DNA from: Arenimonas oryziterrae DSM 21050 = YC6267
GTDB taxonomy: Bacteria > Pseudomonadota > Gammaproteobacteria > Xanthomonadales > Xanthomonadaceae
Assembly (NCBI RefSeq): GCF_000420545.1
Contig: NZ_ATVD01000001.1
Coordinates: 186,001-250,000, forward strand
Length of the DNA: 64,000 nucleotides
Reading direction: 5' to 3'
Shown: positions 1-64,000 of the stretch, in pieces
Position numbering within the stretch: the stretch's first letter is position 1
Layout of the letters: every line of letters begins with the position of its first letter
Made by a program: the position numbers and the translations under genes
Notes under the pieces: model-generated
What the model was told of the DNA's origin: nothing
Seen by the model: only the letters and a program-made list of their open reading frames with translations
The model's database searches: none

Positions 1-531
1 GTCGTAAGGCGTGACCAGCACCAGGCGATGAACCGGACGATGCGCCGCGACATACGTCGCCACGCCTGAGCCCAGACTCCGGCCCATGACCACGACCTGG
101 GCATGATCGACGCGAATCCGGTCGAACTCGATCAGCGCATCGGCGTACAAATCCTTTTCCGTCGGCATGCCCGGGTTGCCGCTATAGCCCCGATACGGAA
201 TCAAATACACGGTGATCTCCGGCAGCGTGCTGCGGAAAAAATCCGCATTGCGCTCCACCGCTTCGCCGTTGCCGCCGAAATACAGCAGGGCGCGTGGCTT
301 TCCCGGATTGACGGCCCAGCCGTGCAGGGTCAGGCCATTCGACGTCACCGAGAACGAGGGCGCTTCGACGGCAGCGGCGCGCGTCGGGAAATACAGCAGC
401 GAACGCTGCTTCGAGTACAGCAACCCCGCCAACGCCAGGTACAGCAGCACCGCGATCACCAGCACGATGATCAGCAAGCGGCGCAGCAGCATCCACACGA
501 CCGAACGCGTGGTCACCTCGGCTTCGCTCAT
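1..531 (-). CDS. Membrane-anchored alpha/beta hydrolase (BEM46/YfhR-like), C-terminus cut by the window edge
   Basis: The 177 visible codons begin at an ATG and run off the left end without a stop. A hydrophobic helix of about 25 residues near residues 18-42 follows a short basic N-terminus, so the protein is probably anchored in the inner membrane with the catalytic domain outside it. The core shows the pattern LLYFGGNGE and a nucleophile elbow GRSLGSG near residue 151, typical of BEM46-like serine hydrolases; the acid and histidine residues lie beyond the window. The gene starts 28 bp after the lytic transglycosylase gene on the same strand, so the two may be cotranscribed. Substrate is unknown. 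Confidence 0.8.
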   Translation of the reverse strand, partial: MSEAEVTTRSVVWMLLRRLLIIVLVIAVLLYLALAGLLYSKQRSLLYFPTRAAAVEAPSFSVTSNGLTLHGWAVNPGKPRALLYFGGNGEAVERNADFFRSTLPEITVYLIPYRGYSGNPGMPTEKDLYADALIEFDRIRVDHAQVVVMGRSLGSGVATYVAAHRPVHRLVLVTPYD

Positions 532-559
532 CGGATGCGATTCCGGCCGTGCGCCGGGC

Positions 560-2077
560 TCATTCCTCGCAGCTCTTCAGCTTCAGGCGCTGCCCCGGTC
601 GCAGGGCGTAGTCCGGCCCCTTGATGCGGTTCTCGCGGGCGAGCGCGGCGAGATTGCAGCTGTGCTCGCGTGCGATCGCCATCAGGCTGTCGCCGCGACG
701 CACGCGATAGTCGCGTGGCTTCTTGCGGGACGTCGCCGACTGTCGCGCCACGGACGCCTGCGCGCCGGCCAGCGGTGCGCTGGCATCGACCGGATTGTTC
801 GGGCTCGCCGCGTACGCGGGAACGATGTACTTGTTCGCGCGCATCAGCGTCGACGCCAGTTCGGCGCGCGGACCCTGTGTGCAGTTGTTCTTGTACAGGG
901 CCGTCACGCGTTTGGGCGCTCGCAATACCGTGCCGGCGAAAATCGTCGCACCCGGCTCATAGCGCGGATTGAGATTGCGCAGCACGCGGAACCAGCCGTC
1001 GCGGCTGCCCCCGTTGCCCAGGCAGATCGTCAGTTCGTTGATCGAGGTGTCGCGGGCGAGCGTGAACTGGTCCGGCGTCGTGTCGATCTTCGGGAATTCC
1101 AGACCGTATTGCTTCGGATGCAGGAACAGCCACGCCGCTGCGATCACCATCGGCACGTAGTCGCGCGTTTCCGGCGGCAGCTGGCCATAGGCCTCGGGCG
1201 ACCAGAAACTCTGCCCGCCCGACGCGGCATACAGACGCGCGGCACGGCCTTCGCCGCCGTTGTAGGCCGCGACGGTGTATTCGAGGTTGCGGTTGAGCTC
1301 GCGGAAACGCTCGTTGATGTAGGCGGCATTCGCGCGCGCCGCGTATTGCGGATCGAAACGCGTGTCGAAGCCGCTGCTGTCCTTGCCCAATCCGAAACGC
1401 ATGCCGGTGCCGTACATGAACTGCAGCGGTCCGCTGGCGCCAGCACGGGAAACGGCATGCACCTTGCCACCCGATTCCTTCGCCATGATGCCGAACAGCA
1501 GCGCTTCCGGCAGCCCAGCCTTCTCGTACTCGGGGTACATGAGGTAGCGCATGTACTGGTAGTTTTCCCAGGCATCGATGAGGAACGCGCGCTGCGTGGT
1601 CAGCCACTCGCGGATGCCAGCCTGGACCGGCTCATTCATCTGCACCATCTGGTCGAACGCATGGTCGTTGCGCAACAACTGCATCGTGCGCGCCGCTTCC
1701 GGGGAGTTGGCAACGACCGGCGAAATCATGTGATCGGGATCGGCCCCGGTCTCGCCCTGTGCGGTCACCTCGGGCGCCATGCCCTGCTCCTTGAGCAGGA
1801 TTTCGTAGGTGGTGATGACGCGCGTGGGTTCGCAGCCCTTCTGCTTGAGGCACTGCTGGGCGAGGTCCTCGATATCCTCGAGCGCCTTGCTCATGCGCGC
1901 CATCGCGGTGTCGTCGCCGTTCTGCAGTTGCACCTGCGCCTCGCGATAGCGCTGGCTGGCGGCATCCATCTGCTGGTAGAGCGGCTGGAACTTGTCGGTG
2001 CGGGCGGCGTTCGCGGCGCCCGAGCAACCCAGGCCGATGGCCAGAGCGAAAAATAGGGAGTTTCTGAATGCGGGCAT
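560..2077 (-). CDS. MltD-like membrane-bound lytic murein transglycosylase with LysM
   Basis: This enzyme cleaves the glycan strands of peptidoglycan in the periplasm, forming 1,6-anhydromuramyl ends. The 505-residue product has an N-terminal signal segment (about 1-24). An SLT domain spans about 190-310, with the catalytic glutamate in AKESGG at residue 201, followed by GPLQFM and the AAYNGGEGRA motif. A single C-terminal LysM domain lies at about 456-500. A cysteine in the signal region (LGC) might be lipidated, but it is not a canonical lipobox. E. coli MltD has the same order but usually two LysM repeats. The gene is divergent from the HerA-like ATPase across 105 bp. Confidence 0.9.
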   Translation of the reverse strand: MPAFRNSLFFALAIGLGCSGAANAARTDKFQPLYQQMDAASQRYREAQVQLQNGDDTAMARMSKALEDIEDLAQQCLKQKGCEPTRVITTYEILLKEQGMAPEVTAQGETGADPDHMISPVVANSPEAARTMQLLRNDHAFDQMVQMNEPVQAGIREWLTTQRAFLIDAWENYQYMRYLMYPEYEKAGLPEALLFGIMAKESGGKVHAVSRAGASGPLQFMYGTGMRFGLGKDSSGFDTRFDPQYAARANAAYINERFRELNRNLEYTVAAYNGGEGRAARLYAASGGQSFWSPEAYGQLPPETRDYVPMVIAAAWLFLHPKQYGLEFPKIDTTPDQFTLARDTSINELTICLGNGGSRDGWFRVLRNLNPRYEPGATIFAGTVLRAPKRVTALYKNNCTQGPRAELASTLMRANKYIVPAYAASPNNPVDASAPLAGAQASVARQSATSRKKPRDYRVRRGDSLMAIAREHSCNLAALARENRIKGPDYALRPGQRLKLKSCEE

Positions 2078-2182
2078 CTTGCTTCCTTACTGGAAAAGCA
2101 GGGTATCGGTTCCGGTCCACTGACGGCAACCGTTTCGCGGCTGCAGCCAAGGCCCTATGATCGGTTCATCTTCGGAGGCCCC

Positions 2183-3679
2183 ATGAGCGAAATCCTTGTC
2201 GGCAAAGGTGATATCCCGGTTTACCTGCTGGGTAAATATGGCAACCGTCACGGTCTGATCGCCGGCGCGACCGGCACCGGCAAGTCGGTATCGCTGATGG
2301 TGCTCGCCGAAGGCTTTTCGCGCATGGGCGTGCCGGTGTTCATGGCCGACGTGAAAGGCGACGTCAGCGGCCTGGCGATGCCGGGCGTCACGAATGAAAA
2401 AATAACATCTCGCGTGCAGCAGATCGGCATCGAGGGATACACCAATGAAGCCAGTCCGGTCGTGTTCTGGGACCTGTACGGAAAACTCGGCCATCCGGTG
2501 CGCACCACGGTGTCGGAGATGGGCCCCACCCTGCTCAACCGCATTCTCGAATTGAACGAAGTGCAATCGGGCGTGCTCGACATCGCCTTTAAGCTGGCCG
2601 ACGACGAAGGACTGTTGCTGCTCGATCTCGACGATCTGCGCGCCTTGCTCAACTACGTCGCCGAACACAAGAGCGAGATCTCGCAGAAGTACGGCCTGGT
2701 CAGCCCGACCTCGGTCGCCGCGATCCAGCGCGCGCTGCTGCGCCTGGAACAGGAAGGCGGCGAAATGTTCTTCGGCGAGCCCGCGCTCGAACTCGCCGAC
2801 CTCATGCGCCAGGACATGTCGGGGCGCGGCATCATCAACCTGCTCGCCGCCGACCAGCTGATCCTCAAACCGCGGCTGTATTCGAGCTTCCTGCTGTGGC
2901 TGCTTTCGGAACTGTTCGAGAACCTGCCCGAAGTCGGCGATCTCGAACAACCCAAGCTCGTTTTCATCTTCGATGAAGCCCACCTGCTGTTCGCCGACTG
3001 TCCGCCGGCCCTGCAGCAGCGCGTCGAACAAGTCGTGCGCCTGATTCGCTCCAAGGGCGTGGGCGTGTATTTCTGCTCACAGAATCCCGACGACATCCCC
3101 GACGTGATCCTCGGCCAGCTCGGCAATCGCATCCAACACGCGCTGCGCGCCTACACCCCGCGTGACCAGAAAGCGGTGAAAACCGCTGCCGAAACCTTCG
3201 TCGCCAACCCCAAGCTCGATGTCGCGAAAGTGATCTCCGAGCTCGCCGTCGGCGAGGCGCTGACCTCGATGCTGCTCGACAAGGGCATCCCGATGCCGGT
3301 CGAGCGCGCCTACATCTGTCCGCCGCGCTGCCGCATGGGCGCGATCACGATGGAAGAGCGCGCGGCGGTGCGCGGCCGCAGCCCGGTCGGCGGCAAGTAC
3401 GACACGGCGGTCAATCGCGAATCGGCCTTCGAAATGCTCAACAAGCGCGCCGACGAAAAAGCTGCGAATCCGGAACCTGCCAAAACCACCGGACGCGCAT
3501 CCGCCGCGAAACCCGAGGCCGAACCGCCGTCCAAGCTCAACGAATTCCTCTGGGGAACCAAGCGTCGCCAAGGCGCGGTGGAAGCCGCGGCGAAATCGGC
3601 GACGCGCACGGTGGCCACCGGCATCGGTCGGCAGATCGTGCGCGGACTGCTCGGCGGACTGCTCGGCGGAAGGCGCTGA
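2183..3679 (+). CDS. HerA-like ATPase, DUF853 family (YjgR-like)
   Basis: This 498-residue P-loop ATPase belongs to the HerA/FtsK-related DUF853 family, whose cellular role is poorly known. The Walker A motif GATGTGKS is at residues 28-35, and the Walker B motif is within LVFIFDEAHLLF near 259-270. The fold continues through FCSQNPDDIP and an arginine-rich helical region. The tail ends in a glycine-rich stretch (GLLGGLLGGRR). A strong ribosome-binding site GGAGG lies 5 nt before the ATG. The next gene begins 87 bp downstream, so herA-like, the small basic-tailed protein and greB probably form one transcription unit. Whether it acts on DNA here is inference. Confidence 0.88.
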   Translation: MSEILVGKGDIPVYLLGKYGNRHGLIAGATGTGKSVSLMVLAEGFSRMGVPVFMADVKGDVSGLAMPGVTNEKITSRVQQIGIEGYTNEASPVVFWDLYGKLGHPVRTTVSEMGPTLLNRILELNEVQSGVLDIAFKLADDEGLLLLDLDDLRALLNYVAEHKSEISQKYGLVSPTSVAAIQRALLRLEQEGGEMFFGEPALELADLMRQDMSGRGIINLLAADQLILKPRLYSSFLLWLLSELFENLPEVGDLEQPKLVFIFDEAHLLFADCPPALQQRVEQVVRLIRSKGVGVYFCSQNPDDIPDVILGQLGNRIQHALRAYTPRDQKAVKTAAETFVANPKLDVAKVISELAVGEALTSMLLDKGIPMPVERAYICPPRCRMGAITMEERAAVRGRSPVGGKYDTAVNRESAFEMLNKRADEKAANPEPAKTTGRASAAKPEAEPPSKLNEFLWGTKRRQGAVEAAAKSATRTVATGIGRQIVRGLLGGLLGGRR

Positions 3680-3766
3680 CCCGCGCTATTCGCCGTCTCG
3701 ACCCCTGCGACACCGGTGCGGGATGATGTCCGCCTGCCCCGCTCCCCTCTTTCGTGGACCCCTGCC

Positions 3767-4132
3767 ATGCCCATTCAGGCCGCACTGATCAAACCGCTCG
3801 TCGATGCGATTCTCGGCCTGGTCGGCCAAGGTCGCGACGTCAAACTCAAACGCGACGCGGCCAAGGCCGTGCGCGAAGCGATCCGCGAGCTGCTGCTCGC
3901 AGATCCGAACGAGAACGAGGTCGAGGCCAAGCTCGCCATCGCCAAGGCGGCCGGCATCATTTCGCAGGACGTGCTGCTCGCTGACGAAATGCTGCGCAAG
4001 GTCAAGGCCACGCCCAAGCATGCGGCGAGCAAAAGCGTCGGCAAGAAATCGGCGGCCAAACCGGCGTCGGCAAAGCCCGGCACCGCCAAACCAGCGAAAA
4101 AAGCTGCGAAGAAACCTGCAAAGAAGTCCTGA
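3767..4132 (+). CDS. Small protein with a histone H1-like lysine/alanine/proline tail
   Basis: The 121-residue product has two parts. Residues 1-85 look helical and charged and match no family I recognise. Residues about 86-121 form a low-complexity tail rich in Lys, Ala and Pro ([12 protein letters not shown] at the end), like histone H1-type tails of bacterial nucleoid proteins. I start it at the ATG at 3767; an in-frame ATG 51 bp upstream is less likely because its extra 17 residues look non-native. The greB GTG lies one base after the stop, which suggests translational coupling. Nucleic-acid binding is an inference from the tail only. The composition is like its neighbours, with no sign of recent transfer. 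Confidence 0.75.
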
Positions 4133-4133
4133 C

Positions 4134-4634
4134 GTGTCGCGTTGGCGTCCCCCGTCCGAAGCATCGACCGCGATCATCACGCGCGAGGGTTTCGAGCGGC
4201 TGCGCGACGAGCTCAACCATTTGTGGAAGGAAAAGCGCCCTGAAGTGGTGAAAGCCCTGGCCGCCGCTGCGGCCGAAGGCGACCGCTCGGAAAACGCCGA
4301 ATACACCTACCGCAAGAAACAACTGGGCGAGATCGACCGTCGCGTGCGCTATCTGAGCAAACGCCTGGAATCACTCAAGGTCGTCGACACCTTGCCGGCC
4401 GATCGCGAGGCGATCTATTTCGGCGCGCACTTCGAGGTGGAAAACATCGCCAACGGCGAGATCTCGCGCTACCGCATCGTCGGGCCCGATGAAACCGACG
4501 CCCGGCTCGGCCTGATCAGCATCGATTCGCCGCTGGCGCGCGCCGCGTTGAAGAAGCGAGCCGACGACGAATTGGAGGCGCTGCTGCCCGGTGGGCTCAC
4601 GCGCTTCGCTGTTCTTTCGGTGTCGTATTCCTGA
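4134..4634 (+). CDS. greB: Transcription elongation factor GreB
   Basis: GreB binds the secondary channel of RNA polymerase and stimulates cleavage of backtracked RNA. The 166-residue protein starts with a GTG one base after the preceding stop. It shows the GreA/GreB N-terminal coiled coil with the acidic tip ([14 protein letters not shown], residues about 50-65) and the C-terminal FKBP-like domain with [11 protein letters not shown]. The basic patch GreB uses to contact RNA falls in the [13 protein letters not shown] segment, which separates it from GreA. Length is normal. Placement behind the HerA-like ATPase and the small lysine-tailed protein suggests an operon concerned with nucleic acids, which is inference. 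Confidence 0.95.
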
Positions 4635-4640
4635 TCGGGC

Positions 4641-4665
4641 GGTCGCCAGCGAGCTGGCTCCTAAG
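4641..4665. repeat. REP unit between convergent genes
   Basis: Read on the minus strand this is TAGGAGC, ten bases, GCGACC. Its core GCCAGC-GA-GCTGGC is a perfect 6-bp hairpin. It begins 7 bp after the greB stop and ends 7 bp before the stop of the next, convergent gene. The same ends and spacing occur in the two REP units inside metG at 12419-12486, with a different but still self-complementary stem. Confidence 0.8.
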
Positions 4666-4671
4666 GGTGTG

Positions 4672-5295
4672 TCATCCGCCGATGCCCAGGGTGTCTTCCG
4701 CCACCGGCGCGGTCTCCAGATACAGCTTCTGGACCTTGACCTTGGTCTGCTTGGGTTTTTGCGGGACGTAATTCTCGCCCGTCAGTTTGCGCACCTGGGT
4801 GATGCGGGCACCGGTCACGCGATTGGTGCTGATCTCGATCGCGTCGTGCTGATTGGTGCGACTGTAGTAGGTGACGTCGTCGCCGATCAGTTGCATGCGA
4901 TCACTCGCCGCGTCGTAGCGATACCGGTATTTAGAGAAGACCGCCGATGTGCCGCCGGTCAGGTCTTCGATGAGCAGCACGCCCTTGGGCGCGGTCAGCG
5001 TGGCGTTCCCCAGCGGGTAGGCGTCGATCTCGCCCAATCCGACGCGACGCAGGCCCTTGCCCTCGCGTACCGCCACGAGCAGGTAGCGCACGTCCTCGCC
5101 ACGAATCACGGCCGCGGTATCGGCGATGCCGTCCTTGTTGAGATCCGCCTCGAGCTGCGTCTCGATCGTCATGCCCGCGGGTACGAAGACCGGCAGCGCA
5201 TCGGCGCGCTTGGGAAATTCAACCGCGGCAACCGGGGCGGCGACCGCGAGAGCGGCCACGGACATCAGCACGACAGTGGCAAGGCGCATGAGCAA
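4672..5295 (-). CDS. Secreted protein of unknown function
   Basis: The 207-residue product begins with a Sec-type signal peptide (hydrophobic core about 4-22, with a likely cleavage after AAPVAAV). The rest is soluble and contains a DLNKDGIADTAAV stretch near residue 51, resembling the calcium-binding DxNxDGxxD loop of VCBS/FG-GAP-like repeats, with only one copy. The C-terminus is lysine and proline rich (KPKQTKVKVQK). An alternative start two codons later would keep the signal peptide. I cannot name its family. It is convergent with greB across a REP unit and lies downstream of rimO on the same strand, 65 bp away. Confidence 0.75.
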   Translation of the reverse strand: MLMRLATVVLMSVAALAVAAPVAAVEFPKRADALPVFVPAGMTIETQLEADLNKDGIADTAAVIRGEDVRYLLVAVREGKGLRRVGLGEIDAYPLGNATLTAPKGVLLIEDLTGGTSAVFSKYRYRYDAASDRMQLIGDDVTYYSRTNQHDAIEISTNRVTGARITQVRKLTGENYVPQKPKQTKVKVQKLYLETAPVAEDTLGIGG

Positions 5296-5360
5296 GACTC
5301 CGGGTTTCGCGACGAGGACGAACTATAAGACGGAATCCGGCCGGCGCGCGGGCCGGCGAC

Positions 5361-6686
5361 TCAGGCCTCGACCAGTCCGAACAGATCGTGCTCGTCGGAG
5401 CCCATGATGTGCACGTCGACGAACTGACCGGGCTTGAGACCCGCGGACTCGCCATCCTGGATCTGCACCAGGCCGTCGATCTCCGGCGCGTCGGCCATCG
5501 AGCGGCCGATTGCGAGCTCGCCATCGATCGAATCGACCAGCACACGCTGCACCGTGCCGACCTTGCGCTCGAGCTTGGCCGTGCTGATCTCGGCCTGCAG
5601 CTCCATGAAGCGCGCCAGGCGCTCCTGCTTCACGTCCTCGGGCACCGCATCGGGCAGGTCGTTGGCCTTGGCGCCTTCGACCGGCGAATAGGCGAAGGCA
5701 CCGACGCGATCGAGCTCGGCCTGGTCGATGAAATCCAGCAGCTGTTCGAATTCGTCCTCGGTCTCGCCGGGGAAACCAACGATGAAGGTGCTGCGGATCG
5801 TGATGTCGGGGCATATCTCGCGCCAGCGCTGGATGCGTTCGAGCGTCTTGTCGACGGCGCCGGGGCGCTTCATCAACTTGAGGATGCGCGGACTGGCGTG
5901 CTGGAACGGGATGTCCAGGTAGGGCAGCAGCTTGCCTTCGGCCATCAACGGAATGATGTCGTCGACATGCGGATAGGGGTAGACATAGTGCAGGCGCTGC
6001 CAGACACCGAGCTCGGACAGACCTTCGCACAAGGCCTTCATGCGCGTCTGGTAGGACTTGCCGCGCCATTCGCGCTCTGCGTACTTCATGTCCACGCCGT
6101 AGGCGCTGGTGTCCTGCGAAATCACCAGCAGTTCCTTGACGCCGCCCATGACGAGTTTTTCCGCTTCGCGCAGAACCTCGTCGACCGGTCGCGAGACGAG
6201 GTCGCCGCGCATCGAGGGAATGATGCAGAAACTGCAGCGATGATTGCAGCCTTCGGAAATCTTCAGGTACGCATAGTGCTTCGGAGTCAGCTTGATGCCC
6301 TGCGGCGGCACGAGATCCAGGAAGGGATCGTGTTTGGGCGGCAATGCCGCGTGCACCGCGTTCATGACCGTGCCGTAGTCCTGCGGACCGCTGATCGACA
6401 GCACGCCCGGATGTGCCTCGCGGATCACATCCGCGCGCTTGCCCAGACAGCCGGTGACGATGACCTTGCCGTTTTCGGCGAGCGCCTCGCCGATCGCATC
6501 CAGCGACTCGGCGACCGCCGAATCGATGAAGCCGCAGGTGTTGACCACGACCACGTCGGCGTCGTCGTACGTCGGCACGATGTCGTAACCCTCGACGCGC
6601 AACTGGGTGAGGATGCGCTCGGAATCGACGAGGGCCTTGGGGCAACCGAGGCTGACGAAACCGACTTTGGGCTGGGACAGGGACAT
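5361..6686 (-). CDS. rimO: Ribosomal protein S12 methylthiotransferase RimO
   Basis: RimO is a radical-SAM enzyme that methylthiolates the conserved aspartate of ribosomal protein S12. The 441-residue protein has the family length. It shows the N-terminal UPF0004 domain with its cluster cysteines ([26 protein letters not shown]), the radical-SAM motif [11 protein letters not shown] near residue 150, and a C-terminal TRAM domain (about 375-441). The start at 6686 is chosen because it gives the exact family N-terminus ([18 protein letters not shown]). A perfect TATAAT lies at 6715-6720 on this strand, predicting a leader of about 22 nt. The neighbouring dienelactone hydrolase is divergent. Confidence 0.97.
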
Positions 6687-6714
6687 CGATGGCGACCACG
6701 GGGAAGGGGCGCGG

Positions 6715-6720
6715 ATTATA
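6715..6720 (-). promoter_or_regulatory. Consensus -10 element for rimO
   Basis: On the minus strand the sequence reads TATAAT, a perfect sigma-70 -10 hexamer, which would place the transcript start near 6708, about 22 nt before the rimO ATG. No good -35 TTGACA is visible at the usual spacing. This is a sequence-only prediction. Confidence 0.5.
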
Positions 6721-6780
6721 CCCCTGCCACCGGGCCCGGCCCGGGCGTATGCTTGGACCGGGGCTATCGGGGGGACCGCC

Positions 6781-7437
6781 ATGGCAAGCATCTCGTTGAG
6801 CACGCGGCACGGCCGCATTTCGGCCTGGAAAGCGATGCCGCGCATCACGCCGCGCGGCGCGGTGGTCATCGTGCAGGAAATCTTCGGGCTCACCTCGCAT
6901 ATCCGACAGGTCGCGGACCGGTTCGCCAACCACGGCTATGTCGCGGTCGCGCCGGCTCTGTTCGACCTCGTGCACCCTGGCGTCGAGCTGGCCTACGACG
7001 AGGCTGGCGTCGCCCGCGGCCGAGAAATCGTCGAGGAGCTGGGCTTCAACGGCGCGCTCGACGGTGTCCGCGCCGCCTACGATCATCTTGAGGCCGATCA
7101 CAAGGTCGCCATCGTCGGCTACTGCTGGGGCGGCACGGTGGCCTTCCTGGCCAATACGCGTTTCGGTGCGCCGGCGGTCAGCTACTACGGCGGCCGCACG
7201 GTGCCCTTCCTGCGCGAACGGCCGAAAGCGCCGCTGATGATGCATTTCGGCGATGCCGATCCGATCATTCCGCCCGAAGATCTGCAGAAGACCCGCGATG
7301 CCCAGCCCACCGCCGAGATTCTGGTCTGGCCGGCGGGCCATGGCTTCAACTGCGACCAGCGTGCCGACTACAACGCCGAGGTCGCGCAGCAGGCGATGAC
7401 CCGTACGCTGAATTTCCTGCAGAAGATCCTGCACTGA
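6781..7437 (+). CDS. Dienelactone hydrolase family protein
   Basis: The 218-residue protein belongs to the alpha/beta-hydrolase dienelactone hydrolase family, cytoplasmic enzymes that use a Cys-His-Asp triad. The nucleophile elbow GYCWGG (Cys near residue 119) is intact, as are the upstream glutamate in VQEIFG and the histidine in AGHGF near 193. The aspartate is likely in [10 protein letters not shown]. There is no signal peptide. The ATG at 6781 gives the normal family N-terminus. A HIT-family gene begins 2 bp after the stop, so both are probably cotranscribed. The physiological substrate is not known; other family members act on catechol breakdown products. Confidence 0.9.
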
Positions 7438-7439
7438 CC

Positions 7440-7862
7440 ATGCCCGACGCGTTCGATCTCGACGCCCGGCTGGCATCGGATTCCCATTTCGTCGCCGACG
7501 GCCCGCTGTCGCAGCTGCGCCTGATCGACGACACGCGATTCCCGTGGCTGGTGCTGGTGCCGCGTCTGGCCGGCGCGAGCGAATGGCTGGACCTGCCCGG
7601 CGATGCGCAACGCCTGCTGCTCGCCGAGATCAATCAGGCCGGCCGCCTGCTGCGCGCGAGCGGCCGCTGCGACAAGATCAATATCGGCGCCCTGGGCAAT
7701 ATCGTGCGGCAGCTGCACGTGCATGTGGTCGCCCGCGTCGAGGGCGACAGCGCCTGGCCTGGCCCGGTCTGGGGCTGGGGCTCCATGCAGCGCTTCGGCA
7801 ACGAGGCCCGCGACGCCCGACTCGCCGAACTGCGCGAAAAACTCTCTTGGGAGCGGACCTGA
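7440..7862 (+). CDS. HIT-family nucleotide hydrolase/transferase
   Basis: HIT proteins act on alpha-phosphates of nucleotides through a histidine triad. The 140-residue product has the motif QLHVHVVAR with His93 and His95; the canonical pattern is HxHxHxx, and here the first histidine is replaced by Gln91, as in the DUF4031-neighbour/HIT domains of many proteobacteria. The upstream NIGALGNIVRQ segment is characteristic of this xanthomonad-type HIT group. The gene starts 2 bp after the dienelactone hydrolase and is convergent with dcd, whose stop is 16 bp away. Substrate unknown. Confidence 0.85.
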   Translation: MPDAFDLDARLASDSHFVADGPLSQLRLIDDTRFPWLVLVPRLAGASEWLDLPGDAQRLLLAEINQAGRLLRASGRCDKINIGALGNIVRQLHVHVVARVEGDSAWPGPVWGWGSMQRFGNEARDARLAELREKLSWERT

Positions 7863-7877
7863 CCGCAACGGGATGGA

Positions 7878-8443
<566 letters not shown>

Positions 8444-8447
<4 letters not shown>

Positions 8448-8929
8448 GCGTTTTCCGGAGTCTTGGGTTGATTGGAAGGCAGACGGCGGCGCGGCCACAA
8501 CAGCCAGACCACGATCAGGTTCACCAGCAGCACGCTGAAGGTGCCCCAGCTGGGGCCCTTGATGAAATAGTAGAGCTCGAACGGCACGTACATGCCCGAA
8601 GAAATCAGGCCCAGCCAGCGCGCCCAGTCGCGCGTGAACCACAGGCCGTAAGCCTCGACGAAACGCAGCAGCGCGTAGATCGACGCGGCGAGGCTAAGCA
8701 GGCCATGTTCGTCGTCCGCGGCATGCAGGAACGCGAGGAACTTGCGCGGTGCGCCCAGTGTGGGATCCAGGTCGAGCAGGCGCAGCAAGGACACGCCACC
8801 GTTCTCGAGCACATGGCTGTGGGCGCTGAGGATGCCCAGGGTGATCGCGATGATCACCACGCCCTTGAAGATGTCGATGCAGGCGACGATGCGCAGGCGG
8901 CGACGCGGAGTGAGTTCGATCTTCTTCAT
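8444..8929 (-). CDS. DUF2127 family integral membrane protein
   Basis: The 161-residue product has a basic N-terminus and four hydrophobic stretches at about 13-35, 78-95, 104-122 and 128-147, so it is an inner-membrane protein with a basic, proline-containing tail. The family is DUF2127, with the typical [11 protein letters not shown] start and the [14 protein letters not shown] motif. No function is established for the family. The start codon overlaps the DUF1287 stop and its stop overlaps the dcd start, both by 4 bp, so translation is probably coupled through the operon. Confidence 0.85.
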
Positions 8930-9531
8930 CGGGTCGCCCCGGCCGCGACCGGCGTCGCCGGCCAGCGGTAGTGGCCGACCTGGCGCCAGTCGAACAGCAC
9001 GTCTTCCTCGCGCGCGCCGGCGCCGATGTTGTGCACGACCAGCGGCCGGCCGCCGAACAGGCTGCGGCGCGCGGACACCACGCCGATGTGCGCCAGACCA
9101 TTGGGCAGGCGCCAGCTGACGATGTCGCCCGGCCGATAGTCGGCGGCCCGATCGGAGACGGCCAGCGATTGCGCGCGGCGAGCGAAATAGCGTTCGAGAT
9201 TGGGGACGCGACGATGGTCGATGTTGCTGTCGGGCTTGCTCAGGCCCCACAGGCGCGGATAGACGGCGAAATTCGCGCGCATGTCCTCGTGCACGAGACG
9301 TTGCAGGTCCACGCCTTTCGCACGCAACGCACGGATCACGACATCCGAGCACACGCCGCGGTCCATCGGCACGTCGCCGCCCGGATAGGCCAGCCGCACA
9401 TAGGCCGGGTCATAGCGCAGGGTCACGCCGACCTGCGCCTGGGCGGCCTGGGCGAGTGCGGTCGCGCCCGCGCAGGGCGCAAAGAGCGCGACGAGCGCGA
9501 GCAGCACGCCTGGGGGTCGGGAAGCGCGCAT
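8926..9531 (-). CDS. DUF1287 family exported protein (NlpC/P60-like)
   Basis: The 201-residue product begins with a signal peptide (hydrophobic core about 7-22, LLALVALFAPCAGATALA). The mature part carries the DUF1287 hallmarks YDPAYVRLAYPGGDVP, DRGVCSDVVIRALR (candidate catalytic cysteine near residue 62) and LAHIGVVS with a conserved histidine near 150, consistent with the papain-like NlpC/P60 fold. It probably acts on the cell wall in the periplasm, but that is inferred from fold similarity. It starts 1 bp after the apbC stop and overlaps the next gene by 4 bp. Confidence 0.87.
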   Translation of the reverse strand: MRASRPPGVLLALVALFAPCAGATALAQAAQAQVGVTLRYDPAYVRLAYPGGDVPMDRGVCSDVVIRALRAKGVDLQRLVHEDMRANFAVYPRLWGLSKPDSNIDHRRVPNLERYFARRAQSLAVSDRAADYRPGDIVSWRLPNGLAHIGVVSARRSLFGGRPLVVHNIGAGAREEDVLFDWRQVGHYRWPATPVAAGATR

Positions 9532-9532
9532 C

Positions 9533-10621
9533 TCAGGTGTTCTGGATGACGATGTTGGGGAAGGCGATCGACTTGTTCTTCGCCTGCTGCGACAGGCGCG
9601 CCGCCGCCTGGCGCGCGATCGAACGGTAGCTGCGCGCGATGTCCGACTCCGGCTGCGCCACCACGGTCGGTGCGCCGGCATCGGCCTGTTCGCGGATCGC
9701 GATGTCCAGCGGCAGCGAACCCAGCAACGGAACACCGTATTGCGCAGCCATCTTCTCGCCGCCGCCGGCACCGAAGACATGTTCGGCGTGGCCGCAGTTC
9801 GAGCACACATGCACGGCCATGTTCTCGACGATGCCAAGCACCGGCACTTCGACCTTCTCGAACATCTTCAGCGCCTTCTTCGCGTCGAGCAGGGCGATGT
9901 CCTGCGGCGTGGTCACGATGATCGCGGCCGACACCGGCACGCGCTGCGCGAGCGTGAGCTGGATATCGCCGGTGCCCGGCGGCAGGTCGATGATCAGGTA
10001 GTCCAGTCCCTGCCAGAGCGTCGTGGTCAGCAACTGCTGCAGGTACTGCGTGGTCATCGGGCCGCGCCAGATGGTCGGCGTGTCCTCGCCCAGGAACAGG
10101 CCGATCGACATCGCCTGCAGGCCATGGCTGAGCTTGGGCTGGATGTTCTTGCCATCCGGACTTTCCGGTTTGCCCTGCAGGCCGAGCATCATCGGGATGC
10201 TGGGGCCGTGGATGTCCGCATCGAGGATGCCGACCTGCGCGCCTTCGGCCGCGAGCGCCAGGGCCAGGTTCACGGCGGTCGTGGACTTGCCGACGCCGCC
10301 CTTGCCCGAGGCGACGGCGATGATGTTCTTCACTTCCGGCAGCGGCGTCAGGTCTTTCTGGACACGGTGGGCGCTGATCCGCGTGCCGATCGCGACTGTG
10401 ACGGCCTCGACGCCGGGCAAGGCGCCGACGACCTGCCGGACCTGCGCTGCGAGCGTCTCGTGCCAGCTTGCCGCCGGATAGGCCAGCTGCAGCTCGACCG
10501 CGACCTTGCCGCCGTCCACACCGACGCCGCGCACGGACTGGGCGCTGACAAGATCGGTCTGGACATGCGGATCGATGACCTGCGCGAGGGCGGAACGTAC
10601 AGCGTCGGGGCTCAGGCTCAT
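9533..10621 (-). CDS. apbC: Iron-sulfur cluster carrier protein ApbC (Mrp)
   Basis: ApbC/Mrp is a cytoplasmic P-loop ATPase that assembles and transfers [4Fe-4S] clusters. The 362-residue protein has an N-terminal DUF59 domain (about 5-85), the deviant Walker A motif GKGGVGKST at 106-114, and the cluster-binding CSNC pair at Cys273 and Cys276. ATPase motifs GILDADIHGPS and IDLPPGTGD are intact. It is the first gene of the four-gene minus-strand operon ending with dcd and is divergent from metG across 108 bp, the arrangement seen in E. coli, where mrp and metG are also divergent. Confidence 0.96.
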   Translation of the reverse strand: MSLSPDAVRSALAQVIDPHVQTDLVSAQSVRGVGVDGGKVAVELQLAYPAASWHETLAAQVRQVVGALPGVEAVTVAIGTRISAHRVQKDLTPLPEVKNIIAVASGKGGVGKSTTAVNLALALAAEGAQVGILDADIHGPSIPMMLGLQGKPESPDGKNIQPKLSHGLQAMSIGLFLGEDTPTIWRGPMTTQYLQQLLTTTLWQGLDYLIIDLPPGTGDIQLTLAQRVPVSAAIIVTTPQDIALLDAKKALKMFEKVEVPVLGIVENMAVHVCSNCGHAEHVFGAGGGEKMAAQYGVPLLGSLPLDIAIREQADAGAPTVVAQPESDIARSYRSIARQAAARLSQQAKNKSIAFPNIVIQNT

Positions 10622-10714
10622 GCGAGGGGGTCTGATAGCGAGGCGCGAATTGTACCCTCAAGCCCGTGACCGAGGCCTTGCAGCCCGTCCGACTACGGCC
10701 CGGCCCCCGCCGTC

Positions 10715-10723
10715 TGCGATAAT
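10715..10723 (+). promoter_or_regulatory. Extended -10 element for metG, predicting a leaderless mRNA
   Basis: The sequence TGCGATAAT is an extended -10 (TGn plus GATAAT at 10718-10723). Counting 7 positions from the last base gives a transcript start at 10730, the A of the metG ATG. No Shine-Dalgarno sequence and no -35 hexamer are visible, which fits a leaderless transcript. It is a prediction from sequence. Confidence 0.45.
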
Positions 10724-10729
10724 CGGCGC

Positions 10730-12829
10730 ATGAAACCCGCCCCCGCCCTCGTTACCACCGCCCTTCCCTACGCCAACGGCCCGCTGCACCTGGGCCACCT
10801 GGTCGGCTACATCCAGGCCGACATCTGGGTCCGCGCGCGCCGCCTGGCCGGCGGCGGCGTGCATTTCGTCTGCGCCGACGACGCCCACGGCACCCCGATC
10901 ATGCTCGCCGCGGAAAAGGCCGGGCAGACCCCGGAAGACTTCATCCGCGCGATCCAGGTCGGGCACGAGCGTGATTTTGCCGACTTCGGCGTCGCCTTCG
11001 ACCACTACCATTCGACGCATTCGGAAGAAAACCGCGCGCTCGCCACCCTGATCTACACGCGCCTGCGCGACGGCAGCCACGGCGAGAAGGTCATCGCCCG
11101 GCGTTCGATCCAGCAGTTGTTCGACCCGATCAAGCAGATGTTCCTGCCCGACCGCTACATCAAGGGCGAGTGCCCGAACTGCGGCAGCCCCGACCAGTAC
11201 GGCGACAACTGCGAAGTCTGTGGCAAGGCGTACTCGCCGACCGACCTGAAGAATCCGCGCTCGGTGGTCTCGGGCGCAACGCCGGAATTGCGCGACTCCG
11301 AGCATTATTTCTTCGAGCTCGGCAAGTTCGAAACCTTCCTGCGCAGCTGGCTGACCGGCGAAGTCGCGCACAGCTCGGTCAAGGCCAAGCTCGGCGAATG
11401 GCTCGAAGGCGGCTTGCGCGACTGGGACATTTCCCGCGACGCGCCGTATTTCGGCTTTCCCATTCCCGACGCACCCGGCAAGTTCTTCTATGTCTGGCTC
11501 GATGCGCCGATCGGCTATCTCGCCAGCTTCCGCGCGTACTGCGACGCCAACGGCGGCGATTTCGCCGCGTACACCGACGCCACGCGCAACGCCGCCGGCG
11601 AAACCGAGATGCATCATTTCCTCGGCAAGGACATCATCAATTTCCACGGCCTGTTCTGGCCGGCGATGCTGCACGGCGCCGGCTTCCGCACGCCGACCAA
11701 GCTGCACGTCAACGGCTACCTGATGGTGAACGGCGCGAAGATGTCGAAATCGCGCGGCACCTTCATCATGGCGCGTACCTTCCTGGACGTGGGGCTGAAC
11801 CCGGAGACGCTGCGCTATTACTTCGCCGCGAAATCCGGCGCGGGCGTCGACGATCTTGATCTCAACCTCGAGGACTACACGGCGCGCGTGAATGCCGACC
11901 TGGTCGGCAAGTTCGTCAACATCGCCAGTCGTTGCGCGGGCTTCATCGGCAAGCGCTTCGACGGTCGGCTCGCGGCAACGCTGCCGGACCCGCCGATGTA
12001 CGCCCGTTTCGCCGCTGCATTGCACGAGGTGCGCGATTTCTACGCTGCCGGCGAATTCAATCTGGCCATCCGCCACGTGATGACGCTCGCCGACGAAGCC
12101 AACCGCTACATCGACGAAAAGAAACCCTGGGTCATCGCCAAGCAGGAAGGCGCCGACGCCGAACTGCAGGCTGTCTGCTCGCAGGGCCTGAATCTGTTCC
12201 GCGTGCTCGCTGCCGGTCTCAAACCCGTGCTGCCGACCCTCTGCGCGCGTGCCGAAGCGTTCCTCAACGCGCCCGTCGCGCACTGGGACGACGTCGCGCA
12301 ACCACTGACCGCGCACGTGATCGCCCCGTACGAGCCCCTGCTCACCCGCATCGACCCCCAACAGATTGAAGCCATGATCGACGCCTCGAAAGAAACCCTC
12401 AAACCCGCCGATGCCGCCGTAGGAGCGACCCCGGTCGCGACCACGGCAGGCGTGCCGGCGGCTGTCGCGACCAAGGTCGCTCCTACAGGCACGGCGGGCG
12501 CGGTGATCGGCATCGACGACTTCGCCAAGCTCGACCTGCGCGTGGGCAAGGTGCTCGAGTGCGCCTTCGTCGAAGGCTCCGACAAGCTGCTGCGTTTCCG
12601 GCTCGATGCCGGCGACCTGGGCGAGCGGCAGATTTTCTCGGGCATCCGCGCCGGCTATCCGGAACCGGAAAAACTGCTCGGGCGCCACGTCGTGTTCATC
12701 GCCAATCTCGCACCGCGGAAGATGCGCTTCGGCGTCTCCGAAGGCATGATCCTGTCCGCGGGTGGCGACGACGGCCTGTTCCTGCTCGACGTCGATGCCG
12801 GTGCGATGGCGGGCATGACCGTCAAATAA
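10730..12829 (+). CDS. metG: Methionyl-tRNA synthetase with C-terminal tRNA-binding domain
   Basis: MetRS charges tRNA-Met with methionine. The 699-residue protein has the HIGH-type motif HLGH at 20-23, a zinc-binding knuckle CPNCG...CEVCG near 147-165, the KMSKS motif at 337-341, and a helical anticodon-binding domain to about 550. A C-terminal EMAPII-like tRNA-binding domain occupies about 595-699. Codons 564-586, between these last two domains, are encoded by two inverted REP units at 12419-12486 and give an Ala/Val/Thr/Pro-rich linker ([20 protein letters not shown] and three more residues). Both arms keep the frame. The REP is therefore translated, probably as a flexible linker. Confidence 0.97.
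12419..12486. repeat. Inverted pair of REP units inside the metG coding sequence
   Basis: The left unit (12419-12442) starts GTAGGAGCGACC and the right unit (12464-12486) ends GGTCGCTCCTAC; they are inverted copies that match at 21 of 23 positions, separated by 21 bp. Each unit holds its own hairpin: GCGACC-CC-GGTCGC on the left and GCGACC-AA-GGTCGC on the right. The ends TAGGAGC and GCGACC and the ten-base spacing are identical to the REP unit at 4641-4665. The element lies wholly within the reading frame of metG and adds no stop codon. Confidence 0.88.
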
Positions 12830-12838
12830 CGGCAGGCC

Positions 12839-13423
12839 ATGACCGATCTGCTGCTCCTCTTCCTCGGCGCTGCCTTCGTCAACCAACTCGTGTTGGTGAA
12901 ACTGTTCGGCCTGGCGCCGTTCGTAGGCGCGTCGCGGACGCTCGAGGCGGCGCAGGGCATCGCCGTCATGACCGGGATCGTGCTGACGATTTCGGCCGTG
13001 TTGAACTGGGGCCTGCAGCAGGGCCTGCTCGCGCCGCTCGGACTGGCGCATCTGCGCATCCTGGTCTTCCTCGTCGTGATCGCCGCGGTCGCCTGCGGCT
13101 GCGATCTCGCCCTCGCCCGTCGCCGTCCGCCACAGCATCGCGCGCTCGGTGCCTATCTGCCGCTGGTGCTCGCCAACTGCATGCTGCTAGGCGTCGCACT
13201 GGTCGACGCGCAGACGGCGCGTTCCCTGCTGGCCACGCTCGTCCATGCGCTCGGAGCGGCCTTGGGTTTCGCCGTGGCGCTGGTGTTATTTTCGGCAATG
13301 CGCGAGCGCCTGGAGACAGCGGACGTGCCGGTGGCGTGGCGCGGCCTGCCGATCGTCTTGACGACAGCCGGCCTCCTGTCGCTGGCCTTCCTGGGCTTTG
13401 CCGGCATGATCCACGACACATGA
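12839..13423 (+). CDS. rnfA: Electron transport complex subunit RnfA/RsxA
   Basis: RnfA is an integral membrane subunit of the Rnf/Rsx ferredoxin:NAD+ oxidoreductase, related to NqrE. The 194-residue product has about six hydrophobic helices and the family signatures [20 protein letters not shown] near the N-terminus and [16 protein letters not shown] near 137-152, where the cysteine pair region involved in the membrane [2Fe-2S] site is expected; one such cysteine is visible in LANCM. It begins 9 bp after metG, and its stop overlaps the rnfB start. No rnfC, D, G or E is present nearby. Confidence 0.88.
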
Positions 13424-13971
13424 GCCTGACCGCACTCGCGCTGGCGATGTTCCTCCTGGCGATGCTGGGCTTCCTCGCGAGTCGTTGGATCGGTCGCGCA
13501 CCGCCGCTCGGAACCGACGCGGTCCCGCTGGACGAACAGATCAACCGCCTGCTGCCGCAGACGCAATGCGGACAATGCGATTTCGCCGGTTGCCGTCCTT
13601 ACGCCGAAGCGATCGCGCGTGGCGACGCCGACATCAATCGCTGCCCGCCCGGTGGCGACGCCGGCATCCGCGCGCTGGCGCTATTGCTCGGACGCGAACC
13701 GAAACCGCTCGATCCCGCGCACGGCATCGAAAAACCGCCGGTGGTCGCTTTCATCCGCGAAGCCGAATGTATCGGCTGCACCAAATGCATCCAGGCCTGT
13801 CCGGTCGACGCGATCATCGGCGCGCCCAAACTCATGCACACCGTGCTTGCCGATCTGTGCACCGGCTGCGAGCTGTGCATCCCGCCCTGCCCGGTCGACT
13901 GCATCGATCTGATTCCGCCGCGCCGCCATCCGGGCGCGACGGCGGTCCGCTACAGCCTTTCGACCTTGTAA
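13420..13971 (+). CDS. rnfB: Electron transport complex iron-sulfur subunit RnfB
   Basis: RnfB is a membrane-anchored ferredoxin-like subunit that relays electrons in the Rnf/Rsx complex. The 183-residue protein has an N-terminal helix (about 3-20), a first cluster module with Cys50, Cys53, Cys58 and Cys75, and two classical [4Fe-4S] sites, Cys117/120/123/127 ([12 protein letters not shown]) and Cys147/150/153/157 ([12 protein letters not shown]). The ATG overlaps the rnfA stop (ATGA). Its last 22 bp overlap the 3' end of the convergent TraB/GumN-like gene. Only rnfA and rnfB are present, immediately after metG, and whether they work without the other Rnf subunits is unclear. Confidence 0.93.
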
Positions 13972-14837
13972 CCCTTGGCCTTGAGCTGGGCGACCAGTCC
14001 CTCGCGGCCGAGCAGGTGCAAGCTACCGACTACGACCAGGGTGTCGGTCTCGGATTCCTGATCGAGCATCGCGTGGATCTTCGGCAACCAGGCGTTGTTG
14101 CGATCGACGTCGATGCGCTGATACAGGCCCGGGTACTCGGCCTTGAACTTCGCGCCCATCTCGGCGTAGAGCGCCTTGTCATTGCCGGCTCGCCACTGTG
14201 CATGCAGCCTGTCGATTTCGGCCTTGAAGTCATCGGCGGTATCCAGCGCTTCGGCCAGGGCCTGCTGCTGTTCCTGGGCACTCATGCTGTCGAGGGCGGC
14301 GATCTGTTCGTCGGCGGTTTCCAGGCCGAGCGTGGCCTTGTTCGCTTCGGCGGCGCGCGCCATCAAATGCCGGTCCAGACCCTGCTTGGGATCGAGGCCG
14401 GCCTGCTGCATCTCCATCGAACTGATCACCAGCGACATGAACCAAGGTTCCAGACGATCGTAGTTGGCCAGATTGAGATCGTGCTTGCTCGCGTAGGCCT
14501 GCAGCTGGGCGAATTCCGCCGGGGTCATCTGCTGCTGCAAGGACGTGCCGGCCGGCAACACGGCCGCCATCATCATTTTTTGTACCAGCATCGGCGACTG
14601 CAGCTCTTCGGGCGACAACTCGAACGCGACGCGTTCAGCATCGGCGAACGCCGCTTCGACCGAGTCCGCGAGCGGATAGTCGTCGGGCTTCAGCGCATGG
14701 AACGAGCCGAGCAGATAAACCGAATTGTTACCGTCACTGACTTTCCACAGCAAAGGCTTCGGCGGTTTTGCCTGCACGCACGAGCAGCACAGCGCCAGCA
14801 GCACCAGCGGCAAAAGTTTTTTCATGGTTCTCTTCAT
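13950..14837 (-). CDS. TraB/GumN family exported protein
   Basis: The 295-residue product carries a signal peptide with a cysteine-rich end ([10 protein letters not shown], about 13-22), possibly a lipoprotein. The mature part has the TraB/GumN signatures [19 protein letters not shown] near 31-49 and [14 protein letters not shown] near the C-terminus, with paired conserved histidines. The family is distantly related to the Tiki metalloprotease fold. It could start at the ATG at 14837, or at the one four codons later (MKKLLPL), which also gives a sound signal peptide. Its start overlaps the DUF1684 stop by 4 bp, and its 3' end overlaps rnfB by 22 bp. Function in xanthomonads is not established. 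Confidence 0.87.
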
Positions 14838-15799
14838 TGAGCGACCGCCGCGCCGAGCTTGCGGGGTTTCTTTTCGCCGGCGGTGATCGCCAGGTCCAAC
14901 CGGTTCGACAAGGGCGGCATCGGACAGGTGGAGTAAGGCGTGAACGCGCAGGGCGGGTTGTAGCCCTTGTTGAAATCGACCACCGTCGTGCCATCGGCGC
15001 CGGGATAGTCGGCATAGAGGAAGCGCGCCGCGGCATAGCTCTCGTGGCCGCTGGTGCGGTCGGCATAGATCAGGAACAACTGATGGTCGCCTTCATCCAC
15101 TGCCTCGAGCGTGTACGACTTGCCGTCCTTCTCGAAGGTGACCGTGCCGGGATTGTCCATCGGCTCGACCTGGCTGAGGATGTTGACGATGTCGATCTTC
15201 TGGCCGGCCGGGTGCGGCGTGAATTTGGCCTGGAAGCGGAAGCTCTGGTCGATCGGGAAATAGTCGATGCCGGTGAACCCCGTGCGCGTCGCCGCCATCG
15301 CATTGCGCACGCGCATCGCATAGCGGCCGCCGCGTTTGATCACGATGAAACTGGCGTCGCCCTGGTTGAAGCCCACCACGGTCGGTCCGGCATCCGGACC
15401 GGCGTCGGCATCCGACACCAGCCGGGTCGGCCCGGTTGCGGGCACGCCATCGATGGTCACGCCGGCATCGCTTTCCGGACGGAAGCTCAGCGTGCCGTCC
15501 TTGGTCAGGGTCAGCATGCCCAGCAGGGACGGGCCCACGGCCAGCGGCGTGTTGAATTTCGGATTCGTGCCCACGCGCGACGTGCCGACTTCGATCCAGT
15601 GCATGCCTACCAGTGACAGCCAGCCGTCGACTTTCTGCAGTCGCTGCACGCGCTCGTTGCGCCAGTCGCGGATGGTTTTCTCGTAGGCCTGCTTGGCAGC
15701 CGTGGCAGCCGGATCGGCCGTCGCGACGGTTTCGTCCTTGCCGCAGGCGGCGAGCAGGACGGTGGCGGCCAGGGCCGCGGTCAGGATCAGTTTGCGCAT
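14834..15799 (-). CDS. DUF1684 family lipoprotein
   Basis: The 321-residue product starts with a lipoprotein signal; the lipobox LAAC places the acylated cysteine near residue 19. The mature part matches DUF1684: DWRNERVQRLQ near 47, GWLSLVGMHWIEVG near 59-72, and the C-terminal DFNKGYNPPCAFTPYSTCP followed by PPLSNRLDLAITAGEK. No biochemical role is firmly known for the family. The gene follows mutL by 3 bp and overlaps the TraB-like gene by 4 bp, so mutL, this lipoprotein and the TraB-like protein may share one transcript. In E. coli the position after mutL is held by miaA, which is absent here. Confidence 0.87.
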   Translation of the reverse strand: MRKLILTAALAATVLLAACGKDETVATADPAATAAKQAYEKTIRDWRNERVQRLQKVDGWLSLVGMHWIEVGTSRVGTNPKFNTPLAVGPSLLGMLTLTKDGTLSFRPESDAGVTIDGVPATGPTRLVSDADAGPDAGPTVVGFNQGDASFIVIKRGGRYAMRVRNAMAATRTGFTGIDYFPIDQSFRFQAKFTPHPAGQKIDIVNILSQVEPMDNPGTVTFEKDGKSYTLEAVDEGDHQLFLIYADRTSGHESYAAARFLYADYPGADGTTVVDFNKGYNPPCAFTPYSTCPMPPLSNRLDLAITAGEKKPRKLGAAVAQ

Positions 15800-15802
15800 C
15801 GG

Positions 15803-17629
15803 CTAGCGTCCCCGCAGGAAAAGTTTGTCGAGTTCGGATTTGGACAATTGCACCCAGGTCGGACGGCCATGATTGCATTGTCCGGAGCGTTCGGTGGACT
15901 CCATGTCGCGCAACAGTGCGTTCATCTCGGGGATCGTCAGACGCCGGTTGGCGCGCACCGAGGTATGGCAGGCCACGGTAGACAGCAGTTCGTTGCGCGC
16001 CTGCTCGATGACGCGGCTGCTGCCGTGCTCGCGCAGATCGTTGAGCACGTCGAGCACCAGGGCCTTCGGATCCAGGTCGGCCAGCAGCGCGGGCACCGAG
16101 CGCACGCTCAACGCCTGCGGACCGGAGCGCCGCAGTTCGAAGCCCAGTGCCGCGAGTGCGCCGGCGAATTCCTCGGCGATATCCGCCTCGCGCTCCGCCA
16201 CCGCCAGGGCCAGCGGCACGAGCAAGGGCTGCGCGCGGATGCCCTCGCCGTCTTGCGCCTGCTTGAGGTGCTCGTAGGTGATGCGCTCGTGCGCCGCGTG
16301 CATGTCCACGAGTACGAGGCCGTGTTCGTTTTCGGCGAGTATGAAAATGCCGTGCAACTGCGCCAGCGCGAAACCCAAGGGCGGCGCCGTCGCCTCGTTC
16401 GCGGCGGGCCACTGGGTGGAGCCGACGGGAATCGGCTGCGAGCTCGACCCGCCGCCGCGATACAGGGCCGCGTAATTCGCGACGGCCTCGCCGCCGCCGA
16501 GCGGCAGATTCATCGCACCCTGCGGCGCCGTCTGCCAGGACCCGTAAGACGACGTCGCCTCGCCTACCGCAAACGCCGGCTCGGAGAGCGCATTCGCGCC
16601 GGCGCGCGTGCCTGCGAGGGCTTCATGCAAGGTCTTGAACACGAAATCGTGCACCAGGCGTCCGTCGCGGAAACGCACCTCGTGCTTGGCCGGATGTACG
16701 TTCACGTCCACACGCCGCGGATCGAGTTCCAGGAACAGCACGAACGCCGGATAGCGGCCATGGAACAACACGTCCGCATACGCCTGGCGCACCGCGTGCG
16801 CGACCACCCGGTCTTTCACCGCGCGGCCGTTGACGTAGAAATACTGCTGGTCGCCGCTCGAACGCGACGCCGTCGGCAAGCCGACCCAGCCATGCAGACG
16901 CAGGCCGGCGACGCCGTGGTCGATCGTCAGGCAGTTGCCGACGAATTCCTGTCCCAAGGCTTCGGCAACGCGCTTGAGCTGCTCGTCTTCCGCGACCACC
17001 GGCCGGTAGTGTTTGGCGAGCTTGCCGTTGTGCGACACGCGCAATTCCACCTGGGGCCGAGCGAGCGCGAGGGAGCGCAGCCATTCCTCGACGTGGCCGA
17101 ACTCGGTGCGTTCGGCGCGCAGGAATTTGCGCCGCGCCGGCACGTTGTAGAACAGATCGCGTACTTCGATCGTCGTGCCGGTCGGATGCGGATGCGGCTG
17201 CACGTCGCCGGTCTTGCCGCCTTCGATGTCCAGACGCGCACCGTGCTCGCTGCTCGGGGTTTTCGAACTCAGGGAAAACCGGCTGACGGACGCGATCGAA
17301 GGCAGGGCCTCGCCGCGAAACCCGAGGGTCGCGACCTGTTCGAGGTCATCGAGCGAGCCGATCTTGCTGGTCGCATGGCGCGATACCGCCAGCGCGAGAT
17401 CCTGTGCCGCGATGCCGCCGCCGTCGTCGCGAATGCGGATGAGGCGGATACCGCCCTCCTCCAGATCGATGTCGACGCGCCGGGCGCCGGCATCGAGGGC
17501 GTTCTCGACCAGTTCCTTGACCACGGAGGACGGACGTTCGACCACTTCGCCGGCGGCGATCTGGTTGATGAGGGTGTCGGGAAGCTGACGGATCGGCACG
17601 GCTTTGGCGGTCTCCAAAGCCGGAATCAT
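15803..17629 (-). CDS. mutL: DNA mismatch repair protein MutL
   Basis: MutL couples MutS mismatch recognition to the downstream nicking and excision steps. The 608-residue protein has the N-terminal GHKL ATPase domain with [13 protein letters not shown] and [11 protein letters not shown] near 22-48, RDDGGGI, and [13 protein letters not shown]. The C-terminal dimerisation domain includes [22 protein letters not shown] and CNHGRPTW. The DQHA(X)2E(X)4E endonuclease motif is not complete, consistent with a MutL of the non-endonuclease type found in gammaproteobacteria that methylate with Dam. It follows amiC on the same strand by 33 bp. Confidence 0.97.
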
Positions 17630-17662
17630 AGCAGCGGCGCCGTGCCGCCCCGGGGGCCGCCC

Positions 17663-19156
17663 TTACTCGGGCGCCGAAGCGATCAGCGGGATCTTCAGGC
17701 GCTCGCCGACGCGCACGCGGTCGGTGTGCTTGTTGTTGGCTTCCCGCAGCGAATTGACCGGCACGCCGTGCTGGGCGGCGATCAGGGTCAGGGTCTCGCC
17801 GCGGCTGACCACGTGCTGGCGGGTGGCGGAGCGCACCGGCTTGTCCGGCACCGAAGCCAGGACCGTTTCGCCGTCCGCCTGCTGGGCGGCGTACCAGGTG
17901 CCCGGCGGCGGCTGGTCGGTGAAGTACTGGCGCACGCCCGAGGCGATCGCGCTCGCGAGGCGGCGACGATAGTCGGGATCGTTGAGCTTCTTTTCTTCGC
18001 CCGGATTGGTGATGAAGCCGGTTTCGACCAGCATCGAGGGCACGTCCGGCGAGCGCAGCACGACGAAATTCGCCCGCTCGACGCCGGCCTTGTGCGCCTT
18101 GCCGACATTCTTGAGCGAGGCGAGCACCTGGCTGGCGATATCGTCGGACGCGCGCATGGTCGCGCTCTGCGACAGGTCCAGCAGCACTGCGGACAGATTG
18201 CGATCCTTGTCGTCGAGCGACACGCCGCCGACCAGATCGGCCGCGTTTTCCTTGTCCGCGAGCCAACGCGCGGCCTGCGAAGACGCACCGCGCGTGGACA
18301 GCACATACACCGAGGCACCGGACGCGGAATTGTTCAGCGCGGCATCGGCGTGGATCGAGATGAACAGGTCCGCCTGCGCGCGGCGCGCGATCATGTAGCG
18401 GTCCTGCAGCTGTACGAAGCTGTCGCCTTCGCGGATCAGCACGGCCTTCATGCCCGGATCGGCATCGATCTGGCGCGCGAGTTCGCGGGCGACGGCGAGA
18501 GTCACCACTTTTTCGTTCAGACCGCTCGGGCCATGGGCACCGGGGTCCTTGCCGCCGTGGCCGGCATCGATGGCGACGATCAGCTCACGCTGGCTGCCGC
18601 CGATGACGTCACGCAGGGTCCGCGCCGGCGCGGCGCGCGGCACCACCGGTTCCCGCGGTTCCAGCACCGGTGCAACGACCACCGGGGCTGGCGTAGACGG
18701 AGCCACCGATGGCGGAGACGAGACCGCCATCGATGTCTGCTGCGAAGGGACGATCGGCCGGGCTTTCGCCCCCGGCGGCGTCAGGTCCAGCACCAGCCGG
18801 CTGCCGCCGCCCTCGCGCTCGAGCCGGCCCTGGGCCGTGACCGTGCGACCGAGTTCGAAAACAATGCGCAGGGTGTCGGGCGTGGGTTTGCCGGTGCGGA
18901 CATTGGTGACCACGCCGTTGGCGGCGGGCGCGCCATAGCGGCCATCGAGGCGGCCGCCCTGGATGTCCAGGACCAGGCGCTCGGGGTTCTGCAGGGTGAA
19001 ATACTTGTATTCGACCGGGCCGGACAGGTCAACGACCGCGCGCGTGCCCAGGTCGTTTTCCATGAGCTTAACCGCACGCAGGTCCGCCGCCGACGCCGCC
19101 GAAACCGGCAACGCAAGCGCAGCGAACAGCGTGATCAAGGACGGCATCGGGCGCAT
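17663..19156 (-). CDS. amiC: N-acetylmuramoyl-L-alanine amidase AmiC-like
   Basis: This periplasmic zinc amidase cleaves the bond between MurNAc and the peptide stem during cell separation. With the start at 19156, the 497-residue protein has a signal peptide (about 1-24), an AMIN domain (about 28-120), a proline-rich linker, and an amidase_3 domain (about 180-400) whose zinc and catalytic residues are visible in DAGHGGKDPG, GLNEKVV, SIHADA and VETGFIT. A LysM domain ends the protein (about 445-490). A longer form starting at 19192 is possible but would place 12 extra polar residues before the signal peptide. Placement between tsaE and mutL is the conserved order. Confidence 0.94.
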   Translation of the reverse strand: MRPMPSLITLFAALALPVSAASAADLRAVKLMENDLGTRAVVDLSGPVEYKYFTLQNPERLVLDIQGGRLDGRYGAPAANGVVTNVRTGKPTPDTLRIVFELGRTVTAQGRLEREGGGSRLVLDLTPPGAKARPIVPSQQTSMAVSSPPSVAPSTPAPVVVAPVLEPREPVVPRAAPARTLRDVIGGSQRELIVAIDAGHGGKDPGAHGPSGLNEKVVTLAVARELARQIDADPGMKAVLIREGDSFVQLQDRYMIARRAQADLFISIHADAALNNSASGASVYVLSTRGASSQAARWLADKENAADLVGGVSLDDKDRNLSAVLLDLSQSATMRASDDIASQVLASLKNVGKAHKAGVERANFVVLRSPDVPSMLVETGFITNPGEEKKLNDPDYRRRLASAIASGVRQYFTDQPPPGTWYAAQQADGETVLASVPDKPVRSATRQHVVSRGETLTLIAAQHGVPVNSLREANNKHTDRVRVGERLKIPLIASAPE

Positions 19157-19242
19157 GGCCGGGATTGAAGCACCCGTTTGATCGGATTGCAAGGGCTTTT
19201 CCCTTCAAAATCCGCGACCTGGCCGATCTTCCTCGGATTGGC

Positions 19243-19725
19243 CTAAGAAGAGGCTCCGAGAGCCGCCAATTTGCTGAGGCCGGCCAGCCAGGCCTCACCC
19301 GCCGGGCTACGGGACTGCAATCGGGCCCGGCGGCCGGCGCCGGACAGGTCCAGGGCAATGTCCAGGTCCGCCGGCGGCAGGCTCTCGCCGCCCCGTTCGG
19401 GCCACTCCACCAGCCAGAGCCGGGCCTGCGCCGCGAGGTCGTCTAGCCCCAGAAAATCCAGCTCCCCGGACTCGGCGATGCGATACAGGTCCAGATGCGC
19501 GGCCTCGCCCGCCGGCAATACATAGCGCTCGACCAAGGTGTAGGTCGGGCTCTTGATCGCGCCGCTCACGCCCAACTCGCGCAGCAAGGCGCGCGCCAGC
19601 GTGGATTTGCCCGCGCCCAGTTCGCCGCGCAGATACGCGATCGCACGCTCGGGCAGCGCGCGCGCCAGCTGACGCCCGAGCAGATCGGTGGCCTCGGCAT
19701 CGGCGAGAAACATCTCGAGCGTCAT
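19243..19725 (-). CDS. tsaE: tRNA threonylcarbamoyladenosine biosynthesis ATPase TsaE
   Basis: TsaE is the ATPase partner of TsaB and TsaD in making the t6A base at position 37 of ANN-decoding tRNAs. The 160-residue protein has the Walker A motif GELGAGKST (34-42), switch motif SPTYTLVERY and HLDLYRI near 95, with the LVEWPERGG segment. Length is normal. Its ATG overlaps the nnrD stop by 4 bp (ATGA), and amiC follows 86 bp downstream, matching the enterobacterial order nnr-tsaE-amiB-mutL. Confidence 0.95.
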   Translation of the reverse strand: MTLEMFLADAEATDLLGRQLARALPERAIAYLRGELGAGKSTLARALLRELGVSGAIKSPTYTLVERYVLPAGEAAHLDLYRIAESGELDFLGLDDLAAQARLWLVEWPERGGESLPPADLDIALDLSGAGRRARLQSRSPAGEAWLAGLSKLAALGASS

Positions 19726-21200
19726 TCCGGATTCGCCATGCGCCGCAGATGCGGAAACAGGTCGGACGGCAGCAGGCCGCGTTCGCCGTCGACACGCGCC
19801 GCGATGTCGCCGGCCGCGCCGTGCAGCAGCGCGCCGAACACCGCCGCATCGAATCGCGACAGATGCTGCGCATGCAGCGCGCCGATCACGCCGGTCAGCA
19901 CGTCGCCCATGCCGCCTGTGGCCATGCCGGGATTGCCGGCATCGATGACGGCGGTGATTTCTCCCGGCGCACCGACGAGGGTGCCGGCGCCTTTGAGCAC
20001 GATCACGCAGGCGAATTTTTTCACCAGCGCATCGACAGCCGCGTAGCGATCGGCCTGGATCTGGTCGTTGCTGCAGTCAAGCAGGCGCGCCGCTTCGCCC
20101 GGGTGCGGCGTGAGAATCGCCTGCGGCAATTCGCGCGGATGCAGGGCGAGCAGATTCAATGCATCCGCATCGAGAATCAGCGGCTTGCCCGACAGCGCGG
20201 CGGTTTCGAACAGCGAGCGCCCCCAGGGTCCCTGCCCCAGGCCCGGGCCGACCGCGAGCACGTCGGCTTTGCGGATCAGATCGTGCAGAGCGTCGGCGTC
20301 TTCGACGGCATGCGTCATCGCCTCCGGTCGCGCGGCAACGAGCGCGGCGACGCCTTCGCGACGGGTCGCCACGCTTGCCAGGCCCACGCCCGTGCGCAGC
20401 GCCGCTTCCGCGCATAAACGCACGGCGCCGCCCATGCCGACTTCGCCGCCGACGCAGAGCAGATGCCCGTACTCGCCCTTGTGCGCATTGGCATGCCGCG
20501 GCGCGAGGCCGGCGGCAAGATTTTCCGCGCGGTACAGGCGCGCCTGCGTGTCGAACCCTTGCAGGACATCCGCTGGCAGGCCCAGGCCATCGATGAAGAC
20601 CTCGCCGACATAGTCGCGCGCCGGCCCGGTGTGCAGGCCGCGTTTGCCGGCGATGAAACTCAGCGTCGCCTGCGCGCGGATCGCCACGCCCTCGGCATTG
20701 CCGCGATCGGCATCCAGTCCCGAGGGCAGATCGAGCGCCAGCACGGGCAGTCGCGTCGCATTGATGCGTTCGATCATCGCCTGGGTCGCGTCGCCGGGCG
20801 CCCGCGTCAGACCCAGACCGTAGATCGCATCGACCCAGATTTCCGCCGCGGGCAGGTCGCCATCGAAGATACGCGTCACGCCGCCGGCCGCACGCCAGTC
20901 GCGCGCGCAACGCTGGGCATCGGGCGTCCGCGGATCGGCACCGGGCGCGACCAGCACCTGCACACGACAGCCCGCGGCTTTCGCCAGACGCGCGAGCACA
21001 TAGCCGTCGCCGCCGTTGTTGCCCGGCCCGCAGGCGACCGCGATGCTGCGTGCCTGCGGCCAGCGCTTGCGCAGCAGGGCCCACGCCGCGGCGCCGGCGC
21101 GACCCATGAGTTCGTAGCCGGACAGACCCAGCTCGGTCAGCGCACGGCGGTCCATGTCGCGAACCTGGGCAGGTCGATACAGCGGGAGAGGCAAGTTCAT
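19722..21200 (-). CDS. nnrD: Bifunctional NAD(P)H-hydrate epimerase and ADP-dependent dehydratase
   Basis: This enzyme repairs hydrated NAD(P)H: the N-terminal YjeF domain epimerises R-NAD(P)HX to the S form, and the C-terminal kinase-like domain dehydrates it. The 492-residue fusion shows the epimerase motifs CGPGNNGGDGYVLA near 58-71 and DAIYGLGL, and the C-terminal GPGLGQG, ILTPHPGEAARLL and GGMGDVLTGVIGAL nucleotide-binding motifs. The start is 22 bp from the divergent queG start, with a -10 element between them. Its stop overlaps the tsaE start by 4 bp, as part of a tsaE-amiC-mutL run. Confidence 0.95.
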   Translation of the reverse strand: MNLPLPLYRPAQVRDMDRRALTELGLSGYELMGRAGAAAWALLRKRWPQARSIAVACGPGNNGGDGYVLARLAKAAGCRVQVLVAPGADPRTPDAQRCARDWRAAGGVTRIFDGDLPAAEIWVDAIYGLGLTRAPGDATQAMIERINATRLPVLALDLPSGLDADRGNAEGVAIRAQATLSFIAGKRGLHTGPARDYVGEVFIDGLGLPADVLQGFDTQARLYRAENLAAGLAPRHANAHKGEYGHLLCVGGEVGMGGAVRLCAEAALRTGVGLASVATRREGVAALVAARPEAMTHAVEDADALHDLIRKADVLAVGPGLGQGPWGRSLFETAALSGKPLILDADALNLLALHPRELPQAILTPHPGEAARLLDCSNDQIQADRYAAVDALVKKFACVIVLKGAGTLVGAPGEITAVIDAGNPGMATGGMGDVLTGVIGALHAQHLSRFDAAVFGALLHGAAGDIAARVDGERGLLPSDLFPHLRRMANPE

Positions 21201-21208
21201 CGGTCAAT

Positions 21209-21216
21209 TCTATACT
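21209..21216. promoter_or_regulatory. Overlapping divergent -10 elements for nnrD and queG
   Basis: The 22-bp gap between the two divergent start codons contains TCTATACT. On the plus strand TATACT (21211-21216) predicts a start at 21223, the A of the queG ATG. On the minus strand TATAGA (21214-21209) predicts a start near 21202, 2 nt before the nnrD ATG. The hexamers share four bases. Neither gene has a visible Shine-Dalgarno sequence, so both mRNAs may be essentially leaderless. Confidence 0.5.
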
Positions 21217-21222
21217 TGCGCC

Positions 21223-22278
21223 ATGCCCAACCTGCCCGCCCTCGCCGAAGACATCAAACGCTGGGGCCGCGAACTGGGCTTCCAGCAGGTCGGCATCACC
21301 GGCATCGAGCTGGCGCCCGATGAGGGCCATCTGCAGGACTGGCTGGAACAGGGCCAGCACGGCGAGATGGACTACATGGCGCGCCACGGCGACAAACGTT
21401 CGCGCCCGGCCGAACTGCAGCCGGGCACCCTGCGCGTGGTCAGCGTGCGCATGGACTACGGCACCGGCGAAGACGAGGAAGCCTGGCGCACGCTCGCGCA
21501 GGGCGAGCGCGCCTACGTGGCCCGCTACGCCCTGGGCCGCGACTATCACAAGGTCATGCGCAACCGTCTGCAGAAACTCTCCGACCGCATCGCCGACGCG
21601 ATCGGACCGTTCGGCTATCGCGTCTTCGTCGACTCCGCGCCCGTGCTCGAACGCGCGCTCGCGCGCAACGCCGGCCTGGGCTGGATCGGCAAGAATGCCT
21701 GCGTGATCAACCGCAACGCCGGCAGCTGGTTTTTCCTCGGCGAAATCTTCATCGACCTGCCCGTGCCCGTCGACACACCGGCGAGCGCGCACTGCGGCAC
21801 CTGCACGCGCTGCATCGACATCTGCCCGACCCAGGCGATCATCGCGCCCAATCGCATCGATGCGCGCCGCTGCATCAGCTATCTGACCATCGAACTCAAG
21901 GGCTCGATCCCGGAAGAGTTCCGCGCGGCGATCGGCAACCGCATTTTCGGCTGCGACGATTGCCAGCTGATCTGCCCCTGGAACAAGTTCGCCACGCGTT
22001 TCGACGAACCGGATTTCCGCGCGCGCAACGACCTCGATCGCGCGACGCTCGTGGAGCTGTTCGCCTGGACGGAAACGGAATTCCTGCAGCGCACGGAAGG
22101 CTCGGCGATCCGCCGCACCGGCTACGAAGGCTGGCTGCGCAATATCGCGGTCGCGCTGGGCAATGCACCACGCAGCGCGGAAGTGCTTTCGGCGCTGGAA
22201 TCACGCCGCGAGGATGCCTCGGAGATCGTGCGGGAGCATGTGGCGTGGGCGCTTGCGCATTCCACGCAGAAAGACTGA
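21223..22278 (+). CDS. queG: Epoxyqueuosine reductase QueG
   Basis: QueG performs the last step of queuosine synthesis, reducing epoxyqueuosine in tRNA with cobalamin and two [4Fe-4S] clusters. The 351-residue protein shows GLGWIGKNACVINRN near 152-167, a first ferredoxin motif CGTCTRCIDICP near 190-201, a second CDDCQLICPWN near 245-255, and a C-terminal HEAT-like segment (about 300-350). Length is close to the E. coli enzyme. I choose the ATG at 21223 because an upstream in-frame start would overlap nnrD and add 23 residues with no similarity. The divergent nnrD/tsaE neighbourhood matches E. coli. Confidence 0.96.
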   Translation: MPNLPALAEDIKRWGRELGFQQVGITGIELAPDEGHLQDWLEQGQHGEMDYMARHGDKRSRPAELQPGTLRVVSVRMDYGTGEDEEAWRTLAQGERAYVARYALGRDYHKVMRNRLQKLSDRIADAIGPFGYRVFVDSAPVLERALARNAGLGWIGKNACVINRNAGSWFFLGEIFIDLPVPVDTPASAHCGTCTRCIDICPTQAIIAPNRIDARRCISYLTIELKGSIPEEFRAAIGNRIFGCDDCQLICPWNKFATRFDEPDFRARNDLDRATLVELFAWTETEFLQRTEGSAIRRTGYEGWLRNIAVALGNAPRSAEVLSALESRREDASEIVREHVAWALAHSTQKD

Positions 22279-22306
22279 CGCGCCTCGATGGGACCACGCC
22301 CACGAA

Positions 22307-23827
22307 CTAGCGCCGCGCGCGAATCTCGTCGAGCAAGGCGCGCGTCACCGGATCGTGGATATCCGCGCCGGCGGTGCCTGCCAGCGCCGGCAGCAACTGG
22401 TTGGCAATGCGCTTGCCCAGCTCCACGCCCCACTGATCGAAGGCATTGATGCCCCAGACGACACTTTGTACGTACACGCTGTGCTCGTACATCGCGATGA
22501 GCGCGCCGAAGGATTCGGGCGTGAGTTCGTCGAGCAGGAACAAGGTCGAAGGTCGGTTGCCCGGATAGCGCTTCTGCGCATCGGCATCCTCTGCGCCATT
22601 GGCGAGCGCTTCGCCTTGCGCGAGCAGATTGGCGAGCAGCGCCTCATGGCTTTCCGCATACGAATGCGCAGGCCGGACTACGCCGACGAAATCCGAGGGC
22701 ACGGTGTCCGTGCCCTGGTGCAGTGCCTGGAAAAAGCTGTGCTGGCTGCTCGTGCCGGTACCGCCCCACAGCATCGGCACCGTTGCCACGGGCGCCGGCG
22801 TGCCGTCGGGACGCACGGATTTGCCGAGGCTCTCCATGACCAACTGCTGCAGATACGCCGGCAACAACGCCAGGCGCTCGTCGTAAGGCATCACCGCATG
22901 CGTGTCGAAGCCCAGGCCATTGCGGTTCCAGATCACCGACAGCGCATGCCAGACGGCGAGATTGTCGGCGAGTGGCGCCGACAGCACGTGCGCGTCCATC
23001 GCCGCTGCACCCGCCAGCAAGCGCTTGAAATGCTCGCCGCCGATCGCGATCGCGACGACGAAGCCCACCGCCGACCACAACGAATAACGTCCGCCGACCC
23101 AGTCCCACATTGGCAGCACGCGTTCGGCTGGAACACCGAAGGCCGCGGCTTTCGGGACATTGGCGGTGACCGCATACAGACGATCATCGCTGCCGAGCCA
23201 GTCTTTCAGGATCGCGCCATTGAGCAGGGTTTCCTGCGTGCCAAAACTCTTCGAAACCAGCACCACCGCGGTGCGCGCCGGATCGAGCCCGCGCAGCAGG
23301 TGCTGCACCGCACTGGCATCGGCATTGTTGAGGAAATGGATGCGCTGACGGCCATCGGAAAAATCGCGCAGCGCATCGACCGCCAGACGCGGACCCAGAT
23401 CGGAACCGCCGATACCGACATTGATGATGTCGGTGATCTGGCTGTCGCGAAGGCGCTCCGCCATCGCCAACATGCGTGTCTGCGTGGGCAGGACTTCGCT
23501 GCGCGCTGCGCGGGCCGCCTCGCCCTGCCCCAGATCGGAGCGAAGTGCGGTATGCAAGGCCGGTCGCGCCTCGGAGACATTGACCTTCTCGCCGTCGAAC
23601 AGGGCACGAAACGCGGCGGGCACGCCGGCTTTCTGCGCCAGATCAAGCAGGACCGCACGCGCGGCAGCGTCGTAACGTTGCCGGGCGAAGCTGGCGTATA
23701 CGGGGCCGACGCGCAACGAGAATTCGCGCGCACGATCGGCGCGGGAGGTGGTGAGCTCGCTCAACGGCGTCTGGATCAGACGCGCTGCTTCGACGCTCAG
23801 TGCCTGCCAGTCAGGGTCGATCCGCAT
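22307..23827 (-). CDS. pgi: Glucose-6-phosphate isomerase
   Basis: Pgi interconverts glucose-6-phosphate and fructose-6-phosphate in central carbon metabolism. The 506-residue protein has the SIS-type motifs NVGIGGSDLGPRLAVDALR near 142-160, VSKSFGTQETLLN near 195-207, and the C-terminal VWGINAFDQWGVELGKRIA near 467-485. The length is a little short of the 549 residues of E. coli, as expected for xanthomonads. It is convergent with queG, 28 bp away, and lies upstream of panC on the same strand. No specific regulator site is obvious. Confidence 0.97.
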   Translation of the reverse strand: MRIDPDWQALSVEAARLIQTPLSELTTSRADRAREFSLRVGPVYASFARQRYDAAARAVLLDLAQKAGVPAAFRALFDGEKVNVSEARPALHTALRSDLGQGEAARAARSEVLPTQTRMLAMAERLRDSQITDIINVGIGGSDLGPRLAVDALRDFSDGRQRIHFLNNADASAVQHLLRGLDPARTAVVLVSKSFGTQETLLNGAILKDWLGSDDRLYAVTANVPKAAAFGVPAERVLPMWDWVGGRYSLWSAVGFVVAIAIGGEHFKRLLAGAAAMDAHVLSAPLADNLAVWHALSVIWNRNGLGFDTHAVMPYDERLALLPAYLQQLVMESLGKSVRPDGTPAPVATVPMLWGGTGTSSQHSFFQALHQGTDTVPSDFVGVVRPAHSYAESHEALLANLLAQGEALANGAEDADAQKRYPGNRPSTLFLLDELTPESFGALIAMYEHSVYVQSVVWGINAFDQWGVELGKRIANQLLPALAGTAGADIHDPVTRALLDEIRARR

Positions 23828-23893
23828 GAAAAATCCGGGGCTGAAGTTGATCCGAGTCTAACCGGCGGACGTGACCGGCGCTGCCGCCGTCCG

Positions 23894-24742
23894 TCACGCG
23901 ATGTCGAATTCCAGGTTGTCGATCAGCCGGGTGCGGCCCAATCGCGCGGCAATCAGGGCCAGCAGGCCCTTTTCGTCGCTGGCGCGCGGGCGCGACAGGT
24001 CGCTGCGGCGGATTTCCGCGTAGTCGACCGTGAATCCGGCCATTTCCAGGCGCTGGCGCGCCTCGGCCTCGATGCCGCCCGGCGGCATGCCCAGCGCTGC
24101 CTGGTCGCGCATGAAACACAGGGTCTGGTAGATGAAGGTGGCCGTCTGTCGCTCTTCGCCCTGCAGATACTGGTTGCGCGAACTCATCGCCAGACCATCG
24201 GTCTCGCGCAGCGTCGGCGCCGGCACGATGCGCACGGGGAAACTCATTTCCGTGGCCATGTACCGGATCACCTGCAACTGCTGGTAGTCCTTGCGCCCGA
24301 ACACCGCGACATCCGGCTGCACCATGTTGAACAGGCGCGCGACGACCTGCGCGACGCCGTTGAAGTGACCGGGCCGATGCGCGCCGCACAGGATGTCGGT
24401 GATGCCGGGAACGTGCATCTGCACGCAGCCCATCGTGCCGAACGGATACATTTCCTCCACGCTCGGCAGCAGCAGCGCGTCGCAACCGGCGCCACGCAGT
24501 CCGTCGATGTCGGTGTCGGGCGTGCGCGGGTAGCGCGCGTAGTCCTCGTTCGGACCGAATTGCGTGGGATTGACGAAGATGCTCGCGACGATCTTGTCGG
24601 CATGCTGCCGTGCCAGCTCGACGAGCGCGAAATGACCGGCGTGCAGGTTGCCCATCGTCGGCACGAAGCCGACGCGCAATCCCGCGCGGCGCCAGTCGCC
24701 GATCTGCCGACGCAGGTCGGCCACTTTGCTGAAACTGAGCAT
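23894..24742 (-). CDS. panC: Pantothenate synthetase
   Basis: PanC condenses pantoate and beta-alanine with ATP to make pantothenate. The 282-residue protein contains the class I nucleotidyltransferase HxGH motif in MGNLHAGHFAL (His34, His37), the FVNPTQFGPNEDY motif near 58-70, GRKDYQQLQVI, and the KMSKS-like LAMSSRN near 184-190. The ATG overlaps the panB stop by one base (TGATG), so translation is likely coupled. The operon panB-panC continues the conserved pcnB-folK-panB-panC order. Confidence 0.97.
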   Translation of the reverse strand: MLSFSKVADLRRQIGDWRRAGLRVGFVPTMGNLHAGHFALVELARQHADKIVASIFVNPTQFGPNEDYARYPRTPDTDIDGLRGAGCDALLLPSVEEMYPFGTMGCVQMHVPGITDILCGAHRPGHFNGVAQVVARLFNMVQPDVAVFGRKDYQQLQVIRYMATEMSFPVRIVPAPTLRETDGLAMSSRNQYLQGEERQTATFIYQTLCFMRDQAALGMPPGGIEAEARQRLEMAGFTVDYAEIRRSDLSRPRASDEKGLLALIAARLGRTRLIDNLEFDIA

Positions 24743-25572
24743 CAGTCGTATCCGTGTTCGGCAGTGGGGAAGGCGCCGGACTTCACCGCGTCGACGAAGG
24801 CGCGGATCGCGCCGTCGATCGAGCCGCCCTGCTCCAGGAAATTCTTCACGAAACGCGGCCGACGGTGCCCGGAGTTGATGCCGAGCAGATCGTGCAAGAC
24901 CAGGATCTGGCCATCGCAATCGGGACCGGCGCCGATGCCGATGGTCGGAATCGCGAGGCTGCGGGTGATTTCGGCAGCGAGCGCACTGGGTACGCATTCG
25001 AGCACCAGCAGGTCGGCGCCGGCGTCCGCGACCGCGTGCGCGTCGGCGAGCAGCTTTTCCGCCGCCGCTTCTTCACGCCCCTGCACCTTGTAGCCGCCCA
25101 GGCGCAGTACCGATTGGGGCGTCAGACCCAGGTGCGCACAGACCGGAACATCGCGCTCGCTGAGGAAACGGATGCTGTCGAGCAAGGCGCCCGCACCTTC
25201 GAGCTTGACCATGCTCGCGCCGCCTTCGGCGAGCATCGCGGTCGCGGCGTCGATCGCGCGATCGGGCGTGGCATAACTCTGGAACGGCATGTCGGCGATG
25301 AGCAGGGCAGACTTCAGACCGCGCGCCACGCAGGCGCTGTGATAGACGATGTCCGACACGGTCACCGGCAGCGTGCTGGCGTGGCCCTGCACGACCATGC
25401 CGAGGGAATCGCCGACGAGCACGACGTCGATGCCGCAGGCGTCCATGGTGCGCGCGAAGCTGGCGTCGTAGGCGGTCAGCGAGGCGATGCGCTGGCGCTC
25501 GGCTTTCATCTGCCGCAGCTTGGGCACGGTCAGGGCGGTGCGCGTGGTCTTGGTATCCGTTGCGGCGTACAT
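24742..25572 (-). CDS. panB: 3-methyl-2-oxobutanoate hydroxymethyltransferase
   Basis: PanB transfers a hydroxymethyl group from methylene-tetrahydrofolate to ketoisovalerate, giving ketopantoate. The 276-residue protein has the TIM-barrel motifs [24 protein letters not shown] (metal and substrate site, near 53-66), [10 protein letters not shown] near 92-101, and MVKLEGA. Length is normal. It overlaps panC by one base, and it lies 34 bp downstream of folK on the same strand. Confidence 0.97.
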
Positions 25573-25606
25573 GCGTGGCCCGAGGCTCGTGGATCCGGAA
25601 AGTCGC

Positions 25607-26113
25607 TTACGTTACCGCGTGGACGCCATCGGTAGCCACCATCGTCAGCAAGGCATCGACGCGCCCGCGACCGGGAATTTCCAGCGACGGGGCGATTTCC
25701 GCCAAAGGCACCAGCACGAACGCCCGCTCATGCAGGCGCGGATGCGGCAGGTGCAGACCGGGCTCGTAGACGGTCTGGTCGCCGTAAACGAGCAGGTCGA
25801 GATCGAGCGAACGCGGTCCCCAGCGGTCTTCCTCGCTGCGCACGCGGCCGAAGCGCTGTTCGATACTGAGCAGGTGATCGAGCAGCACGCGCGGCACCAG
25901 GCGCGATTGCAGTTCGACCACGGCATTGAGGAAATCGGGCTGGTCGGTCCGGCCCCAGGCCGGCGTCCGGTAGAACGCCGACTGCGCGCGCACCGAGGTC
26001 TGCGGCAATTCATCGAGCGCGAAAATCGCTTCGTCCAGCGTTTCCGCCGACTCGCCCAGATTGCTGCCCAGGCCGACGAATACACGTACCGGCGGATCGG
26101 GCGGCAAGGTCAT
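25607..26113 (-). CDS. folK: 2-amino-4-hydroxy-6-hydroxymethyldihydropteridine pyrophosphokinase
   Basis: HPPK pyrophosphorylates the pterin precursor in folate synthesis. The 168-residue protein starts with the GLGSNLGES motif (14-22), continues with AFYRTPAWG near 47-55, and has the diagnostic magnesium-binding and catalytic segment [16 protein letters not shown] near 98-113, with the pterin-binding [15 protein letters not shown] near 123-137. Length matches HPPK. Its ATG overlaps the pcnB stop by 4 bp, so coupling with poly(A) polymerase is likely, as in the E. coli pcnB-folK pair. Confidence 0.97.
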
Positions 26114-27507
26114 TCGGGCGTTCCCGCAGCAGGCGCGGCTCCGGCACCCGGCGGCTTGCGCCGGCGGCGGCGACGCTTCTTGGGCGCATCGCCGACACTG
26201 CCTTCGACGTAGTCGCTCTCGATCTCGCCTTCCCCGCGATCGCCGCGTGCGGACTTGCCGGGCAGGCGCTCGGCGAGCTGCTCGGGCGACTGCAGCTGCG
26301 CCTCGCGCCAGAAGACGACGTCATCGGCGACTTCCGGCGATCCGGATTGGCGCAGTTCGAGGAAATCAAACGCCGCGCGGAAGCGCGGATGCGCGAGCAG
26401 GCGGAACACGCGCTTGCGCACGCGCTGGGTGAAGCGCGGTTGCAGCAACCAGATTTCCTGCATCGGCAGCGAGAACCGGCGCGGCAACGCGATGCGTTCG
26501 GCCTGGTGCAAGGTCACGCGATCGGCGGCGCGCTGCTGCGCGACCAGCGGATCGGTGCCCGCTTTCTGCAGGACCGCGAGTTCGCGGCAATACGCAGGCC
26601 ACAGCAGCGCGGCGAACAGGAAGGCCGGCGTGACCGGCTTTTCGTCGGCGATGCGCTGATCGGTATTGCGCAGCGCCTGGATCACCATCGTGCGCAGGGC
26701 GCCGCTGCGATTGGTGATCAGGGCTTTCGCCGTTTCCGGGAACAGCACCGGCAACAGACCGTTCTTTTCCAGCGCGAGGAAACTCTTTTCGGCGTGCCCG
26801 GCGAGGAACATCTTCAGGCATTCGTCGAACAGGCGCGCCGGTGCGGCGCCCGACAGCAGCGGCGCCAGGCGCGCGATCGGCTCGGCCGCGGCCGGGTCAA
26901 TCGAGAAATCAAGCTTCGAGGCCAGGCGAACCGCGCGCAGCATGCGCACCGGATCTTCGCGATACCGCGCTTCCGGATCGCCGATGAGCTTGAGCACGCG
27001 CGCCTGCACGTCCTCGAAGCCGCCGACGTAGTCGCGGACGGAAAAATCCTCGACGGTGTAGTACAGCGCGTTCGCGGTGAAGTCGCGGCGGATCGCGTCG
27101 TCCTCGATCGTGCCGTAGACGTTGTCGCGCGACAGGCGGCCTTCGTCGACGGTTTCGCGATCGCCGCTGCCATCGTCGGCATTCGAACGGAAGGTGGCGA
27201 CTTCGATGATCTCGCGACCGTAGACCACGTGCGCCAGACGGAAGCGGCGACCGATCAGACGGCAGTTGCGGAACAGCGACTTGACCTGCTCGGGCGTCGC
27301 ATCGGTGGCGACGTCGAAATCCTTCGGATGTCCGCCAATCAGCAGGTCGCGCACGGCGCCGCCGACCAGGTATCCCTGGAACCCGCCTTCGCGCAGGCGA
27401 TACAGCACCCGCAACGCATTCGGACTGATGTCCTTGCGGGAGATGCCGTGCGCGTCGCGCGGCACGATGCGCGGGACGAGCTTGAGGGGTGAGGTGGTTT
27501 CCGTCAT
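26110..27507 (-). CDS. pcnB: Poly(A) polymerase I
   Basis: PcnB adds poly(A) tails to RNA and helps mark it for decay. The 465-residue protein has the nucleotidyltransferase signature LVGGAVRDLLIGGHPKDFDVATDA near 47-70, with the two catalytic aspartates at 63 and 65, and the FRNCRLIGRRFRLAHV and RDFTANALYYTVED motifs. An HD-like helical region follows. The C-terminus is an arginine-rich tail (KKRRRRRRKPPG), a typical RNA-binding extension of this enzyme in proteobacteria. The downstream folK gene overlaps it by 4 bp. Confidence 0.96.
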   Translation of the reverse strand: MTETTSPLKLVPRIVPRDAHGISRKDISPNALRVLYRLREGGFQGYLVGGAVRDLLIGGHPKDFDVATDATPEQVKSLFRNCRLIGRRFRLAHVVYGREIIEVATFRSNADDGSGDRETVDEGRLSRDNVYGTIEDDAIRRDFTANALYYTVEDFSVRDYVGGFEDVQARVLKLIGDPEARYREDPVRMLRAVRLASKLDFSIDPAAAEPIARLAPLLSGAAPARLFDECLKMFLAGHAEKSFLALEKNGLLPVLFPETAKALITNRSGALRTMVIQALRNTDQRIADEKPVTPAFLFAALLWPAYCRELAVLQKAGTDPLVAQQRAADRVTLHQAERIALPRRFSLPMQEIWLLQPRFTQRVRKRVFRLLAHPRFRAAFDFLELRQSGSPEVADDVVFWREAQLQSPEQLAERLPGKSARGDRGEGEIESDYVEGSVGDAPKKRRRRRRKPPGAGAAPAAGTPE

Positions 27508-27581
27508 GGGATCTCGAGGCCGGAATCCTTCCGGCCGGGCGGAGCCGCAGGCAAAGCCTAGGCGGCGGGCAAGTGAGCCGC

Positions 27582-27587
27582 TATACT
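27582..27587 (+). promoter_or_regulatory. -10 element for tRNA-Glu/fdxA
   Basis: TATACT lies 28 bp before the first base of the tRNA. The predicted transcript start is near 27594, giving a precursor leader of about 21 nt. No convincing -35 hexamer is visible. The same transcript could run into fdxA, since there is no terminator between the tRNA and fdxA. Confidence 0.45.
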
Positions 27588-27614
27588 AGCCTCTGCCATC
27601 GGCGCAATCCATGC

Positions 27615-27690
27615 GCTCCCTTCGTCTAGTGGCCTAGGACATCGCCCTCTCAAGGCGAGAACACGAGTTCGAACCTCGTAGGGAGCGCCA
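27615..27690 (+). tRNA. tRNA-Glu (anticodon CUC)
   Basis: The 76 bases fold as a tRNA. The acceptor stem is GCTCCCT with AGGGAGC, followed by discriminator G and an encoded CCA (27688-27690). The D arm is GTCTAGTGGCCTAGGAC, the anticodon stem TCGCC/GGCGA encloses the loop CTCTCAA with anticodon CTC, and the T arm ACGAG-TTCGAAC-CTCGT is intact. A CUC anticodon reads GAG, and is usually an extra isoacceptor beside UUC in high-GC genomes. The fdxA gene begins 25 bp downstream. Confidence 0.95.
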
Positions 27691-27715
27691 ACGCCCTTCT
27701 CCCGTCGGACGCAAC

Positions 27716-28039
27716 ATGCCCTTCGTCGTTACCGAGAACTGCATCCGCTGCAAGTACACCGACTGCGTCGAAGTCTGCCCGGTGGACTGCTTCCACGAAG
27801 GTCCCAACTTCCTGGTCATCGATCCCGACGAGTGCATCGATTGCACCCTGTGCGAGCCCGAATGCCCGGCCAAGGCGATCTATCCCGAAGACGACGTGCC
27901 GGCCGGCCAGGAAAACTACATCGCGCTCAATGCCGAGCTGGCCAAGGCCTGGCCGGTGATCACCACGCGCTCCGAACCTCTGCCCGATGCCGCCGAATGG
28001 GATGGCAAGACCGGTAAGCTCGACCAGCTCCAGCGCTGA
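27716..28039 (+). CDS. fdxA: 7Fe ferredoxin FdxA
   Basis: FdxA is a small cytoplasmic electron carrier with one [3Fe-4S] and one [4Fe-4S] cluster. The 107-residue protein has cysteines at 9, 12, 17 and 21 with Cys25, then Cys40, 43, 46 and 50 ([12 protein letters not shown]), and the motif [21 protein letters not shown] shared by the family; the C-terminal extension is also typical. Length is normal. It lies between tRNA-Glu and a strong terminator. A 20-bp tandem duplication lies directly after the stop codon. Confidence 0.96.
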
Positions 28040-28041
28040 AT

Positions 28042-28081
28042 TCCACGGAACGCAGACCAACTCCACGGAACGCAGACCAAC
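28042..28081. repeat. 20-bp perfect tandem duplication after fdxA
   Basis: The 20-bp unit TCCACGGAACGCAGACCAAC occurs twice head to tail (28042-28061 and 28062-28081). It starts 2 bp after the fdxA stop codon and ends 2 bp before the terminator hairpin. It looks like a recent local duplication in the 3' untranslated region. Confidence 0.9.
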
Positions 28082-28083
28082 AA

Positions 28084-28106
28084 AAAGGGCGCCATCGGCG
28101 CCCTTT
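28084..28106. terminator. Bidirectional intrinsic terminator between fdxA and bamC
   Basis: AAAGGGCGCC-ATC-GGCGCCCTTT forms a perfect 10-bp stem with a 3-nt loop. It has an A-run on the left and a short T-run on the right, so it can stop transcripts from both convergent genes. The same 23-bp sequence, and the following CT, is found after thiD at 33339-33361. Confidence 0.85.
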
Positions 28107-28128
28107 CTGCTTTGCGGCGACGGCAGGC

Positions 28129-28626
28129 TTAGAGCTTGCCGCGCACCTGGGTCAGCAGTTCCGCCGCCGGACCGGAGGTCATTGGCAGGCCGTCGGCGCT
28201 GATCGCGCTGACGCGGCTCTGACCGCCGCTGGCTTCCACGCGGATCAGGAAATTGACCTCGCGATAGCTCACGTCGTAGCTGGTGATGGCTTCCGCGCGC
28301 CCGGTGATGGTCGCGCCATCGATGCCTTCCAGCGCGCTGCCGACCCGGCCCCAGACGGCCTTGGTGTCGCCGTCGACGAGGAATCCACCGGTGTTGGCCG
28401 GGCTATGCGGGCCACCCAGCAGGGAGGCGGCCGGCAGGGCCGTGGCACCGGAGGTATCGGGCACATCGAGGTCCGGCGGCACTTCCAGGGGACGGTTCTC
28501 GACGCTGGTGGCGTAGGAATTCTTGTTCGAACGGCTCTTGAGCCAGCCGCAGCCGGTCGCGGAGATCATGGCCAGGGCCACGAAGGCGACCAGCACGGGA
28601 CGGGTGTAACGACGGACGGAAATCAT
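28129..28626 (-). CDS. bamC: BamC-like lipoprotein downstream of dapA
   Basis: The 165-residue product is a predicted outer-membrane lipoprotein; the signal ends in the lipobox ISATGC with the acylated cysteine at 26. The mature N-terminus has the VENRPLEVPPDLDVPDTSG motif, like the BamC N-terminal segment that contacts BamD. It lacks most of the two helix-grip domains of E. coli BamC (about 344 residues), so it is a short form. I start at 28626 because a Shine-Dalgarno AGGAG sits 7 nt upstream; a longer frame reaching 28704 lacks one. It follows dapA, as bamC does in E. coli. Assignment to the BAM complex is inferred from order and motif. Confidence 0.65.
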   Translation of the reverse strand: MISVRRYTRPVLVAFVALAMISATGCGWLKSRSNKNSYATSVENRPLEVPPDLDVPDTSGATALPAASLLGGPHSPANTGGFLVDGDTKAVWGRVGSALEGIDGATITGRAEAITSYDVSYREVNFLIRVEASGGQSRVSAISADGLPMTSGPAAELLTQVRGKL

Positions 28627-28700
28627 CAGTTGCTCCTGCGGAATGAGGCGGGCGGCCAGGCCGCGGATTGAGTAGACAGTAGACCAGTCGGCAAAGTTCG

Positions 28701-29591
28701 TCACGACAGGCCCGATTCCAGCCGCGTGCAGAGGGTAGCCATGGCGTCGGCGGCGGCGCCGTGCGCGGACGACAGCGTCGTCAGCGGCAGGCGCAGGCCC
28801 TCGCCGATACCCAGGCGCTGCAGCAGCGCTTTGAGCGGAATGGGATTGGATTCGATACCGAGGAAGTCGTACAGCGGCGCCAGACGCGCATCGAGTGCCG
28901 CCGCCTCATCGCCCTTGCCGGCGCTGACCAGACGGCACAGCTGCGCGAATGCGGCAGGAACCGTGTTCGACGCCACCGAAATCACGCCGACCGCACCGCC
29001 GCGCATCGCGCGCACGAAGGTCGGATCGTCGCCGCTGAGCAGGGCGAAATCGGCCGAACCCAGCGGATACAGGGCGTTCCAGCGCGCTTCGTCGCCGCGC
29101 GCTTCCTTGAGACCGACGATATTGGCGTGCGTGCACAGCTGCGCGACGGTGTCCGGCTGCAAATCGCAACCGGTGCGCCCGGGCACGTTGTAGAGCACGA
29201 CGGGCAAGCCACCTTCTTCGGCAACGGCGGTGTAATGCGCGAACAAACCCGCCGGCGTCGGACGCACATAGGGCGGCGTGACCACGAGCGCGAAGCCGGC
29301 CCCGCCATCGCGTGCCAGGCGCGTCTGGGCGATTGTCTTGGCAGTGTTGGACTGGCCGGTACCGGCAAGCACGAGCATGCGCCCGTCGATGTGCTCCACC
29401 GCCGAGCGCAGCAGGCGGCTGAACTCCTCGTCCGACAGCGCGGCAGCTTCGCCGGTCGAACCGGCGACGACCACGCCACGCGTGCCGCCGGCGATCTGCC
29501 GGTCGAGCAGACGCCGCCATGCGGGAAAATCGATCTCGCCCGACGCCGTGAACGGGGTCGCCAGGGCCGTGATGCTGCCTGAGAGGTGCAA
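28701..29591 (-). CDS. dapA: 4-hydroxy-tetrahydrodipicolinate synthase
   Basis: DapA condenses pyruvate with aspartate semialdehyde, the first step of lysine and diaminopimelate synthesis. The product of about 296 residues has GSITALATPF at the N-terminus, VVVAGSTGEAAALSDEE with the second-substrate threonine, the YNVPGRTGCD motif with the conserved tyrosine, and the Schiff-base lysine in IVGLKEARGD. No ATG starts at the usual position; the TTG at 29591 gives the family N-terminus and is preceded by GAAGG at a plausible distance. An upstream ATG would add about 25 unlikely residues. It is divergent from gcvR. Confidence 0.93.
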   Translation of the reverse strand: MHLSGSITALATPFTASGEIDFPAWRRLLDRQIAGGTRGVVVAGSTGEAAALSDEEFSRLLRSAVEHIDGRMLVLAGTGQSNTAKTIAQTRLARDGGAGFALVVTPPYVRPTPAGLFAHYTAVAEEGGLPVVLYNVPGRTGCDLQPDTVAQLCTHANIVGLKEARGDEARWNALYPLGSADFALLSGDDPTFVRAMRGGAVGVISVASNTVPAAFAQLCRLVSAGKGDEAAALDARLAPLYDFLGIESNPIPLKALLQRLGIGEGLRLPLTTLSSAHGAAADAMATLCTRLESGLS

Positions 29592-29707
29592 GGGAGTGGC
29601 CTTCAGAAATCCATGTGCGATGTTACTTGCGGGGGGAAAGCGGCGGCAAGTATGCTGGCTTGGCATTTCAGGCGCGAAACCCTCCGCGCCGCCGCTGGAA
29701 CATCGCA

Positions 29708-30268
29708 TTGACCGACGCTGCCGCTCGACCCGCTGCCAACGAAAACCACCTGCTGATCAGCGCATACACCACGCATCCGCAGTCTCCCCTGCTGGCGGTC
29801 ACCCGTCGCATCGCTGATTCCGGCTGCAATATGGTCGACGCCCGGCTGTCGACGGTCGGTCGCGACGTGTCCGTGATCGCGCTCGCGGTCGGTTCCTGGG
29901 ACGCGGTCGCCAAGCTCGAAGCCCAGCTCACGCGGCTCGAGCGCGAGGAAGGTTTCAAGCTCGTGTGGTACCGCACCGGCCCCAAGCCGATGCAGTCCAA
30001 CCTGCTGCCCTACATCGTGGAAGTCGTCGCCGCCGACAAACCCGGCATCCTGTTCCAGCTGGCCGATTTCTTCGACCGTCAGGGCATCACCATCGAAACC
30101 CTGCAGAGTTCGCGCTACCGGGCGATGCAGACCGGCGCCGAGATGTTCACCTGCCAGGTAACCGTCGGCATCCCGGCGAACATGCACATTGCTGCACTGC
30201 GCGACGATTTCATGGAGTTCTGCGATCACCTCAACCTTGACGCCATCATGGATCCGATGAAATTCTGA
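29708..30268 (+). CDS. gcvR: Glycine cleavage system regulator GcvR-like, tandem ACT domains
   Basis: GcvR binds GcvA to repress the gcv operon when glycine is low. The product of about 186 residues contains two ACT domains. The first (about 15-90) has SPLLAVTRRIADSGCNMVDA; the second (about 100-180) has ADKPGILFQLADFFDRQGIT. No ATG is present upstream of the first domain; I use the TTG at 29708, although an ATG about 93 bp upstream is in frame and gives an unlikely arginine-rich extension. Position divergent to dapA matches E. coli. No gcvA or gcv gene lies in the window. Confidence 0.82.
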   Translation: MTDAAARPAANENHLLISAYTTHPQSPLLAVTRRIADSGCNMVDARLSTVGRDVSVIALAVGSWDAVAKLEAQLTRLEREEGFKLVWYRTGPKPMQSNLLPYIVEVVAADKPGILFQLADFFDRQGITIETLQSSRYRAMQTGAEMFTCQVTVGIPANMHIAALRDDFMEFCDHLNLDAIMDPMKF

Positions 30269-30446
30269 GCGCGAATGCCCGAACGCCTATCACCCGCCCT
30301 CGCCGATCCGCCCGTCCGTCGTCACGGACACCCAGCCGCCCTCCGCTTCGGCTGCCTGCAATGACCGTCCCTCGTTTTCACCCCACCCGCCGTCTCGCCA
30401 TGCGAGCCACGGCGGCATATCGCTGTCCCTCTGTCAGGAACCATCA

Positions 30447-31844
30447 ATGACCAGAAGCAAGCGCATCTATGTGTTGGACACCAATGTGCTGATGCACGAC
30501 CCGACTGCGCTGTTCAAATTCGAGGAGCACGATGTCTTCATACCGATGATGGTCCTGGAGGAGCTCGACAACGGCAAGAAAGGCCATTCCGAAGCCAGCC
30601 GCAACGCCCGCCAGGTCAGCCGCTTCCTCAACGAGCTGATCGAGGCGCACGGCAGCAACAATCTCGACGGCGGTGTGTCGCTGGCGCCGCCGAAAGGCCT
30701 GCAACTGCGCAGCGCCGAGAGCGTCGGCAAGCTGCTGTTCCAGCTCAAGCCGGTCGAAACCGGCAAGCGTTTCGGCACCGTCATGCCGGACAACCTGATC
30801 CTCGGTTCGATCCTGCAACTGCGCGAGGACAATCCCGGCATCCCGGTCGTGCTGGTGTCCAAGGACATCAACCTGCGCATCAAGGCCTCGATCTGCGCCG
30901 TGCCGGCCGAGGACTACGAAAACGACCGCGCGCTGGACGATTTCAACCTGCTGTTCACCGGCGCGACCGAACTGCCCGGCGATTTCTGGGAACGCCACGA
31001 AGGCAACCTGCGCTCGTGGACGGAAAAGGGCCGCACCTTCTACGAAGTGCGGCGCATGCCCGACGACGGCTGGTACGCCAACCAGTTCCTGTACCTGCCG
31101 GGTGAGGACGAAGTCGAACTCAAGGTCGCCAAACTCGATGGCGATCGCGCGATCCTGCAGATCGTCGACGACTATCGTTCGCACCAGCACCAGGTCTGGG
31201 GCATCAACGCGCGTAACCGCGAACAGAATTTCGCCTTCAATGCGCTGATGGATCCGGAAATCGATTTCGTCACCCTGCTCGGCACCGCCGGCACCGGCAA
31301 GACCTTGCTGGCCCTGGCCGCCGGTCTCGCACAGACGATGGACGTGCAGCGCTATCGCGAAATCATCATGACCCGCGCGACGGTCAGCGTCGGCGAGGAC
31401 ATCGGTTTCCTGCCCGGTACCGAAGAGGAAAAGATGACGCCGTGGATGGGCGCGCTGACCGACAACCTCGAAGTGCTCACGCACACCGACGACCACGGTG
31501 CCTGGGGCCGCGGCGCAACCAATGACCTGCTGGCGAGCCGCATCAAGATCCGCGCGATGAACTTCATGCGCGGCCGCACCTTCCTCAACCGCTGGGTCAT
31601 CGTCGACGAGGCGCAGAACCTCACGCCCAAGCAGATGAAAACCCTGATCACGCGCGCCGGCCCGGGCACGAAGATAATCTGCATGGGCAACGTCGAACAG
31701 ATCGACACGCCCTACCTCACCGAAACGACCTCCGGCCTGACCTACGCCGTGGACCGCTTCAAGAACTGGGCACACAGCGCGCACATCACCTTGCGTCGCG
31801 GCGAGCGCTCGCGCCTGGCCGACTACGCGTCGGAAGTGCTGTAG
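30447..31844 (+). CDS. PIN-PhoH fusion ATPase (YlaK-like)
   Basis: The 465-residue protein is a PIN-PhoH type, fusing an N-terminal PIN ribonuclease domain (RIYVLDTNVLMHDPT with the catalytic Asp11) to a C-terminal PhoH ATPase. The ATPase shows the Walker A motif GTAGTGKT near 278-285 and the Walker B segment VIVDEAQNLTPKQMK near 384-398, with the sensor motif GPGTKIICMGNVEQID. Such proteins are thought to be RNA helicases with nuclease activity, and this is inference for this gene. A gap of 178 bp lies upstream, with no operon partner before it; the YoaK-like gene follows 4 bp after the stop. Confidence 0.93.
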   Translation: MTRSKRIYVLDTNVLMHDPTALFKFEEHDVFIPMMVLEELDNGKKGHSEASRNARQVSRFLNELIEAHGSNNLDGGVSLAPPKGLQLRSAESVGKLLFQLKPVETGKRFGTVMPDNLILGSILQLREDNPGIPVVLVSKDINLRIKASICAVPAEDYENDRALDDFNLLFTGATELPGDFWERHEGNLRSWTEKGRTFYEVRRMPDDGWYANQFLYLPGEDEVELKVAKLDGDRAILQIVDDYRSHQHQVWGINARNREQNFAFNALMDPEIDFVTLLGTAGTGKTLLALAAGLAQTMDVQRYREIIMTRATVSVGEDIGFLPGTEEEKMTPWMGALTDNLEVLTHTDDHGAWGRGATNDLLASRIKIRAMNFMRGRTFLNRWVIVDEAQNLTPKQMKTLITRAGPGTKIICMGNVEQIDTPYLTETTSGLTYAVDRFKNWAHSAHITLRRGERSRLADYASEVL

Positions 31845-31848
31845 TTCC

Positions 31849-32529
31849 ATGGCCGAGCGGCTGGCCACGTGGGTCTGGGTCGGCGCCGCCGCCCTCGCCT
31901 GCGTGGCCGGCATCGTCAATGTCGTCGGCTTCCTGGGCTATCAGCACCAGGCCATCACGCATCTCACCGGCAATACCAGCCTGCTCGCGGCCGCGCTCGT
32001 CGACGGCGATGCCCTCGGCGCCAGACATCTGTTCGGCGCGTTGGCGGCGTTTGTCGGCGGTGCGATGCTCAGCGGCCTGATCATCCAGGACAGCACCCTG
32101 AAACTCGGCCGGCGCTACGGCGTGGTGCTGACGCTCGAATCGCTGCTGCTGCTGGCGGCGGTGCCGCTGTTCCAGCGCCAACAACCGGCCGGCGCCTTGT
32201 GTGCGGCGATGGCCTGCGGACTGCAGAACGCGATGGCGACCACGTACAGTGGCGCGATCGTGCGCACCTCGCACGTCAGCGGCATGTTCACGGATCTCGG
32301 CATCATGCTCGGCCACGCGCTGCGCGGCATGCCGGTGGCACGTCGACGGCTGGGCCTGTGCACGCTGGTGATCGCATTCTTTTTTTCCGGCGGCCTGCTC
32401 GGTGCCTGCTTGTTCGCGCGTTATCAGTACGCCGCCCTGTATCTGCCGGCGGCGCTGACCGGCATCACCGGCCTGGCCTACGTCGCGTATCGCCAACGGC
32501 AACGTTTGCGCGAGGGTTCCGGGTCATGA
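31849..32529 (+). CDS. YoaK/DUF1275 family integral membrane protein
   Basis: The 226-residue protein is predicted to have about six transmembrane helices with the DUF1275 signatures GYQHQAITHLTGNTSLL near 35-51, LQNAMATTYSGAIVRTSHVSGMFTDLG near 125-151, and SGGLLGA. E. coli YoaK is the reference; it has no established role. The gene lies 4 bp after the PhoH gene and overlaps thiD by 4 bp (ATGA), so it is probably translated with it. The thiD link could hint at a thiamine-related transport role, but I have no direct evidence. Confidence 0.85.
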   Translation: MAERLATWVWVGAAALACVAGIVNVVGFLGYQHQAITHLTGNTSLLAAALVDGDALGARHLFGALAAFVGGAMLSGLIIQDSTLKLGRRYGVVLTLESLLLLAAVPLFQRQQPAGALCAAMACGLQNAMATTYSGAIVRTSHVSGMFTDLGIMLGHALRGMPVARRRLGLCTLVIAFFFSGGLLGACLFARYQYAALYLPAALTGITGLAYVAYRQRQRLREGSGS

Positions 32530-33332
32530 GCAACCAGCGGCGTGCGATCTGCGCGCTGACCATTGCCGGCTCCGATTCCGGCGGCGGTGCCGGCATCCAG
32601 GCTGATCTGAAGACATTCGCGGCGCATGGCGTGCACGGCCTGTCGGCGATCGCGGCGCTGACGGCGCAGAACACCCGGGCCGTCACTGCGGTGAACGTTC
32701 CGCCGACGGCCTTCCTGCACGCACAGATCGACGCCTGCTTCGATGACTTCCGCATCGGCGCCGTGAAGCTGGGCATGCTCGCGAATGCGCGTGTCATCCA
32801 CGCCGTCGCCGATGCGCTCGAACGCCATCGGCCGAAACACGTCGTGCTCGATCCGGTCATGGTCGCCAGCTCCGGCGCGCGCCTGCTCGATCCTGCGGCG
32901 CTGAACGCCCTGCGTTCGCGCCTGATACCACTCGCCACGGTGATCACGCCGAATATTCCCGAAGCCGAATTGTTGCTCGGTCACACCATCGTCAGCGGCG
33001 CGGACGCGGACCGGGCCTTGGCCGAGTTGCGCGCGCTTGGCGCGCGCGCGGTGCTGCTCAAGGGCGGGCACCTCCAAGGGCGCGAGATGACCGACCGTCT
33101 CGATGACGGCCGTCGTCGCCACGCGTTCGTGCATGCGCGACTGAAGGTCGAAGGCCACGGCACCGGTTGCACGCTGGCGTCGGCGATTGCAGCGCAGCTC
33201 AGCCTGGGGCAGTCACTCGCGGGAGCCTGCGCGGCGGCCGCGGACTATGTGCATGGTGCGCTCGTGCACGCATCGCGACCGGGCAAGGGCAAGGTCGCCG
33301 TGCTCGATCATTTCTGGAAACTTCGCGGCTGA
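32526..33332 (+). CDS. thiD: Hydroxymethylpyrimidine kinase / phosphomethylpyrimidine kinase
   Basis: ThiD phosphorylates the HMP moiety of thiamine twice. The 268-residue ribokinase-fold protein has LTIAGSDSGGGAGIQADLKTF near 12-32, VLDPVMVASSGARLL near 106-120, NIPEAELLLG near 143, and the C-terminal anion hole HGTGCTLASAIAAQL with the catalytic aspartate-type GTGC region near 210-224. The ATG overlaps the YoaK-like stop by 4 bp. A perfect terminator follows 7 bp after the stop. No TPP riboswitch-like sequence is visible upstream of the operon. Confidence 0.96.
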   Translation: MSNQRRAICALTIAGSDSGGGAGIQADLKTFAAHGVHGLSAIAALTAQNTRAVTAVNVPPTAFLHAQIDACFDDFRIGAVKLGMLANARVIHAVADALERHRPKHVVLDPVMVASSGARLLDPAALNALRSRLIPLATVITPNIPEAELLLGHTIVSGADADRALAELRALGARAVLLKGGHLQGREMTDRLDDGRRRHAFVHARLKVEGHGTGCTLASAIAAQLSLGQSLAGACAAAADYVHGALVHASRPGKGKVAVLDHFWKLRG

Positions 33333-33338
33333 CCAGGA

Positions 33339-33361
33339 AAAGGGCGCCATCGGCGCCCTTT
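33339..33361. terminator. Bidirectional intrinsic terminator after thiD
   Basis: AAAGGGCGCC-ATC-GGCGCCCTTT, identical to the fdxA terminator at 28084-28106, separates thiD from the convergent DUF11 protein gene. The stem is 10 bp with a 3-nt loop, an A-run to the left and T-run to the right. Confidence 0.85.
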
Positions 33362-33381
33362 CTCTTGCGACAGCGGAAGCC

Positions 33382-35733
33382 TCAGTTGCCGGTCGCTGTG
33401 ACGTTCGCGGTCACGGTGAAGGTGACCGTGGCGCCGCTGGGCAGCGTGGGAATGACCAGACCGCCGCCTTGTAGCAGGACCACCGTCACTGTCGCCGGGC
33501 AGACCGCACCACCCGTCGTGCCGGAACAGACGACGCCGGTGACGCTCAGACCGGTCACCGCCGGATCGGCGAGCACGGCATTGTTCGCACTGCTCGGGCC
33601 CAGATTGCTTACGACCAGGGTGTAGGTCGTGGTACCGCCGGCCGTCACGTTGCCCGTGCTGTCGGTCTTGGTCACGCGCAGGTCGGTGCTCGTGGTGATG
33701 CGCACGCGCGTGACATCCGGAATCGCCGTGCCGTCCTCCGGCTGGTTGACCACGTCGCCGGGAATGAGCGCGCCGTTGTTGTCGGTCGTGATCGCCGCGC
33801 CGAGGCCGGTCGCAGTTCCGCTGCCCTGGTTGTCGAGATTGCCCGAGATGTTCGCGTTGACTGTGGCGTCGATGTTCGCAGTGATGGTGGCGCCGGCAAC
33901 CAGGGATTGCGCCGCAGCGAGCAGATTGCCGCTGCCGGCGTAGCCGCCAAGCGCGGTCGCGCCCGTCACCGACAGGCTGGAGAACGTCAGACCAGCAGGC
34001 AAGGTGTCGGCGATCTGCACGTTCGTCAGCGTCGTCGCACCCGCCGGCAGCGAATAGCTCAGCGAATAGCGCAGCGTATCGCCCGTCGACGGGCCGGTCG
34101 GCGCGAGATCGGTGAGCACGCTGACGGTTTTCACTGGGCACAGCACGGCCACCGACGCGGTCGCGCTGTTGGGCTGGAACACATAGCCGGCATTACCCGC
34201 CACGCTGGTGCCCTCAGCGAGCGCATCCGCGCCGGTACCGGTCGCGGTGGTCGCGACGGTAGCGGCATTGCTCGACAGCGTCTGGCAAGACGCGCCGGCC
34301 GACGCCAGCACGGTATTGATCGTGTAGGTCAAGGAACCACCGACCGGCATCGCGGCCGTCGTCGGCAGCGCACCCGAGCCGCTCGCGGCGGAACACGTCG
34401 CGCCCCCGGCGGCGACGCAGGTCCAGGCTCCGAGGGTCAGGCCGGTCGGCGTATCGGACACGGTGACGGCGCTGACGTCGTGCGCGGTCAGCGGTGCAAG
34501 CGTGAGCACGCTCGGCGTGACATTGCTGTAGGTCAGGGTGAAGACGGCCGCCGCCCCGAGACCGCCAGCGGCGACGTTCGAGGTCTTGGCCACGCGCAGA
34601 TCGACGTCGTCATCGATCAGGGTATAGGTCGACGTCGTGCGGCCCGCGCCGCCGCAAGTGGCGATCGAGCTGATGTTGTAGGTGGCGCCGGCGTTGACCT
34701 GGAAGGTGATCGTCTCGTTGTTTTCGATGATCGCTTCGTTGGTCACGGTGATCGGCAACGCGAACGAACTGGCGGTGACGCCGTCGTAGTTGCCGGCGGG
34801 AATCGTCATCGTGAACGCCGCGACGCCGGTGGGCGTTGTGTAATCAGTGCCGAGCGTCGCCGTGCCACCGGTGACCGTGATCGCGACGACGACACCGCCC
34901 ACCGGCACGATGCCCGAGACATTGATGCGCGGCAGACCGGTGCCCACGGCTTCACGGCCGGAGGACGCGGCAGCTTCGAACTCCACCACCGGACGCAGCG
35001 TGACCACGAATTCGTCGAGGAAGTTGCCGGAGGTGATGCCGCCTGCCGCCGACACCGCGGTCAGCGCCAGACGATTGACGCCGCCCGCGCCCGTGTAGAC
35101 GAAGGTGCCCTGGTACTGGCGCCAGCCATTGCCGGCGAGCGCGTTGGCGCCGAGGACTGTGCTCGGTCCGGCGACTGGCGCGGCAGACGCCGTGCCATTG
35201 GAAGTCGTGGATACGCGCACGATCTGCTGGACGAGCGCGCCGGCGGTGCTCAGGACCTGGAAGTCCATGACGTCGCCGGTGGTCGTGCTGCTGCGGCCGC
35301 GATGCAAGAAACTGTAGGAGCCGCTCTCGCCGTTGACCAGGCAAACGGTCTGGTACTGGGTCGCGGCGCTGTTGGAATTGAGCTCGGCGTATTGGTTGCC
35401 CGCGCCGGTCGCGGTCGCCACGCCATTGAAGCCCGTGGTCCACATTTCGATGACCGGTCCGGGCGTGGTCAGCGCCGGCGGGATCGTGCAGCCGCCGAAG
35501 ACGGTCCAGGCCGTGGTCGGCTCGGTCGTGTTCCAGCCGGGAATGAACTGGTCGGGGATCCAGTACGCGCAGTTCGCCGGCAGCACCGGCGTTTCGAAAC
35601 CGGAATTGAGGAATGAGCGCTGGATCTGCGCCTGCGCCGTGCTCGATACGAACAGACCGAGCAGCATCGACAGCGTGACCCATGCCATGGCCCGCCACAG
35701 GCGCAGACCGCGATTGAAAGCCTTGAAGCCCAT
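33382..35733 (-). CDS. Large secreted surface protein with Calx-beta and DUF11 repeats
   Basis: The 783-residue product starts with a signal peptide (about 1-36, ending VSSTAQAQ). After an N-terminal region of about 230 residues there is a Calx-beta-like domain (about 265-370, with ATLGTDYTTPTGVAAFTM and ENNETITFQV), then three DUF11-type immunoglobulin-like stretches at about 375-500, 500-620 and 640-783. Cysteines are few and paired. It ends with TVTANVTATGN and has no obvious sorting signal such as a PEP-CTERM, autotransporter or LPXTG motif, so the way it is retained or released is unclear. It is downstream of icd, with an unusual leader. Confidence 0.85.
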   Translation of the reverse strand: MGFKAFNRGLRLWRAMAWVTLSMLLGLFVSSTAQAQIQRSFLNSGFETPVLPANCAYWIPDQFIPGWNTTEPTTAWTVFGGCTIPPALTTPGPVIEMWTTGFNGVATATGAGNQYAELNSNSAATQYQTVCLVNGESGSYSFLHRGRSSTTTGDVMDFQVLSTAGALVQQIVRVSTTSNGTASAAPVAGPSTVLGANALAGNGWRQYQGTFVYTGAGGVNRLALTAVSAAGGITSGNFLDEFVVTLRPVVEFEAAASSGREAVGTGLPRINVSGIVPVGGVVVAITVTGGTATLGTDYTTPTGVAAFTMTIPAGNYDGVTASSFALPITVTNEAIIENNETITFQVNAGATYNISSIATCGGAGRTTSTYTLIDDDVDLRVAKTSNVAAGGLGAAAVFTLTYSNVTPSVLTLAPLTAHDVSAVTVSDTPTGLTLGAWTCVAAGGATCSAASGSGALPTTAAMPVGGSLTYTINTVLASAGASCQTLSSNAATVATTATGTGADALAEGTSVAGNAGYVFQPNSATASVAVLCPVKTVSVLTDLAPTGPSTGDTLRYSLSYSLPAGATTLTNVQIADTLPAGLTFSSLSVTGATALGGYAGSGNLLAAAQSLVAGATITANIDATVNANISGNLDNQGSGTATGLGAAITTDNNGALIPGDVVNQPEDGTAIPDVTRVRITTSTDLRVTKTDSTGNVTAGGTTTYTLVVSNLGPSSANNAVLADPAVTGLSVTGVVCSGTTGGAVCPATVTVVLLQGGGLVIPTLPSGATVTFTVTANVTATGN

Positions 35734-35821
35734 GCCCTGTTCCCCGCGGCGCAAGCCGCTCAGTCTTGCCTGTCGCGCATCATGCCCTGTTCCGGGGGTC
35801 TTTCGGACCGGTTTGCCGGTC
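35731..35821 (-). promoter_or_regulatory. Leader with a duplicated ribosome-binding/start region and two hairpins
   Basis: Read on the minus strand, GGAACAGGGCATG occurs twice, 50 bp apart (35793-35781 and 35743-35731). The first copy opens a minimal frame of seven codons (MMRDRQD) ending in TGA; the second starts the secreted DUF11 protein. Between them lies the hairpin GCGGC-TTGC-GCCGC, and upstream of the first lies GACCGG-CAAA-CCGGTC. There is no U-run after the upstream hairpin, so it is not a classical terminator. Confidence 0.4.
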
Positions 35822-35846
35822 GCCAGGCGTCCGGCGCCGGTCCGTC

Positions 35847-36857
35847 TCAGGCACCCAGGCGCGAGGCGATGGCCGCCGCGAACGACATCGTCGTGCCCTG
35901 GCCGCCGAGGTCCGGCGTCAGGTTGTCCTTGGCCTGCAGGGTCTGGACGATCGCGTTGCGCAGACGCCGCGCCTCGTCGACCTTGCCCAGATGGTCGAGC
36001 ATCTGGCCCGCCCCCAGCAGCAGGGCGCAGGGATTGGCGATGCCCTTGCCGGCGATGTCCGGCGCGGACCCGTGCACGGCTTCGAAAATCGCGGCATCGG
36101 TACCGATGTTCGCCCCCGGCGCCAGACCGAGCCCGCCGACCAGGCCGGCGCACAGATCGGAAATGATGTCGCCGAACAGGTTGGTGGTCACGATGACGTC
36201 GAACTGCTCGGGCTTCATGACCAGCTGCATGCAGGTGTTGTCCACGATCATCTCGTTGCACTGGATGTCGGGGTACTGCGCGGCGACTTCCCGCGCGACC
36301 TTCAGGAACAGACCCGAGGTCGACTTGAGGATATTGGCCTTGTGCACGATGGTGACTTTCTTGCGACCGACCTTGCGGGCGAGATCGAAGGCATAGCGCA
36401 CGATGCGCTCGGAGCCCTTGCGGGTGATCTTCTGGGTCAGCAGGGCGGTCTCGCCGTCGGCGGACAGACTCTGGCCTTCGCCGATGTAAGCGCCTTCGGT
36501 GTTCTCGCGCACGGTGATCAAATCGATCGCTTCGTAACGCGACTTGGTGTTGGGGAAGCTGATCGCCGGACGCACGTTCGCGTACAGGTCGAAGCGCTTG
36601 CGCAGCTCGACATTGATCGAAGAGAACCCTTCGCCGACCGGCGTGGTCAGTGGACTCTTGAGCGCGATGCGGTGCTTGCTGATCGCGGCCAGGGTGGCGG
36701 CCGGCAGCAGTTCGCCGTGCTTCTCGTAGGCCACCAGGCCGGCATCGACGAAGTCGTAGCTCAGGCCGAGGTTGAGCTGGTCGAGCACATGCAGGGTGGC
36801 GTCCATGATTTCGGGGCCGATGCCATCGCCACGGATAACCGCAATCGTCTGAGTCAT
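35847..36857 (-). CDS. icd: NAD-dependent isocitrate dehydrogenase
   Basis: This enzyme oxidises isocitrate to 2-oxoglutarate in the TCA cycle. The 336-residue protein is of the short IMDH/IDH family. It has IAVIRGDGIGPEI at the N-terminus, the substrate-binding ENTEGAYIGEG near 112-122 and the nucleotide region GSAPDIAGKGIANP near 265-278. The aspartate-containing pocket for the adenosine is compatible with NAD rather than NADP, and xanthomonads have this NAD type; a 3-isopropylmalate dehydrogenase is less likely by these motifs. The following gene on this strand is the DUF11 protein 113 bp away, and the GST gene is divergent. Confidence 0.88.
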   Translation of the reverse strand: MTQTIAVIRGDGIGPEIMDATLHVLDQLNLGLSYDFVDAGLVAYEKHGELLPAATLAAISKHRIALKSPLTTPVGEGFSSINVELRKRFDLYANVRPAISFPNTKSRYEAIDLITVRENTEGAYIGEGQSLSADGETALLTQKITRKGSERIVRYAFDLARKVGRKKVTIVHKANILKSTSGLFLKVAREVAAQYPDIQCNEMIVDNTCMQLVMKPEQFDVIVTTNLFGDIISDLCAGLVGGLGLAPGANIGTDAAIFEAVHGSAPDIAGKGIANPCALLLGAGQMLDHLGKVDEARRLRNAIVQTLQAKDNLTPDLGGQGTTMSFAAAIASRLGA

Positions 36858-37041
36858 AAAGGCTTGTTCTTCTTGAGGATTCGAGGGCGGGAAGGTCACC
36901 GCCAGAGGGGCCGCATTATGCCAGATCGGGGGTCCGCCTTGGGCCTGTGCCAGCGGCAACAACGCAGCTTTCCACCGGCGGCGACTGGAAACGGCAGCGC
37001 CCGGTCCCATTAGCACTAACAGTTCCGCGACGAAGAAGACC

Positions 37042-37746
37042 ATGACCGCGCTTTCAGACCACCCGATCACCCGCCAATGGCCGGCCAAGCATCCGGACCG
37101 GCTGCAGCTGTATTCCCTGCCCACGCCCAACGGGGTCAAGGTCTCGATCTTCCTCGAAGAAACGGGCCTGCCCTACGAGCCGCACCGGGTCGATTTCGAT
37201 ACGCAGGAGCAGCTCTCGCCCGCCTTCCTGTCGCTCAACCCGAACAACAAGATTCCGGCGATCCTCGACCCGGACGGCCCCGACGGTGTGCCGCTGGCCC
37301 TGTTCGAATCCGGTGCGATCCTGCTCTACCTCGCCGAGAAGACCGGCCTATTGCTGCCCGCCGATCCGGCCCGTCGCTACGAAACCATCCAGTGGCTGAT
37401 GTTCCAGATGAGCGGCATCGGACCGATGTTCGGCCAGGTCGGCTTCTTCCACAAATTCGCCGGCAAGGACTACGAGGACAAGCGCCCGCGCGATCGCTAC
37501 GTCGGGGAATCCCGACGCCTGCTGGCAGTGCTCGAACATCGCCTTGCCGGTCGCGACTGGTTGATGGGCGACGACTACACGATCGCCGACATCGCGACCT
37601 TCCCCTGGGTGCGCAACCTGATCGGCTTCTACGAAGCACGCGACCTGGTCGGCTTCAACGACTACCCGAACGTCAAACGCGTGCTCGACGCGTTTCTTGC
37701 ACGGCCGGCAGTGATCCGCGGGCTGACGATTCCCCAGCGCAGCTAA
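37042..37746 (+). CDS. Glutathione S-transferase family protein (YfcG/YghU-like)
   Basis: The 234-residue protein has the GST N-terminal thioredoxin-like domain (LQLYSLPTPNGVKVSIFLEE near 22-41; NPNNKIPAILDP near 66-77; FESGAILLYLAEKTG near 93-107) and the all-helical C-terminal domain (GDDYTIADIATFPWVRN near 180-196). The TPNGVKV start is that of YfcG/YghU-type GSTs, which reduce disulfides with glutathione and use threonine or asparagine rather than tyrosine. A short AAGAAG ribosome-binding site lies before the ATG. It is convergent with the AhpD-like gene, whose stop is 9 bp away. Confidence 0.93.
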   Translation: MTALSDHPITRQWPAKHPDRLQLYSLPTPNGVKVSIFLEETGLPYEPHRVDFDTQEQLSPAFLSLNPNNKIPAILDPDGPDGVPLALFESGAILLYLAEKTGLLLPADPARRYETIQWLMFQMSGIGPMFGQVGFFHKFAGKDYEDKRPRDRYVGESRRLLAVLEHRLAGRDWLMGDDYTIADIATFPWVRNLIGFYEARDLVGFNDYPNVKRVLDAFLARPAVIRGLTIPQRS

Positions 37747-37755
37747 GGCGTTGGA

Positions 37756-38151
37756 TCAGGCGTGGTCGTGCGAAGGCTTCGTCGCGTGGATGCCCTCGCC
37801 TTCGATCTGGTCGAGGAAATCCACCGCGCGGCGTAGGTGCGGAATCACGATCGAGCCGCCGACGACCAAGGCCACGCTGAAGGTCTCGAAGAACTCGTCG
37901 CGGTTCACGCCTGCTTCCTTGCACTGCGCGATGTGGTAGCTGATGCAGTCGTCGCAGCGCAGCACCATCGACGCGACCAGGCCGAGCAGCTCCTTGGTCT
38001 TCACGTCCAGGGCACCGTCCTTGTAGGTCTGCGTGTCGAGCGCGAAGAACCGCTTCACGACCTGGTTGTCGTGACCGAGGATGCGCTCATTCATGCGCTG
38101 CCGGAATTCCGTGAACGCCTTCACGCGATCGGCTTCGTCGATGTGGCTCAC
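37756..38151 (-). CDS. AhpD-like carboxymuconolactone decarboxylase domain protein
   Basis: The 131-residue product is all-helical and has the CMD-family redox motif LRCDDCISYHI with Cys66, Cys69 and His73, as in AhpD-type peroxidase/reductases. I start at a GTG that overlaps the glutaredoxin stop (GTGA), preceded by GGAG 8 nt upstream; no ATG is available in frame near the family N-terminus. The gene is translationally coupled to glutaredoxin, and this suggests that the two proteins work together in thiol-based peroxide reduction. The exact substrate is unknown, and a simple CMD enzyme role cannot be excluded. Confidence 0.88.
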   Translation of the reverse strand: MSHIDEADRVKAFTEFRQRMNERILGHDNQVVKRFFALDTQTYKDGALDVKTKELLGLVASMVLRCDDCISYHIAQCKEAGVNRDEFFETFSVALVVGGSIVIPHLRRAVDFLDQIEGEGIHATKPSHDHA

Positions 38152-38408
38152 GGCGTGGTCTCCAGCAGGGGTTTCAGGCCGCCGGCGCGGTCGAGCGCGA
38201 CCAGGTCGTCGTAGCCGCCGACATGCGTGTCGTTGATGAAGATCTGCGGCACCGACGTGCGCTTGGATTTCTCCATCATCAACGCCCGCGCGACCGGGTC
38301 GATGTCTACGCGCACCTCGGTGTAGCCGGCGCCGCGCGACTTCAGAAAATTCTTGGCCGCCACGCAATAGGGGCAGACGGCGGTGGTGTACATGATGACT
38401 TCGGACAC
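38148..38408 (-). CDS. grxC: Glutaredoxin 3
   Basis: GrxC reduces disulfides with glutathione in the cytoplasm. The 86-residue protein carries the dithiol active site CPYC (Cys12 and Cys15), the TSVPQIFINDTHVGG glutathione-binding segment near 51-65, and the C-terminal YDDLVALDRAGGL. It starts with a GTG preceded by AGGAG 6 nt upstream. The stop overlaps the start of the AhpD-like gene, so translation is probably coupled. It is divergent from the BepA-like protease gene. Confidence 0.95.
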   Translation of the reverse strand: MSEVIMYTTAVCPYCVAAKNFLKSRGAGYTEVRVDIDPVARALMMEKSKRTSVPQIFINDTHVGGYDDLVALDRAGGLKPLLETTP

Positions 38409-38554
38409 GCGGTTCTCCTGGCTGACCCGGTTCAGATGGGGATGCCGAGGAACATTTTACAGGGCACGGGGTCCGTTTCCGTAGAAAGTTAATTCCCGAT
38501 TCACTCGTTGCCCGACCGGCTGGCGCATGCTTGACCGATCTTATGGAGTCATCC

Positions 38555-40168
38555 GTGCGCCGAATCGCTGCCCTGTCCCCCGCTCCCCTGGCTGCCGCCC
38601 TGGTCTTCGCCCTCGGGCTGAGTGCCGGCAGTCGCGCCCAGGAAAACACCCTGCCCGACATGGGCTCGTCCGCCGCCACCCTGCTGACCCCGGCCGAAGA
38701 GAGCGAATACGGCGCCTACACCCTCTACCAGCTGCGCCACTACGGCTACGTCCTCGAAGACCCGCTGATCGACAGCTGGCTCGACGGCATGGGCCATCGC
38801 CTTGCCGCAGTCAGCGACCGGCCGCAGCAGGACTTCACCTTTTTCATGATGCGCGACCGCGACATCAATGCTTTCGCGACCCTGGGCGGCTACATCGGCG
38901 TGAACGCCGGCCTGGTGCTCACCGCGCAAAGCGAAGACGAAGTCGCCGGCGTGGTATCGCACGAAATCTCCCACGTCACCCAGCGTCACGTGCTGCGCGC
39001 GGTCGAACGCGCCAAGCGCGACCAGCTGCCGATCATGCTGGCGATGCTGGGCGCGATCGTCGCCTCGCAAAGCTCCAACAGCCGCAACAGCAGCGACGCC
39101 ATTCCGGCCGCCGTCGTCGGCGCGCAGGCGCTGGCGATGCAGCGGCAGATCGACTACACCCGCTCCAACGAATCCGAGGCCGACCGCATCGGCATCCAGA
39201 CGTTGTATCGCTCCGGCTACAACGTCAACGGCATGGCCGATTTCTTCGAACGCATGGATCGCGCCACGCGCGGCAATTCCGGCGGCTACCAGGTTCCGTC
39301 GTACCTGCAGTCGCATCCGGTCACCACCACGCGCATCAGCGAAGCGCGCGATCGCGCCGCGCGTCTGCAACGTGAATCGCCACGCCTGGTCAGTGACACG
39401 CGCCCTGCCTACAGCCCCTTGCTGCCGGCGAGCCTGAGCACGATGGGCGGCGGCTCCGCGAACGCGGCGCCACCGCCGCCGATGTTCCATTGGGCGCGCG
39501 AGCGCCTGCGCGTGCTCAGCGCCACCAGTCCCGGTGCGGCGGTGAAGGAATACAAATCGCTCTCCGACCTCGCCAGCGGCCGTCTGTCCGATGCACAACG
39601 CTACGGACTGGCACTGGCGCAGATGAAGGCAGGGTTCCCCACGGCGGCGGAAACCGCCTTCCAGTCGCTGGCAAAGGAACACCCGGACAATCTGTGGATC
39701 GCACTGGCGTTGGCCGAGACGGCCCACGTGGCCAAGAGCGACGATATCGCCCGGGCGCGCTTCGAGGAACTGCTGCGACGCAATCCGCAGGACCGTGCGA
39801 TCAGCCTCAGCTACGCCCTCGTCCTCAACGACATCGGCACGCCGCAGGCCGGCCGACGTGCGCAGGCCGTGCTGCGACCGCTGCTGACTTCGAGCGCCGA
39901 CGACCCCCTGTTCCAGAAAAACTTCGGCCGCGCCAGCGAACTGGCCGGCGACCTGCCGCGCGCCTCCGAGGCCTATGCCGAGTCCGCCTTCCTCAACGGT
40001 CGCGCCGAAGATGCCTTGAGCCAGTTCAACAGCCTGCTCAAGCGCGAGGATGTCGACTACATCCAGCGGGCGCGCATCGAAGCACGCATCGCCGCGATCA
40101 CGCCGATCGTGCTCGACATGCGCCGCCAAGGCATGAAACCCGAGGATCAGGGGCCCGACAGCGGTTAG
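38555..40168 (+). CDS. bepA: BepA-like periplasmic M48 metalloprotease with TPR repeats
   Basis: BepA (YfgC) is a periplasmic protease and chaperone that quality-controls outer-membrane assembly and LptD. The 537-residue protein has a signal peptide (about 1-28), the zinc motif HEISH at 136-140 with ESEADRIG near 200 as the third ligand, and C-terminal TPR-like helices from about 330. I use the GTG at 38555, with GGAG at 38545-38548 spaced 6 nt away; an ATG at 38543 is an alternative, as is a TTG at 38531. The phoB-phoR genes follow on the same strand, after a gap of 81 bp. Confidence 0.88.
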   Translation: MRRIAALSPAPLAAALVFALGLSAGSRAQENTLPDMGSSAATLLTPAEESEYGAYTLYQLRHYGYVLEDPLIDSWLDGMGHRLAAVSDRPQQDFTFFMMRDRDINAFATLGGYIGVNAGLVLTAQSEDEVAGVVSHEISHVTQRHVLRAVERAKRDQLPIMLAMLGAIVASQSSNSRNSSDAIPAAVVGAQALAMQRQIDYTRSNESEADRIGIQTLYRSGYNVNGMADFFERMDRATRGNSGGYQVPSYLQSHPVTTTRISEARDRAARLQRESPRLVSDTRPAYSPLLPASLSTMGGGSANAAPPPPMFHWARERLRVLSATSPGAAVKEYKSLSDLASGRLSDAQRYGLALAQMKAGFPTAAETAFQSLAKEHPDNLWIALALAETAHVAKSDDIARARFEELLRRNPQDRAISLSYALVLNDIGTPQAGRRAQAVLRPLLTSSADDPLFQKNFGRASELAGDLPRASEAYAESAFLNGRAEDALSQFNSLLKREDVDYIQRARIEARIAAITPIVLDMRRQGMKPEDQGPDSG

Positions 40169-40174
40169 GAACCT

Positions 40175-40198
40175 GTCAGGCTGGTCACTGAACGGTCA
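40175..40198 (+). promoter_or_regulatory. Candidate Pho box upstream of phoB
   Basis: GTCA occurs at 40175-40178, 40184-40187 and 40195-40198, within CTGTCAGGCTGGTCACTGAAC and GGTCAC. The last two are spaced exactly 11 bp, the period of PhoB half-sites (CTGTCAT, four bases, CTGTCAT), but only the GTCA core is conserved. The site ends 51 bp before the phoB start. Autoregulation of phoBR by PhoB is well known in other gammaproteobacteria; here it is inference. Confidence 0.35.
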
Positions 40199-40249
40199 CA
40201 AAAGTTTTATCTACTTGCACGCAGCCCCCACCAGTGACAGGGTACCGCA

Positions 40250-40942
40250 GTGCAAAAACGCATCCTCATCGTCGACGACGAACCCGCCATCCGCGACATG
40301 GTCGCCTTCGCCCTGCGCAAGGGCGAATACGAACCGGTGCACGCCGGTGATGCCCGGGAGGCCGCCTCGGCGATCGCCGAACGGGTCCCCGACCTTATCC
40401 TGCTCGACTGGATGTTGCCCGGCAGCAGCGGCCTGGAGCTGGCCCGGCGCTGGCGCCGGGACGACCTGACCCGCGACATCCCGATCATCATGCTCACTGC
40501 CCGCGGCGAGGAGAACGACCGCGTCAGCGGCCTCGAATCCGGGGTCGACGACTACGTGGTCAAGCCCTTTTCCGCCCGTGAACTGCTCGCCCGCATCAAG
40601 GCCGTACTGCGCCGCTCGCGCGAGGACGAAGACGACGGTTCTGTGACAGTCGGTAAACTGCGCATCGACGGCGGCGCCCACCGGGTCTACGCCGGCGACC
40701 AGTCCATCCACGTCGGCCCCACGGAATATCGCCTGCTGCATTTCTTCATGACCCACGCCGATCGCGTCTACAGCCGCACCCAGTTGCTGGACCATGTCTG
40801 GGGCGGCAACGTCTATGTCGAGGAACGCACGGTCGACGTGCATATCCGCCGGCTGCGCAAGGCACTCGAACCCACCGGCCTGGAAGAAATGGTCCAGACC
40901 GTCCGCGGATCGGGCTACCGATTCTCCGCGGCGATCCATTGA
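40250..40942 (+). CDS. phoB: Phosphate regulon response regulator PhoB
   Basis: PhoB activates phosphate-starvation genes. The 230-residue OmpR-type regulator has the acidic pocket LIVDDEP (residues 6-12), the phospho-acceptor Asp53 in LLDWMLPG, conserved Lys near 105 in [10 protein letters not shown], and a C-terminal winged helix with [28 protein letters not shown] and [10 protein letters not shown]. It starts at a GTG with no ATG alternative. PhoR starts 14 bp after its stop. A possible Pho box lies upstream. In xanthomonads phoB-phoR is followed by ppk-ppx, as here. Confidence 0.95.
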
Positions 40943-40956
40943 TCCGGGACGCAGGG

Positions 40957-42270
40957 ATGCGCCGCTCGCTACTGCTCCGGCTTGCGTGGCGACAATCCCT
41001 GATCCGGCTGCTGGTCCTGTATGCGTTCGCGGTCGCGCTCGGCCTGCTGCTGCACCAGCTCGCCTGGGTGCTGCTGCTCGCCACGGCCGGCGTGGCGGCG
41101 CGCGCGTACTGGCGCCTGTACCGCGTCTCGCGCTTCCTCGACTGGCGCCAGCAACTGCAGACCGTGCACGGCCAAGGACTGTGGGCCGCGCTGGAAACCC
41201 TGATCTTTCGCCGGCAGACGGAAAACCGCGCGCGCAGCCGCCGTCTGGTCGGCCTGTTGCGCGCGTACCGGCAGGCCGCGACGGCGATGCCCGATGGCGC
41301 CCTGATCCTCAACCGTCGCGACAACCACCTGATCTGGTTCAACAAGTCCGCTCGCCGCCTGCTCGGCCTGAACTATCCGCAGAGCCTGGGCCAGTCGTTT
41401 ACCGACATCGTCCATGCGCCGGCCGTGAAGGAGTGGCTGGCCGCCGGTGTGACCGACGACTCCCTGATGGACGTCGCCAGTCCCGTCGACGAGAACCAGC
41501 GCCTGAGCCTGCGCCTGATCGCCTATTCCGGCCGGCAGTGGCTGCTGGTCGTGCGCGACGTGACGCAGCTGATGCGGCTGGAACAGGTACGTCGCGATTT
41601 CGTCGCCAACGTCTCGCACGAACTGCGCACGCCGCTGACCGTCGTGCACGGCTACCTCGACATGATGGAGCCCGCGGACAATCCCGAATGGGCGCCGATG
41701 GTCGAGGAAATGCGCCGGCAATCGCAGCGCATGACCCAACTGGTCGAAGACCTGCTGACCTTGTCGCGCCTGGAAGCGCAGGATCATCTGCCCGAAGAAT
41801 CGATCGGCATGGCCTCGTTGCTGGTCACCCTGCGCCGCGAGGCGGAAGCGATCAGCCAGGGCCGCCATGAAATCAGCGTGCTCGACGACGCCGCCTGCGA
41901 CCTGTTCGGCTCGGCCAAGGAGCTGCACAGCGCCTTTTCCAACCTGGTCAGCAATGCCGTACGCTACACGCCGAACCAGGGGCGCGTGGAGGTCCGTTTC
42001 GAACGCACCGACAACGGCGGCACGCGATTGAGCGTGAAAGACAGCGGCTACGGCATCCCGGCCCAGCATCTGCCGCGCATCACCGAACGTTTCTATCGCG
42101 TCTCCACCAGTCGCTCGCGCGAATCCGGCGGCACCGGCCTCGGCCTGTCCATCGTCAAGCATGTATTGAGCCTGCATCAGGCGCGTCTGGAAATCGAAAG
42201 CGAGGTCGGTCGCGGGAGTACCTTCGCCTGCGTCTTCGGCCCCGAACGCACCCGGCCGCGCAACCACTGA
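40957..42270 (+). CDS. phoR: Phosphate regulon sensor histidine kinase PhoR
   Basis: PhoR phosphorylates and dephosphorylates PhoB in response to phosphate transport state. The 437-residue protein has two N-terminal hydrophobic segments (about 18-33 and 36-50), a basic linker, a PAS domain (about 100-205), the H-box NVSHELRTPLTVV with His221, and the catalytic ATPase motifs NLVSNAVRYTPN, DSGYGIP and GGTGLGLSIVKHV. I use the ATG at 40957, since it has CAGGG before it; a TTG 18 bp upstream would overlap phoB. ppk follows 14 bp after the stop. Confidence 0.95.
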   Translation: MRRSLLLRLAWRQSLIRLLVLYAFAVALGLLLHQLAWVLLLATAGVAARAYWRLYRVSRFLDWRQQLQTVHGQGLWAALETLIFRRQTENRARSRRLVGLLRAYRQAATAMPDGALILNRRDNHLIWFNKSARRLLGLNYPQSLGQSFTDIVHAPAVKEWLAAGVTDDSLMDVASPVDENQRLSLRLIAYSGRQWLLVVRDVTQLMRLEQVRRDFVANVSHELRTPLTVVHGYLDMMEPADNPEWAPMVEEMRRQSQRMTQLVEDLLTLSRLEAQDHLPEESIGMASLLVTLRREAEAISQGRHEISVLDDAACDLFGSAKELHSAFSNLVSNAVRYTPNQGRVEVRFERTDNGGTRLSVKDSGYGIPAQHLPRITERFYRVSTSRSRESGGTGLGLSIVKHVLSLHQARLEIESEVGRGSTFACVFGPERTRPRNH

Positions 42271-42284
42271 CCCATCTCATCGCC

Positions 42285-44384
42285 ATGACCTCGAGAATTC
42301 CCAAGCCCATGACTTCCAGTCTCACGCCAATCGAGCCGTCCGATGGCGAGCTGTTCCTCAACCGCGAGCTGTCGCAGCTGGAATTCAATTTCCGCGTGAT
42401 GGCCCAGGCCGAGGACACCAGCCTGCCCCTGCTCGAACGCCTGCGCTACCTGTGCATCTCGTGCACGAATCTCGACGAGTTCTTCGAGATCCGCGCGGCG
42501 ACCGTGCGTACCGCACTGCAGTTTGGCGGCCCGCTGATTCCCGATGGCATGGCCCCCGCGCGTGCGCTCGAGCTGATCCATGCCAAGGCCAGCAAGCTCG
42601 TCGAGGCGCAGTACCGCTGCTGGAACGAGATCCTGCGTCCCACCCTCGCCGACGCCGGCATCCGCGTGCTCACGCGTGCGAGCTGGACGGAAACCCAGCA
42701 GCGCTGGCTGCACGACTATTTCGAGAACGACATCCTGCCGGTGCTGTCGCCGCTCGGCCTGGATCCGGCGCATCCGTTTCCGCGCATCCTCAACAAGAGT
42801 CTCAATGTTGTCGTCGTGCTCGAAGGCAAGGACGCGTTCGGCCGCAAGGGCGGCATGGCCATCGTGCGCGCGCCGCGCTCCCTGCCGCGCATCATCCAGT
42901 TGCCCGAAGAGATCTCCGGCGGCAAGCACGACTACGTATTCCTGTCCTCGGTCCTGACCGCGTTCGTCGACGACCTGTTCCCCGGCATGAAGGTCAAGGG
43001 CGCGTACCAGTTCCGGGTCACGCGCAATTCCGAGCTGTTCGTCGACGAGGAAGAAGTGGAGAACCTCGCCAGCGCGCTCAAGGACGAACTGGTGAGCCGC
43101 GGCTTCCGGCCCGCCGTGCGCCTGGAAATCGCCGAGGACTGCCCGCCGGCGATCCTCAAGACCTTGCTGGCGAACTTCGATCTCGGAGAAAACGCCGTCT
43201 ATCGCATCAATGGTCCGGTCAATCTCAGCCGCGTGCAGCAGGTCTATGACCTCGCCAACCGTCCAGAGCTGAAATTCCCGCCGTTCAAGTCGCGCAAGGG
43301 CCAGCTCGACGAGGATTCGCCGTTCGACACGATCCGCGAAGGCGATGTGCTGCTGCACCATCCCTACGAAAGCTTCTCGCCCGTGCTCGACCTGCTCGCG
43401 TTCGCCGCAAGCGATCCCAACGTGCTGGCGATCAAGCAGACGGTGTACCGCACCGGCAAGGACTCGAAGATCATCGAGCACCTGGTCACTGCCGCGCGCA
43501 ACGGCAAGGACGTCACCGTCGTCGTCGAGTTGCGTGCGCGTTTCGACGAGGAAGCCAATCTCAAGCTCGCCGACCGTCTGCAGGAGGCCGGCGTGCAGGT
43601 CATGTACGGCGTGGTCGGTTACAAGACGCACGCGAAGATGCAGCTGATCGTTCGCCGCGAAGGCAAGGTGTTGCGCCGCTACGTGCACCTGGGCACCGGC
43701 AATTACCATTCGGGCACGGCGCGCACCTACACCGACATCGGCCTGATGACCTGCAATCCGGAGATCGCCGCGGACGTGCACGGCATGTTCCAGCAACTGT
43801 CGGGACTGGCGCCGGCGATCAAGCTCAAGCGGCTGCTCGCGTCGCCGTTCACCCTGCACAAGAACATCCTGAAAAAGATCGAACGCGAGATCAAGCACGC
43901 GCGCGCCGGTCGCCCGGGTCACATCATCGCCAAGATGAATGCGATCAACGAGGCGACCGTGATCCGTGCGCTTTACGAGGCCTCGCAGGCCGGCGTGAAG
44001 ATCGAACTGATCGTGCGCGGCGCCTGCTGCCTGCGCCCGGGCGTGCCGGGCATCTCGGAGAACATCACGGTGCGCTCGGTGGTCGGCCGCTTCCTGGAAC
44101 ACAGCCGCGTGTACTGGTTCGGCAACGACGGCGAGCCGGAAATCTTCTGCTCGAGCGCAGACTGGATGGAGCGCAACCTGCTGCGCCGCGTCGAAACCTG
44201 CTTCCCGATCCTGGACCCCGCGCTGGCCAAGCGCGTGTTCGACGAGGAACTCGCTAACTACCTCACCGACAATACGCAAGCCTGGCAGCTCGATGCCAAG
44301 GGCAATTACACTCGCGTGCCGCCGCAGCCCGAGGTGGCGCCGTACTCGGCCCAAGGCGCCCTGCTCGCCCGACTTTGTGGATGA
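42285..44384 (+). CDS. ppk: Polyphosphate kinase 1
   Basis: PPK1 makes polyphosphate from ATP and can reverse the reaction. The 699-residue protein shows the N domain with FLNRELSQLEFNFRVM near 21-36, the catalytic domains with the autophosphorylated histidine in GYKTHAKMQL near 449, and the second histidine in FLEHSRVYWFG near 606; magnesium- and ATP-binding residues lie in between. ppx follows 3 bp after the stop, so polyphosphate synthesis and breakdown are encoded together. The phoBR genes immediately upstream suggest phosphate control of the operon. An ATG at 42309 is an alternative start. Confidence 0.96.
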   Translation: MTSRIPKPMTSSLTPIEPSDGELFLNRELSQLEFNFRVMAQAEDTSLPLLERLRYLCISCTNLDEFFEIRAATVRTALQFGGPLIPDGMAPARALELIHAKASKLVEAQYRCWNEILRPTLADAGIRVLTRASWTETQQRWLHDYFENDILPVLSPLGLDPAHPFPRILNKSLNVVVVLEGKDAFGRKGGMAIVRAPRSLPRIIQLPEEISGGKHDYVFLSSVLTAFVDDLFPGMKVKGAYQFRVTRNSELFVDEEEVENLASALKDELVSRGFRPAVRLEIAEDCPPAILKTLLANFDLGENAVYRINGPVNLSRVQQVYDLANRPELKFPPFKSRKGQLDEDSPFDTIREGDVLLHHPYESFSPVLDLLAFAASDPNVLAIKQTVYRTGKDSKIIEHLVTAARNGKDVTVVVELRARFDEEANLKLADRLQEAGVQVMYGVVGYKTHAKMQLIVRREGKVLRRYVHLGTGNYHSGTARTYTDIGLMTCNPEIAADVHGMFQQLSGLAPAIKLKRLLASPFTLHKNILKKIEREIKHARAGRPGHIIAKMNAINEATVIRALYEASQAGVKIELIVRGACCLRPGVPGISENITVRSVVGRFLEHSRVYWFGNDGEPEIFCSSADWMERNLLRRVETCFPILDPALAKRVFDEELANYLTDNTQAWQLDAKGNYTRVPPQPEVAPYSAQGALLARLCG

Positions 44385-44387
44385 TCG

Positions 44388-45905
44388 ATGACGCCTGTTG
44401 CCACCCAGCCGCTGCAAGACGGTGACCTGCTCGCCGCCGTCGACCTGGGTTCGAACAGTTTCCACATGGTGGTGGCGCGTTACGTGCTGGGACAGCTGCG
44501 CATCGTCGATCGCATCAAGGAACACGTGCGACTGGCCGAAGGCCTCGACGGCCACGGCGGGCTGAGCGACGACGCGCTGATGCGCGCGCTCGACTGCCTG
44601 TCGCGTTTCGGCCAGCGGCTGGCGACGATTCCGTCGCAGCACGTGCGCGCGATCGCGACCAATACCGTGCGCCAGCTGCGCGCGCCGCACAACTTCCTCA
44701 TGCCGGCCGAATCCGCGCTCGGCCATGACATCGAGATCGTCGCCGGTCGCGAGGAAGCGCGCCTGATCTACCTCGGCGTCGCCCACGGACATCCGCCACG
44801 CGGCAAGCGTCGCCTGGTCATGGATATCGGCGGCGGCTCCACGGAATTCATCATCGGCGAAGGCTTCGAGGCGATAGAGCGCGAAAGCCTGCAGATGGGC
44901 TGCATCGCGACCACGCGACGCTTTTTCGCCGACGGCAAGCTGTCGCGCAAACGCTGGAAAGAGGCGCAGACGGAAATCACCGCCGAGTTCCAGCAGTTCG
45001 CCGCGACCTACCGCAGCCTTGGCTGGCAGGAAATCTTCGGATCCTCCGGCACGATCAAGGCTATCGGCGAGATGGCGACCAGCATGAAACTCACGCGTGG
45101 CGCGATCACCGACGGCGCGCTCGCCACGATTCGCGACAAGCTGCTCGACTTCGATCGCATCGAAGACATCCGCTTGCCCGGTCTGCCCGGCGACCGACGC
45201 CCGGTCATCGCCGGCGGCCTGCTGATCCTCGACGCCGCCTTCGCCGAACTCGGACTCAAGCGCATGCTGGTCAGCGAAAACGCCCTGCGCGAAGGTGTGC
45301 TGTACGACATCGTCGGCCGCGGCGGCGAACGCGATCCGCGCGATGCCTCCATCCTGGCCCTGTGCGAACGCTACGGCGTGGACCGGGAGCAGTCCGCACG
45401 CGTCGAGCACACCGTGCTGGAATTGTTCGACCAGGTCGCCGAACACTGGCAGCTCGATGCCGAAGATCGCCGCCTGCTCGCCTGGGCCGCGCGCATCCAT
45501 GAGATCGGCCTGGTCATCGCGCACAGCCAGTACCACCAGCATGGCGCTTATCTCGTCGAGCACTCGGACATCGCCGGTTTCTCCAAGACCGAGCAGCAGT
45601 TCATCGCCGCTCTCGTGCGCAACCAGCGGCGCGGCCTGCATCTGCCCAGCGTCGAATCCCTGCCCGACCGCCTGGCCAAGGCGGCCCTGCGCTGCGCCTT
45701 GCTGCTGCGCCTGTCGGTGCTGCTGCATCGTAGCCATGGCCGCGAAGAAATCCCCCTGCACGCGCTCAGCGCGCGCTCCAGCGGCCTGGCCCTGCGCCTG
45801 TCGCCGCAATGGCTCGCCCAGCATCCGCTGACCGAAGCCGATCTCGACAGCGAACGCGACTACCTCAAGGATATCGGCCACAGCCTCGAGGTCGAAGCCG
45901 GCTGA
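44388..45905 (+). CDS. ppx: Exopolyphosphatase (Ppx/GppA family)
   Basis: Ppx cleaves terminal phosphates from polyphosphate. The 505-residue protein has the actin-fold phosphate-binding loops DLGSNSFHMVVARY near 17-30 and VMDIGGGSTEFIIGEG near 144-159, and a C-terminal HD-type helical domain with AARIHEIGLVIAHSQYHQHGAYLVEH. Length is as in E. coli Ppx. The gene begins 3 bp after ppk. A role in ppGpp metabolism (GppA) is an alternative, but the ppk pairing favours polyphosphate. Confidence 0.94.
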   Translation: MTPVATQPLQDGDLLAAVDLGSNSFHMVVARYVLGQLRIVDRIKEHVRLAEGLDGHGGLSDDALMRALDCLSRFGQRLATIPSQHVRAIATNTVRQLRAPHNFLMPAESALGHDIEIVAGREEARLIYLGVAHGHPPRGKRRLVMDIGGGSTEFIIGEGFEAIERESLQMGCIATTRRFFADGKLSRKRWKEAQTEITAEFQQFAATYRSLGWQEIFGSSGTIKAIGEMATSMKLTRGAITDGALATIRDKLLDFDRIEDIRLPGLPGDRRPVIAGGLLILDAAFAELGLKRMLVSENALREGVLYDIVGRGGERDPRDASILALCERYGVDREQSARVEHTVLELFDQVAEHWQLDAEDRRLLAWAARIHEIGLVIAHSQYHQHGAYLVEHSDIAGFSKTEQQFIAALVRNQRRGLHLPSVESLPDRLAKAALRCALLLRLSVLLHRSHGREEIPLHALSARSSGLALRLSPQWLAQHPLTEADLDSERDYLKDIGHSLEVEAG

Positions 45906-45989
45906 GCTTCGTCACCGGCTGACCGATGGTCATGCCCGCGTCATCGCAACGTCATCGCCCGTGCATACCGCCGCGCCAAGCTGCGCGGC

Positions 45990-47132
45990 ATGAACGCCAA
46001 ACTGCACATCGAACTGGTCACCGAAACCTACCCGCCGGAAATCAATGGCGTGGCCTTGACGGTGCAATCGCTGGAACAGGGCCTGCGCGGCCTGGGCCAT
46101 CGCGTCGCACTGATCCGCACCGAACAGGCGGAAGAAAGCACGCAATCGCTGCCGGACCTGATGCTGGTCGACGGCGCGCCGATTCCGCGCTATCCCGGAC
46201 TGCGTTTCGGCCTGCCGGCCGGCCGGCGACTGCAATCGCGCTGGAACGCGCAACGGCCTGACGCGATCTACATCGCAACTGAAGGCCCGCTGGGCTGGTC
46301 GGCGCTGCGCGCGGCGCGGCGACTGGGCATTCCGGTGGCGACCGGCTTCCACACCCGCTTTGACGACTATGTCGGTCGCTACGGCGCCGGTTTCCTCGCG
46401 CCCTGGGTCTTCGCCTGGCTGCGCCGCTTCCACAACCGCGGCGACGCAACCCTGGTGCCGACCTTGGAGTTGCAACAGCAATTGCAGGATCAGGGCTTCC
46501 GCCATGTGCAGCGCCTGGGCCGCGCAGTCGACACGCGTCAGTTCCATCCCGGCTGGCGCGATGCTGCCTTGCGCGCGTCCTGGGGACTGGCCGACGACGA
46601 CATCGCGGTGCTCAGCGTCGGCCGACTCGCACCGGAAAAGAATCTCGACCTGCTCGTACGCGCCTTCCGCGCGCTGCAGGCGCAGCGTCCGAACGCGAAG
46701 CTGATCTTCGTCGGCGACGGCCCGGGGCGCGCGGCCTTGCAGGCGGCCAATCCTGACGCGCTGTTCTGCGGCATCCAGCGCGGCGACGAACTCGCCCGCC
46801 ATTACGCCAGCGCCGACCTGTTCCTGTTCCCTAGCCTGTCGGAGACCTTCGGCAATGTCACCCTCGAGTCGATGTCGAGCGGACTGGCGACGGTGGCCTT
46901 CGACTACGGCGCAACGCGCGAACATCTGCGCGACGGCGAACACGGCGCGGCCGTACCCTTCGGCGACGAAGCCGCCTTCATCGCCGCAACCGTGCAAGTC
47001 GGCACCCAGGCCTCGTTGTTCCGCCAGGGCGAAGCCGCGCGCCTGGCGGTGCAAAGTCTGCATCCCGAGGAAGTCGCACGCGCCTTCGCGCACTTGCTCG
47101 CCACCCTCGCGCCGACGCGCAAGGTCGCATGA
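45990..47132 (+). CDS. GT4-type glycosyltransferase
   Basis: The 380-residue protein has the GT-B fold. The N-terminal domain contains VTETYPPEINGVALTVQSLEQG near 11-32 and GFHTRFDDYVGRY near 126-138; the C-terminal nucleotide-sugar site has SVGRLAPEKNLDLLVRA near 208-224 and the EX7E motif in SETFGNVTLESMSSG near 280-294. These patterns resemble GDP-mannose- or UDP-sugar-dependent transferases of glycolipid synthesis, so a membrane-linked sugar transfer is likely. The start overlaps nothing; its stop overlaps the PAP2 gene by 4 bp, suggesting a joint role on a lipid or lipid-phosphate acceptor. Confidence 0.85.
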   Translation: MNAKLHIELVTETYPPEINGVALTVQSLEQGLRGLGHRVALIRTEQAEESTQSLPDLMLVDGAPIPRYPGLRFGLPAGRRLQSRWNAQRPDAIYIATEGPLGWSALRAARRLGIPVATGFHTRFDDYVGRYGAGFLAPWVFAWLRRFHNRGDATLVPTLELQQQLQDQGFRHVQRLGRAVDTRQFHPGWRDAALRASWGLADDDIAVLSVGRLAPEKNLDLLVRAFRALQAQRPNAKLIFVGDGPGRAALQAANPDALFCGIQRGDELARHYASADLFLFPSLSETFGNVTLESMSSGLATVAFDYGATREHLRDGEHGAAVPFGDEAAFIAATVQVGTQASLFRQGEAARLAVQSLHPEEVARAFAHLLATLAPTRKVA

Positions 47133-47674
47133 CACCCGTCGCGCCGCGCCTGCATCATCGCGAACAGGCCTGGTGCCTGGCCGCAAATCGCTGGGGCGGT
47201 CGGCAGGTCGTGCGCGCGTATTTCCGCGCGGTCAGCCGTCTTGGCGACGGCCTGTTCTGGTACGCGCTGATGGCCTTTTTCGCGCTGTTCGATGGCTGGC
47301 GCGGCCTGTCAGCCTCGGGACACATGCTCGCGACCGGTGCGATCGCCGCCTTGCTGTATCGCAAGCTCAAGCGCTGGACGAAGCGACCGCGTCCGTTCGC
47401 CGCCGATGCGCGCATCCAGGCCTGGGTCGCGCCGCTGGACGAATACAGTTTTCCGTCCGGCCACACCCTGCACGCGGTCTCGTTCACCCTCGTCGCGCTG
47501 GCGTATTACCCGATGCTGGGCATGCTGCTGGTGCCGTTCACGCTGAGCGTGGCGCTGTCGCGCGTGGTGCTGGGCATGCACTATCCGAGCGACGTGCTCG
47601 CGGCCACCGTCATCGGCGGCACCCTCGCGTCGGTGTCCCTGTGGCTGGTGCCGGGTGTCAGTCTGTTCTTCTGA
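47129..47674 (+). CDS. PAP2-superfamily phosphatase
   Basis: The 181-residue integral membrane protein has the three PAP2 motifs: KLKRWTKRPRP (KX6RP-like) near 76-86, PSGH near 109-112, and SRVVLGMHYPSD near 149-160, with about five hydrophobic segments. Such enzymes dephosphorylate lipid phosphates or undecaprenyl pyrophosphate. The ATG overlaps the glycosyltransferase stop (ATGA), so the two may act on one lipid-linked substrate. The stop codon lies inside the first copy of a 16-bp tandem repeat. Confidence 0.9.
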   Translation: MTPVAPRLHHREQAWCLAANRWGGRQVVRAYFRAVSRLGDGLFWYALMAFFALFDGWRGLSASGHMLATGAIAALLYRKLKRWTKRPRPFAADARIQAWVAPLDEYSFPSGHTLHAVSFTLVALAYYPMLGMLLVPFTLSVALSRVVLGMHYPSDVLAATVIGGTLASVSLWLVPGVSLFF

Positions 47675-47703
47675 TCCGGTCCTGAAATGATCCGGTCCTG
47701 AAA
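47672..47703. repeat. 16-bp perfect tandem duplication at the PAP2 stop codon
   Basis: TGATCCGGTCCTGAAA occurs twice head to tail (47672-47687 and 47688-47703). The first copy begins with the PAP2 stop codon itself. The terminator hairpin starts 7 bp after the second copy, so the layout is the same as at fdxA (28042-28106). Confidence 0.9.
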
Positions 47704-47705
47704 CG

Positions 47706-47739
47706 AAAAAACCCGGGCCGGGAAAACCCAGGCCCGGGT
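47706..47739 (-). terminator. Intrinsic terminator for the minus-strand Cre cluster
   Basis: ACCCGGGCC-GGG-AAAA-CCC-A-GGCCCGGGT is a long GC-rich hairpin. Six A residues lie directly left of it (47706-47711), so it has a U-run only for transcripts from the right, i.e. from the creD-side cluster. It may also slow plus-strand transcription from the PAP2 gene. Confidence 0.7.
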
Positions 47740-48050
47740 CCGCTCTCCCCGTAGGATGCGGATCAAATCGATTCAAGGTGCGATGCCGCCGTCCGTGGCG
47801 GTATGGCTTGGGGCCGGGTCCGCGGCCGTTCCATATCGCTGCTTGCGACAATGCAAGGCGAGGCTAGCCGCTGTTTCCAGGCATGGGAAGGCGCGAAAAC
47901 CGCGCGCAATGCAGCATTTGTGTTAGCGATGATCACGATAAAATCAGCGCGCTTGTCGGGCGGCGCTGGGCCATTCGCCGGTTAGTGATTCTAACCATTG
48001 TTAAGTGAATATTACTCACCTAGTTATCGAATATCACCCAGCCGATCGAC
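47740..48050. other. Intergenic region, no gene seen, with an AT-rich patch
   Basis: This stretch lies between the terminator and the stop of the small minus-strand gene. I see no coding frame with normal composition. Positions 47980-48036 are notably AT-rich compared with the surroundings; they contain the hairpin GGTTAG-TGATT-CTAACC (47980-47996) and then GTGAATATTACTCAC. I cannot identify a tRNA, dif or att site in it. A small RNA or protein-binding region is possible but unsupported. Confidence 0.5.
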
Positions 48051-48392
48051 TCAGGCGGCGATCGCTTCGAGCAATCGGCTATCCAGGCCCTGTTGTCGCT
48101 GCCGGGGCATCACATACGGCCCGAAAGCCGGCAGATCGCCCTGGACCACCAGCCCGGTGCCTAGCGGGCGCCAGCAGGCGCCCACCAGGGTGTAGCCCTC
48201 GAACGCGAGCGCGGCTTTCGCTTCCTGCGAGCGCAGCGCGAGACCGATGGCGTTCGCATGCTTGGCCAGTTCGGCGGTGTCGGGCAGGCGCCAGCCGTTG
48301 CAGCATCCGATTTCCAGCAGGGCCATTTCCCAACGCCAGGGCCAAGCCTGGCGAAGGGAGAGCACGCAGATGCGCGAGGGCAGCTGGCTCAC
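48051..48392 (-). CDS. Small protein of unknown function coupled to creD
   Basis: The 113-residue product is rich in Leu, Ala and Trp, contains CVLSLRQAWPWRWEMALLEIGCCNGW near the start and EGYTLVGACWRPLGTGLVVQGD in the middle, and has no clear transmembrane segment or signal peptide. I recognise no family. It starts in the last codon of creD (ATGA overlap of 4 bp), so it is likely translated with creD. Frame and composition look like a real gene, but the similarity to other organisms' proteins is unverified. Confidence 0.6.
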   Translation of the reverse strand: MSQLPSRICVLSLRQAWPWRWEMALLEIGCCNGWRLPDTAELAKHANAIGLALRSQEAKAALAFEGYTLVGACWRPLGTGLVVQGDLPAFGPYVMPRQRQQGLDSRLLEAIAA

Positions 48393-49750
48393 GGCTTTCC
48401 TGCGCCGGCGGACGCGGCCGGCAGCGGCGGCGGTTCCGTGCCGTTGTTGCCCAGCGCGTACCAGTCGATGCGGCGGGTCACCAGCATGATCGCGGCGAGG
48501 ATCACGAACAGCATCAGCGAGCCGAGCACGAGCGCGTTGTCTTCCGACACCAGCAATCCGTACAGAGCCGCGTACAGCAGCGTCAGCATCGACGCGAAAC
48601 TCGCGCCGCGCACCGCACTGTGCAACACCGCCGACAGGTAGACGCCGAGCAATCCGATGCAGGCGATGCTGGCCGCGAGATAGGCGATCCAGAACTCCAT
48701 ATGCTCGGACAGGCTGATCAGCAGCAGGAAGAAGATCGCCAAAGCCAGGCCGACCAGACCGTACTGGATCGGGTGGATCGCCAGGCGCTTGATCAGTTCG
48801 AACATGAAGAAGCCGACGAAGGTCAGCATCACGAACAGGAATCCGTATTTGCTCGCACGATCGGCCTGCGTGTAGATGTTGACCGGGTCGACCAGGCTGA
48901 TGCGCAGCCGGTCCATGCTGTCGCCGGTTTTGTCATGCAGATATTGCGCCTGCGTGCTGGCCGCGAGCGAGGAAATCTCCCAGAGCGCATCGAAGCCCTT
49001 TTCGCTGACATGGCGGCTGCGCGGCGAAAAACTGCCGCCGAACTGCGGATGCGGCCAGGCCGAATCGATCGTGATGCGGTTGCTGTCGGCGATCGGGACG
49101 ATGTTCAGCGCCTCGGTTCCCTTCAGCACCAGGTCCAGTTGCACGCCCAGATCGAGCTTGTCGCCCGGACGCGCCGCCGCCAGCGGCGCATGCAGCCCGG
49201 TGTCCTCGCGATACGCGCCCGCGCCCTGCAGCAGCGCCGTGCGTGCGCCATTGACGGTCAGCACGGGCGTGCCGACCACGCCGCGCACGTCGGCCACCGA
49301 GAGGCTCAGGTAGGGCCGGCCGACGGTGCGCGTCGCACCATCGGTCGCGACCGGCAGTTCCTGCAGGAAGCGCGCCTGCAGCTGCGAGCGCAACTCGTAG
49401 ACGCGGACGCGGTGCAGCCCGAGCTTGAGCTCGTCGGGCTGCATGCGGCCGGTCATCGCCAGGGTTTTCGGGAAGAAGGTCCAGTGTTGTTCGACCTTGT
49501 TCCGGGTGAGCGTCTGGCGGCCTTTTTCGTCGGTGACCACACTGGTGTATTCGTCGGTGTAAGGCACGATGAGCACGGGTCCGGCCAGCGACTGCGCGCG
49601 TGCCGTGGACTGTGCGATCGTTTCGATCGCTTCCTCACGATAGTTCTGACGCTCGGCGATCGTGCCGTTGATCATCGCCAGCGGAATCATCAGCAGCAGG
49701 GTCAGGAAGCCGACCGCGAGTGCTTTCAGGAAAAAAGTCATGCGGCTCAT
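48389..49750 (-). CDS. creD: Cell envelope integrity protein CreD
   Basis: CreD is an inner-membrane protein induced by CreBC, linked to envelope stress and beta-lactam response. The 453-residue protein has an N-terminal helix (about 6-28), a periplasmic beta-rich domain (to about 300), and five to six C-terminal helices starting at FLFVMLTFVGFFMFELIKR near 302. YSEGVQ-type CreD features such as RLAIHPIQYGLVGLALAIFFLLL are present. The start is preceded by AAGGAG at 7 nt. It is separated from creC by 241 bp holding an 81-bp palindromic repeat; no TTCAC-N6-TTCAC cre tag is seen there. Confidence 0.93.
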   Translation of the reverse strand: MSRMTFFLKALAVGFLTLLLMIPLAMINGTIAERQNYREEAIETIAQSTARAQSLAGPVLIVPYTDEYTSVVTDEKGRQTLTRNKVEQHWTFFPKTLAMTGRMQPDELKLGLHRVRVYELRSQLQARFLQELPVATDGATRTVGRPYLSLSVADVRGVVGTPVLTVNGARTALLQGAGAYREDTGLHAPLAAARPGDKLDLGVQLDLVLKGTEALNIVPIADSNRITIDSAWPHPQFGGSFSPRSRHVSEKGFDALWEISSLAASTQAQYLHDKTGDSMDRLRISLVDPVNIYTQADRASKYGFLFVMLTFVGFFMFELIKRLAIHPIQYGLVGLALAIFFLLLISLSEHMEFWIAYLAASIACIGLLGVYLSAVLHSAVRGASFASMLTLLYAALYGLLVSEDNALVLGSLMLFVILAAIMLVTRRIDWYALGNNGTEPPPLPAASAGAGKP

Positions 49751-49904
49751 CGGCAGGTCTCCTTGCCGATCCGCAACCCGTCCGTGCGTTGAAACCTTTG
49801 CAAGCTCATGCCCTGTCTCCCGCCGGGAACCGCCCGGCTGATGGATGCAGGCTAGGTGCGCGGCGTGAAGGGTCGAGGGAGGGATTGTGTGGTGGGAGTG
49901 AACT

Positions 49905-49985
49905 GCGCCCTCCCCTCATCCGGCCTGCGGCCACCTTCTCCCCAAGGGGAGAAGGGAATCGGTGCGAGGGCCAGGGTGAGGGCGC
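49905..49985. repeat. 81-bp palindromic intergenic repeat between creC and creD
   Basis: The element is bounded by GCGCCCTC (49905-49912) and its inverse GAGGGCGC (49978-49985). Inside lies the perfect hairpin CCTTCTCCCC-AA-GGGGAGAAGG (49934-49955) and a GGCC-TGC-GGCC motif. The ends and the CCCTC...CACCTTCTCCCC pattern resemble widespread intergenic repeats of proteobacteria (RIME-like). It starts 6 bp after the creC stop and is 155 bp before the creD start. Only one copy is in this window. Confidence 0.75.
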
Positions 49986-49991
49986 CTTTGA

Positions 49992-51416
49992 CTACGCCAA
50001 AACCGGCACCCGCAACTCCGCCACCGCCCCACCGCCCTCGCGATTGCGCAAGGCGATCGTGCCGCCGTGCAGCGTGGCCACTTCGCGCACGAAGCTCAGA
50101 CCCAGGCCGCTGCTGCGCGCGCCGTCGGGTCGCGGCAAGGAATAGAAACGCTCGAATACCCGGTCGGCCGCGAAATCGGGCACGCCCGGACCGGCGTCGG
50201 CCACCGAGAGGCAGACCTCGCCGTCCTCGCGCCGCAGTCCGACCTCGATGGTCGAACCGGCCGGCGCGAAATCGATCGCGTTATCGAGCAGATTGGCCAG
50301 CGCCTGCCCCAGCAGGAACCGATCGCCGGAGACCGTCTGCGTCGCGCCCGTCGGTGCCATCACGAGCGATTTTTTCGCCAGGCGCGGTTCGGCCGCCACA
50401 CGCGCGTCCTCGATGAGCACCGCCAGATCGACGGCCTCGCGCTGCTCCAGTCGCTGCCGGTATTCCACCGATGCCAACGCGAGCATCTTGTCGATCATCT
50501 GCGCCAGGCGCTGCGATTGCCCGTCGATGTTGCGGATGAAACGCAGGCGGTCGGCTTCGGGCGGATCGCCCTCGAGAATTTCCGCAGCGCCACGGATCGC
50601 CGCCAGCGGACTTTTCATTTCGTGCGCGAGCGTGTGCACATAGCTTTCGACGTATTGCTTGCCGTCGAGCTTTTCGCGCATCGTCTCCAGCGCGCGACCG
50701 AGTTCGCCGAGCTCGCCGCCACCGACCGAGGGCAGACTGGTTCGTTCGCCGCTGGCGACCGCGTGCGCATAACGGTTCAGGCGCTCGACGCTGCGTGCCA
50801 GCCACCAGGTCACGCCCAGGCCGATCAGGAACGACAGGCCGAGCAGGATCCAGCCCTGGCGCAGGATCGCGCGCTGGCTGGCGACGATGAACGGCTCGGT
50901 CTTCTTGTTGGCTTTCGCCACGGTCAGCACGCCGATGATGCGCCCGTTGTCGCGAATCGCCGCAGCGACGTGCATCACGCTGCTGGTGTCGTCGGCAGGA
51001 TTGCTGCGCGTGGACCGGGCGCCGTACTGGCCACGCAAGGTCAGATAGACATCGTTCCAGCGCGAGAAGTCGCGGCCGACATCCTGTTGCTCCGAATCGT
51101 AGACGACAATGCCGCGCGCGTCGGTGACGTAGATGCGGTAGTCGAAATCGGTCTTCGGCACGCCGGCGATGTTGGCGTCGAGCGCCTCGCGGCGCAGCCC
51201 GTTCACCGCCTGCGCGAATCGGCCGTCGGCGATCGTGCCCGCGCGCAGTTCCGGCGCCGCCAATGCCGCCAGCGCCGACGAGGTATCGACCAGGGTCGCT
51301 TCCATCGCCTGGCGCACGCCGGGTTTGACCTCGTTGACGAAAACGCGCATGACAAAAAAGCCCGCGAGTCCGACGATGAGGAAATAACCGAGGAAGATCC
51401 GGAGGCCGATGCGCAT
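49992..51416 (-). CDS. creC: Sensor histidine kinase CreC
   Basis: CreC senses growth or envelope signals and phosphorylates CreB. The 474-residue protein has an N-terminal helix (about 7-25), a periplasmic sensor domain (about 28-180), a second helix near 188-207, a HAMP-like linker, the H-box HTLAHEMKSPLAAI with His265, and the ATPase motifs NLLDNAIDFAP, DAGPGVP and SGLGLSFVREV. It starts 4 bp after the creB stop. The order creB-creC-creD is conserved with E. coli, although creA is not adjacent and creD is separated by a repeat. Confidence 0.95.
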   Translation of the reverse strand: MRIGLRIFLGYFLIVGLAGFFVMRVFVNEVKPGVRQAMEATLVDTSSALAALAAPELRAGTIADGRFAQAVNGLRREALDANIAGVPKTDFDYRIYVTDARGIVVYDSEQQDVGRDFSRWNDVYLTLRGQYGARSTRSNPADDTSSVMHVAAAIRDNGRIIGVLTVAKANKKTEPFIVASQRAILRQGWILLGLSFLIGLGVTWWLARSVERLNRYAHAVASGERTSLPSVGGGELGELGRALETMREKLDGKQYVESYVHTLAHEMKSPLAAIRGAAEILEGDPPEADRLRFIRNIDGQSQRLAQMIDKMLALASVEYRQRLEQREAVDLAVLIEDARVAAEPRLAKKSLVMAPTGATQTVSGDRFLLGQALANLLDNAIDFAPAGSTIEVGLRREDGEVCLSVADAGPGVPDFAADRVFERFYSLPRPDGARSSGLGLSFVREVATLHGGTIALRNREGGGAVAELRVPVLA

Positions 51417-51420
51417 GCGA

Positions 51421-52101
51421 TCAGGCCTTCAGGCTGTAGCCCAGACTGCGATGGGTCTGGATCGGATCGCGGCTGGCATCGGCCGCACGCAGTTTGCCGC
51501 GCAAGGTCTTGATGTGGGTGTCGACGGTGCGGTCGACGGTGTCCGGTGCGTCCTGCCAGACATCGGACATCAGCCGTTCGCGACTAAGGATCGCGCCGGG
51601 GCGTGCGAGCAAGGCGGCGAGCAGCAGGTATTCGTAGCGCGTCAGCGCCAGTTCCTGACCCGCGAAACGAATGCGCTGGCCCGCGACGTCATGCGCGAAC
51701 GCACCGATCTCGCGCCAGCGGCCTGCATCGCCGCCGGGAGCGCTCACGCGGCGCAGGCGCGCGCGCACGCGGGCGACCAGTTCGCGCGGCGAAAACGGTT
51801 TGACCATGTAGTCGTCCGCACCCAGCTCCAGACCGAGCACCTTGTCGATCTCGCTGCCGCGCGCGGTCAGGAAGATCACCGGCAAGGCCGAGAACTCCCG
51901 GATCGAACGGCACAGGTCGAAGCCGGTCATGTCGGGCAGACCGACGTCAAGAATCGCCAGATCGATATCGCCGGCGCGCAGCCGCGCCAGTCCCTCGCGC
52001 CCGAGCAGGCAGTGCTCGGCAACGTGACCTTCGGCGCGCAGGGCGTAGAGCACGGCATCGGCGATCGCCGCCTCGTCTTCGATGATGAGTATCGTCGCCA
52101 T
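51421..52101 (-). CDS. creB: Response regulator CreB
   Basis: CreB is an OmpR-type transcription factor. The 226-residue protein has the acidic pocket IIEDEA near 6-11, the phospho-acceptor Asp52 in AILDVGLPD, the Lys in YMVKPFSPREL, and a C-terminal winged helix with RYEYLLLAALLARPG, RTVDTHIKTLRGKLR and THRSLGYSLKA. It starts with an ATG 4 bp after the nitrilase-like stop, so the SnoaL-GNAT-nitrilase genes and creBC are very probably one transcript. Confidence 0.95.
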   Translation of the reverse strand: MATILIIEDEAAIADAVLYALRAEGHVAEHCLLGREGLARLRAGDIDLAILDVGLPDMTGFDLCRSIREFSALPVIFLTARGSEIDKVLGLELGADDYMVKPFSPRELVARVRARLRRVSAPGGDAGRWREIGAFAHDVAGQRIRFAGQELALTRYEYLLLAALLARPGAILSRERLMSDVWQDAPDTVDRTVDTHIKTLRGKLRAADASRDPIQTHRSLGYSLKA

Positions 52102-52105
52102 AAGA

Positions 52106-52990
52106 TCAGTCCAGAGGTTCGACGCGGGCGCGCGCAAACGCCGCCGCGCGCTGGCCGGGCCAGTCGCGATCGTTGGCGACCTGGGCCTGCAAACGACTGG
52201 CATCGAGCGCGTCGAAATCCAGGTGCGCCAGCGCCCAGACCTGGTCGCCCTGCGTCTGCGCAAGGACGCCGTCGTCGGGCAGGCCGCGGTCCATCGGCGC
52301 ATAGATCGCCGCCTCGCCGGTGTTCAGGTCCAAGGCCGGACTCCATTCGACGCCGCCCGTCGTCACCGACTGCGCGACGAAGCAGCGGTTTTCCAGCGCA
52401 CGCGCCAGACAGCCCACCCGCACGCGCGTCGCACCGGCGGCGGTGTCGGTGCAGCTGGGCACGACCAGCAGCCGTGCACCGGCTTCGGCCTGCGCCCGCA
52501 CCGGCAGCGGAAACTCGCTGTCGTAGCACACGGCGATCGCCGTCCGCCGCCCGCCCAGTGCGAACACTTTCAGTGTGTCGCCGCCATCGATGACCCCGGT
52601 CTGTTTTTCGAAGCCGGTGAGCTGAAGTTTTTCCTGGAACCCGGTCCGACCTTCGGGCGTGAACCAGTACGACCGGTTGCGATAGCGTCCCTCGCCGTGC
52701 TCGATCAGGAAACTGCCCGCGACCACGTGCAACTGCAGACGCTGCGCGAGATTGCCGAACAGTTCGCACCAGGCCGCGTGCAAGGGCTGCAGGGCCGCCA
52801 GCGAGGCATGCAGGTCGGCGCGTACGGCCGGCCCGAAACCTGCGGCGAGTTCCAGCGCCAGGTATTCGGGCAAGACGGCCAGTTGTGCGCCCTGGGCTTT
52901 CGCATCGCCGAGCAGACGGGTCTGCTTCTCGGCGAAGGCGCGGAAGTCGGCGGGTGCCTCGATCGGATATTTCGCAACGGCGACGTCCAT
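52106..52990 (-). CDS. Nitrilase-superfamily carbon-nitrogen hydrolase
   Basis: The 294-residue cytoplasmic protein has the Glu-Lys-Cys triad of the nitrilase superfamily: Glu42 in VLPEYLALE, Lys121 in FQEKLQLTGFEK and Cys155 in AIAVCYDSEFPLPVR. Such enzymes hydrolyse nitriles, amides or omega-amides; the substrate here is unknown. The start overlaps the GNAT stop by one base (TGATG), and the creB start lies 4 bp after the stop. This pairing of a nitrilase with an N-acetyltransferase is frequent in proteobacteria and may suggest joint action on one amine or amide metabolite. Confidence 0.9.
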   Translation of the reverse strand: MDVAVAKYPIEAPADFRAFAEKQTRLLGDAKAQGAQLAVLPEYLALELAAGFGPAVRADLHASLAALQPLHAAWCELFGNLAQRLQLHVVAGSFLIEHGEGRYRNRSYWFTPEGRTGFQEKLQLTGFEKQTGVIDGGDTLKVFALGGRRTAIAVCYDSEFPLPVRAQAEAGARLLVVPSCTDTAAGATRVRVGCLARALENRCFVAQSVTTGGVEWSPALDLNTGEAAIYAPMDRGLPDDGVLAQTQGDQVWALAHLDFDALDASRLQAQVANDRDWPGQRAAAFARARVEPLD

Positions 52991-53601
52991 CAGGTCTGCT
53001 CCAGCGCACGCAGCCAGAACGTCAGCGGCTTCTCGGTCTCTTCGCTCTCGCCGACTTCGCGCCAGGCCAGGTGCATCGTCATGCCCGGTTGCCGGACATA
53101 ACCGCGCTTGTGCCAGAACGCGTCGTTGCCGCGATAGTCGGCTGGCTGCCGCGGGTCGCTCGGCAGGCGGTCGACGGCGGCGAATCCGGTCCACAGGAAC
53201 CGTCCCAGCGCCCGTGCATGTGCTTCGCGTTCGTCGAAGAAGCGGTGGCCCAGACCCAGGCCGCGATAAGCCGGCAGCAGCACCGACTCGCCGAAATAGA
53301 ACACGTCCGACACCGGAATGCCGCGCGCCTGTACCGGCGCCTGGAACACCTCGCTGTCCTGCGCGAGTGGAATGCCCGTCGCGGCACCGATCACGCGATC
53401 GCCATCACGCGCCAGCACGAAGACGCTTTCGGGCGAATCGGCGTACGCCGCGAGGTATTTTTCCTCGAACTGTGCGTCGCCGTCGTAAAGATAGGGAAAA
53501 TCGCGGAATACCGCGATGCGCAACGCCGCCACCTCGTGCAGGTGCGCGACGACCTCCTGACCGCGCAGGACGAGGATCTTCGGGGACGGTGCGGTCGTCA
53601 T
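52990..53601 (-). CDS. GNAT-family N-acetyltransferase
   Basis: The 203-residue protein has the acetyl-CoA binding segment SVLLPAYRGLGLGHRFF near 108-124, where RGLGLG is the pyrophosphate-binding motif, and a preceding beta-strand VIGAATGIPLA. The C-terminal part ends in WHKRGYVRQPGMTMHLAW, consistent with a GNAT fold. The target of acetylation is unknown. The stop overlaps the nitrilase ATG by one base and it starts 10 bp after the SnoaL-like stop, so it belongs to the same transcript. Confidence 0.9.
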   Translation of the reverse strand: MTTAPSPKILVLRGQEVVAHLHEVAALRIAVFRDFPYLYDGDAQFEEKYLAAYADSPESVFVLARDGDRVIGAATGIPLAQDSEVFQAPVQARGIPVSDVFYFGESVLLPAYRGLGLGHRFFDEREAHARALGRFLWTGFAAVDRLPSDPRQPADYRGNDAFWHKRGYVRQPGMTMHLAWREVGESEETEKPLTFWLRALEQT

Positions 53602-53611
53602 GGCGTGCCGG

Positions 53612-54016
53612 TCAGGCCGAGACCTGATCGATCCAGTCCTGCAGGTTGTAGTAATTGCTGACGCGCGCGATGCGCCCGTCGACGAGGTCGAAGAATGCAC
53701 CGCCGGGCAGCACGTATTCCTGGCCGCGTGCCGGCGGCAGGCCGTCGTCGTCGAACTTGTAGTTGCCGTGCACGACGTATTCCGCGGCAGCGCGGCGACC
53801 ATCGGCGGTCGCCATCACGACGATCTGGCGGAGCTGTTCGCCATAGCAGCGATCCATGCGCGCGAGGAACGCGCGGAACGCATCGCGACCGACTTCGCGC
53901 TCGCCCTGGTTGAGGTCGTGCGCGACGTCCTCCGACAGGCAGGCCAACATGGCCTCCCAGTCGCCGCGATTGAACGCGGCGTAGTAGCGCTGGATGAGTT
54001 CGATGGCTTCCTGCAT
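53612..54016 (-). CDS. SnoaL-like / NTF2-fold protein
   Basis: The 134-residue protein has the SnoaL-like NTF2-fold pattern: an N-terminal helical segment IELIQRYYAAFNRGDWEAMLACLSEDVAHDLNQG, a central conserved GRDAFRAFLARM, and the C-terminal DLVDGRIARVSNYYNLQDW. Polyketide cyclase and steroid isomerase relatives show similar scaffolds. Catalytic residues are not evident, so the reaction is unknown. It is the first gene of the minus-strand Cre cluster, 78 bp from the divergent rlmJ. Confidence 0.87.
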   Translation of the reverse strand: MQEAIELIQRYYAAFNRGDWEAMLACLSEDVAHDLNQGEREVGRDAFRAFLARMDRCYGEQLRQIVVMATADGRRAAAEYVVHGNYKFDDDGLPPARGQEYVLPGGAFFDLVDGRIARVSNYYNLQDWIDQVSA

Positions 54017-54094
54017 GGCTCTCCTGCCGGCCGGCGCGGGTCGAGGGATGGCAGAACTTTGGCGCTGCCTGCGGCAAGTCTATATCCTGACCCG

Positions 54095-54940
54095 ATGAAC
54101 TACCGCCACGCCTTCCATGCCGGCAACCACGCCGATGTCCTCAAGCATATCGTGCTGATCGCCCTGCTCGAGGCCCTCAAACGCAAGGACACGCCTTTTT
54201 TCGTCCTCGACACCCATGCCGGTCGCGGCCAGTACCTGCTGCAGGGCGAGCATGCAGACAAGACCGGCGAGGCCCGCGGCGGCATCTTCCGCCTGTTCGT
54301 GCTGCACGGCCTGCCGGCCCTGGTGCAGCGCTATCTCAAGCGCGTGCAGGCCGACAACCCGGTCGGTGCCCTGGTCAACTATCCCGGCTCGCCCCTGCTC
54401 GCGGCGCAAATGATGCGCGACGGCGACCGCCTGGCCGCCTGCGAGCTGCAGCCCGAGGAAGCGCGCGCACTCGCGGCTCTGTTCAAGACCGACAGCCGCG
54501 TCGGCGTGCACGCACGCGACGGCTACGGCGCAGTGAAGGCGATGCTGCCGCCGAAGGAAAAACGCGGCCTGGTGCTGATCGACCCGCCCTACGAGGCCCA
54601 GGAAGCGGAGTTCGGCACGATCTTGACCGCGCTCAAGGAAGGTCTGGCGCGCTGGCCGACCGGCATGTTCGCGGTGTGGTATCCGATCAAACAGCGACGG
54701 ACGCTCAATCCGTTCTTCCGTAAAGTCGCCCACCTGCCCTGCAAGTCCGCGTTCACGGTCGAACTGCTGGTGCGTGCCGACGACTCGCCCCTGCGCCTGA
54801 ATGGCAGCGGCATGTTGATCGTCAATCCGCCCTACCAGCTCGACAGCGAACTGGCGCCGGTGCTGCCCGTGCTCTCGCGCCTGCTCGGCGAGGCGCATGC
54901 GAACGCGCGCCTGGACTGGATCATTCGCGAAGGAACCTGA
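54095..54940 (+). CDS. rlmJ: 23S rRNA (adenine(2030)-N6)-methyltransferase RlmJ
   Basis: RlmJ methylates A2030 of 23S rRNA using SAM. The 281-residue protein has the N-terminal YRHAFHAGNHADVLKHIVL motif (3-21), the SAM site LDTHAGRGQYLL near 42-53, and the DPPY catalytic motif LIDPPYEAQEAEFG near 164-177. Start: ATG at 54095, with TATATC 9 nt upstream as a possible -10, giving a nearly leaderless transcript. The VOC gene follows 3 bp after the stop. Confidence 0.96.
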   Translation: MNYRHAFHAGNHADVLKHIVLIALLEALKRKDTPFFVLDTHAGRGQYLLQGEHADKTGEARGGIFRLFVLHGLPALVQRYLKRVQADNPVGALVNYPGSPLLAAQMMRDGDRLAACELQPEEARALAALFKTDSRVGVHARDGYGAVKAMLPPKEKRGLVLIDPPYEAQEAEFGTILTALKEGLARWPTGMFAVWYPIKQRRTLNPFFRKVAHLPCKSAFTVELLVRADDSPLRLNGSGMLIVNPPYQLDSELAPVLPVLSRLLGEAHANARLDWIIREGT

Positions 54941-54943
54941 GCC

Positions 54944-55342
54944 ATGGCCCGGAACATCGCGGCGCTAAGCCTGCTCGTGCGTGACTACGATGAAGCGATC
55001 GCCTGGTACACGACGGTGCTCGGCTTCGATCTGATCGAGGACACGCGGCTGGGCGAGGACAAACGCTGGGTACTGGTCGCGCCGAAAGGCTCGGGACAGA
55101 CGCGATTGCTGCTGGCGAAGGCCGTGGGCCCGGAACAAACCGCCGCGATCGGGCATCAAGCCGGCGGTCGCGTGTTCCTGTTCCTGCATACCGATGATTT
55201 CGCCGGCGACTACGCGCGCATGCAATCGCTGGGCGCGCATTTCCGCGAAGCCCCGCGCACCGAGGCCTACGGCACCGTCGCCGTTTTCGAGGATCTCTAC
55301 GGCAACGCCTGGGATCTTCTGCGACTCGCTTCCGACCCTTAA
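54944..55342 (+). CDS. VOC family (glyoxalase-like) protein
   Basis: The 132-residue protein shows two beta-alpha-beta-beta-beta modules of the vicinal oxygen chelate fold, with LLVRDYDEAIAWYTTVLGFDLIEDTRLG near 9-36 and VAVFEDLYGNAWDLL near 112-126. Metal ligands His, Glu and Gln expected in glyoxalase are partly visible (ED, GNAWDL). The substrate is unknown. It starts 3 bp after rlmJ and is probably cotranscribed with it. A hairpin terminator follows. Confidence 0.88.
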   Translation: MARNIAALSLLVRDYDEAIAWYTTVLGFDLIEDTRLGEDKRWVLVAPKGSGQTRLLLAKAVGPEQTAAIGHQAGGRVFLFLHTDDFAGDYARMQSLGAHFREAPRTEAYGTVAVFEDLYGNAWDLLRLASDP

Positions 55343-55350
55343 AAACAGCG

Positions 55351-55383
55351 AGGCCGCGACCACCCAAGGGGCGGCCGCGGCCT
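55351..55383 (-). terminator. Intrinsic terminator between convergent genes
   Basis: AGGCCGCG (55351-55358) and CGCGGCCT (55376-55383) form an 8-bp stem around an 17-nt loop. AAAAA just to the left (55341-55345) becomes a U-run on the minus-strand transcript, so it should end the secreted-protein gene at 55405-56136; it may also act after the VOC gene. Confidence 0.5.
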
Positions 55384-55404
55384 GCGCCACGCCAGCTCAG
55401 GCGA

Positions 55405-56136
55405 TCAATCGCCCTGGAAGCGCGTACCGAAGATGATGCTCGCGTTCGACACCATGTTCGTCTGACCGGTCAGGCCGGCTCGGATGGTGATCTTGCGGTT
55501 GAAGAAGTTGTTCGCCTGCGCCGGCGTCAGACCATAGGTCTCGATGAGCGAGCGCTTGCTGACCAGACCCGAGATGCAATCGCGCGAGTACTGGATGGTG
55601 TGCGTCGCATTCTGGCCCGGCTCGATCGAACGGTAGTCGCGATAGGTCGGAAGCAGGACGTCGAAGCCGCCATTGAACGGAAGCTCGGTGGTCGGATCGA
55701 TCAGGGCCGGGTTGTTCAGCACCGGGCTCTCGATGCGGAACTTGCCGCGCACCAGGAAACGCGCGTTCTGGCGCACGCCGGTCGGATTGTTGAACGTGTA
55801 GGTCATGATCGGCGTCGCCCAATGGCAGAGCATGCTGTTGCTGCTGTTCGCCGGCAGGGTGATGCGGCCCAGATCGGGATAGTCGAACGAAGTGACGACG
55901 GCGTCGGGATTAACCACGAGGCAGCGATCGTCCACGCCCAGCGGGAAATCCGGGTCCGGCGTGCAGTCGCTGGTCAGCAGGACGCTGCCGGTCGACACCA
56001 CGCCGATCCAATGCACGACACGGCCGAAGGAATCGGCATCGCCGACGGATTCGTCGGTGACAGCGGCGTAACCAAGCCCCACGACGCCAAGGCTGGCGGC
56101 GGTTGCCAAAAGAAGGGTGGCAAGATTGCGTTTCAT
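55405..56136 (-). CDS. Secreted protein of unknown function
   Basis: The 243-residue product begins with a signal peptide (MKRNLATLLLATAASLGVVGLGYA, cleavage after about residue 24). The mature part is soluble, with CTPDPDFPLGVDDRCLVVNPD near 58-78, four or five cysteines in total and a beta-rich pattern; no domain I recognise is present. A strong ribosome-binding site AGAGGA precedes the ATG by about 7 nt. It is divergent from the polysaccharide deacetylase across 218 bp. The N-terminal half has SVLLTSDC, which suggests disulfide-bonded extracellular domains. Confidence 0.8.
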   Translation of the reverse strand: MKRNLATLLLATAASLGVVGLGYAAVTDESVGDADSFGRVVHWIGVVSTGSVLLTSDCTPDPDFPLGVDDRCLVVNPDAVVTSFDYPDLGRITLPANSSNSMLCHWATPIMTYTFNNPTGVRQNARFLVRGKFRIESPVLNNPALIDPTTELPFNGGFDVLLPTYRDYRSIEPGQNATHTIQYSRDCISGLVSKRSLIETYGLTPAQANNFFNRKITIRAGLTGQTNMVSNASIIFGTRFQGD

Positions 56137-56354
56137 CGAGAGTTCCTCTGGGTCATGAGGCGCGCCACCATAGGCGCGCGACGTGGCCTTCAGGGCGGCC
56201 ACGAATGCAGCGAACGTGCCGATGTCGTCCCGGCGGACACGGACGGCCCCGACAAATGTTTTCTTAACGCCTTTCACGGTCGGCGAAGCCTGCTAGGCTG
56301 ATCCCGCCGCAGGGGTGCGGCCCCCAGCCCGATGATCGCGGAGACCGCCGACGC

Positions 56355-57413
56355 ATGTTCCTGTCCTCTCGCCCTGCCGGAAAACGTCTGCTCGCCTGCG
56401 CGGGCCTGCTGCTCCTCCTGCTGACGCCACTCGCGTCTGCCACGGGCACCACCGCGACCAAGCCGGCGACAGCGGCGGCGGTGGATCGCCGCATCAGCAT
56501 CACCATCGACGACCTGCCCTGGGCCACGATCAACGACGGCAGCTGGCCCGTCGCGGAAGGCAAGTCCATTTCCGCGGAATTGTCGGCGCATCACGACCGA
56601 CTGATGGCCGCGCTCGCACAGGCGAAGGTGCCGGTCGTCGGATTCGTCAACGAAGGCAAGCTCGTCGCCGGCACGCGCGTGGACACCGCGCGCGTGCACA
56701 TGCTGCGCGACTGGCTGGACGCGGGCGCGGACCTGGGCAACCACACCTACGGTCACGACGATCTGCACGCGGTCGGGCTGGAAGCGTTCGAAGGCGAAAT
56801 CCTGCACGGCGAAATCTTCCTGCGCCCGCTGCTCGCCGAACGCGACAAGACGCCGCGCTGGTTCCGTCATCCGTATCTGCGTGCCGGCCGCACGCCCGAG
56901 GACAAGGCCGCGCTGGAGGCTTTCCTCGCCGAGCACGGCTATCGCATCGCACCGGTGACCGTCGACACCTCCGACTGGGTCTGGGCGGCCGCGTATCGCA
57001 AGACGCTGGCGAATCCCGGCATCCAGGACGGTCTGCGCGAAGAGACGCTGGCGCGGCTTCGCCACGACTATGTGCCGTACATGATCGCCAAGATCGACTA
57101 TTTCGAGCAGCAATCGATTGGCCTGCTCGGCTACAACCTGCCGCAGATCCTGCTCATGCATGCCAATGAGCTCAATGCCGATACCTATGCCGAGCTGATC
57201 GCCGCGATCCGCGCGCGCGGCTACCGTTTCGTCACGCTGGAGGAAGCCGTCGCCGATCCGGCCTACCGGCGCGCCGATGCCTACACCGGCAAATGGGGCC
57301 CTAGCTGGATCCACCGGTGGGCGATCGGCGAGAAGAAGCCGAAGGAATTTTTCGCCGGCGAGCCGAAAGTCGCCCCCTGGGTCATGGAACTGGCGGGCGT
57401 GGATTCGGAATAG
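56355..57413 (+). CDS. Polysaccharide deacetylase family protein
   Basis: The 352-residue exported protein has a signal peptide (about 1-33) and a NodB-type barrel. Motif 1 is ISITIDDLP near 48-56, with the acidic pair Asp53/54; motif 2 is LGNHTYGHDDLH near 130-141 with the metal-binding histidines; WFRHPYLRAGRTP near 172-184 gives motif 3. Such enzymes remove N- or O-acetyl groups from glycans such as peptidoglycan or chitin. The substrate is not known. An alpha/beta hydrolase follows 44 bp downstream on the same strand. Confidence 0.92.
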   Translation: MFLSSRPAGKRLLACAGLLLLLLTPLASATGTTATKPATAAAVDRRISITIDDLPWATINDGSWPVAEGKSISAELSAHHDRLMAALAQAKVPVVGFVNEGKLVAGTRVDTARVHMLRDWLDAGADLGNHTYGHDDLHAVGLEAFEGEILHGEIFLRPLLAERDKTPRWFRHPYLRAGRTPEDKAALEAFLAEHGYRIAPVTVDTSDWVWAAAYRKTLANPGIQDGLREETLARLRHDYVPYMIAKIDYFEQQSIGLLGYNLPQILLMHANELNADTYAELIAAIRARGYRFVTLEEAVADPAYRRADAYTGKWGPSWIHRWAIGEKKPKEFFAGEPKVAPWVMELAGVDSE

Positions 57414-57457
57414 GTTTTGCTGTCAACGGAACCGGCGATCGGGCGTTGAAGGGACCA

Positions 57458-58414
57458 ATGCCCGATGAGAGAGACCCCATGCGCTTTCCGCCCCCGCTGC
57501 TGACCGGCTTGCTGTTGTCGCTGATCGTTCTTGGCGCGACGGCGCGTCCCTTGGGCGCGCGTCTGGGCCAGGCACGTGGCAACACGGGCAGTGAAACAAC
57601 CATCGAGCTACCCGCTGGCGCCCGCATCCAGCGCAACCTCGCCTATGGCAGCGATCCGGCCCAGGTCATGGACGTCTATCTGCCCGCCGGTGCGAAGAAC
57701 GCGCCGGTCATTTTCATGGTGCATGGCGGTGCCTGGCGCGTGGGCGACAAAGGCGCGGCGAACGTCGTGCAGAACAAGGTCGCGCGCTGGCTGCCGCGCG
57801 GTTTCATTTTCGTGTCGATCAACTACCGCATGCTGCCTGCGCAGGATGCCTTGCAGCAGGCCGACGACGTCGCCCGCGCGCTCGCTTTCGCGCAGGCGCA
57901 GGCGGCGTCCTGGGGCGGCGATCGCGACCAGTTCGTGCTGATGGGACATTCGGCCGGCGCGCATCTCGTCGCCCTGCTCGCTGCCGCGCCGGCAAGAGCA
58001 AGCGCCCTGGGCGCGCGCCGATGGCTGGGCACCGTGTCGCTCGACAGCGCGGCGATCGACATCGTCGCTGTGATGAACCGGCGTCACCTGCCGTTCTACG
58101 ACCAGGCCTTCGGCGCGGATCCGGCGCGTTGGCAACAGGCCTCGCCGATGCAAATGCTCGCGCGCGGCGCCACGCCGCTGCTGGCCGTGTGTTCGAGCCA
58201 GCGCCGCGACCAGCCCTGCACGCAGGCGCAGGCCTATGTCGACAAATCGAACGGCCTGGGCGCCCGCGCCGCCCTGCTACCGCAGGACCGCACGCATGCT
58301 CAGATCAATGCCGACCTCGGCGAGCCGGGCGGCTACACCGATGCGGTGGAAAACTTCATGGCCTCGCTCGATCCCGGGCTCGCCCAACGACTGGGCGATC
58401 GCGCGTCCCGCTAG
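57458..58414 (+). CDS. Exported alpha/beta hydrolase (esterase/lipase family)
   Basis: The 318-residue product has an N-terminal membrane or signal segment (about 13-30) and an alpha/beta-hydrolase_3-type core with VHGGAWRVGDKGAAN (oxyanion hole) near 87-101 and the nucleophile elbow GHSAG near 166-170, preceded by DVARALAFAQAQAASWGGD. The histidine is likely in DRTHAQINADLG. I choose the ATG at 57458 for AAGGG at the right distance; the ATG 7 codons later, with GAGAGA, is an alternative. It follows the polysaccharide deacetylase. Confidence 0.86.
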   Translation: MPDERDPMRFPPPLLTGLLLSLIVLGATARPLGARLGQARGNTGSETTIELPAGARIQRNLAYGSDPAQVMDVYLPAGAKNAPVIFMVHGGAWRVGDKGAANVVQNKVARWLPRGFIFVSINYRMLPAQDALQQADDVARALAFAQAQAASWGGDRDQFVLMGHSAGAHLVALLAAAPARASALGARRWLGTVSLDSAAIDIVAVMNRRHLPFYDQAFGADPARWQQASPMQMLARGATPLLAVCSSQRRDQPCTQAQAYVDKSNGLGARAALLPQDRTHAQINADLGEPGGYTDAVENFMASLDPGLAQRLGDRASR

Positions 58415-58420
58415 GCGCCG

Positions 58421-59605
58421 CTAATTCGGCGCCTGCGCCGTTGGCGGGCGCGGTCGAAGCACGAGCAAGGCCAGAATGCCGGCGACCAACCCCCAAAACG
58501 CCGAGCCGATGCCGAACAGACTCACACCCGAGGCCGTCACCAGGAAGGTGATGATCGCCGACTCGCGTTCGGATTCGCGCGCCAGCGCCGTCGCCAGTCC
58601 GTTGCCGATCGTGCCCAGCAAGGCCAGACCGGCGATGACGGCGATCAACTCTTTCGGAAAGGCCGCGAACACCGCCGCGACGGTAGCGCCGAATACGCCG
58701 ACCAGGCAGTAGAAAACCCCGGCGAACACCGCCGCGACGTAGCGCTTGCCCGGATCCTCGTGCGCTTCCCGGCCCGTGCAGATCGCGGCGGTGATCGCCG
58801 CGAGATTCAGCGCGTATGCGCCGAACGGTGCCAGCAGCAAGGTCGCGACCCCGGTCCAGCCAATGGTCGGCGAAATCGGCACGGCAAACCCGGAGGCACG
58901 TTGCACCGTCACGCCCGGTACGTTCTGCGACGCCATCGTCACGACGAACAGCGGCACCGCGATGCCGATGATCGTCGACACGGAGAACGCCGGCGTCGTC
59001 CAGATCGGTCGCGCGAAATCCAGGGTCAACCCTTCGAAACGCAGCAAGCCCTGCGCGGCGGCGATCGTCATGCCAAGCGCCAGCGTCAGCAGCACCGCGT
59101 AACGCGGCGACAGGCGTCGCATCAGCAGATAGGCCACGAACATCGGCAAGGCCATGCCGAACTGCGTCTTCATCGCGACGAAGGCGTCCATGCCGAAACG
59201 CAACAGCACCCCCGCGAGCATGCCGGCGCCGATCGCAGCGGGAATGCGATCGATGAGCCGCTCGAACAGGCCGCTGAAGCCCGCGATCGTGATAAGCACG
59301 GCGGAAACCACGAAGGCGCCGATCGCCTCGGGCAGCGAGGCGCCGGCCGCGCCGGTGATCAGCATCGCCGCACCGGGTGTCGACCAGGCCGTGACCACCG
59401 GCATGCGATAGCGCAGGGACAGACCGATGCAGGTCAGCCCCATGCCCCAGCCCAGCGCCCACATCCACGAGGCGATCTCGGCTGGGTTCGCGCCGACTGC
59501 CTGCGCACCCTGGAAAACGATGACCGCCGAACTGGTGAAACCGACGAGCACCGTGACGAAGCCGGCGACGAGAGCCGACACGGAAAAATCCTTGCGCAGC
59601 GACAT
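58421..59605 (-). CDS. BenE-family benzoate/H+ symporter
   Basis: The 394-residue protein has about 12 transmembrane segments and the BenE family pattern: SVSALVAGFVTVLVGFTSS near the N-terminus, ITGAAGASLPEAIGAFVVS, PLFVVTMASQNVPGVTVQRASGF and the C-terminal ITFLVTASGVSLFGIGSAFWGLVAG. BenE proteins import benzoate or related compounds with protons. The ATG at 59605 has AAGGA 7 nt upstream; one five codons earlier overlaps the M14 stop. It is convergent with the alpha/beta hydrolase by 6 bp. There are no benzoate catabolic genes here. Confidence 0.92.
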   Translation of the reverse strand: MSLRKDFSVSALVAGFVTVLVGFTSSAVIVFQGAQAVGANPAEIASWMWALGWGMGLTCIGLSLRYRMPVVTAWSTPGAAMLITGAAGASLPEAIGAFVVSAVLITIAGFSGLFERLIDRIPAAIGAGMLAGVLLRFGMDAFVAMKTQFGMALPMFVAYLLMRRLSPRYAVLLTLALGMTIAAAQGLLRFEGLTLDFARPIWTTPAFSVSTIIGIAVPLFVVTMASQNVPGVTVQRASGFAVPISPTIGWTGVATLLLAPFGAYALNLAAITAAICTGREAHEDPGKRYVAAVFAGVFYCLVGVFGATVAAVFAAFPKELIAVIAGLALLGTIGNGLATALARESERESAIITFLVTASGVSLFGIGSAFWGLVAGILALLVLRPRPPTAQAPN

Positions 59606-59616
59606 GCCTCGTTCCT

Positions 59617-61128
59617 TCATCCGATACCGTGCACCCGCCACGCCGGGAATTCGCTGCCCGGCGCCGGATCGGACACGAGCCCGCAAGCCAGCAAGCCATC
59701 ATCGCTGCCGGCCTCGCACAGGTAGACCGCGATCGCGCCGTATTGCTGGTCGGTGCGCACCAGGGACCAGCCTGGCGGCAAGGGACGACGCTCGGCGCGA
59801 TAGTCAGCCTCGAGGTTCGTCGCCGCATCGGCTTCGAGAATGTCGCGACCGGCGATGCTCGCCACGCCGCGCACGATCGCGATCTCGGCATCGAGGGCCG
59901 GTGCGACCGTCGGCGTTTCCACACGCAGCCCATGCCGCGCGAGATGCGCGGCAATCGCCGGCGGCACCGCATAGGCCAAAGGGCGCCGCACGATCTGCTC
60001 GCCGACGAAATTCCCGATGTACGGCACCTTCACGCTGATCGGACCGCCCTGCAGCGTGTACGGCTCGCGCGTGAGCACTTCGATCTCGCGATCGGCGAAC
60101 GCTTCCAGCCGGTAACGCACGGCGATGTCTTCGCGCGGCTGCGTGCAGGTCGCCAGCAAGGCGACGATCTGCTGGCCGTGCGCGGCGACATGGGCCAAGG
60201 TCTCGCGCAGGAAGGCATAGGTCACCAGTACACGCTCGGCGAAGCTGATGTAGGCATAGGTCTCCAGCAGCAGGTCGAGTCGGTTGGTCAGGCCGCGATA
60301 GTTGCCGCCGAAACGCGGATGGTGCGTGTAGGTGATCCAGCCGGTGCCCTGCCCGCCTTCGTCGCGCTGGAAGTTGCCGTAGTAGGACGTGTCCAGACCT
60401 TCGCGCGATTTGACCGCGGCCGTCACCGCCGGCAGGAGGGTCTCGCGCATGTACGCGATCGGCTCGGGGCGGCCGCTGAGCACCGTATGCGGAATGTCGT
60501 AGGTCAGCGCGAAACGGTGGATCGAACCATTGGTCGCGTGGCAGTCGATCACCAGGTGCGCGTTCCAGACGTGGCAGACGCCGGTCTGCAGCAGGCGCAT
60601 CTCCGCGCCTTCGTGACGCATGTAGTCGCGATTGAGATTGATGCCCGCGGCATTCACGCGCGTGCCCACGCCGGAATCCGGGCCGAGCTGGCCGCTGAAC
60701 TTGGTGATGTCCAGACGACGGTTCTCGGGGCTGATGCGGTCGTTGCCGTCAGCATTGAACAGCGGAACGACGACCAGGGTCATGCGCTCGAGCAGGTCGC
60801 CGTGGTGGCCGGCGAGGATGTCGCGCACCAGCATCAGGCTCGCTTCCTTGCCTTCGACTTCGCCGGCATGGATGCCGTTGATCACCAACACCACGGGCAA
60901 GCCCGAGGCGTGCGCGGCGGCCGGCGTGAAATGTCCGTGCGCCGACAGCACCAGCAAGGGCAGCGATCGACCTTCGGGTGTCGTGCCGAAATCGGCGATA
61001 TGCAGACGCGGATCGCCCAGTGCGCGCAAGGCCTCGACGAAGGCGACGACATCGGCATGGCGCGAGGTATAGGTGTAGTCGCTGCTTTCGGCGCGGGTCA
61101 GCGGTGGCGTGGCGGCAGGCAGGGGCAT
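59617..61128 (-). CDS. M14-family zinc carboxypeptidase-like protein
   Basis: The 503-residue protein has an M14 metallopeptidase fold. The zinc ligands are in INGIHAGEVEGKEA (His87 and Glu90) and LVIDCHATNGS (His near 195), and GINLNRDYMRHEGAEMR near 169-185 is the arginine-containing substrate region. No signal peptide is obvious, so it may be cytoplasmic. The C-terminal half (from about 330) is larger than in small M14 enzymes. Its stop overlaps an alternative BenE start and is 11 bp before the chosen one, so the two are probably cotranscribed. Substrate unknown. Confidence 0.87.
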   Translation of the reverse strand: MPLPAATPPLTRAESSDYTYTSRHADVVAFVEALRALGDPRLHIADFGTTPEGRSLPLLVLSAHGHFTPAAAHASGLPVVLVINGIHAGEVEGKEASLMLVRDILAGHHGDLLERMTLVVVPLFNADGNDRISPENRRLDITKFSGQLGPDSGVGTRVNAAGINLNRDYMRHEGAEMRLLQTGVCHVWNAHLVIDCHATNGSIHRFALTYDIPHTVLSGRPEPIAYMRETLLPAVTAAVKSREGLDTSYYGNFQRDEGGQGTGWITYTHHPRFGGNYRGLTNRLDLLLETYAYISFAERVLVTYAFLRETLAHVAAHGQQIVALLATCTQPREDIAVRYRLEAFADREIEVLTREPYTLQGGPISVKVPYIGNFVGEQIVRRPLAYAVPPAIAAHLARHGLRVETPTVAPALDAEIAIVRGVASIAGRDILEADAATNLEADYRAERRPLPPGWSLVRTDQQYGAIAVYLCEAGSDDGLLACGLVSDPAPGSEFPAWRVHGIG

Positions 61129-61231
61129 CGGCGGTCTCCGGGGTGACCTGCGGATTCTAGCGGACTGGACTGCCTGCCCCGACAGCACGGGCGACCGTGC
61201 GTGGACGTCCGCGCTCCCGCTAAAATGAGCC

Positions 61232-61951
61232 ATGACGACTTCCGACACGTCCATTGCTGCGCAGCTTGCCCACGAAGGCCACGCCTTCGTGCCCGCGACG
61301 ACGATGCGCGAACGGCTTGCCGCGACCGGCGCCCTGTCCGACTGGAGCGCGTTCACCGCGAGCTGGAATGACCTGGGTCTCGACGAATACATGGCCGACC
61401 ACGGCCGCTACCGTCGTCGACGCCACGCCGTTTTCGTTGCCGGCGCCGATGGCACCGTCCGGCGCGCAGCGCATCAGCCGCATTACCAGGGTCTGGACTA
61501 CAACCCGCTCAACGGCGGCATCGAGCGCTGGTTCGAACCCATCGCGGACGCCATCGGGGACGGCGCCAGCCTGAGAACCATCCTCGCGTATTGCCATGCC
61601 TTGTTCGGCGGCCTCGCACCGGCCGTTGCCCGTTGGCAGGTCGAAGTGCATCAGTTCCGCATCGAAGCGCGTCCCGGCGAGCCCGGCCAGCCGACACCGG
61701 AAGGCATGCACCGCGACGGCGTCGACTATGTGCTCGTCCTGCTCGTCCAGCGCATCAACATCGCCAGCGGTACGACCCTGATCGGCACGAAACAAGGCGG
61801 CTTCACGCACAGCTTCACCTTGACTGCGCCTTTCGATGCCGCGCTGGTCGACGATAATCGCGTGCATCACGGCGTCACGCCGGTCGAGCCGCTCGATCCC
61901 GCCCTGCCCGCGTATCGCGATGTCCTGGTCGTGACCTTCCGTCGCGCCTAG
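61232..61951 (+). CDS. 2OG-Fe(II) dioxygenase family protein (PF10014-like)
   Basis: The 239-residue protein resembles the 2OG-Fe dioxygenase family that includes L-isoleucine hydroxylase. The iron-binding HxD is in PEGMHRDGVDYV near 156-167 (His about 160 and Asp 162), and the distal histidine and arginine are in RVHHGVTPVEP near 208-218. It likely hydroxylates an amino acid or related metabolite. A TAAAAT element lies at 61221-61226, 6 nt before the ATG, and no Shine-Dalgarno sequence is visible, suggesting a leaderless transcript. The last 4 bp, CTAG, are shared with the stop codon of fdhD on the other strand. Confidence 0.88.
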   Translation: MTTSDTSIAAQLAHEGHAFVPATTMRERLAATGALSDWSAFTASWNDLGLDEYMADHGRYRRRRHAVFVAGADGTVRRAAHQPHYQGLDYNPLNGGIERWFEPIADAIGDGASLRTILAYCHALFGGLAPAVARWQVEVHQFRIEARPGEPGQPTPEGMHRDGVDYVLVLLVQRINIASGTTLIGTKQGGFTHSFTLTAPFDAALVDDNRVHHGVTPVEPLDPALPAYRDVLVVTFRRA

Positions 61952-62739
61952 GCCGGCGCGACATCGGTGCCGGTGTAGCGCGTCAGTCGCTGGTCGCGCG
62001 CAAATCCGATCAGGCTCACGCCGGCCTCCGTCGCCAGGCGCACGGCCAGCGCGGTCGGCGCCGAAATCGCCGCGACCAGCGGGCAATCGATCTGCGCCGC
62101 CTTGTGCACGATTTCGTAGCTCGCGCGAGAGGTCACCAGCAGCGCCCGTGCCGACAACCCTTGCCGGAGCACGTGCCCCGCGACCTTGTCGAGCGCATTG
62201 TGGCGACCGACGTCCTCGCGCACATGCAACTGCCCGTGTTGGTCGAGAATCGCGGCCGCATGCACTGCGCCGGTTTCGCGATTGAGTGGCTGCCGGGTTT
62301 CGAGTTCCGCGAATGCGGCCAGCAATCGCGAAGGATCCAGCTGCGCTGTCGCAGACACCTGCCGCACCGGCCGGATCGCCGCCGCCAGCGTGCCGGCTCC
62401 GCACAGTCCGCAGCCGGTGCGTCCGGTCAGATTGCGGCTGCGCGCCTCCAGGGCCTCGAAGCGCGCCTGCGGAATCAGCATCTCCAGCGACAACCCTTGA
62501 GGCGTTTCGATGCGCTCGATCAGGCGGATTTCGTCGGCGCCGCCGACGATGTCCTCGGTCACCGAAAAGCCGACCGCGAAATCCTCGAGATCCGCCGGCG
62601 TCGCCATCATGACCGCGTGCGAGAGGCCGTTGTAGACGAGCGCGACCGGCACTTCCTCGGCCAGCACTTCGGTCTGGCGCGACAGGGTCTCGCCGTCGAG
62701 GCGAAGCGCGGACACGCGATGGCTGATCTCGATGCTCAT
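61948..62739 (-). CDS. fdhD: Formate dehydrogenase accessory sulfurtransferase FdhD
   Basis: FdhD transfers sulfur to the molybdenum cofactor of formate dehydrogenase. The 263-residue protein has EEVPVALVYNGLSHAVMMATPADLEDFAVGFS near 28-59, the cysteine motif GRTGCGLCGAG with Cys110 and Cys113, and the VREDVGRHNALDKV motif near 175-188. It is the last of three overlapping genes, after the FdhF/YdeP-like oxidoreductase and the 79-residue protein, with a 4-bp overlap at its start, and its stop shares CTAG with the convergent dioxygenase. Confidence 0.95.
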   Translation of the reverse strand: MSIEISHRVSALRLDGETLSRQTEVLAEEVPVALVYNGLSHAVMMATPADLEDFAVGFSVTEDIVGGADEIRLIERIETPQGLSLEMLIPQARFEALEARSRNLTGRTGCGLCGAGTLAAAIRPVRQVSATAQLDPSRLLAAFAELETRQPLNRETGAVHAAAILDQHGQLHVREDVGRHNALDKVAGHVLRQGLSARALLVTSRASYEIVHKAAQIDCPLVAAISAPTALAVRLATEAGVSLIGFARDQRLTRYTGTDVAPA

Positions 62740-62975
62740 GCGTGTTCCGCCAGCCAGGCACGGCCGCGTGGGCTGGGTCGCAGCAAGCGGCGCGAACCCG
62801 CGTCCTCGATCTCGACCAGTCCCAAGCCCCCGACGGCGACGTCGTCGCCAAGGATTGCCAGCAGGCGCAGCAGCTCGCTTTGCGACAGCGTCAGTTGCCG
62901 GGCGACTTTCGCCAGCGACGCCGGTTCGTGCTCGGCGACGAAGCGCAGCACCGCGGCAAGCCGGGCTTCGATCAC
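62736..62975 (-). CDS. Small winged-helix-like protein between fdhF-like gene and fdhD
   Basis: The 79-residue product has an N-terminal helical region with LAAVLRFVAEHEPASLAKVARQLTLSQSELLRLLAILGDD, which looks like a helix-turn-helix, and a C-terminal beta wing (GLVEIEDAGSRRLLRPSPRGRAWLAEHA). It starts at the end of the fdhF/YdeP-like gene (ATGA) and its stop overlaps the fdhD start by 4 bp. In other xanthomonads a similar small gene occurs at this position. Whether it regulates or assembles the enzyme is unknown. Confidence 0.75.
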   Translation of the reverse strand: MIEARLAAVLRFVAEHEPASLAKVARQLTLSQSELLRLLAILGDDVAVGGLGLVEIEDAGSRRLLRPSPRGRAWLAEHA

Positions 62976-64000
62976 GGCGACTGCAACCGCAGGTCGATGT
63001 TTCGCGACGCCTGCAAGCGCACGGGAATCGACTTCGATGCCGGTGTGCCGGCGCGCTCGGCGACGCTGTCGAGCGGCACGAGGGGATTGGTTTCGGGGTA
63101 GTAGGCCGCGAGACAGCCGGGCGGAATATCGTATTCCACCAGCAGGAAACGCTTGGCGACGCGCTCGCCGTCATGCCAGACCGAAATCAGATCGACCCAG
63201 TCGCCGGCCGCGAAGCCCAGTCGCTGCAGATCCATCCGGCTGATGAAGCAGACCCGCCGCTCGCCGGACACGCCGCGATAACGATCCTCGAGCCCATAGA
63301 TCGTCGTGTTGTATTGATCGTGGCTGCGGATGGTCATGAGCGTGAGCAGCGCCGAGTCGTCATGGCGACGCGGCACCGGATGCGCGAAGAAACGCGCGCG
63401 CCCGCCGGCCTGCGTCCAGCGCCGCTCGCGCGCGGCGTTGCCCAGATAGAACCCGCCCGGACGATGCACCCGCGCATTGAAATCCGCGAAGCCCTCGATG
63501 ACCTCTGCGATCTTGTCGCGAATGCGGTCGTAGTCCTCGACCAGCCAGCGCCAGCGCGTCTTGCTCTGGCGCAGGGTCGCTTCGGCCAAGCGCGCGACGA
63601 TCGCCGGTTCGCTGAGCAGGTGCTCGGAGGCGGGCGGATTCATGCCTGCCGAGACATGCACCTGGCTCATCGAATCCTCGACCGTCACACCCTGCGGACC
63701 TGCGGCCTGCAGATCGATCTCGGTGCGCCCCAGGCACGGCAGGATCAGGGCCTGGCGCCCGTGCACGAGATGCGAGCGGTTGAGCTTGGTGGCGACATGC
63801 GCCGTCAGTGCACAGCGGCGCAAGGCCTGGGCCGTACGCTCGGTGTCGGGCGAAGCGGCGGCGAAGTTGCCGCCCATCGCGAAAAAGACCTGGCACTGCC
63901 CGCGCAGCATCGCGTCGATCGCGCCGACCACGTCGTGGCCGGGTTTGCGCGGCGGCGAAAAATCGAAGGCCGCGCCCAGCCGGTCCAGAAACGCCGCCGA
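62972..64000 (-). CDS. FdhF/YdeP-family molybdopterin oxidoreductase, N-terminus beyond the window
   Basis: The 343 visible codons are the C-terminal part of a larger molybdopterin protein; the frame stays open to the right edge, so the start and the N-terminal cluster-binding domain lie outside. The visible residues include VFFAMGGNFAAASPDTE, VDGR-like HGRQALILPCLGRTEID, and the C-terminal RSHDQYNTTIYGLEDRYRG and FAAGDWVDLISVW of the MopB C-terminal domain. These are typical of FdhF/YdeP-like proteins encoded with fdhD in xanthomonads. Formate dehydrogenase activity is inference. It overlaps the 79-residue gene by 4 bp. Confidence 0.88.
   Translation of the reverse strand, partial: SAAFLDRLGAAFDFSPPRKPGHDVVGAIDAMLRGQCQVFFAMGGNFAAASPDTERTAQALRRCALTAHVATKLNRSHLVHGRQALILPCLGRTEIDLQAAGPQGVTVEDSMSQVHVSAGMNPPASEHLLSEPAIVARLAEATLRQSKTRWRWLVEDYDRIRDKIAEVIEGFADFNARVHRPGGFYLGNAARERRWTQAGGRARFFAHPVPRRHDDSALLTLMTIRSHDQYNTTIYGLEDRYRGVSGERRVCFISRMDLQRLGFAAGDWVDLISVWHDGERVAKRFLLVEYDIPPGCLAAYYPETNPLVPLDSVAERAGTPASKSIPVRLQASRNIDLRLQSP

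Follow-up and report, generated by a model that had tools for sequence, protein, structure and literature searches.

How does a repeat that usually lies between genes come to encode part of an essential enzyme? Repetitive extragenic palindromic (REP) elements are "almost exclusively" intergenic according to the accessible text of PMC3686654, and seldom overlap coding regions according to that of PMC12306157. In the window, as we call the whole 64,000-nucleotide stretch of the Arenimonas oryziterrae genome analyzed here, an initial annotation made from the sequence had described two inverted REP units lying wholly within metG, the gene for methionyl-tRNA synthetase (MetRS), and had proposed their capture as a linker between two domains. 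The features concerned are as follows.

10730 to 12829, plus strand: metG, methionyl-tRNA synthetase, 699 aa (Pfam PF09334, PF19303, PF01588)
11996 to 12307, plus strand: anticodon-binding domain, residues 423 to 526, upstream of the linker (PF19303)
12392 to 12529, plus strand: inter-domain linker, residues 555 to 600, pLDDT below 50
12419 to 12486, plus strand: inverted pair of REP units, metG codons 564 to 586 (sequence inspection)
12419 to 12442, plus strand: head REP unit, GTAG-GA-GCGACC-CC-GGTCGC-GACC, its GA shared with the flank of the palindrome
12443 to 12462, plus strand: spacer between head and tail unit, unlike the spacer of the pair on contig C2
12463 to 12486, minus strand: tail REP unit in inverted orientation, GTAG-GA-GCGACC-TT-GGTCGC-GACA
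12536 to 12814, plus strand: C-terminal tRNA-binding domain, residues 603 to 695 (PF01588)
4641 to 4663, minus strand: degenerate REP-like hairpin, TAGGA-GCCAGC-TC-GCTGGC-GACC, a putative member of the GTAG REP family

We confirmed that the in-frame pair is real. Codon 564 begins at position 12419, no stop interrupts the frame, and each unit contains the perfect hairpin GCGACC/GGTCGC. The letters of 12419 to 12486 are GTAGGAGCGACC-CC-GGTCGCGACC ... GTCGCGACC-AA-GGTCGCTCCTAC; positions 12419 to 12441 pair with 12464 to 12486 at 21 of 23 places, as had been claimed, and the inverted repeat as a whole has 33-nt arms that are 82% complementary. Pfam divides MetG into catalytic, anticodon-binding, and C-terminal tRNA-binding domains, and the element encodes residues 564 to 586 between the last two. 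In an AlphaFold2 model built from 20 aligned MetRS sequences, residues 555 to 600 have pLDDT values below 50, which places the element centrally within a linker predicted to be disordered.

Both units show the GT(A/G)G head, GA, and palindrome of GTAG-type REPs. This layout was described for the REP/RAYT systems of Xanthomonas and Pseudomonas, whose Xanthomonas examples start with GTAGGAGCGC (PMC2817692); a RAYT gene in the host genome is a further likeness. In the accessible text of that paper REPs are handled as extragenic, whereas the metG pair is coding. An extragenic location, which the metG pair lacks, is usual for the class but does not define it, and intragenic members are on record in the accessible text of PMC3733652. 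As an intragenic REP, the metG pair is typical in that the whole element lies in frame, in a real gene, with domains on either side.

The REP pattern occurred once in the window and in none of 100 shuffles. The shorter motif TAGGAGC-N10-GCGACC was found twice (in metG and on the minus strand at 4641 to 4663) and was not expected at all, as judged from 100 shuffles, so that the claim of a signal beyond chance held. The kinship proposed for the second place stood only in part: it shares this motif but has its own stem, GCCAGC/GCTGGC, and TTAG replacing GTAG. Under the loose motif TAGGAGCGACC with 2 mismatches, for which there were 10 matches against 17.2 expected, the place is unremarkable.

The host genome (3.09 Mb in 25 contigs) turned out to be poor in such repeats, contrary to the many further copies that had been predicted. 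A strict GTAG-unit pattern found five units: two in metG, two paired at C2:427190-427257, and one alone at C3:134899; allowing 3 mismatches added four degenerate places. Between genes at C7:9776-9822 there is one more inverted GTAG pair, with stems of another type. The open frame directly downstream of it is presumably atpG. The 23-mer of metG recurs with 0 to 1 mismatches between genes, with no match for the reversed-pattern control, and it is the C2 pair that shows the motif to exist outside metG: its stems are identical to those of the metG pair and its spacer differs. With one same-stem pair, one other-stem pair, and one single unit, the genomic repetition expected of a GTAG REP is present only weakly. 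The scarcity of copies means that the metG case is not that of a REP-rich genome spilling into its genes. An M20-family peptidase gene, which we take to be dapE, uses the TAG of the C2 pair as its stop codon. In the accessible text of PMC3733652, GTAG REPs often supply a stop codon, and the C2 pair matches this habit.

Two Y1-transposase genes are present in the host genome. The gene product encoded at C2:709847 scored 123.8 bits against the NCBIfam RAYT model NF047646 (cut-off, 80), and the second scored 66.8 bits, below the cut-off. Judged by this model, the class of mobilizer is present. The RAYT gene is flanked by GTGGGAGCGG... units (GTGGGAGCGGGCC and GTGGGAGCGGCC), the stems of which are unlike those of metG, and a RAYT cognate to the metG subtype was not found among the two genes. 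Nor was a live source of the metG stem type seen in the host genome, where only one other intact pair exists. Upstream of the RAYT gene (L009), we also noticed three tandem 44-bp units starting with GTGGGAGCGGGCCTGACCGCGATGC, plus an inverted unit.

We compared the metG linkers of 173 genomes, comprising 149 of the family (that of the window included), 21 further ones of the genus or family, and 3 from other families. One linker cut by a contig end (L186, G132) was left out, leaving 172, as were G010, which offered the metG start only, and the metG matches of 21 genomes from other families. Linkers were scored as mismatches to GTNGGAGNGNCTTCAGNCNCGA minus matched stem pairs, with a threshold of -1 or better. 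A REP unit was present in 27 of the 172 linkers, that of the window included, versus 1 of 3,440 codon-shuffled linkers. The 27 represent ten genera by genus code, and nine belong to the genus of the window, for which 26 linkers were available (the window counted). Their stems differ (GCGGC/GCCGC, GGGGC/GCCCC, GGGAC/GTCCC, GCGAC/GTCGC, and others), and a linker may contain a pair, a head only, or a tail only. Related metG genes either lack the segment or have a different REP there, and the linkers read do not share one sequence; capture as an inter-domain linker is supported by this, together with the metG-type unit between genes elsewhere in the same genome and the place of the segment between Pfam domains in a predicted disordered stretch.

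Among 80 named loci, which overlap the unnamed ones (identical linkers included) and were kept out of the counts, 8 scored -1 or below. They are Arenimonas donghaensis (L201), Arenimonas sp. SCN 70-307 (L204), an Arenimonas MAG (L250), Pseudoxanthomonas yeongjuensis (L209), P. wuyuanensis (L208), P. helianthi (L217), a Lysobacter MAG (L256), and Luteimonas sp. 8-5 (L239). A record titled Bacillus subtilis SK7B5 (L246) encodes a MetRS 71% identical to that of the window, as in Stenotrophomonas, and is likely contaminated or mislabelled.

Linkers averaged 74.4 residues in the 17 genes with a full pair and 66.1 in the 145 without a REP by score, a difference smaller than the 21 to 25 residues of a REP pair. 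Pure addition of length by the pair is therefore unsupported by these means. In REP-less genes, the scored linker region spans 46 to 108 residues.

A REP unit offers two or three stop-free phases. The open phases of a common head read VGAASAAK or RSGFSRE, and those of a common tail read FAAEAAP or SRLKPLL. In metG, each of the 19 scored heads uses the VGA phase, and each of the 25 tails uses the APT phase. Outside metG, five inter-domain heads (IcmF, SucB, AceF twice, and Lpd; see below) likewise read in the VGA phase. We estimate that the heads would agree by chance about once in 500 cases, if ten events were independent and the two phases equally likely. The simplest explanation of this bias is that a flexible linker lets insertions read in the small-residue phase survive.

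How special metG is can be judged from REPs in other genes. Stretches of 400 kb each from G015 and G078 contained 60 REP clusters (14 and 46), of which 6 and 15, respectively, were spanned by an open frame with at least 60 residues before and at least 20 after the cluster. Pfam was run on 27 of 28 spanning frames, the remaining one crossing a stretch border, and found domains on both sides only in metG and IcmF, a fused isobutyryl-CoA mutase. In TilS and a cytochrome c assembly protein, domains lie only downstream of the REP, which therefore probably precedes the true start. About 2 of 60 REP clusters thus lie between protein domains, compared to 27 of 172 metG linkers that are occupied. The IcmF gene of G015 (L285:2160-5915; NCBIfam, 1660.5 bits, cut-off 1500) has its REP pair between the MeaB and mutase domains, and the tail reads TKVPPT.

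As a yardstick, E2 loci were taken from 15 genomes picked for being REP rich and carrying a metG REP; 14 of 44 matches, each being the third E2-like gene in its genome, were left out. A REP lay within the gene at 3 of 30 E2 loci (SucB once and AceF twice), plus one neighboring Lpd, in all cases between Pfam domains. NCBIfam scores were 552.6 bits for SucB of G063 (cut-off, 378.65), 605.2 and 650.1 bits for AceF of G083 and G106 (cut-off, 552.1), and 402.3 bits for Lpd of G188 (cut-off, 408.8), the frame of which is cut by the stretch end. The SucB head falls at residue 111, flanked by the lipoyl (28 to 100) and E3-binding (144 to 174) domains, and the Lpd head is at 117, between the lipoyl and reductase domains. 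The AceF heads, at 275 and 235, lie between the E3-binding and catalytic domains; in these two genera (L338 and L352; G083 and G106), the head occupies the same site directly before the catalytic domain. The notion that metG is the sole gene with a REP was rejected on account of IcmF, SucB, AceF, and Lpd, and the metG linker is a favored place among several.

Not counted, since these frames may not be real genes, were REPs in upstream frames of the E2 loci L343, L344, and L346 and beside infB; some of the frames read other phases. Within infB itself, taken as a control, a REP inside the ORF was seen at 0 of 15 loci, a result of little weight because much of the long N-terminal linker fell outside the fetched flank. 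Downstream of infB, at L354, L359, and L361, REP pairs lie directly before a gene, presumably truB, and at L359 its frame runs up through the REP. An upstream frame of the L359 type may explain why truB is listed as an intragenic-REP gene in the accessible text of PMC3733652.

The distribution of REPs was further followed on a tree of MetG. It was a quick tree from about 230 columns without the linker, with several long branches. The REP label requires 18 changes on it, versus a mean of 25.4 and a minimum of 22 in 300 shuffles, and 10 changes are forced by well-supported branches alone; these changes cannot separate gains from losses. Sister rows differ in the REP (G023/G004, G020/G021, and G106/G173), and G088 differs from G119 despite identity of the two in the flanking residues that entered the tree. 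The row nearest to MetG of the window (G016; support, 85) has another stem type and a tail only. REP-less sisters carry unrelated linkers, with no clean empty site seen among the metG genes compared. Repeated capture is a simpler reading of this pattern than gene conversion overwriting an ancient insert.

Repeat load was measured as the number of exact TTCAG-loop units in the 149 family genomes, of which 55 had any (reversed-pattern control, 0). At least 10 units were present in 35 of 148 family genomes. A metG REP occurred in 15 of the 35 genomes with at least 10 units versus 4 of the 113 with fewer (Fisher P = 5e-8, kinship ignored). Tree-independent pairs gave, on average, 4 to 5 in the expected direction and 0.2 to 0.4 in the opposite one; since the median P value was 0.125, the link between load and metG REP is only suggestive after correction for relatedness. 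The genome of the window is one of the four low-count exceptions, and its units escape the TTCAG pattern because their loops are not TTCA.

We propose that an inverted GTAG REP pair entered the region of metG between the anticodon-binding and C-terminal tRNA-binding domains, probably by means of a RAYT-type transposase, and stayed as an in-frame, disordered stretch under a phase filter that acts across the family. We give this reading a probability of roughly 80%. Counting against it are the single other intact pair of this stem type in the genome, the differing stems around the RAYT gene, the small length difference between linkers with and without a pair, and, in G020, the minority standing of the metG tail type. 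The pair would have been retained because its open frame reads as a disordered stretch of 23 small-residue-rich amino acids, presumably translated and nearly neutral for the enzyme. The MetRS linker appears to tolerate nearly any soluble, flexible peptide, so that insertions would survive there and be purged elsewhere. Selection would keep the VGA.../...APT phase, rich in Ala, Val, Thr, and Pro, and presumably remove the other open phases (RSGFSRE and SRLKPLL). The same filter, acting on the metG linker family-wide and on other inter-domain linkers, would let linkers turn over through gain and loss of intergenic repeats.

This pattern might instead descend from a single ancient insertion in the ancestor of the family, which later lineages retained or lost, while gene conversion with the REP pool of each genome altered its stems. 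Parsimony is blind to gain versus loss, the label is clustered on the tree, and the metG type makes up 10 of 32 units in G003 and is common among the listed units of G026, all of which would suit such a history. However, linkers differ from one another in stem, loop, spacer, number of units, and offset relative to the conserved helix, REP-less sisters have unrelated ones, and G016, the nearest row, carries a tail alone, of another stem type. In G020, moreover, the metG tail type is in the minority (2 of 13 listed units), and AceF, SucB, Lpd, and IcmF show the same thing as metG. We consider a single old insertion unlikely. The one-phase reading of all heads and tails, and the similar inter-domain peptides of the other four proteins, could also reflect a specific role of the linker, for example in offering tRNA to the C-terminal domain, with REP peptides selected as better linkers. 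Tolerance accounts for the phase equally well, and linker sequence and length vary widely among genes without a REP, which makes a specific role quite improbable.

The hairpin could itself be the object of selection, as a DNA site for gyrase or another protein or as an mRNA stem that slows ribosomes between domains and aids folding, with the peptide as a by-product. Folded as RNA, the 68-nt element forms a single long stem (-49.3 kcal/mol; z, -6.05; equaled in stability by none of 200 shuffles), and stems mostly stay matched while their type differs between genera. In the REP-poor G034, the metG pair accounts for 2 of 8 exact units. Matched stems could thus reflect selection on the hairpin, but whole units drawn from the repeat pool of the genome would arrive with matched stems in any case, and our scan, by rewarding intact stems, biases the view of their retention. 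A REP is absent from 145 of 172 linkers, among them those of close sisters, and we regard selection on the hairpin as a very improbable cause. A chance Ala-rich coding patch, palindromic by accident, would be favored by the G+C-rich codons of Ala, Val, Thr, and Gly; the intergenic copies of the 23-mer and the codon-shuffle control rule it out for practical purposes. Capture of a mobile repeat pair, filtered by phase, is the reading that we retain.

If intergenic palindromes of the Lysobacteraceae are more generally a renewable linker material, for MetRS, the pyruvate/oxoglutarate dehydrogenase E2 component, Lpd, and IcmF, used in the small-residue frame only and replaced on a species time scale, linkers of essential enzymes would be replaced by mobile DNA on that time scale. 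This extension is tentative, and we place it somewhat below even odds. The metG locus itself is a clean case of noncoding mobile repeats turned into protein sequence in an essential, well-understood enzyme, and it cautions annotators that REPs are not always extragenic. Recurrence in many lineages and a measurable phase bias make the filter on surviving insertions directly testable.

Palindromic elements of Rickettsia were reportedly described by Ogata et al. in 2000. They lie in frame in genes of conserved proteins, and the gmk product with such an insert was translated and active, as stated in the accessible text of PMC2229807 and PMC10969869. They differ from the metG REP in their length of 105 to 146 bp, in their unrelated host, and in occupying many genes instead of one recurrent linker. 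The closest precedent is PMC3733652, and the following holds for its accessible text. Intragenic GTAG and CGTC REPs were reported there in several species in 2013, which means that REP capture in genes is not new as a kind. The two other inverted pairs of the host genome do lie between genes, as the initial view of REPs had it. More than half of the intragenic inserts were dimers or grouped repeats coding for 20 to 30 residues, and different REPs occupied about the same recB site in two Xanthomonas species. Neutral insertion in flexible linkers or loops was proposed, with changed activity suspected for repair proteins. Like the metG pair, these REPs are GTAG-headed palindromes inside real genes, including tRNA synthetases of X. 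oryzae, E. litoralis, and S. alaskensis. The main text does not contain the word "methionyl" or state which tRNA synthetases are meant, and its supplementary gene list may include metG. Neither a reading-phase rule nor family-wide recurrence at one linker appears in that text, unlike in the metG case. A search of the open-access literature, supplements outside its scope, found no paper joining methionyl-tRNA synthetase with "repetitive extragenic palindromic" and, for intragenic REPs, linkers, and tRNA synthetases together, only PMC3733652. Family-wide recurrence at the linker of one essential enzyme and the reading-phase rule are new beyond this known literature.

The metG linker is also open to unrelated intergenic repeats, which favors a tolerant site over some special feature of REPs as the cause. 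In L105 (G148) and L187 (G099), it contains GGATGGGTAGAGCGCAGCGARACCCATC, of the palindromic family GGATGGGTAGAGCGCAGCGAAACCCATC, read as GWVERSETHQ; this repeat has 50 copies in G148 and 172 in G099 (at most 2 mismatches; control, 0). L127 contains CCCTCCCCCGCAAGCGGGGGAGGG, with related forms in L188 and L189 (three genomes of g42), read as PPPQPSPASGGGS. The pattern has 42, 12, and 19 sites in G111, G134, and G157, respectively, at no more than 1 mismatch, and a related palindrome has 20 sites in the genome of the window. Judged by eye only, L168, L098, and other metG linkers contain AATCCC- or CCAATCAC-like repeats. The long linker of L238, from a Thermomonas MAG, encodes a VRGEPVEPRT-like peptide, which may be a translated intergenic palindrome of other bacteria. 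G106 has a separate 23-nt REP family (GTAGGAGCGGGCCTTGCCCGCGA and GTAGGAGCGCCCCTTGGGCGCGA) of 452 units, partly in regular tandem arrays.
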